A model generated the notes under the pieces. It saw nothing but the letters and a program-made list of their open reading frames with translations, was not told where the DNA came from and ran no database searches. A program made the translations under genes and the position numbers. Positions 1 through 20,631 of a stretch of 20,631 bases of DNA are shown here, one piece after another. The stretch covers positions 1 through 20,631 of IMG/VR virus record IMGVR_UViG_3300010160_002442, one strand, 5' to 3'. Position 1 is the stretch's first letter, and every line of letters begins with the position of its first letter. The DNA comes from a virus.

Positions 1-247
1 CACCAGATTTGCTAACTTTATCGATAAAGTAACCCACAACAAAAACCGCAACAATTGGTGCAAATATAACAATCCATTTCATCAGTCCTGTAAATAGAAA
101 GGCCATGAGTGCAGGACTTGAACTAATTACATAACTAACAAGCATGGAATTGACTACTGCCAATGCCATGTTGTTGTACACTCGGATCATTGCATCGTTA
201 ATTTCACTAACTGATCGGTATTGTTCATATACTAATGTATCATTCAT
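1..247 (-). CDS. BAX inhibitor-1/YccA-like membrane protein, partial
   Basis: The first 82 codons are visible and the C-terminus lies outside the window. The protein begins MNDTLVYEQYRSVSEIND. Its first hydrophobic segment (about residues 27-52) contains the stretch SPALMAFLF, and a second (about 58-76) contains WIVIFAPIVAVF. This N-terminal pattern, a short polar leader followed by a helix, an 'SPAL' turn and a 'W-hydrophobic-FAP' helix, is typical of the BI-1/UPF0005 family of multi-pass membrane proteins linked to ion leak and membrane-stress responses. The ATG overlaps the end of the upstream gene by 8 nt, and GGAAAA lies a few bases before it. The function in a phage is unknown. Family assignment rests on remembered motifs only. 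Confidence 0.6.
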   Translation of the reverse strand, partial: MNDTLVYEQYRSVSEINDAMIRVYNNMALAVVNSMLVSYVISSSPALMAFLFTGLMKWIVIFAPIVAVFVVGYFIDKVSKSG

Positions 248-476
248 AAGTTTTTCCTAGTGTTTCGGGACTGTGATCCAGAGTCAGCAATCCGTTGTTG
301 TGTTCATAAAAGTAAGCGTCTTGATCTTTGATGGTCACGCAGAGGTCATTATGGTCGATGTCGTAATCTTTGAATGTGTGATCTGGATTGTAAACTCTAA
401 ACATAAATCTGTCTAGGCCGTGAACCCAGATCAACACGCCCTCGACTCCATTAGCCGGGATTGCAGTAGTTGTCAT
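240..476 (-). CDS. Hypothetical 78-aa protein
   Basis: The protein is small and acidic (MTTTAIPANGVEGVLIWVHG at the start) with no signal peptide or membrane helix and no motif I recognise. It is followed with an 8-nt overlap by the BI-1-like gene, so the two are probably co-transcribed. Its ATG lies only 6 nt after a consensus -10 box (483-488), so the transcript from that promoter would be leaderless or nearly so. No Shine-Dalgarno is visible. It is accepted as a gene because of the dedicated promoter and the tight coupling to the next gene. Confidence 0.6.
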   Translation of the reverse strand: MTTTAIPANGVEGVLIWVHGLDRFMFRVYNPDHTFKDYDIDHNDLCVTIKDQDAYFYEHNNGLLTLDHSPETLGKTYE

Positions 477-482
477 TTATAT

Positions 483-511
483 ATTATAGCAGAAATCTAA
501 TTGCTTGTCAA
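483..511 (-). promoter_or_regulatory. Consensus sigma70 promoter
   Basis: On the minus strand, TTGACA (506-511) and TATAAT (483-488) are separated by 17 nt, with an extended -10 TGC directly upstream of TATAAT. It drives the 78-aa gene and the BI-1-like gene, with a predicted start almost on the ATG at 476. Confidence 0.85.
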
Positions 512-514
512 GCG

Positions 515-1120
515 TTATTTGTGCCCAAAAAGCAAGCCTGCTGCAATCAGCAGTATGGTCTGTGATTCAGCCGGATCTGCCACAACTGCTCGCCACCCCA
601 CAGATATTTGACCTATATAGGTGCCGGCTTCGGGCGGAACACTGACTCTACACATAAACTCAACGCCGTGTTCTTTATACACAAATCCCATATAACTCTG
701 CGGACGAAGGTAAGGACTGCACGGTATCTTGCCGGACATGAGACTGATAACATCGTTGTTGTTTTCGTAGTTTTTAGTCAACAATCCCACATCAGTACCA
801 TCATTGATCTTGTCACGCCCACTGCTTCTGGTGGTAAAGTATACCAGTTTACGGGTGTTCAACAAGGTGTTGACATCATAAATGGCCACTAATTCAGCAG
901 TAGAGTTCTTTAGGATAAAACTAGCAGTTGATTCGTAGTTGCCGTTCATCTTGGGCAAGGCCTGCTGTGCTCGGTAAGATGACATAAACGCATCCTTCTC
1001 TGTGTACAAAAACCAACCAGCGGCCGACAAGGTGCATAGTAAAATTACAGAGAAAAGCCTGAGTGGGCTGTCGCCTACCCAGGTCAGAAGACTAAGAATA
1101 AAATTCTTAATTGATTCCAT
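515..1120 (-). CDS. Membrane-anchored periplasmic protein, unknown
   Basis: The protein is 201 aa if translation starts at MESIKNFILSLL. An upstream in-frame ATG at 1144 would add 8 residues inside the preceding gene; the later start has GGAG about 10 nt upstream and gives a 14-nt overlap with the symporter stop. One transmembrane helix (about residues 21-40) is followed by roughly 160 residues that should lie in the periplasm, with a pair of cysteines (CSPYL and FMCRV) that could form a disulphide. The last 15 residues are hydrophobic (ILLIAAGLLFG) and may be a second membrane segment. I do not recognise the family. Its place directly behind a solute-binding protein and a symporter suggests an accessory subunit or sensor for that transport system, which is inference. 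Confidence 0.7.
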   Translation of the reverse strand: MESIKNFILSLLTWVGDSPLRLFSVILLCTLSAAGWFLYTEKDAFMSSYRAQQALPKMNGNYESTASFILKNSTAELVAIYDVNTLLNTRKLVYFTTRSSGRDKINDGTDVGLLTKNYENNNDVISLMSGKIPCSPYLRPQSYMGFVYKEHGVEFMCRVSVPPEAGTYIGQISVGWRAVVADPAESQTILLIAAGLLFGHK

Positions 1121-2375
1121 CTTTGGGCTCCAAGTCACACACATACGCAGTGACTGCTACGTTGCCGTGCACATGGCTTGCGGTTCGGATCATGTCCATG
1201 AGTGGATCAACTGCAATTAGCAGAATCAGTACAGCTTCGCTTGGCAATCTAAGCAGGTCACACACCACTGCTACTGTTGCCACTGTGAGTATACCAGTGG
1301 TTCCTGCACTGGCAAGTCCGGCTAAGATACTACCAAACAGCACTACCAGCAGTCCGGTCACACCCAGGTCAGTATTGTAAATGTTGGCAATAAACACTGT
1401 GGCAATGGCATAATACATGATGCTGCCTATTCTGTTCACAGTAAAGCTTAGTGGCACCATTAACTCAACACCGGCTCGGTTGAACTTTAATCGCTGTAAT
1501 CCTTCTTGCGCATACGGTATGCTGGCTAGTGAACTTCTTGATGTGGCAGCTACTATCAGTGTTTCTTTTGTAGCATTGATCACTTCCATAATAGTGGTCT
1601 TTGATCGCATCCAAATCACCACGGTTGCCACCACTATCAACACTGTGCCTGCGAGTGCCTGTTGGTAGATAAATTCAAACATGGTCAAGAATATACCTAC
1701 CCCGACCTTGCTGACTTGACTACTGATCATTGCTAGCAGTGCTATTGGCAAGAAGTAGTTTAGGAATTTGAATATGCTGATACTGGCTTCTTGAATGCTT
1801 TTCAGCACATCTACCAACATCTGTTGCCCGGCTGTTTTGATGTTACCAAGAGCAATACCAAATATCAAACAAAACACCACTACCTTGAGACTTTCGCCCA
1901 TGTTCAGGCTCTTGAATATGTTGTCCGGGATAAACTTATCAGCAATGTGTCCGGCGTCAACTGCGGCCTTGGGCATTGGTTCCTTGAGCGTGATGTTCAA
2001 GTCTATGCCACTGTCTTTGTTGTTGATCAATGCACCTAACTGAGTTTTCTTCTGCGGGGTCATTTCGGTACCGGTTGCCAGTACCGCTGCCATACCGATA
2101 GCAGATGCTATAAACATGCTGATCAGGAATCCAGTGATGATTTTGTGAATCATCGACATGCTGCCTTCTTTTTGCAGCAGAGTGATCACACCAACCAAGA
2201 TAGTGGCCAGCAGGAACGGCAGCACCACTACCTTTAGCAAGCTGATGTAGATGCTGCCAATACTTTCAAAGGTCAAGCTAAAGTGCGGATAATAAACTCC
2301 GGCCACCACACCCAGTAAGATTGAAGCTAATATGGTCCAAGGACTAACTAATACACTTTTTATTCTTATTTTCAT
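1107..2375 (-). CDS. DAACS-family dicarboxylate/amino acid:cation symporter
   Basis: This is a 422-aa polytopic inner-membrane protein of the DctA/GltP/Glt(Ph) family, which couples Na+ or H+ to uptake of acidic amino acids or C4-dicarboxylates. Seen directly: KVVVLPFLLATILVGVITL (about 48-66), a serine-rich hairpin-1 motif AATSRSSLASIP (276-287), the transmembrane-7 region VPLSFTVNRIGS (307-318), and the last helix with D390, D394, R397 and H401 in DPLMDMIRTASHVHGN. Two deviations stand out. The usual N-M-D-G-T cation motif is replaced by N-R-I-G-S, and the Asn expected at 401 is His. R397, which binds the side-chain carboxylate in acidic-substrate members, is kept. The gene lies 9 nt after a periplasmic binding-protein gene, an unusual partner for a secondary symporter. 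Length is normal for the family. Confidence 0.88.
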   Translation of the reverse strand: MKIRIKSVLVSPWTILASILLGVVAGVYYPHFSLTFESIGSIYISLLKVVVLPFLLATILVGVITLLQKEGSMSMIHKIITGFLISMFIASAIGMAAVLATGTEMTPQKKTQLGALINNKDSGIDLNITLKEPMPKAAVDAGHIADKFIPDNIFKSLNMGESLKVVVFCLIFGIALGNIKTAGQQMLVDVLKSIQEASISIFKFLNYFLPIALLAMISSQVSKVGVGIFLTMFEFIYQQALAGTVLIVVATVVIWMRSKTTIMEVINATKETLIVAATSRSSLASIPYAQEGLQRLKFNRAGVELMVPLSFTVNRIGSIMYYAIATVFIANIYNTDLGVTGLLVVLFGSILAGLASAGTTGILTVATVAVVCDLLRLPSEAVLILLIAVDPLMDMIRTASHVHGNVAVTAYVCDLEPKDGIN

Positions 2376-2384
2376 ATTGTTTCC

Positions 2385-3197
2385 TTATTTCTTGGATTCG
2401 GCTTTGTAGCGATCCATCAACTTCTTTGTATCAATGTTGCTGAACTCATTGGTGATGATGTAGTCTACAACAGATAACAATTGTGAGGAATTATATGGTA
2501 CAGCAACAGCAATGTTGTCCACAGAGTCGGATATGGTGACTGTTTTTGTGCTGAGAGTAGCATCGGGCTTTTCAAAGCTGATCTTCTTGATCTCAAACTC
2601 ATCACGGTAACCGGCAGCTATTCTGCCACTCATGACATCGTTGATTATCTTGTCCCAGCTATCTTCGGGCACGTATATGGCACGTGGAAAGTTGGCCCGT
2701 GCAAAGGTATCATAACTGCTGTTGCGAATGAAGGCCACGCGGCCACTGATGTTTCGCAGCACCTCGTAGGTTTCGCGATTCTTGCTGTTTTGACTTAACC
2801 ATATGCGGTTAACAATCATTGCCTGCTTGAGTTTAATGTAGGGCACACTAAATCTAACAGCCAACAGTCTGGGCCCGGTAATTGACAGCTTGCTGACAGC
2901 AAGGTCAGCACCGCCTGTTTTGACCTGTTCTACTACTTCGGAAAAGCTTTCTGCATCTCTACGGAACTGTACCGGAACACCCAGTACCTCGCCAATACGA
3001 CGGGCAAGCTCAACGTCGATGCCACTGATCTTGTCTCCCTCGCCACTGAAGAATGGCGGGGAGTCTTTCTTGTTCATGGCAACAACTAAAACATTCCGCT
3101 TTTTAATTGCAGCAATGTCAACTGGTCCCACAGTTGACGGTTGAGCATAAACAACAGCTGAACACAGCAGGAGAATCAGAGCAAGTATTTTTTTCAT
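2385..3197 (-). CDS. Periplasmic amino-acid-type solute-binding protein
   Basis: The protein is 270 aa with a clear Sec signal peptide (MKKILALILLLCSAVVYA, cleavage about residue 18). The mature part matches the SBP_bac_3 fold of polar amino-acid binding proteins: 'ISGIDVELARRIGEVLGV', then 'QVKTGGADLAVSKLSIT' and 'RLLAVRFSVPYIKL', which correspond to the family's G-x-D-hydrophobic, G-x-x-D and F-S-x-P-Y signatures. It would capture a small solute in the periplasm. ABC transporter components, its usual partners, are absent, and the next gene is a DAACS symporter, so it may hand substrate to that protein. No Shine-Dalgarno is visible; instead a hairpin abuts the start codon. Confidence 0.88.
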   Translation of the reverse strand: MKKILALILLLCSAVVYAQPSTVGPVDIAAIKKRNVLVVAMNKKDSPPFFSGEGDKISGIDVELARRIGEVLGVPVQFRRDAESFSEVVEQVKTGGADLAVSKLSITGPRLLAVRFSVPYIKLKQAMIVNRIWLSQNSKNRETYEVLRNISGRVAFIRNSSYDTFARANFPRAIYVPEDSWDKIINDVMSGRIAAGYRDEFEIKKISFEKPDATLSTKTVTISDSVDNIAVAVPYNSSQLLSVVDYIITNEFSNIDTKKLMDRYKAESKK

Positions 3198-3216
3198 AGT
3201 ACCAATATTTAGTACT
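3198..3216 (-). promoter_or_regulatory. Hairpin abutting the start codon of the binding-protein gene
   Basis: In the minus-strand RNA, AGTACTAA and TTGGTACT pair (8 bp, one G.U) around a 3-nt loop, and the last stem base touches the AUG at 3197. It replaces the expected Shine-Dalgarno region, so it could control initiation. Function is inferred from position only. Confidence 0.45.
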
Positions 3217-3221
3217 ATGCT

Positions 3222-3239
3222 GGCGCACTTAACTGCGCC
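3222..3239 (-). other. GC-rich hairpin in the gap between the small-gene operon and the transport genes
   Basis: GGCGCA and TGCGCC form a perfect 6-bp stem with a 6-nt loop. No U-run follows, so it is a poor intrinsic terminator. It may be an RNA stability or pausing element in the 59-nt gap between 3257 and 3197. Confidence 0.35.
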
Positions 3240-3256
3240 TACATTATTAGATGATG

Positions 3257-3424
3257 TTACTGAACCGGTTTCTTTGCATCAACTTCGCACTCTACTACCC
3301 AGTTGTTGAATTGGGTAAACTTGTTTACTTCCACGCCCAAGCCCACTGCCTCGTTCACAAAGTGTTGCAGCAGTGCATTGTACAGCGCATCAGGCATGGT
3401 TTTCTTGTCAAATTGAATCTTCAT
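3257..3424 (-). CDS. Hypothetical 55-aa protein, last gene of the small-gene operon
   Basis: The protein begins MKIQFDKKTMPDALYNALLQ and ends in CEVDAKKPVQ. It looks like a small soluble alpha/beta domain; I do not recognise it. The ATG overlaps the stop of the preceding gene as TAATG, so translation is probably coupled. This is the last gene of the operon before a 59-nt gap that holds two hairpins. Confidence 0.65.
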   Translation of the reverse strand: MKIQFDKKTMPDALYNALLQHFVNEAVGLGVEVNKFTQFNNWVVECEVDAKKPVQ

Positions 3425-3615
3425 TACCAATTCTCTGTTCCAGAAATTTCAACAGTAAACTTACCTTCGTATCCATTCACTATGGCAAACATGGTCATGG
3501 TGGTCACGACGCCAATCCCGGACTCTCCGTCCTGATTGATCTCGAAGCGGCTCACATCCGGAAAGTAGCTCATGATCTCGTAAATCTTTGCGACGTCAGT
3601 TCTAGTTAGGTGCAT
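3424..3615 (-). CDS. Hypothetical 63-aa protein, paralogue of the gene at 4362-4553
   Basis: The start is chosen at MHLTRTDVAK because its ATG overlaps the upstream TAA (TAATG); an upstream in-frame ATG lies wholly inside the previous gene. The sequence FPDVSRFEINQDGESGIG and the ending KFTVEISGTENW align with the gene at 4362-4553 (FPEVDQFELDQDNSSGIG and KFTIEISNLEDW), so these are paralogues. The pattern of an N-terminal helix followed by beta strands suggests a small globular domain. Function unknown. Confidence 0.7.
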   Translation of the reverse strand: MHLTRTDVAKIYEIMSYFPDVSRFEINQDGESGIGVVTTMTMFAIVNGYEGKFTVEISGTENW

Positions 3616-3758
3616 TATAGTTCCTTTGGCCACTCGGCTAGTTTCTCAGTGTAATAATCCATAAACCCAATTGGTTCATCTCCGCTATAATCTTTAGTTG
3701 CATTATAAGCATATTTCCTTGCTTCATCAACCAGTTCGTTAAGCATTCCTTGCATCAT
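3615..3758 (-). CDS. Hypothetical 47-aa protein ending EWPKEL
   Basis: A tiny gene read from ATG at 3758 (MMQGMLNELVDEARKYAYNA) to TAA at 3615. It is preceded by a strong purine run (AGGGGG) and overlaps the upstream gene by 20 nt. Its last residues (AEWPKEL) match the C-terminus of the gene at 4553-4771 (SEWPREL). In both places the next gene is a member of the same 63-aa paralogue pair, so the two-gene module was probably duplicated. An initiation site at the second Met cannot be excluded. Confidence 0.6.
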   Translation of the reverse strand: MMQGMLNELVDEARKYAYNATKDYSGDEPIGFMDYYTEKLAEWPKEL

Positions 3759-3945
3759 AACCCCCTGTACTGAGAATATCAGTGTAGTTATTGTTTTTCT
3801 TTTCCTGAATAAATTTTATTGCAGCTTCCCAACCTTCTTGAAAAGTTTGCCAATGATCTTCTATGGTATCATCATAGGATTCATCATTGTTACGGAAGTT
3901 TGGCAGGGTGTATGCTTCAAATGCTTCACGGATTATTTGATTCAT
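3739..3945 (-). CDS. Hypothetical 68-aa acidic protein
   Basis: Begins MNQIIREAFEAYTLPNFRN and contains an aromatic, acidic middle part (HWQTFQEGWEAAIKFIQEKK) that is probably one amphipathic helix. The pattern 'F-x-x-G-W-x-A-A-I' is common in small phage proteins of unknown role. It overlaps its neighbours on both sides by about 20 nt, as expected for a coupled operon. Confidence 0.65.
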   Translation of the reverse strand: MNQIIREAFEAYTLPNFRNNDESYDDTIEDHWQTFQEGWEAAIKFIQEKKNNNYTDILSTGGYDARNA

Positions 3946-4126
3946 TTCTTAATTCCTCAGGTGTAAGTTTGTTATACGGTTTATTGTATTTTACACTGAA
4001 CGACATGATGTTGTCAAGTTCTTTTTCAAACTTTTTGAATGCCGGAGTAGAACTAATCCTCTTCCAAAATGGACTATTAGGATCATCATTCATTACTTCT
4101 GCAAGACTAGTTTTAATAACAGTCAT
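3926..4126 (-). CDS. Hypothetical 66-aa protein
   Basis: Begins MTVIKTSLAEVMNDDPNSPF and is rich in charged residues, with a likely helix around FKKFEKELDNIM. No membrane segment or known motif. Its ATG overlaps the stop of the lipoprotein gene as ATGA. Confidence 0.65.
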   Translation of the reverse strand: MTVIKTSLAEVMNDDPNSPFWKRISSTPAFKKFEKELDNIMSFSVKYNKPYNKLTPEELRNESNNP

Positions 4127-4362
4127 TTTGTCGACTCCGTACTATCAATGGTGATAGAGGTTGAGGGAGTCTTATTTGAATTCTTCACTGTTGTTGCTGA
4201 TAGTGGACAACGAGCAACTGTAATCGCATGACCATTACCATCTGATAGATTATAGATTTTACAATCTTGTAATCCTTCAGGCATAACAGGCCAGCGTGTT
4301 TCTTTGGCATATGGCCCACATCCTGTTAGTAACACTAGCGAAATTATCAAAATATATTTCAT
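4123..4362 (-). CDS. Small lipoprotein
   Basis: The protein is 79 aa from the ATG at 4362, which overlaps the upstream TAA as TAATG. The N-terminus MKYILIISLVLLTGC is a lipoprotein signal peptide with lipobox L-T-G-C, so Cys15 should be lipidated after signal peptidase II cleavage. The mature part has two further cysteines (DCKIYN and ARCPLS), possibly a disulphide, and a low-complexity Ser/Thr tail. Small phage lipoproteins of this type can be outer spanins or superinfection-exclusion proteins, but no lysis gene is nearby, so I do not assign either role. Confidence 0.72.
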   Translation of the reverse strand: MKYILIISLVLLTGCGPYAKETRWPVMPEGLQDCKIYNLSDGNGHAITVARCPLSATTVKNSNKTPSTSITIDSTESTK

Positions 4363-4553
4363 TACCAATCCTCTAAATTAGAAATTTCAATCGTGAATTT
4401 ACCCTTAATACCATTTATGGTGGTATCAACAATTAAAGTAGTTAGTGACCCAATTCCAGAACTATTGTCTTGATCCAACTCAAATTGATCAACTTCTGGA
4501 AACTGTGATATAACCTCTAATATTCTTTCTACCTCGTTTTTAGTTATTTTCAT
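4362..4553 (-). CDS. Hypothetical 63-aa protein, paralogue of the gene at 3424-3615
   Basis: The start is taken at MKITKNEVERILEV because its ATG overlaps the upstream stop as TAATG. The region FPEVDQFELDQDNSSGIG and the ending EISNLEDW match the gene at 3424-3615 closely. Both copies follow a gene ending in EWP(K/R)EL, which shows that a two-gene block was duplicated. Function unknown. Confidence 0.7.
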   Translation of the reverse strand: MKITKNEVERILEVISQFPEVDQFELDQDNSSGIGSLTTLIVDTTINGIKGKFTIEISNLEDW

Positions 4554-4771
4554 TATAGTTCTCTCGGCCATTCTGATGCAGCGTGATGGTTGGGTGTGAT
4601 GCCAAAATGTTTTCTGATTTCCATCGCATCAATTTCTCTAACTTGGTCGCAACATTCCTGAATAATAAGTTTGGCGAACTTTTCAGCAAATGATACGGGG
4701 TGCCCAAAGTCTGAACTTACCGCAGTAGCATCCCAGGCATCTTCAGCAAGTTGTTTAATTCGTTCGTTCAT
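4553..4771 (-). CDS. FAELIxxEC-family small phage protein (copy 1)
   Basis: The 72-aa protein begins MNERIKQLAEDAW and has the core KFAKLIIQECCDQV, then IRKHFGITPN. It belongs to the set of small helical paralogues in this operon whose shared layout is MNERI-x-x-L-A-E, a variable linker, (K/R)FAELI(V/I)xEC and a C-terminal FGVxE. Here the C-terminus is extended by a piece ending SEWPREL, as in the gene at 3615-3758, so the protein looks like a fusion of two modules. Such proteins are common in environmental phages; their function is unknown to me. Confidence 0.75.
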   Translation of the reverse strand: MNERIKQLAEDAWDATAVSSDFGHPVSFAEKFAKLIIQECCDQVREIDAMEIRKHFGITPNHHAASEWPREL

Positions 4772-5088
4772 TACTGATCCTTAAAATGTTGTTTAATAGC
4801 CCGCCCCGATTCAACGCAGGCCATGTCCCAAGTGTGTCCCTGAGACTGCAGGCTGACTTCATCTGTGATTGGACAAGGTGTTGCAACTGCAACCCTTGCA
4901 CATTCCCGAATAATAAGTTCGGCGAACCGCTCATACTCCCAAGAGTCAACTAGTTTTGACATGCCAGATTGTACAGCAAGTTCTCTAATTCGTTCGTTCA
5001 TATCTTTTCGTCCTTTATGTACAACAGTGGCAGAATCCTGAATAGCATCAACTAGTATCTTGTGTTCGTCTGGTGTAAGTTCAATCAT
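4771..5088 (-). CDS. FAELIxxEC-family protein with N-terminal extension (copy 2)
   Basis: The protein is 105 aa from the ATG that overlaps the upstream stop (ATGA). Residues 1-29 (MIELTPDEHKILVDAIQDSA...) are an extra domain not present in the paralogues. From M30 the sequence is MNERIRELAVQ, then RFAELIIRECARV and a C-terminal IKQHFKDQ. An internal start at M30 is possible, since AAAGGA lies about 9 nt before it, so both a long and a short product may be made. The C-terminal FGVEE of the relatives is lost. Confidence 0.72.
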   Translation of the reverse strand: MIELTPDEHKILVDAIQDSATVVHKGRKDMNERIRELAVQSGMSKLVDSWEYERFAELIIRECARVAVATPCPITDEVSLQSQGHTWDMACVESGRAIKQHFKDQ

Positions 5089-5309
5089 TCCGTAACTCCG
5101 AAATGTTCTTTAATCAATTGTGCAGTTTCCCAAAGTGGGTCGGCTTCGTGATAACTGTACTCGTGTCTATTAACAATACCCAAACATTCCTGCACAATCA
5201 ACTCGGCGAACTTAGTCTCCCACTCAATATTATATGAGTCCTCACCCAAGTAGCGTTGGTCACACCAGGCATCGGTCTCTTGGGCAATCTTGCAAATTCG
5301 TTTGTTCAT
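5085..5309 (-). CDS. FAELIxxEC-family small phage protein (copy 3)
   Basis: A 74-aa protein: MNKRICKIAQETDAW at the start, core KFAELIVQECLGIV, and C-terminal LIKEHFGVTE. It has the family layout with a variable middle. The ATG overlaps the upstream stop and its own stop overlaps the next start, both as ATGA. Confidence 0.75.
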   Translation of the reverse strand: MNKRICKIAQETDAWCDQRYLGEDSYNIEWETKFAELIVQECLGIVNRHEYSYHEADPLWETAQLIKEHFGVTE

Positions 5310-5455
5310 TCGTCATACCCCTTACCAAAGCCCATGTAAATTGCAAAACACGCAACTAGGATAGTAATTGATACGTTGTGAGGGAACCGATCAATTATTA
5401 CTGCAAGACCAAATCCACTAAACCTACTAATACTAAACTTAGATCCGCTGCCCAT
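5306..5455 (-). CDS. Single-helix membrane protein, 49 aa
   Basis: Read from the ATG at 5455 (TAATG overlap with the upstream stop) to TGA at 5306 (overlapping the next ATG). The sequence starts MGSGSKFSISRFSGFG and has a hydrophobic stretch (SITILVACFAIYMGFG, about residues 29-44) that should span the membrane once. The overlaps at both ends are the best evidence that it is translated. Function unknown. Confidence 0.6.
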   Translation of the reverse strand: MGSGSKFSISRFSGFGLAVIIDRFPHNVSITILVACFAIYMGFGKGYDE

Positions 5456-5634
5456 TATTCTTCATCCTCAAAGTAACTATCAAAGCAATTCTCGCAAGTG
5501 CCGGATATACCAATCTCACGATGCCCTTCTGGAGTAAAGATGTTTATACCAAACTTGAAGGGCTGCCTACAGTCAATACATTTAGCATCTTCCTGGTTGA
5601 CATACTGCCTGCCTACTAATTTTTGTTCAATCAT
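5455..5634 (-). CDS. Small zinc-ribbon-like protein, 59 aa
   Basis: Begins MIEQKLVGRQYVNQEDAK. Two CxxC pairs (CIDC near residue 19 and CENC near residue 47) are spaced as in a treble-clef or zinc-ribbon fold, so a structural zinc is likely. The ATG overlaps the upstream stop as ATGA and its TAA overlaps the next ATG. Possible roles include nucleic-acid or protein binding, but nothing decides between them. Confidence 0.65.
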   Translation of the reverse strand: MIEQKLVGRQYVNQEDAKCIDCRQPFKFGINIFTPEGHREIGISGTCENCFDSYFEDEE

Positions 5635-5876
5635 TCTTGATCTACCAAAAGATTTAATTTTTCTACCATTTGAACAGATATAGTTCTAAAGCCCATTATG
5701 CGTTCACGGTGACTTAGAATTTCTTCCGTCTCGTTCAGGATGTCACCGGCGATATGCCAAGCACCATGGCGGGTGTAATCAAGTTCTCCACGACCGGCCT
5801 TAACGCCAAGACATATAGCCTGTGCTAGTAAGTCTTTCAATGAAATCTTATCGTCAATCATACGATCTTCAATCAT
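5631..5876 (-). CDS. Hypothetical 81-aa protein
   Basis: Begins MIEDRMIDDKISLKDLLAQA and is mostly helical and charged, with the middle motif ARHGAW-like TRHGAWHIAGDIL and a later ERIMGFR. No known domain. It is translationally coupled on both sides by ATGA overlaps within the small-gene operon. Confidence 0.65.
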   Translation of the reverse strand: MIEDRMIDDKISLKDLLAQAICLGVKAGRGELDYTRHGAWHIAGDILNETEEILSHRERIMGFRTISVQMVEKLNLLVDQE

Positions 5877-6121
5877 TCTTCAACTCCGAAATGTTTTGCG
5901 ATCAACTCTTTTGCTTTGTTTAACCCAGAGTTATAACCATACTCCCAGTCCTCACACGAATCTTGATAAGCAGCAGTTTCAATATCTTTGACACATTCCT
6001 GAACAATGAGTTGAACAAACATCTGGATGTTGGTGTAGTCCGCGGTACATTCTTCACGGCCTCGTTGATCAATAGAGATGTCAAAGCACTTTTGCATAAT
6101 TGCCGTGATTCGTTCGTTCAT
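5873..6121 (-). CDS. FAELIxxEC-family small phage protein (copy 4)
   Basis: An 82-aa protein: MNERITAIMQKCFDI at the start, core MFVQLIVQECVKDI (a diverged FAELIVQEC), then KELIAKHFGVEE at the C-terminus. The FGVEE ending is fully conserved while the core has drifted. ATGA overlaps on both sides. Confidence 0.72.
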   Translation of the reverse strand: MNERITAIMQKCFDISIDQRGREECTADYTNIQMFVQLIVQECVKDIETAAYQDSCEDWEYGYNSGLNKAKELIAKHFGVEE

Positions 6122-6321
6122 TCTTCAACTCCGTACTCGGCCTTAACGTCGTCCAGTGCCTTGCGAACCTGATCCCTGACTGAGAGGTACTTAGCAGGAT
6201 GAATAGGGTTATAATGCCAATCCTGCCCGCCCCAGATCCTACTGCCTTCAAGAAGGTGTAGCACATTGGCCAAGACCTGAAAGCGGGGATCAGCCCACAT
6301 CAGTTTAATTTCTTCTTTCAT
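6118..6321 (-). CDS. Hypothetical 67-aa protein with a family-like C-terminus
   Basis: Begins MKEEIKLMWADPRFQVLANV and ends KALDDVKAEYGVEE. The YGVEE tail resembles the FGVEE tail of the neighbouring paralogues, but the FAELIxxEC core is missing, so it is either a diverged member or an unrelated protein that acquired the tail. The start overlaps the upstream TGA, and its stop overlaps the next ATG. Confidence 0.65.
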   Translation of the reverse strand: MKEEIKLMWADPRFQVLANVLHLLEGSRIWGGQDWHYNPIHPAKYLSVRDQVRKALDDVKAEYGVEE

Positions 6322-6476
6322 AATGTCTTGCCACCCTTGAGTTTACATTCGCCAACGGCCTTACCAGCACAGCGACTATACTTTACGCACCAGTTATTGT
6401 ATGTCTTGCCTAAATTTGATCCAGGCGGATGTCCTGCGTTATGATGCGACTTGCAGCCTTTACAGTGTTTGTTCAT
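6318..6476 (-). CDS. Small Cys/His-rich protein, 52 aa
   Basis: Read from the ATG at 6476 (overlapping the upstream TGA) to TGA at 6318. The N-terminus MNKHCKGCKSHHNAGHP has a CxxC followed by three histidines, and C30, C36 and C44 come later, so a zinc-binding fold is likely. The gene is small, but overlaps of the ATGA type at both ends support it. Function unknown. Confidence 0.6.
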   Translation of the reverse strand: MNKHCKGCKSHHNAGHPPGSNLGKTYNNWCVKYSRCAGKAVGECKLKGGKTL

Positions 6477-6724
6477 TCGTCAACTCCGAACGTTTCCTTG
6501 ATGTCGTTCCTAATATCTTTCAGCGCATCGTATGTCCATTCAGCTGCCATCTCACCTGCGGCACTGTTCCCGTAAGGTATACGATAGGTTTCAATCTTGT
6601 CGAGGCATTCCTGAATAATCAACTCGGAGAATCTTGCTAGAAAAGAATTAAACTGTTCGGTCGTGTTCCATCGTTCCTGACCTAGGCCAACTTGTTCAGC
6701 CAGTTGTTTAATGTGGTTGTTCAT
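6473..6724 (-). CDS. FAELIxxEC-family small phage protein (copy 5)
   Basis: An 83-aa protein: MNNHIKQLAEQVGLG at the start, core RFSELIIQECLDKI, C-terminus DIKETFGVDE. It shares the ending DIKETFGV with copy 6 directly upstream, so these two are probably the most recent duplication. ATGA overlaps on both sides. Confidence 0.75.
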   Translation of the reverse strand: MNNHIKQLAEQVGLGQERWNTTEQFNSFLARFSELIIQECLDKIETYRIPYGNSAAGEMAAEWTYDALKDIRNDIKETFGVDE

Positions 6725-6954
6725 TCTTCAACTCCGAACGTTTCCTTGATATCATTCACCAGTTCAACTGCCCACACAGGGGCCGCATATTGTTCAGCTT
6801 CATTCTCAATCTTGCTGATACATTCGCGAACGATTAGTTCGGCGAACTTGGCGTGATACAATTCCCCCCACACTTTGATATCGTGAGTGTCTGGATGTAC
6901 GATAGTAGCATGTAGCCTAGCCTGTTCAGCATATTCCATAATTCTTTCTTTCAT
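6721..6954 (-). CDS. FAELIxxEC-family small phage protein (copy 6)
   Basis: The start is placed at MKERIMEYAEQAR: the ATG overlaps the upstream stop (ATGA) and GAGG lies 6-9 nt before it, whereas a GTG further up would add only six residues inside the previous gene. Core KFAELIVRECISKI, C-terminus DIKETFGVEE, 77 aa. Function unknown. Confidence 0.75.
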   Translation of the reverse strand: MKERIMEYAEQARLHATIVHPDTHDIKVWGELYHAKFAELIVRECISKIENEAEQYAAPVWAVELVNDIKETFGVEE

Positions 6955-7214
6955 ACCGTCCTCGCTCTCCACAGTAATTCGGTAGCCCGACCGCGTCCAA
7001 CTAGTTCAGCATGAGCCTGCACTTCTGCAGTGTTCTTCTTGGTCAACTTGACATACATAAAGATATCAGTGCGACACCGTTCTGCCATCATGTCAGGAAA
7101 CTCGTCCCACTTAAAGTTAGCGCCGCAATTGGCCGGGTTAGTGAACATGGCAAAATCCCCGGCCACTATAGCAGTGCAGATGCTGTTGATAAACAGTTGT
7201 TGATTTTGAGTCAC
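6951..7214 (-). CDS. Hypothetical 87-aa protein
   Basis: Starts at GTG (7214), which overlaps the upstream stop as GTGA. The sequence MTQNQQLFINSICTAIVAGD is followed by NPANCGANFKWDEFPDMMAE and a basic C-terminus (GRGRATELLWRARTV). No FAELI core is present. Unknown function; the GTG start is chosen because it keeps the coupled spacing of the operon. Confidence 0.65.
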   Translation of the reverse strand: MTQNQQLFINSICTAIVAGDFAMFTNPANCGANFKWDEFPDMMAERCRTDIFMYVKLTKKNTAEVQAHAELVGRGRATELLWRARTV

Positions 7215-7408
7215 GGCCTGAGTCCAAAGTTATCAAGGATCAAATATCGAACGTTGCCGCCATAGTACGCACCAACCTCGGCGCACTCGCGTATGAGCAG
7301 TTCGGCAAACTTTTCTTTGTTAAACACTCCGGGTCCAACAGCACCTTCCGGCGCATTGGGATCTATTTCTGTGGCCTGTTCAGCCAGGATCTCAATCCGT
7401 GTTTTCAT
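7211..7408 (-). CDS. FAELIxxEC-family small phage protein (copy 7)
   Basis: The start is set at MKTRIEILAEQATEI, one base after the upstream stop and with GGAG about 10 nt before it; an in-frame ATG further upstream lies inside the previous gene. Core KFAELLIRECAEVG, C-terminus LDNFGLRP. 65 aa, the most upstream and one of the most diverged members of the array. Confidence 0.7.
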   Translation of the reverse strand: MKTRIEILAEQATEIDPNAPEGAVGPGVFNKEKFAELLIRECAEVGAYYGGNVRYLILDNFGLRP

Positions 7409-7409
7409 G

Positions 7410-7757
7410 TCAGCTGCTCCAGTATGCTTCGCTAGACACACTGCAAGCGAACGGGGTGTTGATGTCTTCTTCTACCAGCGCACCGGTCATCAAGTTATGC
7501 ACAGTCCGAGTCTGGTTGCCGTAAAGCTTTTGGTAATCAGCTTCGTGTGCCAGGCTGTACGGAGCCGCCCCATACGAGGCCGGCCGTACATTACAGCAGC
7601 GACCATGCTGGCTCTCAACTGCACCGTACCACACTTTGCACACCATTTCCCAACCTGCGTTCTTGTTGGAAACTGTCATGCCGCGCCGAGCGCCGCTCAG
7701 TGTAGGATAGCTCTTGATGCGCTGGCCGGTAGTGCGATGAAAAAGAATATAAGCCAT
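7410..7757 (-). CDS. Hypothetical 115-aa phage protein, first gene of the operon
   Basis: Begins MAYILFHRTTGQRIKSYPTL, then SGARRGMTVSNK, a basic, strand-rich N-terminal region. I associate this 'FHxTTGxRIK...L-SGARRGM' pattern with hypothetical phage proteins only. A CGGAGC ribosome-binding site sits before the ATG, and a consensus sigma70 promoter lies 30 nt upstream. It heads a chain of 21 tightly spaced or overlapping genes running down to 3257. Confidence 0.72.
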   Translation of the reverse strand: MAYILFHRTTGQRIKSYPTLSGARRGMTVSNKNAGWEMVCKVWYGAVESQHGRCCNVRPASYGAAPYSLAHEADYQKLYGNQTRTVHNLMTGALVEEDINTPFACSVSSEAYWSS

Positions 7758-7786
7758 TTCGTGCTCCGTTTTGCTACAGTAAATAC

Positions 7787-7815
7787 ATTATAGCACAACA
7801 GGAATTAATGGTCAA
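7787..7815 (-). promoter_or_regulatory. Sigma70 promoter of the small-gene operon
   Basis: TTGACC (7810-7815), 17-nt spacer and TATAAT (7787-7792) with an extended -10 TGC. The spacer is identical to that of the promoter at 8287-8315. The predicted leader is about 23 nt and contains the CGGAGC site used by the 115-aa gene. Confidence 0.85.
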
Positions 7816-8276
7816 CCGCTGAACCGGACGCCGTTTATGGTGCAGGGCTCGTGTTTGTCGTAGGGCCAGCCCAGGGCGGCCAGCATGCGGTGCTTGACCA
7901 ACAGGTTAGGGCTGCGAAAAGCTTCGGCATCATCAAAGCCCAGCATGACACCAACCTCGGCCACTGCGCCACTCCTGCACACACCTGCGTGGCAGTGCAC
8001 TATCACATGCATTCGATTGGCCAAGGCACTCTGTAACAGTTGCACCAGCTGGGCTGCCTGAGCCCAGCTGCAACGCATTTCTTCATCCGGCACCGGATCT
8101 GTTTCCTCTACATCAAGGAACTGGAACTGATGCGTTTCTTTAAACTTGAACATGGGCAACGGATCAGGGAAGTCACCAGGTGGGTCCATGATCTGAATCA
8201 ACATGGCGTTGACTCCGGGCTCGATGTGGCGACCCAGGTTGATGTCTTCTAGCGAGATGTTCTGAATCCAGGGCAT
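7812..8276 (-). CDS. Dual-specificity/tyrosine protein phosphatase
   Basis: A 154-aa protein with the C(X)5R phosphatase signature HCHAGVCRS at residues 94-102: Cys95 is the predicted nucleophile, Arg101 binds phosphate and Ser102 assists leaving of the thiol. An Asp in FLDVEETD (55-60) is a candidate general acid. The early segment NISLEDINLG and the later helix after CRSG match the compact DSP fold seen in phage and bacterial enzymes. It should act on phosphorylated proteins (or nucleotides or RNA caps) in the cytoplasm; the substrate cannot be read from sequence. It has its own promoter and its ATG lies only 10 nt after the -10 box, leaving a leader of about 4 nt. Confidence 0.85.
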   Translation of the reverse strand: MPWIQNISLEDINLGRHIEPGVNAMLIQIMDPPGDFPDPLPMFKFKETHQFQFLDVEETDPVPDEEMRCSWAQAAQLVQLLQSALANRMHVIVHCHAGVCRSGAVAEVGVMLGFDDAEAFRSPNLLVKHRMLAALGWPYDKHEPCTINGVRFSG

Positions 8277-8286
8277 ATGTTACACA

Positions 8287-8315
8287 GTATAGCACAACAG
8301 GAATTAATGGTCAAG
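8287..8315 (-). promoter_or_regulatory. Sigma70 promoter of the phosphatase gene
   Basis: TTGACC (8310-8315) and TATACT (8287-8292) with a 17-nt spacer and extended -10 TGC. The whole promoter is a near copy of that at 7787-7815. Confidence 0.82.
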
Positions 8316-8318
8316 CAG

Positions 8319-8669
8319 TCAGATCAAATGCAATAATACCCAAATTGGAACACCACCCAGGGCTGTGGCTGCAAAGTCCAGGAACTCAACACCGTGCGGA
8401 GGCAACTGTCCCACACGGACAGCAGCACGATTAGATAACCAATCTGATAACTCCTTGGCCGCTCCCACCACTGCTGGCAGCATCATGGATACAATTGGTG
8501 CCAGTGCCGGCGCACCTGCCAAGTAACAGACCAAGACTGAAACTGCGCTGATTAAGAAGCCGGCAACAAAATGCCCTACTTTGTCGGCACCAACTAGATT
8601 TTTAAGCTTAGCCGGTACCATAGATACCACACAGTTGATCAAATAGGTAATACTAGATTTCAAAAACAT
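8319..8669 (-). CDS. Integral membrane protein, 116 aa
   Basis: Hydrophobic segments are seen at about residues 6-19, 31-50, 53-71 and 103-116. The conserved-looking features are ADKVGHFVAGFLIS (28-41), KELSDWLSN (72-80) and GVEFLDFAATALGG (93-106), i.e. D-K-x-x-H-F, K-E-x-x-D and D-x-x-A-x-x-x-G-G. This resembles small YfiM/DUF2279- or VanZ-like membrane proteins, but I am unsure of the family. AAGGAUG lies upstream of the start and a TGTAAATA late-promoter-like box is 23 nt before it. Confidence 0.6.
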   Translation of the reverse strand: MFLKSSITYLINCVVSMVPAKLKNLVGADKVGHFVAGFLISAVSVLVCYLAGAPALAPIVSMMLPAVVGAAKELSDWLSNRAAVRVGQLPPHGVEFLDFAATALGGVPIWVLLHLI

Positions 8670-8691
8670 AGATATACATCCTTAATATCTT

Positions 8692-8699
8692 TATTTACA
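8692..8699 (-). promoter_or_regulatory. T4-type late promoter box (TGTAAATA)
   Basis: Seven of eight bases match TATAAATA on the minus strand, 23 nt before the membrane-protein start. It overlaps the stop codon of the preceding glycosyltransferase gene. Confidence 0.4.
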
Positions 8700-9750
8700 A
8701 GAATTGTTTTAGATCAACTCGATCATAGGGTCGATCATGAAACCAAAGTTGATTGGCATGTACCAGGCCGAGATTATCTTTCCACAACTGTCGCCAATGG
8801 TCAATATCAAATGCCATCAATCGGTCAATCTCGGCAGCATACGCCTGAAATCTAGCATCGTTGTCTGCGATGCTATCGTAACTGTAGTCGATGAAATCAG
8901 GAAATTTAATCCCACTCATGTTTAAATATTTGATAAACCCTGTGCAACTGAACGGTAGAATAAAATGTCCCTTGATCAAAGGATCATACGTTTTTTCAGT
9001 AACCGCAATTGAACTGCCAAATTCAACTGTTTCTCCGTACAGGCTGATAAAAGTGTTTTTATAATATCCTGAGTGTGGCGGATCGTAAAAGAATCCCGAG
9101 TGAATGGTAGGCCTTGTTTCTTGATCAAGGTCGTCTACCGTGTGCTCGGGAAAATCTCGATTACTGTACAAATACCTGGTTGAATCATCATCATGATTGC
9201 CTAAATATCCCAAGTGTTCGTATGATTTAAGATGATCAACCAAACAACTTCTGTATTTCCGAGTGCGCCATCCCTTGTAAGTTTTGTTTGGTGCAACAAA
9301 TATTTTTTTCTTCTCTTCACCGTCGGTCAGCAAGGCATTTACATATGATAAGTTACTGTCATGATACCAAATTTTAACCATTGGTGTGAATGGATATTGA
9401 CTATAATACGCCTTGGTTCGATTAAACAAAAAATCATTAAACACAATATTCGGAGCATCAAACTGTGGATCATATGCATTGGTTATAATACCGCAGTCTA
9501 GATCTTTGGTTTTTGCTGCAAGATACTGGCGTTGATTTTCAAAATTGTGCCAAACATCAAACTTGAGAATACGGCTATAGGTTGCTGCACATTTTAACGG
9601 CCGGTCCAGGCAAAAGTCGGCATGTGCAGAGTCACCGGGACTGATAATTTTATAGTTGGTTCGATTTATATCAAACCAAGTTTGCCAGGAGATTCCATGA
9701 TGTCTTAGATTTTTAAAAGCTAATAGTAAGTACTGATGTTGGTCATTCAT
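8695..9750 (-). CDS. Putative glycosyltransferase (VTEKTYDP motif)
   Basis: A 351-aa cytoplasmic protein. The C-terminal third has SIAVTEKTYDPLIKGHFILP (248-267) followed by GFIKYLNMSGIKFPDF. An E-K-x-(Y/F)-x-(P/A) helix, a hydrophobic strand, then a G-x-x-x-F-L segment is the layout of the nucleotide-sugar binding half of GT10 (fucosyltransferase-like) enzymes and of many uncharacterised phage glycosyltransferases. It shares this motif with the next upstream gene (9764-10804), so the pair may act together on a glycan, for example virion or host surface sugar. The donor and acceptor are not predictable. The gap to the upstream gene is 13 nt. Confidence 0.55.
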   Translation of the reverse strand: MNDQHQYLLLAFKNLRHHGISWQTWFDINRTNYKIISPGDSAHADFCLDRPLKCAATYSRILKFDVWHNFENQRQYLAAKTKDLDCGIITNAYDPQFDAPNIVFNDFLFNRTKAYYSQYPFTPMVKIWYHDSNLSYVNALLTDGEEKKKIFVAPNKTYKGWRTRKYRSCLVDHLKSYEHLGYLGNHDDDSTRYLYSNRDFPEHTVDDLDQETRPTIHSGFFYDPPHSGYYKNTFISLYGETVEFGSSIAVTEKTYDPLIKGHFILPFSCTGFIKYLNMSGIKFPDFIDYSYDSIADNDARFQAYAAEIDRLMAFDIDHWRQLWKDNLGLVHANQLWFHDRPYDRVDLKQFL

Positions 9751-9763
9751 GTGTGTTAATTAT

Positions 9764-10804
9764 CTATCTTTGTAAGTCGTGTTTCCACTGATCAGTTTCT
9801 GATTCGATAAAATTACAAGCAGTATTGACAATTGAATTTTCAAACCCACCACTGGAGATCCTGTGGTGATTATATTTGATTTCTCTGATATGATCAAAGT
9901 AAAACTGTTTGATATAATCTCGACCCTGTAGTACAATATCAATAATGGCTGATATTTTTTCTTCTGTGTTCCACTGATCGTATGCTGCAGGCACCAAGTC
10001 GTCAAAAGTTTCAAGCCCATGACTTTTTAAAAATTTCATGTGTCCAGGCGCTGCTAGATAAATTGGCACTTGTGCAGATAACGCCGGCTTGAATGTTTTC
10101 TCAGTCACACCCGGGGATGGATAGCGAAAATCAACTCCGCGGAATTCAGTTTCTGTTTCAGTTACAATGAACGAAAATGCTTGATCGTATGCATCGTGCC
10201 CATTAAATTCGTGATTTTTAGCAAAGTCTGACTGTGGTTCTTTCCATTGACGTGGTAAACTGGTTAGAAATTTATCCATATCGGGCAACTGTTTTAGTAG
10301 AAATTCCACATGCCCCCAAATATAAGTCCCGTTGATTTTTGGTATCAAATTTTGACTGTATATAACATGATCCAGCAGATTGTGTTTCCAAAGCTGATAT
10401 CCTAATAGTAATCGATGTAATTTTTGTCGATTGTTTAAGCAAGCAAACCCATGTGATATGTTGGGAGATTTAATCGGGCACTGCTGGTCAACATTAGTTG
10501 GATAACTAAACGGGACAGGAAATTCCCATACATTGGCAGCAGTCTGCTGATAGTGGTATCCTATGTGTTGGATCAAAAATTTAGTATTAGGCCTGCTAGA
10601 AAAAAAATCTAGCAAGGCACTGTTATTGCCATACCGCCACACATCTCCGTTGTTTAACACAACAATATCATGGCTGTCAATTTTGACCAGTCGTTCTATA
10701 ATTTGGTCTGGGGTAGCACTGCTAACAGACACAATTTTTTTATGTTGACTGGGAATCTGATCAACAATACGATTAAGAGCCAGCTGTGGAGTTGCAAGTT
10801 GCAT
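9764..10804 (-). CDS. Putative glycosyltransferase (VTEKTFKP motif)
   Basis: The reading frame is open back to 10861, but the first 19 codons would lie in tRNA-Pro, so the start is placed at the ATG at 10804 (MQLATPQLALNRIV), giving 346 aa. Features: an N-terminal alpha/beta half, then HGFACLNNRQKLHRLLLGYQ in the middle, and PGVTEKTFKPALSAQVPIYL followed by GHMKFLKSHGLETFDD near the C-terminus. The 'C-L-N-N-R-x-x-x-H-R' and 'T-E-K-x-F-K-P' elements are typical of GT10-like and related phage glycosyltransferases. There is no Shine-Dalgarno at the chosen ATG; translation may depend on processing of the tRNA-bearing transcript. Confidence 0.6.
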   Translation of the reverse strand: MQLATPQLALNRIVDQIPSQHKKIVSVSSATPDQIIERLVKIDSHDIVVLNNGDVWRYGNNSALLDFFSSRPNTKFLIQHIGYHYQQTAANVWEFPVPFSYPTNVDQQCPIKSPNISHGFACLNNRQKLHRLLLGYQLWKHNLLDHVIYSQNLIPKINGTYIWGHVEFLLKQLPDMDKFLTSLPRQWKEPQSDFAKNHEFNGHDAYDQAFSFIVTETETEFRGVDFRYPSPGVTEKTFKPALSAQVPIYLAAPGHMKFLKSHGLETFDDLVPAAYDQWNTEEKISAIIDIVLQGRDYIKQFYFDHIREIKYNHHRISSGGFENSIVNTACNFIESETDQWKHDLQR

Positions 10805-10818
10805 ACAATTATAAGTTG

Positions 10819-10892
10819 TGGTCTCGGTAGCAGGAATCGAACCTACGCTCCAACGTCCCAAACGTCGAGTGATACCATTTCACCATACCGAG
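10819..10892 (-). tRNA. tRNA-Pro(TGG)
   Basis: Full cloverleaf with acceptor CTCGGTA/TACCGAG, A73 and encoded CCA. The anticodon loop TTTGGGA gives TGG. The last tRNA of the operon, ending 15 nt before the glycosyltransferase start. Confidence 0.95.
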
Positions 10893-10898
10893 ATAATG

Positions 10899-10973
10899 TG
10901 GTGCCCCTTGTCTGAATCGAACAGACGCTCTATCGCTTACAAGGCGATTGCAGTACCACTATGCTAAAAGGGC
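10899..10973 (-). tRNA. tRNA-Thr(TGT)
   Basis: Acceptor GCCCTTT/AAGGGGC, anticodon loop CTTGTAA, T-arm GTCTG-TTCGATT-CAGAC, A73 and encoded CCA. Separated from tRNA-Pro by 6 nt. Confidence 0.95.
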
Positions 10974-10997
10974 TTAGATGTTTATTTACTTGAGTCA

Positions 10998-11072
10998 TGG
11001 TGCCGCCAACAGGAATCGAACCTATATCTAACGCTTAGGACGCGCCTGTTCTATCCATTGAACTATGGAGGC
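10998..11072 (-). tRNA. tRNA-Arg(CCT)
   Basis: Acceptor GCCTCCA/TGGCGGC with one G.U-type pair, anticodon loop GTCCTAA (CCT), normal T-loop TTCGATT, A73 and encoded CCA. Reads AGG codons, rare in many proteobacteria. Confidence 0.93.
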
Positions 11073-11112
11073 AAATAAGGATAGGCTTTTCACCTAATGG
11101 ATGCATGATGTT

Positions 11113-11150
11113 ACGACCGAGTATTGGGTCGTTTGCGGTGCGACCGCAAA
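11113..11150 (-). other. Tandem hairpins between tRNA-Tyr and tRNA-Arg(CCT)
   Basis: The 82-nt spacer between two tRNAs holds two adjacent perfect stems: TTTGCGGT/ACCGCAAA (8 bp, 3-nt loop, 11132-11150) and ACGACC/GGTCGT (6 bp, 8-nt loop, 11113-11132). No U-run follows. They could separate the tRNAs for processing. Confidence 0.45.
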
Positions 11151-11154
11151 ATTT

Positions 11155-11239
11155 TGGTGGACAGGGTAGGATTCGAACCTACGTAGCCAGAGGCGGGAGA
11201 TTTACAGTCTCCTGGTTTTAACCACTCACCCACCTGTCC
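11155..11239 (-). tRNA. tRNA-Tyr(GTA)
   Basis: A class II tRNA with a long variable arm. Acceptor GGACAGG/CCTGTCC, anticodon stem GGAGA/TCTCC around CTGTAAA, T-loop TTCGAAT, A73 and encoded CCA. Confidence 0.95.
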
Positions 11240-11249
11240 ATTGTACATA

Positions 11250-11353
11250 CCATATAGAAGTACACTAGTGAAATCGCACTACCTCAGTTTCACGCTGAGT
11301 TACCAGTAGTTACGGAAGCATTGTCCTCCTGCGAATAATGTACTTCTATATGG
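11250..11353 (-). ncRNA. Long-stem structured RNA E1
   Basis: The two ends are a perfect 15-bp inverted repeat (CCATATAGAAGTACA at both 5' ends of the duplex) extended by a U.G and two A-U pairs. The interior of about 70 nt has its own stems, CTCAG/CTGAG with a 7-nt loop inside ACTAC/GTAGT, and GGAGG/CTTCC. The first bases (CCA) coincide with the 3' end of the upstream tRNA-like element, and tRNA-Tyr starts 10 nt downstream. No coding capacity or U-run is seen. The 5' arm shares GAAGYACATTAT with E2. Role unknown; the geometry resembles RNase III processing stalks of pre-rRNA. Confidence 0.6.
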
Positions 11354-11426
11354 AATCCATTGTGAGCAGGGTTCGAACCTGCATAACGCCCGAGAGCTTA
11401 TCTTAACCAATTAGATGATCACGGAT
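11351..11426 (-). tRNA. Degenerate tRNA-like element
   Basis: This 76-nt segment has a normal D-arm (ATCT-AATTGGTTA-AGAT), a perfect T-arm (GCAGG-TTCGAAC-CCTGC) and ends in CCA, but the anticodon arm is reduced to about 17 nt without a proper 5-bp stem, and the 3' acceptor strand has a 3-nt insertion (TCAC-AAT-GGAT against ATCC-GTGA). No anticodon can be assigned. It is either a decaying tRNA or a tRNA mimic. Its CCA overlaps the first bases of E1. Confidence 0.5.
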
Positions 11427-11474
11427 TCATCGGGTCATGACTCCCAATTCTGGGGAAGGGTAATTAGTCCTTCT

Positions 11475-11563
11475 TACCATATTGAAACACACTATAATTC
11501 TCAGTTTAACGGCACAGAGTTAACTTGGCATGAGAAACAGATATAATGTGCTTCAATATGGTA
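11475..11563 (-). ncRNA. Long-stem structured RNA E2
   Basis: The 5' arm TACCATATTGAAGCACATTA pairs with the 3' arm over 22 bp with just two imperfect pairs, both G.U in the minus-strand transcript (they would be A.C in the opposite strand). Inside, TTCTCA pairs with TGAGAA, and AGTTAAC with GTTAAACT (one bulged A) closing an 8-nt loop. Exactly 89 nt long, the same as E3. Role unknown. Confidence 0.65.
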
Positions 11564-11631
11564 GCCAGTGTTGCTGGCTTGGGAATCCCGGTCCTCGCTG
11601 GAATGGTTACCAACCTACATACCACCCTCCA
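11564..11631 (-). other. Structured spacer between E3 and E2
   Basis: These 68 nt occupy the place where the neighbouring gaps hold a tRNA, but no canonical tRNA can be drawn. Short hairpins are visible: AGCCAG/CTGGCT (5-nt loop), GGG/CCC, and TGG/CCA within TGGA/TCCA. The following E2 arm supplies ACCA, as it would after a tRNA. It may be a highly diverged tRNA or an independent RNA. Confidence 0.35.
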
Positions 11632-11720
11632 TACCATAGAAAAACACACTCGGGGATGTGCTGAAAGTACCCCTTGATGATCCTAAATCTTTATGTTTTA
11701 GAATGTGTTTGTCTATGGTA
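11632..11720 (-). ncRNA. Long-stem structured RNA E3
   Basis: The ends TACCATAGACAAACACATTC and its partner form about 19 bp with one mismatch and one U.G pair. Inside are CTAAA/TTTAG and GGGG/CCCC stems. The first bases ACCA of the 5' arm are also the discriminator and CCA of tRNA-Lys, so forming the stem and maturing the tRNA 3' end would compete or be ordered. 89 nt, like E2. Confidence 0.6.
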
Positions 11721-11789
11721 GGTCTGGAAGGTAACGCTCCTTCTTAGTCGGATTAAAAGTCCGATACTTTACTTTTAAGTTACAAACCC
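11716..11789 (-). tRNA. tRNA-Lys(TTT) with non-canonical elbow
   Basis: A complete 74-nt cloverleaf: acceptor GGGTTTG/CAGACCT, D-arm ACTT/AAGT, anticodon stem TCGGA/TCCGA around CTTTTAA, T-stem GAAGG/CCTTC, A73 and CCA. The D-loop (AAAAGTA) lacks the GG pair and the T-loop is AGCGTTA instead of TTCGANN, so the usual D-loop/T-loop contacts are altered. Standard tRNA models may score it low. Confidence 0.8.
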
Positions 11790-11797
11790 AGTGTGTA

Positions 11798-11913
11798 AGA
11801 TCATATTGAAACTCACTCGCATCTGCTTTTGGAGCCGCGTGTTCTTTCCCCGTTTTTCCAAGACTAGTACTTGGGGGGATGTGCCCATTTACACCAGAGC
11901 TTCAATATGACCT
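11798..11913 (-). ncRNA. Long-stem structured RNA E4
   Basis: The ends pair over 17 bp (AGGTCATATTGAAGCTC with its partner), with two G.U pairs in the minus transcript. The interior has CCAAG/CTTGG (7-nt loop) stacked inside CCCC/GGGG. It is the first element after the promoter and boxA leader at 11935-12002. No reading frame of note and no U-run. Confidence 0.6.
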
Positions 11914-11934
11914 CACAGTCATGTTTTTCATCGA

Positions 11935-11965
11935 CTTGTTAAAGAGCGCGTTAATCTCTTAACGC
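11935..11965 (-). promoter_or_regulatory. rRNA-type antitermination leader (hairpin + boxA)
   Basis: Directly after the promoter, GCGTTA/TAACGC forms a 6-bp hairpin (11948-11965, boxB-like position), followed at once by GCTCTTTAACAAG (11935-11947). The core GCTCTTTAACA is the boxA of proteobacterial rRNA operons, bound as RNA by NusB/NusE. In rrn leaders the order is also boxB hairpin then boxA. This suggests the untranslated tRNA/RNA operon is protected from Rho termination. Confidence 0.75.
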
Positions 11966-11973
11966 ATACAAGC

Positions 11974-12002
11974 ATTATACGGCAAGTTGAATTACTTGTC
12001 AA
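11974..12002 (-). promoter_or_regulatory. Perfect consensus sigma70 promoter of the E4-to-tRNA-Pro operon
   Basis: TTGACA (11997-12002), 17-nt spacer, TATAAT (11974-11979). It reads into the boxA leader, E4, tRNA-Lys, E3, E2, E1 and tRNAs Tyr, Arg, Thr and Pro, and possibly on into the glycosyltransferase genes. Confidence 0.9.
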
Positions 12003-12015
12003 CCGTGCCTGACAT

Positions 12016-12039
12016 GAAAAAGCGCGGACCAACCGCGCT
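12016..12039 (-). terminator. Intrinsic terminator
   Basis: On the minus strand AGCGCGG/CCGCGCT forms a 7-bp GC-rich stem with a 5-nt loop followed by TTTTT. It ends the transcript of the 86-aa gene just before the next promoter. Confidence 0.85.
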
Positions 12040-12058
12040 GTTATCCAAACTTGGTTGG

Positions 12059-12319
12059 TTAGATGATGTTGATAACAACAGACTCGATAAAATCGGCAGA
12101 TTCGGTATGAGTGTTTAGAAACAGTACAAACTCATCGGCTGCAGCTTGATCAATGAATCTCCACTCGCTTGTAACAGGCGAGTGGACGTGTGGCTTGACC
12201 TCGGTTTGTTTAGTTCCGTACATGGCACGAAGTTTTGCTGACAAGTCCTGACTGTATGTCTGTGACAGCTTAGTTTTTTCTACTTTCCAAATAATAGACA
12301 CTGACTTAGTGAAATTCAT
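12059..12319 (-). CDS. Hypothetical 86-aa protein
   Basis: Begins MNFTKSVSIIWKVEKTKLSQ and has a helical basic part (LSAKLRAMYGTKQTEVKPHV) and an acidic end (NTHTESADFIESVVINII). No known motif. GGATAC lies upstream of the ATG and an intrinsic terminator follows 19 nt after the stop, which supports a real transcription unit end. Confidence 0.65.
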   Translation of the reverse strand: MNFTKSVSIIWKVEKTKLSQTYSQDLSAKLRAMYGTKQTEVKPHVHSPVTSEWRFIDQAAADEFVLFLNTHTESADFIESVVINII

Positions 12320-12362
12320 GATGTATCCTTTTTACTATTTACCCAAATTTAAAAATAGTCAC

Positions 12363-12557
12363 TTAACCTGTGGTTGCTTTGTCTGATTTAGATGCATCGG
12401 GCACGTTTGGGGGCCTACCTGCTTTACGAGGTGCACCCCAGGCTGAATAGTTCACACCTTCGATCCGGCCGCTGACTCCGGTGGCCACTTGTTGAATCTT
12501 ACCACCCTTGGCCAGGAACTCTTCCATAGCAGCATCTCGTTGTTGTTGTTCGGTCAT
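12363..12557 (-). CDS. Hypothetical 64-aa phage protein (FLAKGGKIQ type)
   Basis: Begins MTEQQQRDAAMEEFLAKGGK, then IQQVATGVSGRIEGVNYSAW and a basic, proline-rich tail (GAPRKAGRPPNVPDASK). The 'F-L-x-K-G-G-K-I-x-x-V' start recurs in small phage proteins and looks like a helix followed by a DNA- or RNA-contacting loop, but its function is not known to me. AAGGAT is placed about 10 nt before the ATG. Confidence 0.65.
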   Translation of the reverse strand: MTEQQQRDAAMEEFLAKGGKIQQVATGVSGRIEGVNYSAWGAPRKAGRPPNVPDASKSDKATTG

Positions 12558-12580
12558 GTTGTGTATCCTTGTATATAAGT

Positions 12581-12655
12581 TGGTCTGCCCAGAGGGAATC
12601 GAACCCCCATTCTGGATTTAGAAGAACCATGTCCTATCCGTTGAACGATGGGCAG
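12581..12655 (-). tRNA. tRNA-Arg(TCT)
   Basis: Acceptor CTGCCCA/TGGGCAG, anticodon loop CTTCTAA (TCT), normal T-loop, A73 and encoded CCA. The anticodon stem TGGTT/ATCCA has one T.T mismatch. Reads AGA codons. Confidence 0.92.
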
Positions 12656-12660
12656 AATTC

Positions 12661-12734
12661 TGGAGCGGGTAGCGAGAATCGAACTCGCGAATAAACCTTG
12701 GCAAAGTTTCAGGTTACCATTACATCATACCCGC
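12661..12734 (-). tRNA. tRNA-Gly(GCC)
   Basis: Acceptor GCGGGTA/TACCCGC, anticodon loop TTGCCAA, T-arm GCGAG-TTCGATT-CTCGC, T73 (normal for Gly) and encoded CCA. Its first 10 nt overlap the 3' end of the omega-like gene. Confidence 0.95.
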
Positions 12735-12970
12735 CTGTTGGGCGCTCTAATTCGCTTGAGATACTCTTCGCCAACTGTGCCGTTTTGCACGTCCAACAAG
12801 GCACTCACAATTGGATTCTCGTAAGCCTGCTTCTGGCGTTGGATGTTATGCCGTTCAATGTCACGAGCACGGTGGCAAGCAATCAACACCAGATTGTATC
12901 GATTCCCGCCGGCATTTTCCACGCATTTTTCAGTGTTAATACCAATACCACGACTAAGGGTTACATTCAT
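12725..12970 (-). CDS. rpoZ: RNA polymerase omega subunit-like protein
   Basis: An 81-aa protein. The segment CVENAGGNRYNLVLIACHRA followed by RDIE (about 16-39) matches the omega signature (V-E-x-x-x-N-R-F-x-L-V-x-x-A-x-x-R-A-R), and PIVSALLDVQNGTV later corresponds to the T-V-x-A-L-x-E-I-x-x-G segment. Cellular omega binds the beta' C-terminus and helps RNA polymerase assembly. A phage copy could replace host omega or alter polymerase. The start is the ATG at 12970 with GAGG 7 nt upstream, and a TATAAATT late-promoter-like box lies 15 nt before it. The stop codon lies inside tRNA-Gly(GCC), so complete tRNA and mRNA cannot come from the same processed molecule. Confidence 0.75.
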   Translation of the reverse strand: MNVTLSRGIGINTEKCVENAGGNRYNLVLIACHRARDIERHNIQRQKQAYENPIVSALLDVQNGTVGEEYLKRIRAPNRRV

Positions 12971-12984
12971 CAAAGACCTCGGTT

Positions 12985-12992
12985 AATTTATA
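12985..12992 (-). promoter_or_regulatory. T4-type late promoter box (TATAAATT)
   Basis: Seven of eight matches to TATAAATA, placed 15 nt before the omega-like start. Confidence 0.4.
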
Positions 12993-12996
12993 TTTA

Positions 12997-13070
12997 TGGA
13001 GCGGGGTAGGAGAATCGAACTCCTAGCTTTAGCTTGGAAGGCTAAGGTATTACCACTATACGAACCCCGC
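12997..13070 (-). tRNA. tRNA-Gly(TCC)
   Basis: Acceptor GCGGGGT/ACCCCGC, anticodon loop CTTCCAA, normal T-arm AGGAG-TTCGATT-CTCCT, T73 and encoded CCA. Its 5' end is only 12 nt after the -10 box of the promoter at 13083, so the primary transcript begins almost at the tRNA. Confidence 0.95.
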
Positions 13071-13082
13071 ATACATTCATGT

Positions 13083-13111
13083 ATTATAGCACAACTGTTA
13101 TTAGATGTCAA
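13083..13111 (-). promoter_or_regulatory. Consensus sigma70 promoter upstream of tRNA-Gly(TCC)
   Basis: TTGACA (13106-13111), 17-nt spacer ending GTTGTGC, TATAAT (13083-13088). The GTTGTGC-TATAAT block is shared with the promoters at 7787 and 8287. The -35 box overlaps the stop codon of the DUF458 gene. Confidence 0.87.
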
Positions 13112-13578
13112 GCAGCCAGCAAGCTCTTTAGCCTATCTGCTGCATAACTGGCAGCAAAAGCATCTGGCTTGACCATGGGGATCACGTTGCAAGTGCCGCG
13201 TATGTACCCAATTGCTTGCTGCACCACACAGCTGGATCCGTGCATTTCGCTAGGATTAATATCCAGGTGTACTTCGACCTCTCGATCTTTCAGTACCTCC
13301 TGCAGCCTTTGAAACATTTCGCTGACCCGGTAAACCTCGTTCATGAGACGCATGCTGGGACGATTGTACTTTTGATCGTAGTCGCGTTCCTTGGAAGTCT
13401 CTCCAAAGATCTTGCAACCATTGCGACCGTTGATGTGTATGACCACAGCCACTGTGTATTCGGCCCACCAAACACCGTTAACCTTGAACCGCTCGCTGTC
13501 GGCACCCAAGTAGACTCGAGTACTAGGGCCCTGCTGGCTCATGAATTCTTCGACCTCTCGAACATCTACCTTTAACAT
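13108..13578 (-). CDS. DUF458/YkuK-like RNase H-fold protein
   Basis: A 156-aa protein with YLGADSERF (23-31), supplying a first acidic residue (Asp27) on strand 1, a second strand VAVVIHINGRNG, a helix with MRLMNEVYRVSEMFQRL, then VEVHLDINPSE, QAIGYIRG and VKPDAFAASYAADRL. The order D-S ... V-H-L-D-I ... Y-V/I-R-G ... K-P-x-x-x-A-A-S-x-x-A-D matches the DUF458 family, predicted RNase H-like nucleases or nucleic-acid binding proteins. Substrate unknown. AGGAAA precedes the ATG. It sits inside a tRNA array, so a role in RNA handling is possible but unproven. Confidence 0.75.
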   Translation of the reverse strand: MLKVDVREVEEFMSQQGPSTRVYLGADSERFKVNGVWWAEYTVAVVIHINGRNGCKIFGETSKERDYDQKYNRPSMRLMNEVYRVSEMFQRLQEVLKDREVEVHLDINPSEMHGSSCVVQQAIGYIRGTCNVIPMVKPDAFAASYAADRLKSLLAA

Positions 13579-13606
13579 ACTATTTCCTATTGTGTAGTAA
13601 AACTCT

Positions 13607-13681
13607 TGGCCGGTCCTGAGAGGATCGAACTCCCATCACATGGTTCGAAGCCACATATTCTATCCATTGAACTAAAGACCG
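13607..13681 (-). tRNA. tRNA-Arg(TCG)
   Basis: Acceptor CGGTCTT/AGGACCG, anticodon loop CTTCGAA, T-loop TTCGATC, G73 and encoded CCA. Confidence 0.94.
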
Positions 13682-13688
13682 AAAAACT

Positions 13689-13778
13689 TGGCGGAGAGCC
13701 AGGGAATCGAACCCTGTGAACATATTACTACACTCTACTGATTAGCAGTCAGTTGCCTTACCGTCCGGCCCGCTCTCC
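13689..13778 (-). tRNA. tRNA-Ser(GCT)
   Basis: Class II tRNA of 90 nt with long variable arm; acceptor GGAGAGC/GCTCTCC, anticodon stem ACTGA/TCAGT around CTGCTAA, T-loop TTCGATT, G73 and CCA. Confidence 0.95.
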
Positions 13779-13791
13779 TTTTGTAAAACTA

Positions 13792-13865
13792 TGGTGGACA
13801 TGGGGAGAATCGAACTCCCATAAACGGCTTGCAAAGCCGTCGTAATCCCATTATACTACACGCCC
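13792..13865 (-). tRNA. tRNA-Ala(TGC)
   Basis: Acceptor GGGCGTG/CATGTCC with two G.U pairs, anticodon stem ACGGC/GCCGT around TTTGCAA, normal T-loop, A73 and CCA. The acceptor lacks the usual G3.U70 position at a glance: the G.U pairs are at positions 3 and 5, so G3.U70, the alanine identity element, is in fact present. Confidence 0.92.
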
Positions 13866-13879
13866 ATATAAAACTATCT

Positions 13880-13956
13880 TGGTGGTCAGGAGAGCACTCG
13901 AAGCTCCACATTCCTCCTTATGAGGGAGGCTCTACTTCCTCTTAAGATACCTGACC
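13880..13956 (-). tRNA. tRNA with CAT anticodon (elongator Met, or Ile2)
   Basis: Acceptor GGTCAGG/CCTGACC, anticodon stem CCTCC/GGAGG around CTCATAA, T-arm GGAGC-TTCGAGT-GCTCT, A73 and CCA. The D-arm pairs poorly. Acceptor pair G1-C72 rules out an initiator. Whether C34 is lysidinylated to read AUA (Ile2) cannot be told from sequence alone. Confidence 0.88.
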
Positions 13957-13962
13957 AAACGT

Positions 13963-14037
13963 TGGTACCTGGTCACGGTTTCGAACCGCGGACATCTTCG
14001 GTGTAAACGAAGCGCTCTCCCCCTGAGCTAACCAGGC
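13963..14037 (-). tRNA. tRNA-Val(TAC)
   Basis: Acceptor GCCTGGT/ACCAGGT, D-arm GCTC/GAGC, anticodon stem CTTCG/CGAAG around TTTACAC, T-loop TTCGAAA, A73 and CCA. Confidence 0.94.
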
Positions 14038-14055
14038 TTTTGTATTCTCTAAAAT

Positions 14056-14937
14056 TTATCCTGGCTTTTTATGTTCGATAATTACAAACCAATGCCATTG
14101 GTCACCGGCTACTATTACATGAGACATTTGTAATCCAGCTTGTTCAACTATATCTAAAAAATCAACCGGACCTGTATACGTTTGCCCTTGAACTAAAATT
14201 AGTATACCATCAGGTCTAAGATAATTTTTTACATCTATTAAGAATGTTCTCAATATTTGTAATCCAGGGTCGCATGTTAATCGGAACTGGTTTAACGATT
14301 GATTCAATAAATTCCCAAAAAACCACGGTGGATTCCCCACTACAAGATCGTACAACTGTATTGGTTGTATATCTGACAATCGTCTAATATGATGCACGTT
14401 AACATTGTAATTATGATTTACTAACTCAGCAGCCTTCAAGGCTGGTTTCCAGATATCAGCTAGGTCTAATTTATTACACAATCCTTGGCCTAGAATACCA
14501 AACCCGATAAATCCTGGACCCGAGCACCAATCTAAACAATGATCAAAAATCTTACCTGGCGCAATCATGTTTAATATTTCGATAAACAAAGGAGATCTTG
14601 TTGTGCCCCCGCATTCCATTGATGGGTGATATTTTAGTTTTATGCCTTGGAAAGATATTTCTTCAGTTAGTTCCAGGTCACTATCATCTAAAAAATAATC
14701 AACCATTGGCTCGGAACACAAGGTCTCGACTTGGGTTGGAGTCGATGCTAGTATTGACATAGGCCCGTTTGAACGAACAAAATCTAAATTTTTCTTAAAA
14801 AGAAAACCTAGATTTTGAAACAATATTTTTTGTTGAATATGAATCGGTAAAGTTTCTAGATCGTCAAACGACTCACAATCCGGCCAGCCTGGCTCTCGTA
14901 TGTTCTTATAAAAATTTTTCCAATCAATATGATTCAT
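14056..14937 (-). CDS. Class I SAM-dependent methyltransferase (NPPW)
   Basis: A 293-aa protein. Motif I is CLDWCSGPGFIGFGIL (about 134-149), the glycine-rich SAM-binding loop, with an acidic residue further on (LDLADIWKPALKAAE). Motif IV is VVGNPPWFFG (199-208). N-P-P-(Y/F/W) is the active-site motif of amino-methyltransferases such as HemK/PrmC (glutamine of release factors) and N6-adenine DNA or RNA methyltransferases. The N-terminal 130 residues are not recognised and may bind substrate. The target may be nucleic acid or protein. The TATAAATG box 15 nt upstream suggests late expression. Confidence 0.75.
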   Translation of the reverse strand: MNHIDWKNFYKNIREPGWPDCESFDDLETLPIHIQQKILFQNLGFLFKKNLDFVRSNGPMSILASTPTQVETLCSEPMVDYFLDDSDLELTEEISFQGIKLKYHPSMECGGTTRSPLFIEILNMIAPGKIFDHCLDWCSGPGFIGFGILGQGLCNKLDLADIWKPALKAAELVNHNYNVNVHHIRRLSDIQPIQLYDLVVGNPPWFFGNLLNQSLNQFRLTCDPGLQILRTFLIDVKNYLRPDGILILVQGQTYTGPVDFLDIVEQAGLQMSHVIVAGDQWHWFVIIEHKKPG

Positions 14938-14951
14938 GTTAGAATTATTCT

Positions 14952-14959
14952 CATTTATA
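14952..14959 (-). promoter_or_regulatory. T4-type late promoter box (TATAAATG)
   Basis: Seven of eight matches to TATAAATA, 15 nt upstream of the methyltransferase start. Confidence 0.45.
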
Positions 14960-14979
14960 TTTTTTTGAACTTGGTGTAT

Positions 14980-15771
14980 CTAATGCTCTACTGGTACAGG
15001 CAAATATTCTTTCGACTGCAACCAAGGCATAATAACTTGGTCTGTAAATTCTTTGTGATGTTCATGAACAGGATGGCAAGGCCGAGTCAACGCTTCTTCA
15101 GGCCACAAGTGTAGCAGTTTACTGTTATCTCGGACCCAGGCATATTCACTTGTAACTGGTAATAAATTTGACTGATCGATATTGTCAATCAAGTACTCAA
15201 CTTCAATATGCTGCTGAGTCTCGGGACTCCCCAAGTTATCATCGATATAATTAGTGAAAAAATATCTAATCCCTTGCGATTTTAAAAACCACTGAGTTCT
15301 CAAAACATGTTCTATGCTGTAAATTGAAGCCCCTACTGTATCATAAAACATTCGATAGTGTGTTTCGGCTTCTCTGTTGCGAGCCTTAGCCCAGTTGGCA
15401 TTGAGAATAACCCAATGCCGATCTGCACCTTTGACAAAAGAGGTAGGGTTTTCCATCCACCCGTTGTTTACATGATCCTGAACAAAGTGCAAAATGTCTG
15501 GATCATCACATCGGTAGTCATGACGATCGGCCCCGGACCACATTACTCCCACCAGGATATCTTGTGGCCGATGTGTTTTAAGAGCATCGATCACGTTGTA
15601 AATTATACCGCGACTGATTAATCCGTTGCCTTGACTGCCAACAGCCGAACTGCGATGTTCGGTGTATCCATGTGGTTGCAGTGCTCGATAAAGATGTCTA
15701 GGCCACGTATCAATGTGATCGCTGTAGCACTCACTAAAACTACAGCCTCCGGTTAATAATAATTTTGTCAT
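14980..15771 (-). CDS. SGNH/GDSL-like hydrolase family protein
   Basis: A 263-aa protein beginning MTKLLLTGGCSFSECYSDHI. The GGCSFS block (8-13) matches the first SGNH block with a likely catalytic Ser, AVGSQGNG (43-50) matches the Gly and Asn blocks, and PCHPVHEHHKEF (231-242) near the C-terminus holds candidate catalytic His residues. SGNH proteins are esterases, often deacetylases of polysaccharides. Phages encode many of these near glycan or tail genes. A second, divergently placed SGNH gene lies 126 nt away on the plus strand. Confidence 0.7.
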   Translation of the reverse strand: MTKLLLTGGCSFSECYSDHIDTWPRHLYRALQPHGYTEHRSSAVGSQGNGLISRGIIYNVIDALKTHRPQDILVGVMWSGADRHDYRCDDPDILHFVQDHVNNGWMENPTSFVKGADRHWVILNANWAKARNREAETHYRMFYDTVGASIYSIEHVLRTQWFLKSQGIRYFFTNYIDDNLGSPETQQHIEVEYLIDNIDQSNLLPVTSEYAWVRDNSKLLHLWPEEALTRPCHPVHEHHKEFTDQVIMPWLQSKEYLPVPVEH

Positions 15772-15789
15772 ATACTACTATATATCCCA

Positions 15790-15873
15790 TGGTGCGGACG
15801 GAGAGACTCGAACTCTCACGCACAAGGCACGAGCTTCTAAGACTCGCATGGCTACCAATTACATCACGTCCGC
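15790..15873 (-). tRNA. tRNA-Leu(TAG)
   Basis: Class II tRNA; acceptor GCGGACG/CGTCCGC, anticodon stem CGAGT/GCTCG around CTTAGAA, variable arm present, T-loop TTCGAGT, A73 and CCA. Confidence 0.95.
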
Positions 15874-15884
15874 ATTCTTACACA

Positions 15885-15892
15885 AATAAATA
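15885..15892 (+). promoter_or_regulatory. T4-type late promoter box (AATAAATA), plus strand
   Basis: Seven of eight matches to TATAAATA, 5 nt before the ATG at 15898. If used, the mRNA would be almost leaderless, so the assignment is weak. Confidence 0.3.
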
Positions 15893-15897
15893 TCTCG

Positions 15898-16614
15898 ATG
15901 AAAATAAATTACGATTCCTGTTACAGTAACAACTTCAACAGCGGTTCGTTGGCCAATCAAACTGTGCACTGGTTGCCAATGGATACCAAAGAACGGTACC
16001 GGGACAACTTGCGATCAAATCGTGCTGTGCTAGAGCGTAACGGATGGATCAACAAAGAGATCACTTATAAATTTAACAGCCACGCTTTCAGGTGCAACGA
16101 GTTTACATCTGATCCTAGCATTTTATTCCTGGGTTGCAGCCATACTGTCGGGATTGGAGTACCGCTCGAGCACACCTGGCCAACACTAGTGGCTGAAAAA
16201 TTAAATTTAAAATGTTACAATCTTGGACAAGGTGGTGGTAGTGCAGACACTGCATACCGTTTAGGGTCGCATTGGATTCCCCGGCTCTTACCAAAGATAG
16301 TGGTATTTTTAGTACCAAATATACACAGATTAGAGCTAGTAAAAGAACATGATATAACTTTCTTAACACCAATGACCCCGGACAAGTGTGTGTTAGGGTT
16401 TTATGACCAATGGATATATGTTGAAGCTAACTGCTGGCTAAATTCTCAAAAGAATACTTTTGCTCTTGAGCAAATTTGCAATTTAAATAGTTGCAAATTT
16501 ATATCTTTGCACCTAGACTGTCTACCCGGTTTAGACCTGGCTAGAGATTTATCACATTGTGGTATTCGATCTCATCTAACTCTAGCCGATACTGTAGTAA
16601 GTTTAATCAATTAG
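15898..16614 (+). CDS. SGNH/GDSL-like hydrolase family protein, plus strand
   Basis: A 238-aa protein. Block I ILFLGCSHTVGIGVPLEHTW (75-94) carries the likely nucleophile Ser81, NLGQGGGS (108-115) fits the Gly/Asn region, and the C-terminal DLARDLSHCGIRSH (about 213-226) gives the D-x-x-H catalytic Asp and His. The 'G-x-S-x-T-x-G-x-G-V' form is typical of environmental phage SGNH proteins. Predicted role: ester hydrolysis, perhaps deacetylation of a surface glycan. One of only two genes on the plus strand, both flanked by tRNAs, which suggests the pair was inserted as a unit. Confidence 0.72.
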   Translation: MKINYDSCYSNNFNSGSLANQTVHWLPMDTKERYRDNLRSNRAVLERNGWINKEITYKFNSHAFRCNEFTSDPSILFLGCSHTVGIGVPLEHTWPTLVAEKLNLKCYNLGQGGGSADTAYRLGSHWIPRLLPKIVVFLVPNIHRLELVKEHDITFLTPMTPDKCVLGFYDQWIYVEANCWLNSQKNTFALEQICNLNSCKFISLHLDCLPGLDLARDLSHCGIRSHLTLADTVVSLIN

Positions 16615-16631
16615 TCATATCGGCCCGGCCC

Positions 16632-17321
16632 ATGAAATATATAAATGTGTTTATCTACTTGCCTGGCAGTGCTGGCAAGTTTACACAGTTTTTGACATCC
16701 TTGCACTTGAGTACTCGTCCACATATACCTTTAGGAGGACTAATAACCGATATTAGCACTGAACGATTGAATTTGTATTCTTTTAAAAATTTATATACAC
16801 TGCATGGATCTTGGAAAGATCATCATCAAAAATTTTTTAGTTCTATTACTGATCGGGCGTACACTGAGTTTTTAAACTCAAAGTATACTCATTATAATTT
16901 TTGTGAGCATCCGCATGAGTTTTATCAACCGCCGGCCCATCACCGGTATAGTAATCCTTACGTTTACAAACTGATACAAAACAAAATTTGTCAATCAGAC
17001 TGTCAAATTAGACACTTGCAAATTTTAGTTAGCGCAAAGTATCAGTCAGTTGTTGACGAGTTCAAAATTAAAAACGGAAACTTTCCATTTGTGCGTCCCA
17101 ATGAGGAAATCGAGAATTCTCAATTCACCAGGGACCACGATCCGTACATAATCAACTTAGACAATTATTTCATAGGAGAAAGTAACTTCTTAGACGAGTA
17201 CACTAAATTGATGAACTATCTCGAGATACCCGCTCAAGTCGATCTGGCACTGCAATTATACCAGGGCTGGATCGAGGCGAGAAACTCTAATCCATACTCT
17301 GGTGCTGCCTCGTGGAATTGA
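16632..17321 (+). CDS. Unknown phage protein, possibly sulfotransferase-like
   Basis: The frame is open from 16557, but the start is set at MKYINVFIYLPGSAGKFTQF (16632), which begins a typical strand-loop-helix; the upstream extension overlaps the SGNH gene. The LPGSAGKFTQFL loop recalls the phosphosulfate-binding loop of sulfotransferases or a P-loop-like turn, and IINLDNYFIGESNFLDEYTK with a C-terminal helix (LALQLYQGWIEAR) resembles the C-terminal part of sulfotransferase-like phage proteins. I am not sure. The last codons (about GAASWN) and stop lie in a relic of a tRNA 3' end, so the native C-terminus may have been changed. Confidence 0.6.
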   Translation: MKYINVFIYLPGSAGKFTQFLTSLHLSTRPHIPLGGLITDISTERLNLYSFKNLYTLHGSWKDHHQKFFSSITDRAYTEFLNSKYTHYNFCEHPHEFYQPPAHHRYSNPYVYKLIQNKICQSDCQIRHLQILVSAKYQSVVDEFKIKNGNFPFVRPNEEIENSQFTRDHDPYIINLDNYFIGESNFLDEYTKLMNYLEIPAQVDLALQLYQGWIEARNSNPYSGAASWN

Positions 17322-17327
17322 ACCTAC
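17300..17327 (-). pseudogene. tRNA 3'-end relic
   Basis: In the minus strand, TTCAATT-CCACG-AGGCAGC-A-CCA is a complete T-loop, 3' T-stem, acceptor strand, discriminator and CCA, but the 5' strand of the T-stem does not pair and no 5' half exists. It overlaps the C-terminus of the plus-strand gene. It may be a decayed tRNA or a remnant of recombination. Confidence 0.55.
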
Positions 17328-17344
17328 TTCACCGGTTGCATATT

Positions 17345-17423
17345 TGGTAGGAGGTCTAGGAATTGAACCTAGTTCTACTGCTCTTCAGGCAGTCGCTGAA
17401 ATCACCAGACTAGCTCACCCCCC
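17345..17423 (-). tRNA. tRNA-Phe(GAA)
   Basis: Acceptor GGGGGGT/ACCTCCT (two G.U), anticodon stem ACTGC/GCAGT around CTGAAGA, T-arm CTAGG-TTCAATT-CCTAG, A73 and CCA. The D-loop is unusually long. The first 22 nt are also the end of the endonuclease gene at 17402-18013. Confidence 0.9.
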
Positions 17424-18013
17424 AAAAACTTTTCGTATTGTTCTTTTTCAACAATGACAATATTTTTGTCTGGATATGTTTTAAGAACAATATCCATCTT
17501 TTCTCTATCTCTGCCCCACCAATGTCCTTTAACTTCTAAGAATACATTGTATGCTGGTAGAAAGAAATCTGGAGTATAACAACGGACTTTATCATCCATT
17601 ACATACTCTAATACATCTCTGTTAGTTTTAAGTTTTTTCCACTCTATTCCTAACTCCTCAAACTTTAGGGCAACATTTCTTTCCCAGGTGCCTTGAACTT
17701 TTTGCCCTGCAACTTCATACCATTTAGCTCTACCACCTTTGTTATTGATAGATAACTTTTGACTGATCTTACGTTTAGTCTCTTCGGTATGTTTTTTTCC
17801 CTTGAATGTTCCAGGCAACCCTATGTTCCATGGAATCTGAACACCTGTTAGTCCTTTGTTCCAAGCAGGCTTTCCTATTTGATGTCCTCCAAAGGATATT
17901 CCAGGATTTGTATGCGTTCTGTAGATATGCGAAGTAGTTGCCTGCCTGCTGTTAAATTCACGCTGGCATTCTTTGCACATCCATTTGTCGTTTAGTTGGT
18001 GATAGTTTTTCAT
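17402..18013 (-). CDS. Homing endonuclease: zinc finger + NUMOD3 + PD-(D/E)XK-like nuclease
   Basis: A 203-aa protein from ATG 18013 (MKNYHQLNDKWMCKECQREF); the frame continues upstream to 18070 but the later start follows a perfect late-promoter box. Domains in order: a C2H2-like finger (CKEC ... HIYRTH, about 13-33), repeated NUMOD-type loops (KPAWNKGLTG, then GTFKGKKHTEETKRKIS, about 48-88), and a C-terminal nuclease with FEELGIEWKKLKTNRD, YTPDFFLP and VFLEVKGHWWG. The P-D-F ... E-V-K spacing fits PD-(D/E)XK or Vsr-like endonucleases. Free-standing mobile endonucleases of this build are common in T4-like phages. Its last 6 codons and stop are the first 22 nt of tRNA-Phe. Confidence 0.8.
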   Translation of the reverse strand: MKNYHQLNDKWMCKECQREFNSRQATTSHIYRTHTNPGISFGGHQIGKPAWNKGLTGVQIPWNIGLPGTFKGKKHTEETKRKISQKLSINNKGGRAKWYEVAGQKVQGTWERNVALKFEELGIEWKKLKTNRDVLEYVMDDKVRCYTPDFFLPAYNVFLEVKGHWWGRDREKMDIVLKTYPDKNIVIVEKEQYEKFLGGELVW

Positions 18014-18018
18014 ATACT

Positions 18019-18026
18019 TATTTATA
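18019..18026 (-). promoter_or_regulatory. T4-type late promoter box (TATAAATA)
   Basis: A perfect TATAAATA match, just 5 nt before the endonuclease ATG. Confidence 0.5.
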
Positions 18027-18072
18027 CAAAACACCGGCGCTATGACCACATCAGCTAAAGCAGCATACACTT

Positions 18073-18147
18073 ATGGTACCCGGTAAAGGTAACGATCCTC
18101 TGTCTAACGATTATCAGTCGTTTGCTCTACCTTTGAGCTAACCGGGT
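18073..18147 (-). tRNA. tRNA-Ile(GAT) with A54/U58 T-loop
   Basis: Acceptor ACCCGGT/ACCGGGT, D-arm GCTC/GAGC with a normal AAAGGTA loop, anticodon stem AACGA/TCGTT around CTGATAA, T-stem AGAGG/CCTTT, A73 and CCA (the CCA end maps at about 18076). The T-loop is ATCGTTA, so U54/A58 is swapped to A54/U58. Confidence 0.9.
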
Positions 18148-18159
18148 ATAAAACAGGGT

Positions 18160-18233
18160 TGGGGTGAAGTGGGGAATTGAACCCTCTCTAACTGTTTCAC
18201 AGACAGTTGTGCAACCACTACACTAACAACACC
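18160..18233 (-). tRNA. tRNA-His(GTG), irregular
   Basis: Anticodon stem ACTGT/ACAGT around CTGTGAA, D-arm GTGT/GCAC, and the histidine identity pair G-1:C73 with CCA. The acceptor GTGTTGT/ACTTCAC has two adjacent U.U mismatches and the T-stem is only 3-4 bp, so the molecule may be decaying or need repair of base pairing by modification. T-loop TTCAATT. Confidence 0.8.
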
Positions 18234-18243
18234 ATTGAAAAGT

Positions 18244-18318
18244 TGGCGGTCCCAAGGGGTAACGATCCCCTTCCTCATGCGTGACAGGCATGTATGCGTC
18301 CATGAACACTTTGAGACC
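18244..18318 (-). tRNA. tRNA-Asp(GTC) with A54/U58 T-loop
   Basis: Acceptor GGTCTCA/TGGGACC, anticodon stem CATGC/GCATG around CTGTCAC, T-stem AGGGG/CCCCT, G73 and CCA. The T-loop is ATCGTTA as in tRNA-Ile, and the D-loop is short but keeps GG. Confidence 0.9.
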
Positions 18319-18325
18319 TAAATTT

Positions 18326-18401
18326 TGGTAGGGGTTGATGGATTCGAACCACCGCATGTCGGAATCAAAATCCGATGCCTTACCAACTTGGCGAAACCCC
18401 T
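18326..18401 (-). tRNA. tRNA-Gln(TTG)
   Basis: Acceptor AGGGGTT/AACCCCT, anticodon stem TCGGA/TCCGA around TTTTGAT, T-arm GGTGG-TTCGAAT-CCATC, A73 and CCA. Confidence 0.94.
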
Positions 18402-18412
18402 GTATATATGTT

Positions 18413-18710
18413 TGGTGCTCCGAGCCGGAATCGAACCGGCATGCCGTTAAGCGAGAGATTTTCTTACCACTATAGTTTTCACTACCCTTTCGGTTTGGTG
18501 GTCTGGACTATACCTTCATCATAGTATTACTACCTTAGATGCCCGCCGTCTAGTCTCTACACGTTCAAAGTAATTTCTCACTAAGCTTCGCTCGGTATTA
18601 GCATTTTACAGCCTTCACCGAATTTGACGGGTTCTGCTCCTGAGATTTCCCTCAAGGCACTCAAATTTTACTCTCAAGTCTCTTGTGTTTACCTATTTCA
18701 CCATCGGAGC
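18413..18710 (-). tRNA. tRNA-Leu(TAA) split by a group I intron
   Basis: Exon 1 is 18676-18710 (starts GCTCCGA, ends in the anticodon loop at CTT) and exon 2 is 18413-18462 (starts AAAATCTCT). Joined, they give anticodon stem AGAGA/TCTCT around CTTAAAA, i.e. UAA, acceptor GCTCCGA/TCGGAGC, a class II variable arm, T-loop TTCGATT, A73 and CCA. The break lies between U34 and A35, the same site as the intron of cyanobacterial and plastid tRNA-Leu(UAA). Confidence 0.92.
18463..18675 (-). other. Group I self-splicing intron, 213 nt, without ORF
   Basis: The intron follows U34 of the exon and ends in G (the expected omega-G). Core elements seen in order: GTCAAATTC and GCTAATACCGAGC in the P3/P4-J region, GAGACTAGACGG (P7/P3 strand) and GAAGGTATAGTCC (the P7 3' strand). 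These match the tRNA-Leu(UAA) intron family (subgroup IC3 by recollection). No room for an endonuclease gene; an HNH gene lies directly upstream of exon 1 instead. Confidence 0.9.
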
Positions 18711-19295
18711 AATTAATTTCTTCATCCTACTGTAGTTCCCGCCCTTTGCAGCTAAACCTACTTCTATCAACGATTGTCGTATGTTACGACACTTAGCGTA
18801 TGCTGTCAACAGCATTTGATCACTAACTTTTACTTTTCCTGAATTGATATTTCTACCTCTCCAAGTAGAAGTTAGTGCGTGACAATTACAACACAATAAC
18901 TTAAGATTATCCTTAACGTTATTGCAATTATTACCGTCGACGTGTTCTAATTCTAGAGGTATACTAACTGACTTCCATTCAGTTAATCCGCAATCCTCGC
19001 ATCTATGTCCTCTTTCTTGGAGCAAAGCTGCTTTGTGATTTCCTGTACCATTATACTCAAATAATGTTCTGGAATAATTTCCCTTTGCCCAATTCATTGC
19101 ATCTTTAGTTTCCTGCGGTAATAACTTGTATACTTCAGACATTGGTGATCTTTTACCAGTATCATAAACTAATTTAGTTTTATCTGAATTAATTTTTTTC
19201 AGCACATCACACCCTGCAGGTCTTTTACTACAACAATTCTTACCATTCTTCAATGTAAAATTTGATATCTTACCACATCCATACTCACATAACAT
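18693..19295 (-). CDS. HNH homing endonuclease overlapping tRNA-Leu exon 1
   Basis: A 200-aa protein. The N-terminus has a cysteine cluster (CEYGCG ... CCSKRPAGC) that may bind zinc. The catalytic core runs GHRCEDCGLTEW (97-108), LELEHVDGNN (114-123), NLKLLCCNCHAL (130-141): CxxC plus CxxC zinc knuckles with His118, Asn130 and His139 as the H-N-H residues. A C-terminal helix-turn-helix-like part follows. AGGAG precedes the ATG and a GATAAATA late box lies 20 nt upstream. Its last five codons plus stop (APMVK) are encoded by the first 18 nt of the intron-bearing tRNA-Leu, so it is free-standing but sits against the intron's host gene. Confidence 0.87.
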   Translation of the reverse strand: MLCEYGCGKISNFTLKNGKNCCSKRPAGCDVLKKINSDKTKLVYDTGKRSPMSEVYKLLPQETKDAMNWAKGNYSRTLFEYNGTGNHKAALLQERGHRCEDCGLTEWKSVSIPLELEHVDGNNCNNVKDNLKLLCCNCHALTSTWRGRNINSGKVKVSDQMLLTAYAKCRNIRQSLIEVGLAAKGGNYSRMKKLIAPMVK

Positions 19296-19314
19296 ATCAA
19301 TCTCCTGTTATAAG

Positions 19315-19322
19315 TATTTATC
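19315..19322 (-). promoter_or_regulatory. T4-type late promoter box (GATAAATA)
   Basis: Seven of eight matches to TATAAATA, 20 nt before the HNH start; the leader contains the AGGAG site. Confidence 0.45.
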
Positions 19323-19328
19323 TGGTAG

Positions 19329-19369
19329 ACATAGATTTTAACTTAAAACTATGTAATTTTTATCTATGT
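19329..19369 (-). other. Hairpin after the boxA leader
   Basis: ACATAGAT and ATCTATGT form a perfect 8-bp stem around an A/T-rich loop of 25 nt. It lies between boxA and the HNH gene and may be a processing or pausing element. Confidence 0.35.
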
Positions 19370-19371
19370 TT

Positions 19372-19402
19372 TTAAAGAGCTGTTGCTGAGTTACCAACAA
19401 CA
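19372..19402 (-). promoter_or_regulatory. rRNA-type antitermination leader (hairpin + boxA)
   Basis: TGTTG/CAACA closes a hairpin (19381-19402) that is followed at once by GCTCTTTAA (19372-19380), then AAAC. This is the same order as at 11935-11965, and GCTCTTTAA is 9 nt of the rrn boxA core. It should act on the transcript carrying the intron-bearing tRNA-Leu and tRNAs Gln to Phe. Confidence 0.65.
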
Positions 19403-19409
19403 TGACTCT

Positions 19410-19438
19410 AGTATAGTGTACTTGGATTTAATTGTCAA
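19410..19438 (-). promoter_or_regulatory. Consensus sigma70 promoter
   Basis: TTGACA (19433-19438), 17-nt spacer, TATACT (19410-19415). It lies just below tRNA-Ser(TGA) and reads into the second boxA leader. Confidence 0.88.
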
Positions 19439-19446
19439 CCAGTAAC

Positions 19447-19536
19447 TGGTAGAAGCGGTGAGATTCGAACTCACGGACCCTTTTCAGGATCGCTAGTTTT
19501 CAGGACTAGAGCCATCAACCGCTCGGCCACGCTTCC
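19447..19536 (-). tRNA. tRNA-Ser(TGA) with C33
   Basis: Class II tRNA; acceptor GGAAGCG/CGCTTCT, anticodon stem CTAGT/ACTAG, T-loop TTCGAAT, A73 and CCA. The anticodon loop is CCTGAAA, so position 33, almost always U, is C. Confidence 0.92.
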
Positions 19537-19549
19537 GTTGTGTCAAGTT

Positions 19550-19626
19550 TGGAGCACAGAGTGAGATTCGAACTCACGAACAACGGATTTGCAATCCATG
19601 CCATTAGGCCTCTTTGGTATCTGTGC
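19550..19626 (-). tRNA. tRNA-Cys(GCA)
   Basis: Acceptor GCACAGA/TCTGTGC, anticodon stem ATGGA/TCCGT around TTGCAAA, T-arm GTGAG-TTCGAAT-CTCAC, U73 (the Cys identity base) and CCA. Confidence 0.94.
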
Positions 19627-19632
19627 AGTATG

Positions 19633-19710
19633 TGTGGCTCCTCAGGATGGGATCGAACCACCGACCAATTGATTAACAGTCAACTGCTACTACCACTGAG
19701 CTACTGAGGA
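19633..19710 (-). tRNA. tRNA-Asn(GTT)
   Basis: Acceptor TCCTCAG/CTGAGGA, anticodon stem GTTGA/TCAAT around CTGTTAA, T-arm GGTGG-TTCGATC-CCATC, G73 and CCA. Confidence 0.94.
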
Positions 19711-19718
19711 ATTGAATT

Positions 19719-19793
19719 TGGTTGCGGGAGGCAGACTCGCACTGCCGATCTCTTGGTTATGAGCCAAGCGGATTACTGCTTTCCCATCCCGCG
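19719..19793 (-). tRNA. Initiator tRNA-fMet(CAT)
   Basis: Acceptor CGCGGGA/TCCCGCA leaves the C1.A72 mismatch that marks bacterial initiator tRNA. Anticodon stem CTTGG/CCAAG around CTCATAA, T-loop TGCGAGT, A73 and CCA. Only two of the three consecutive G-C pairs of the canonical initiator anticodon stem are present. Confidence 0.92.
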
Positions 19794-19817
19794 ATTTACT
19801 TATGTTTTGCTAGTCAT

Positions 19818-19834
19818 CTGTGAGATATTCACAG
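19818..19834 (-). other. Short hairpin between tRNA-Trp and tRNA-fMet
   Basis: CTGTGA/TCACAG pairs perfectly around a 5-nt loop in the 50-nt spacer. Probably a processing or spacer element. Confidence 0.3.
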
Positions 19835-19843
19835 ACAGTAAAA

Positions 19844-19919
19844 TGGCCTCCCCCCACGGTGACGATCCGCGCTCTCTGGTTTTGGAGACCAGTGTTCTGC
19901 CAACATGAACTAGGGAGAG
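19844..19919 (-). tRNA. tRNA-Trp(CCA) with A54/U58 T-loop
   Basis: Acceptor CTCTCCC/GGGGGAG, D-arm GTTC/GAAC, anticodon stem CTGGT/ACCAG around CTCCAAA, T-stem CGCGG/CCGTG, G73 and CCA. The T-loop is ATCGTCA, again with A54 and U58. Confidence 0.9.
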
Positions 19920-19925
19920 ATTATT

Positions 19926-20001
19926 TGGTGCCCGGTACGGGAATCGAACCCGTCTTTCCGCCTTGAAAGGGCAGCGTCCTCAACCGATAGACGAACCAGA
20001 C
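19926..20001 (-). tRNA. tRNA-Glu(TTC)
   Basis: Acceptor GTCTGGT/ACCGGGC with two G.U pairs, anticodon stem CTGCC/GGCGG around CTTTCAA, T-arm GACGG-GTTCGATT region normal, A73 and CCA. First tRNA after RNA E5. Confidence 0.92.
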
Positions 20002-20014
20002 TTATTAAATGTAA

Positions 20015-20134
20015 GTACAGAGAAACACGCTATCCTGGCTCCGTGCTGCGAAGTGTGCAGCATAATCAACACACAGGTTCTGTCCGCATCGGATGTTTGG
20101 ACTTCAGATTAGATCATAGCATGTTTCTCTGTAC
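20015..20134 (-). ncRNA. Long-stem structured RNA E5
   Basis: The ends (5' arm GTACAGAGAAACATGCTAT) pair over 19 bp with one U.G in the minus transcript. The 80-nt interior holds TGCTGC/GCAGCA with a 7-nt loop and GTCC/GGAC. It lies between E6 and tRNA-Glu. No coding potential seen. Confidence 0.62.
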
Positions 20135-20159
20135 ACACTTTTTTTGTAAAAAATGTGTA
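20132..20159 (-). other. A/U-rich hairpin between E6 and E5
   Basis: TACACA/TGTGTA continues into U6/A6, giving an almost complete 12-bp stem with one bulge. It joins directly onto the arms of E5 and E6. Confidence 0.4.
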
Positions 20160-20195
20160 TAGTAAAGCACACTGACCACCAATGTACTTTACTAT
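20159..20195 (-). ncRNA. Long-stem RNA hairpin E6
   Basis: A continuous hairpin of about 16 bp (5' arm ATAGTAAAGTACATTG) with a 5-nt loop and two U.G pairs. It shares the AAGTACATT motif with the 5' arms of E1 and E2 but has no internal domain, so it is a minimal member of the family. Confidence 0.55.
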
Positions 20196-20239
20196 TAGGA
20201 TCTGACTCTCTGCGTTCCCGCCACAGATTTTATGCCCCT

Positions 20240-20315
20240 AACACGCCCGTTTGCTCCATTGTTTAAAGTGCAGAGCGAGGGCCTCGTTCCCTCTTATCAC
20301 ACTTTGCCGGGTGTT
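20240..20315 (-). ncRNA. Structured RNA E8 in the leader of the tRNA-Glu operon
   Basis: AACACCCG pairs with CGGGCGTGTT (one bulge) around AAAGTGTG/TGCACTTT, which encloses GAGGG/CCCTC. It lies just below the promoter at 20334-20362. TGCACTTTAAACAA within it resembles a degenerate boxA. Confidence 0.4.
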
Positions 20316-20333
20316 TTAATTCCCTAGCGCCTT

Positions 20334-20362
20334 ATTATACAGTGCTTTCAATTTGTTGTCAA
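20334..20362 (-). promoter_or_regulatory. Perfect consensus sigma70 promoter of the tRNA-Glu-to-Ser operon
   Basis: TTGACA (20357-20362), 17-nt spacer, TATAAT (20334-20339). It reads into E8, E6, E5 and tRNAs Glu, Trp, fMet, Asn, Cys and Ser. Confidence 0.9.
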
Positions 20363-20384
20363 CTCTCCTGTATTCCTGTTTCAC

Positions 20385-20422
20385 TTAAAGACAAACCCTG
20401 GGTCTTTCGAGCCAGGGTCTGT
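20385..20422 (-). terminator. Probable intrinsic terminator
   Basis: ACAGACCCTGG pairs with CCAGGGTTTGT (11 bp, one G.U) around a loop containing CGAAAG, followed by CTTTAAG. The U-run is short, so efficiency is uncertain. It would end the transcript from the promoter at 20582-20610. Confidence 0.5.
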
Positions 20423-20462
20423 GTATTTGAATCTTACGACTCAGTCTACTCAGACCCCCGGG

Positions 20463-20555
20463 TATCACTATTCTCGAATGCACGAATATATGATACCGAG
20501 CCCAGCCATGTGATGGCGACCGGGCACATCTGTTCGTGCTTGGATAAGAGTGATA
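20463..20555 (-). ncRNA. Long-stem structured RNA E7
   Basis: The ends pair as TATCACT/AGTGATA and GCACGAA/TTCGTGC with a partly paired stretch between. The interior stacks GCCC/GGGC over GCCAT/ATGGC. It starts about 20 nt after the predicted start site of its own promoter and is followed by a likely terminator, so a free RNA of about 190 nt is predicted. A 41-codon frame crosses it but lacks a ribosome-binding site. Confidence 0.5.
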
Positions 20556-20581
20556 GTGTGAAGTTTTTCATAACAGTGTCA

Positions 20582-20610
20582 ATTATATGCTTTTATTTAT
20601 TCCTTGTCAA
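20582..20610 (-). promoter_or_regulatory. Perfect consensus sigma70 promoter of the E7 RNA
   Basis: TTGACA (20605-20610), 17-nt spacer, TATAAT (20582-20587). Drives the E7 transcript. Confidence 0.88.
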
Positions 20611-20631
20611 CCTGAGTTTTATCAAAAGTCA

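Follow-up and report, generated by a model that had tools for sequence, protein, structure and literature searches.

Hairpins capping tRNA 3′ ends in large tRNA-rich phages: a previously undescribed family, probably of cut-here spacers, that has moved between tRNAs

The closest described counterparts of the hairpins reported here are the RNase III stalks of rRNA precursors, small phage RNAs made beside tRNAs, the intervening segment of permuted tmRNAs and, at the DNA level, MITEs. For pre-16S rRNA, a leader-trailer helix of more than 17 bp is described as needed (PMC10250234), and the boxA consensus of rRNA operons is given as GYTCTTTAANA (PMC5725501). Like these stalks, the elements studied here (E elements) present a long conserved helix within a polycistronic stable-RNA transcript that has a promoter and a boxA in front; unlike them, the E helix lies between tRNAs, starts within the CCA of the upstream tRNA, encloses no mature RNA and is a putative cleavage site. 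Species 1 and 2 of phage T4 (rnaC and rnaD) are likewise small RNAs other than tRNAs, encoded next to tRNA-Arg within the tRNA cluster of a phage; rnaC contains a T-arm-like hairpin, and some of the bodies here have a T-arm. When we read and folded rnaC and rnaD, we found neither a CCA-anchored handle nor a shared handle sequence, and rnaD folded with a z-score of only -0.83.

In two-piece tmRNAs, the segment between the CCA and the 5′ end must be removed (PMC9004378). Such a segment resembles an E element in placing a hairpin that needs removal between a CCA end and a 5′ end, with the difference that it joins two ends of one RNA whereas E elements join two neighbouring tRNAs. MITEs share with the E elements conserved inverted ends (here the handles), a variable centre, presence or absence at one site and occurrence at many sites; they differ in that the E elements have no target-site duplication in three comparisons, a fixed tie to the tRNA CCA and a wobble bias of the sense RNA. 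Finally, GOLLD and ROOL are phage non-coding RNAs described near tRNA islands (PMC12286853), which are much larger and more ornate than the E elements and have another structure. Rfam gave no GOLLD or ROOL match in the DNA analysed here; a GOLLD RNA (179.2 bits) lies within the tRNA array of Xanthomonas phage X1 (L179, 17344-17773). In the literature searched, which was mostly the freely accessible part, we found no description of hairpins of the E type. They form a real and conserved RNA family, for which the Rfam and literature searches show no name.

The window, that is the whole stretch of DNA analysed, is a virus record of 20,631 bases with 24 tRNA genes called by ARAGORN, every one on the minus strand, and a further tRNA-Lys found by Rfam. 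The first-pass annotation had described four long-stem segments, E1 to E4, between these tRNAs, with a common motif in their 5′ arms; both the segments and the motif are present, with small coordinate corrections and minus-strand RNAfold z-scores from -4.55 to -6.02. All lie on the minus strand. E1 (11250-11353) has 18 bp around a 68-nt loop (z -5.89), with tRNA-Tyr 11 nt downstream, a spacing taken from the same element in locus L003. E2 (11475-11563) has 22 bp and a 45-nt loop (z -6.02), and E3 (11632-11720) has 20 positions including a mismatch and a 49-nt loop (z -5.99). E4 (11794-11917; z -4.55) is of a leader type, with a 21-position stem and an 82-nt loop; with its outer pairs it measures 124 nt, 4 nt beyond the earlier limit of 11913, and it stands between a boxA and tRNA-Lys with no CCA upstream. 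Plus-strand z-scores for E1 to E4 (-5.05, -4.84, -4.31 and -2.27) are weaker than those of the minus strand yet remain clearly negative, the latter being expected for near-palindromes.

A fifth, leader-type hairpin, E5 (20015-20134, minus strand), has a 19-bp stem ahead of tRNA-Glu and also lacks an upstream CCA. Its body is near-constant across three relatives while the handle varies: in an alignment of four sequences (A1), two pairs are changed on both sides between the window and L007, one of which is broken (C.A) in L004. Between the promoter at 20334-20362 and E5 lies a short-loop hairpin with the handle core (20161-20193, minus strand), which also occurs in L003. A minus-strand stem scan of the window returned four stems scoring at least 18 (E1, E2, E4 and E5) and five scoring at least 16 (E3 being added), against means of 0.1 and 0.7 in 30 dinucleotide shuffles.

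Next to these hairpins are both recognisable and unusual tRNA-like segments, all on the minus strand. A tRNA-Lys(UUU) at 11716-11789, with non-canonical D and T loops, scores 52.9 bits with the Rfam tRNA model and is not called by ARAGORN; its CCA (11716-11718) falls inside the E3 handle. The T loop reads AGCGUUA, identically in L004, and L005 to L007 carry a canonical tRNA-Lys instead. Segment x1 (11559-11630), which ends in CACUGGCUACCA, has no recognisable tRNA, and its CCA opens the E2 handle; x1 is near-unchanged in L004 (about 12743-12816) though the hairpins beside it differ there. The tRNA-like segment x2 (11351-11427), for which acceptor-like ends, a T-arm and a CCA can be read from the sequence, opens the E1 handle with that CCA and has no tRNA call from ARAGORN or Rfam.

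The view that E1 to E4 match no named RNA family was upheld. At the gathering score, Rfam 15 returned over the whole window only weak, chance-level matches apart from tRNAs and a group I intron, and none on E1 to E4; by E-value over 11060-12060 the best weak element match was mir-653 (26.2 bits against a cut-off of 77). The tRNA covariance model left E1 to E4 unmatched up to E=10, no T-arm was found in E1 to E5, no terminator-like structure (short GC-rich stem, small loop, T run) was called on the minus strand of E1 to E4, and no tmRNA was called in the window. The group I intron (18482-18685, minus strand, 56.7 bits in Rfam) adjoins an ORF at 18693-19295 (minus strand) that looks HNH endonuclease-like by eye and has no Pfam match. 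Small proteins encoded within the tRNA array at 12363-12557 and 12725-12973 (both minus strand) show a SutA RNA polymerase-binding domain (E 2.9e-10) and, slightly below the cut-off, an omega/Rpb6-like match.

The promoter proposed upstream of the E4-tRNA operon proved to be a sigma-70 consensus promoter, TTGACA-17-TATAAT, at 11974-12002 on the minus strand (read from 12002 to 11974), with 12 of 12 consensus bases. Downstream of it, in the arrangement of an rRNA-type antitermination leader, an exact match to the rRNA-type boxA, GCTCTTTAACAA, occupies 11936-11947 (minus strand). It is the sole exact match in the window, where up to two mismatches give four matches against 2.43 expected. Just before the boxA a boxB-like hairpin, GCGTTAA-GAGA-TTAACGC (11948-11965, minus strand), can be read from the sequence and is the weak part of the leader. 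Across loci, such hairpins number 22 of 49 against 14 of 49 shuffled, which is not convincing, and we rejected boxB as a general feature.

A number of phage tRNA arrays start with a strict boxA, TGYTCTTTAAMAA, placed behind a sigma-70 promoter. The fetched loci contain 70 copies of this boxA in tRNA-sense orientation and none in antisense, and 50 of the 70 end 5-25 nt ahead of a tRNA. A promoter lies within 90 nt for 38 of 49 strict sites before a tRNA, compared with 28 of 810 random stretches (270 loci). Only this strict form was used, because boxA with up to two mismatches is also frequent on the antisense strand (158 sense, 71 antisense). The literature searched, again mostly freely accessible, yielded no description of boxA in phage tRNA operons. 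The likeness to rRNA processing stalks that had been drawn for the window gains support from the boxA leader and fails in another respect, since small RNAs each set in its own stalk are an unlikely description of elements whose fixed part is the handle, anchored on the upstream CCA, and whose bodies are interchangeable and in some cases only 3-9 nt long.

To place the hairpins in a family, 56 IMG/VR loci were fetched by way of an RNaseH_like neighbour protein (PF04308), and a stem scan of these revealed many hairpins with the same handle between tRNAs. A two-arm pattern, which fixed handle positions 1-6, 9, 10, 15 and 17, then matched at least 120 and at least 119 stretches of IMG/VR, of which 214 loci were analysed; family counts are lower bounds and the IMG/VR sample is not random. 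A later core fixed positions 9, 10, 15 and 17 and was used on loci that came mostly from the two-arm pattern. Among the matches listed, there were 261 places in the 214 loci. A called tRNA lies directly at one handle end in 210 of these; of the other 51, 37 have a tRNA within 400 nt and 14 have none. A further 382 core hairpins are without a same-strand tRNA within 400 nt, and we assume that most are the same palindromes read on the opposite strand. In the fetched loci, 160 of 2776 tRNA junctions carry an element.

One scan of 84,980 species genomes returned no match to the element pattern (loops of 22-52 nt), and the tmRNA form of the pattern (loops of 30-60 nt) had none in species genomes either; a host origin of the motif was rejected on these grounds. 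A BLAST search with the arms joined revealed no clear element among cultured phages, and the cultured carrier, phage BUCT-ZZ01 (ON615601; host Synechococcus elongatus PCC 7942), was reached via a protein search instead. When eight cultured relatives were scanned, a related tRNA-adjacent hairpin was seen only in BUCT-ZZ01, and Xanthomonas phage X1 has a related hairpin only in its tmRNA. The BUCT-ZZ01 hairpin follows a tRNA-Lys (L183, 12951-13045), and its helix begins with the A of the CCA. The BUCT-ZZ01 array also contains a tRNA-Pyl(CTA)-like gene called by ARAGORN (L183, 17943-18018). We considered the RNaseH_like protein as a dedicated processing enzyme and set this aside, since a strict partnership is not apparent: the protein accompanies the elements in 15 of 25 records, which include fragments, and no handle was found in the 40 kb around its gene in phages DLP6 and KVP40.

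The constant part of an element is a handle of about 17-20 bp, whose majority form is CCAUAUAAAAACACAUU ... AGUGUGUUUCUAUAUGG. Allowing single mismatches, the median helix length in 163 elements is 20 bp, a length that is partly due to the construction of the pattern. Among the matches listed, the handle opens with the CCA of the upstream tRNA in each of the 185 elements for which such a tRNA is called, this CCA supplying its first three bases. The two closing bases of the handle, GG, coincide with the start of the following tRNA in 67 elements. In loci not fetched by the two-arm pattern, the far strand still ends in UGG in 19 of 21 elements whose next tRNA is at least 4 nt away or absent. Over all sources the UGG end is found in 140 of 146, although the pattern had set UGG for most. 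Because the UGG end persists where the next tRNA gives no GG, we conclude that the tRNA's own CCA is paired. On the tRNA-sense transcript, the CCA end together with the 14-17 nt or so that follow it can pair with a downstream strand ending in UGG, giving a nearly continuous handle with conserved sequence and sense-strand wobbles, in which an exchangeable body of 3 to more than 100 nt closes the helix.

Pairing was also seen where the 3′ strand had not been selected. Of 58 trailers picked by the 5′ arm sequence alone, 47 form a helix scoring at least 12, as do none of 290 shuffled downstream controls; 37 reach a score of at least 15, and 11 have no helix scoring at least 12. For unselected spacers, a terminal helix scoring at least 12 is found in 33 of 142, compared with 12 of 684 mismatched spacer ends. 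At positions left free by the pattern, covariation is clear: position 7 is paired in 106 of 109 (2000 permutations: mean 59.7, maximum 76) and position 18 in 92 of 109 (permuted mean 50.7, maximum 69), and it fades beyond, with 58 of 109 at position 19 against a permuted maximum of 63. In a 60-row alignment (A2), 95.6% of cells are paired against at most 62.6% when the strands are slid, and 63 cells are changed on both sides against 19.8 when shuffled; since 52 of the 60 rows are from loci fetched by the pattern, some of this pairing is by construction. As body length varies too much for a covariance model of the family, none was built, and structure was tested by alignment and permutation. 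The homologue search and covariation test suggested in the first-pass annotation thus yielded homologues with compensatory changes, and the idea of a structured RNA family with signs of selection on the transcribed strand is supported.

Covariation alone is indecisive between RNA and DNA, because DNA palindromes can homogenise their arms too. The arms could form a DNA-level inverted repeat, as a cruciform or a recombinase site of the attC kind, with an incidental RNA structure; palindromic arms around a variable centre do recall the architecture of integron attC sites. The wobbles point the other way. At positions 11 and 14, G.U occurs 40 times and A.C never among 133 body clusters, a bias that fits selection on the tRNA-sense RNA, and together with position 16 the tally on the tRNA-sense strand is 126 G.U to 0 A.C, of which the position 16 share (86 of 126) may be a single inherited difference. 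Position 16 is U.G in 109 of 163 elements. Positions 12 and 13 were excluded from the strand evidence, because the pattern favours G.U there by construction. Within the window, the earlier argument that imperfect pairs reveal the transcribed strand stands for E2, in which all non-Watson-Crick pairs are G.U on the minus strand, and holds only in part for E3, which also has a C.U at handle position 8. Across the family it meets the same obstacle, position 8 being an unpaired A.C on the tRNA-sense strand in 90 of 163 elements and 72 of 133 body clusters, a misfit with strict RNA pairing that counts in favour of a DNA repeat. It is the wobble bias and the CCA anchor that speak for RNA over DNA, and we consider the DNA repeat highly improbable.

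Next we examined the bodies. They are diverse, with 133-148 clusters in 215-220 elements, and of the 365 core hairpins that lie close to a tRNA on their own strand, 359 have bodies of at least 25 nt and five have bodies of 3-9 nt, two of which sit on a tRNA CCA. The tRNA-Ser/tRNA-Ser junction, for example, has a short body in L015 and a 41-nt loop in L012 and L058. Two further classes of long-stem RNA were noted: GTGTTATC...GATAACAC, with a conserved body of 112-114 nt, and TGTA...TGCA, with a conserved 82-nt body, before tRNA-Gln. The sites of further long-stem RNAs fall in a first group (L010 7275-7430, L012 7691-7846 and L015 8707-8859) and a second group (L023 9013-9136, L026 1560-1711 and L028 9188-9319).

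Some bodies may be functional stable small RNAs, in part tRNA-like, that are freed by the processing of the flanking tRNAs in the manner of T4 species 1 and 2, given that rnaC and rnaD adjoin tRNA-Arg and that rnaC has its T-arm-like hairpin. A T-arm is present in 13 of 163 bodies, against a mean of 0.76 and a maximum of 4 in 50 shuffles, and in seven of these 13 it lies 0-2 nt from the strand pairing with positions 11-17. Permissive ARAGORN called nine of the 163, six of them starting at handle positions 10-14, a count taken without a shuffled control. With this placement the handle can be divided into a stalk of 10 bp and an acceptor-like helix of 7 bp, and some body families stay alike across contexts. 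The large number of body clusters, the bodies of 3-9 nt and the lack of a T-arm in E1 to E5 all speak against small RNAs as the purpose of the family, and we judge this explanation decidedly unlikely. Two related ideas were rejected. Split or permuted tRNAs do not account for the elements, as the junctions examined that have called tRNAs on both sides show whole tRNAs; x1 and x2 of the window are unassigned segments. Neither is every tRNA stalked: a leader-trailer stalk scoring at least 12 is found in just 5 of 813 tRNAs (0 of 3958 controls). All five are tRNA-His (L010 8754, L023 10733, L026 4573, L043 10624 and L044 5053), whose own CCA and trailer pair with the leader at scores of 13-16.

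Similar bodies recur behind different tRNAs: 24 of 43 multi-member clusters and 58 of 116 similar pairs involve more than one tRNA isotype. Furthermore, of the 160 junctions with an element, 33 have a counterpart that lacks one. L241 and L200 share identical Lys and His tRNAs, with a 67-nt element between them in one locus and 7 nt in the other, and the Arg-Ala junction carries different, unrelated elements in L023 and L043 and 6 nt in L026. Presence or absence and body sharing together indicate that elements are exchanged, gained or lost as units, precisely between the CCA and the next tRNA, and because the same tRNA pairs occur without an element, the hairpin is not needed to mature those tRNAs. 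Each element would thus be an optional spacer and not an essential part of one tRNA.

This optional nature keeps a rival strong, in which the elements are mobile or recombining palindromic modules of a MITE-like or intron-like habit that settle between tRNA genes, the RNA hairpin being kept mainly as a harmless insert that lets both tRNAs mature. The sharing of bodies between isotypes, the unit-like presence or absence between near-identical tRNAs, the two unrelated elements at one Arg-Ala junction and the lack of a pattern match in species genomes are all as such modules would have it. However, none of the three filled and empty comparisons (L241/L200, L023/L026 and L043/L026) shows a target-site duplication, the old spacer being replaced; DNA mobility needs neither a sense-strand G.U bias nor CCA pairing; and homologous recombination between handles could swap bodies without a mobile enzyme. 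We regard mobile modules as rather unlikely to be the main explanation, while giving them appreciable weight.

We tentatively favour, with a little less than even confidence, the reading of the E elements as modular, cleavable trailer stalks of polycistronic phage tRNA transcripts. Folding would hide the CCA from exonucleases, and a double-strand-specific nuclease, most likely the RNase III of the host, would cut both strands of the handle. This cut would part the upstream tRNA from the downstream RNA and free the body; the short 3′ tail of the upstream tRNA would then be trimmed to the CCA, and RNase P would take off the 5′ leader of the downstream RNA. Permuted phage tmRNAs that bear a handle would lose their intervening segment by the same cut.

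Judged from the sequences, cutting of the stalk by the RNase III of the host is the most likely mechanism, because the handle is constant, of suitable length and placed on a tRNA 3′ end, its core is met again in some permuted tmRNAs, and the 18 phage records searched gave no RNase III. A helix of about the handle length (17-20 bp) is what RNase III-type enzymes take. Regnier and Grunberg-Manago (1989) reportedly showed that RNase III releases the metY tRNA in E. coli. A search for RNase III (PF14622) gave no match in 18 phage records, possibly fragments, while the control matched 8 of 14 genomes. ARAGORN classes each of the 20 tmRNAs found as permuted; the handle core is in the excised segment, from the CCA to the 5′ end, of three of them, and 17 are without it. 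One permuted tmRNA (L008, 12312-12712) has by eye an odd T loop, GGCAGUG, and a normal-looking T-arm in its intervening segment. The tmRNA handle cores and the promoter and boxA leaders favour a processing role.

Several observations count against trailer stalks. An element is found on just 160 of the 2776 junctions and the same tRNA pairs occur element-free (33 of 160); bodies would be expected to be short often if the handle alone mattered, yet nearly all (359 of 365) have at least 25 nt; E4 and E5 have no upstream CCA, and 11 of the 58 sequence-picked trailers no helix scoring at least 12; and only one of the eight cultured relatives scanned, BUCT-ZZ01, has the related tRNA-adjacent hairpin. 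General RNase III recognition needs less than a conserved A.C at position 8 and a strong sequence conservation, and because these exceed such needs a specific binder is possible.

The tRNAs upstream of the elements are themselves biased: of 163 elements, 121 follow a Lys(UUU), Gln(UUG) or Glu(UUC) tRNA, compared with a share of 329 of 2364 tRNAs in the same loci, and after clustering the figure is 45 of 66. The hairpin could, in keeping with this bias, mask the CCA and so delay or tune these particular tRNAs, or shield them from host defences that cut tRNAs. Other isotypes bear elements too, and since Gln and Glu usually lead after boxA (the first tRNA after a strict boxA is Gln or Glu in 41 of 49), the bias may partly reflect position or descent; we find CCA masking very unlikely.

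Taken together, these results confirm that the E-element observation is real and larger than first described, with CCA pairing, body exchange, the tmRNA link and boxA all going beyond the earlier claims. A wider reading, which we hold to be doubtful, is that of a superfamily of phage RNA modules with a CCA-capping handle and interchangeable bodies, some of them tRNA-descended, which would move between tRNA genes and phages and be cut from the precursor, so that the tRNA operons would be mimics of rRNA operons (promoter, boxA and cleavable stalks) with modular cargo. The finding bears on how phages mature 20-40 tRNAs from long transcripts, and on the purpose of the longer spacers in the arrays. 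The family provides a candidate signal that is both precise and testable: it captures the CCA end, is common to some permuted tmRNAs and travels between tRNA genes, and the cultured carrier BUCT-ZZ01 makes the role of the hairpin testable. Seen alongside the boxA leaders, the family suggests that the tRNA operons of some large phages are copies of rRNA operons in their logic.

Follow-up and report, generated by a model that had tools for sequence, protein, structure and literature searches.

How phages express 10 to 30 untranslated tRNAs without losing the transcript to Rho is a question that is seldom asked. It is posed by a linear 20.6-kb viral fragment (hereafter the window, meaning the whole stretch of DNA that was analysed) in which ARAGORN found 24 tRNA genes, every one of them on the minus strand, and in which a promoter, a hairpin and a boxA follow one another at two places. 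The answer that we propose is a concrete and testable one: phages may copy the leader of host rRNA operons. If this is true, many uncultured phages join the Nus-complex regulon, the leader can be used to annotate where tRNA transcription begins in phage genomes, and these phages are predicted to depend on nusB and suhB of the host. In the open-access literature that we searched, nothing on boxA leaders of phage tRNA operons was found; the boxA literature that we did find concerns rRNA, suhB (PMC5725501), and lambdoid or other phages that use N.

Two leaders in the window

A sequence-only reading had claimed a promoter-hairpin-boxA layout at the second of these places (copy 2). All of its elements were found, on the minus strand (19438-19370), and the leader is confirmed as real. 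Its parts and those of copy 1 are as follows.

19410..19438, minus: sigma70 promoter of copy 2, TTGACA-17-TATACT (TTGACA at 19438-19433, 17-nt spacer, TATACT at 19415-19410)
19381..19402, minus: boxB-like hairpin of copy 2, UGUUGUUGG-UAAC-UCAGCAACA, directly 5' of boxA (RNA folding)
19370..19380, minus: boxA of copy 2, GCTCTTTAAAA (exact GYTCTTTAANA match)
11974..12002, minus: sigma70 promoter of copy 1, TTGACA-17-TATAAT (promoter pattern search)
11948..11965, minus: hairpin of copy 1, GCGUUAA-GAGA-UUAACGC (RNA folding)
11937..11947, minus: boxA of copy 1, GCTCTTTAACA (exact GYTCTTTAANA match)

The copy 2 hairpin had been described as TGTTG/CAACA. The hairpin exists but its stem is longer than that, with 9 bp by RNA folding (including two G-U pairs; -9.0 kcal/mol, z -2.35, equalled by 5 of 200 shuffles), and GCTCTTTAA at 19380-19372 abuts it with a gap of 0. 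As the same reading had stated, the two copies differ in this element: the hairpin of copy 1 (12002-11937) is unrelated to that of copy 2. Both copies carry an exact GYTCTTTAANA, which is the gammaproteobacterial boxA consensus (PMC5725501).

The promoter pattern TTGACA-16/18-TATANT occurs six times in the window, compared to 0.03 in shuffles. Exactly two occurrences of GCTCTTTAA are present, each right behind one of these promoters. One-mismatch versions of GCTCTTTAA were not enriched across the window (8 found, 5.1 expected), and the case made here is therefore based on position and on relatives rather than on window counts. A third promoter (20362-20334) was considered as the start of a further leader copy and rejected, as its boxA-like GCACTTTAA (20271-20263) is off-consensus and base-paired in the predicted fold. 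The region of this promoter is strongly conserved in relatives.

Conservation of the leaders and change behind them

Four relatives (L015, L036, L059 and L074) have copy 2, in which the promoter hexamers, the arms of the hairpin and boxA are all identical; copy 1 is present in these four and in L064 (99.96% identity across 12 kb). Of the three GYTCTTTAANA sites in a 167-kb relative, two belong to the two tRNA leaders. Relatives that keep the promoter and the tRNAs and lack boxA, which by the sequence-only reading would have spoken against it, were not found among the close relatives. In many unrelated phages a promoter does precede tRNAs with no boxA between them, mostly where there are <5 tRNAs. 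A near-identity search of a phage collection with the window and four tRNA loci returned tRNA-length matches only, or none. Phage protein searches for taxonomic placement gave no match for two proteins and a weak one (24-27% identity) for another, and a terminase search in four relatives found none.

The following features stand behind the leaders or between them.

18693..19295, minus: HNH endonuclease ORF, the first gene behind copy 2, missing here in relatives
18413..18710, minus: tRNA-Leu(UAA) with a group I intron inside it (RF00028, Rfam match at 18482-18685, 56.7 bits; sequence reading); the tRNA-Leu of relatives at this place is unsplit
18074..18401, minus: tRNA-Gln, Asp, His and Ile behind copy 2 (ARAGORN)
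12021..12039, minus: intrinsic-terminator-like hairpin just upstream of copy 1, conserved in relatives
10819..11789, minus: tRNAs behind copy 1, an RF00005 match at 11719-11789 and then Tyr, Arg, Thr and Pro

In the relatives with copy 2, tRNA-Leu begins ~31 nt past boxA. Behind copy 2 of the window there is no immediate tRNA array, and the HNH ORF and the intron-split tRNA-Leu come first. Homology to the relatives stops a few bases past the copy 2 boxA and restarts in the 3' half of tRNA-Leu, and the HNH ORF and the group I intron fill this gap. A break right behind boxA indicates that the leader was retained as a unit while the content downstream changed. The terminator-like hairpin at 12021..12039 is the probable end of the unit started at copy 2.

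The intron interrupts tRNA-Leu(UAA) in the anticodon loop. Copies of the split region that are 97% identical occur in L003, L055, L063 and L118. The tRNA-Leu(UAA) of L036 is unsplit and shares its acceptor end with the split gene of the window.

In three more distant phages (L003, L079 and L116) boxA and the downstream RNA are kept. Their promoter spacers and hairpin sequences are different, with pairing of the hairpin retained. This is direct evidence that the arrangement and boxA are conserved and the hairpin sequence is not. In 24 of 36 leaders in a tRNA context a stem ended no more than 7 nt from boxA (shuffle mean 5.4, maximum 10), and the 24 arm pairs were all mutually different; 12 of these 24 scored hairpins had GNRA tetraloops (GAAA, GAGA, GCAA, GTAA). 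In a sequence-based alignment of 30 leaders a five-pair stem was formed in 91% of cells and four of the five pairs showed double (compensatory) changes, although some of these 30 were picked for a visible hairpin and 24 of 36 is the fairer figure. When the partner was slid by 1-3 columns as a control, pairing fell to 8-61%, and RNAalifold returned the same helix unprompted. Selection on the arrangement over the hairpin sequence, the main claim made of this locus, is thus supported by the relatives, by the replacement of hairpins with pairing retained and by the compensatory stem changes.

Association with tRNA arrays across viral contigs

To search viral contigs we used the pattern TTGACA-N16-18-TATAAT-N10-40-GCTCTTTAA, with the same pattern carrying a reversed boxA as the control. 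At least 119 stretches matched, compared to 18 with the reversed boxA. Among the matches listed, a same-strand tRNA lay within 700 nt in 28 of 65 boxA clusters (leaders after clustering that had enough downstream sequence) and in none of 8 controls (Fisher p = 0.02), and none of the 65 had a tRNA on the opposite strand within that distance. The same pattern has different neighbors in bacterial genomes: among the matches listed, a 16S start lay downstream in 23 and a tRNA within 700 nt in 0 (of the remainder, 52 end too early to judge and 42 have neither), while among those listed from viral contigs a tRNA was present in 55 and 16S within 700 nt in 0 of 109.

A search that made no use of boxA, in which a promoter had to be followed by a tRNA T-loop 98-128 nt later, yielded 67 non-redundant promoter-to-tRNA leaders. 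Among the matches listed, an exact boxA was present in 16 of the 67 and a one-mismatch boxA in 7, compared to 0.012 and 0.42 in shuffled leaders. All 16 exact cases were GTTCTTTAA; the set contains no GCTCTTTAA leader, probably because those belong to the matches of the GCTCTTTAA search. The most enriched words, TTAAAAA, TTTAAAA, TCTTTAA, GTTCTTT and TTCTTTA, are pieces of boxA and its tail and occurred in 16-21 leaders each (shuffle maximum 10). Counting exact and one-mismatch cases, boxA preceded 19 of the 26 arrays that have five tRNAs or more and 4 of the 41 shorter ones (Mann-Whitney p = 3e-7), which leaves 7 of the 26 long arrays with a promoter and without boxA. No boxA leader was seen ahead of a tRNA array in 20 named phages, many of them tRNA-rich, including T5, KVP40, Aeh1, PaP1, Felix O1, CbK, XacN1, PhiW-14 and BcepSauron.

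Leaders of this kind were also seen away from tRNA arrays. In T5 (AY543070) a pre-early hairpin-boxA lies near 4978, flanked by the HNH gene T5.010 on one side and T5.009 or T5.008 on the other, with the hairpin GGCGG..CCGCC and a terminal-repeat copy at 116509; the T5 record carries no annotation of it. Its presence makes T5 a laboratory model for boxA leaders, but not for their use with tRNAs. Eos, a T5 relative, has hairpin-boxA leaders at 24976 and 25480, and promoter-boxA leaders are also present in pVp-1, in CBB and in the T5-like UTK0009. In a T7-like Dickeya phage, the distance from an early-type promoter to such a leader is ~160 nt. Non-coding boxA leaders reading CGCTCTTTAACAATxTG occur at the early end of the T7-like Dickeya phage DchS19 (L446, 1801-1831) and in Yersinia phage YeP4 (L448, 1201-1226), where the leader adjoins a repressor gene.

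A probable rrn-type leader and its rivals

The closest known likeness is to the rrn P2 leader with its boxB-boxA(-boxC). Both have a sigma70 promoter, a hairpin followed by boxA, GYTCTTTAANA with roughly 25-40 nt between it and the -10 box, and stable untranslated RNA behind. The E. coli rrnB P2 leader runs promoter, hairpin GCCGCT..AGCGGC, TGCTCTTTAACAATTTA, which is the order of the phage leaders. In contrast to rrn P2, the phage leader drives tRNA arrays and not rRNA, and its hairpin is shorter and often has a GNRA loop. An Rfam scan found no rRNA genes in the window; with rRNA absent downstream, the feature is a variant of the rrn-type leader and not an rrn operon.

Lambda nut sites have the layout boxA-boxB. 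Those of lambdoid phages and of the mEp imm I group resemble the phage tRNA leaders in that boxA and a hairpin are borne by a phage and host Nus factors are employed (predicted in our case), but in both copies and in the relatives the order is reversed, with the hairpin before boxA, and the leaders are not located at lambdoid early promoters. HK022 put, likewise a phage leader RNA, might be compared as giving a processive polymerase without a phage protein; put acts via its own structure, without boxA. The boxA of suhB and other cellular regulators (Baniulyte et al. 2017, PMC5725501) has an equal consensus and also lies outside rRNA operons, but it stands upstream of protein genes and promotes termination at suhB, whereas the targets here are tRNA arrays. 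For recruitment of the rrn complex in E. coli, boxA is both necessary and sufficient, and what boxB does there is puzzling (PMC10250234), which agrees with the free hairpin sequence of the phage leaders.

Judging from sequence, we probably have here a boxB-boxA leader of the rrn type, which would load host NusB-S10-NusA-NusG-SuhB on polymerase over phage tRNA arrays. As boxA emerges from RNA polymerase it would be bound by host NusB-S10 (NusE). NusA, NusG and SuhB would then join to form the complex that is normally built on rRNA operons, and the polymerase would be fast and Rho-resistant across long, largely untranslated tRNA transcripts. The complex may also keep the 5' end near the polymerase and so aid precursor folding and processing. 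If the leader works as in rrn, no phage N protein would be needed. The same leader in unrelated phages suggests that the host rRNA transcription machinery is borrowed for long tRNA runs, and its association with array length is consistent with a task of sustaining transcription across long stretches of untranslated RNA. On the other hand, the 20 named phages and the long arrays that lack boxA count against this reading, as does copy 2 of the window, which precedes a translated ORF where Rho protection would be less needed. We see an even balance for and against a broader proposal, in which hairpin-boxA leaders would be a general phage cis element far beyond the lambdoids (tRNA-array, T5-like pre-early, T7-like early and jumbo phages) that recruits the host rRNA transcription complex without N protein, tRNA arrays being run as imitation rRNA operons.

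It is possible, though rather unlikely, that the same leader and Nus complex were selected for co-transcriptional maturation. NusB-S10-SuhB would keep the 5' end attached to the polymerase, long tRNA precursors and intervening structured RNAs would fold and be cut correctly, and Rho resistance would be a side effect. At rRNA the Nus complex may indeed act more in RNA maturation than in antitermination (PMC4807359), and several relatives have a stem-bracketed structured RNA between boxA and the first tRNA. In many phages, however, the first tRNA lies 14-20 nt past boxA with no other structured RNA between, and boxA blocks Rho termination in reporters (PMC4807359); the association with array length fits both roles. 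Leaders on early or pre-early transcripts without tRNAs (T5, T5-like and T7-like phages), which are expressed during host takeover, could speak for a decoy, in which strong phage promoters make so much boxA RNA that NusB-S10 is drawn off host rRNA operons and ribosome synthesis stops. We think this improbable, as boxA is a cis element of the 5' end and its presence follows the length of the downstream tRNA array, and a decoy needs neither.

There is little likelihood, too, of a lambda-type nut site whose hairpin is bound by an N-like phage protein. The GNRA tetraloops in half of the scored hairpins would suit it, but the order of hairpin and boxA is that of rrn, no N-like gene was found among the ten largest ORFs of the window (a genome fragment), and the loops of copy 2 (UAAC) and copy 1 (GAGA) give no evidence of a common hairpin ligand. 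Finally, a good promoter might by accident be followed by GCTCTTTAA, and the lack of window-wide enrichment of its one-mismatch forms speaks for such an accident. We regard this as very improbable: it is already refuted by the conservation in relatives and by the boxA-free search, and the collection-wide tests and the covariation speak against it as well.

Further observations were made on the minus strand of the window. Between boxA and tRNA-Tyr (~11260-11930) lie two or three RNAs, each bracketed by a stem (CATATTGAAGC...GTTTCAATATG), also present in L003, L116, L083 and L031. The first of them (GTGTAAATGGGCACATCCCC...GAACACGCGGCTC..AAGCAGATGCGAGTG) is kept in distant phages and its closing stem has compensatory changes. 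The RNAs that adjoin the leaders matched no convincing Rfam family even at a relaxed threshold. At 20100-20631, ~500 bases without ORFs are ~95% identical in relatives and contain two consensus promoters and strong hairpins; this is likely to be one or more structured RNAs of no named type ahead of the tRNA-Glu array. A NUMOD3 motif is present in a phage endonuclease I-like gene (17402-18070), possibly a homing nuclease, which lies inside the tRNA array and whose end overlaps tRNA-Phe. At 1107-3197 a sodium:dicarboxylate symporter (PF00375) adjoins a family 3 solute-binding protein (PF00497), a transport pair that is unusual for a phage.
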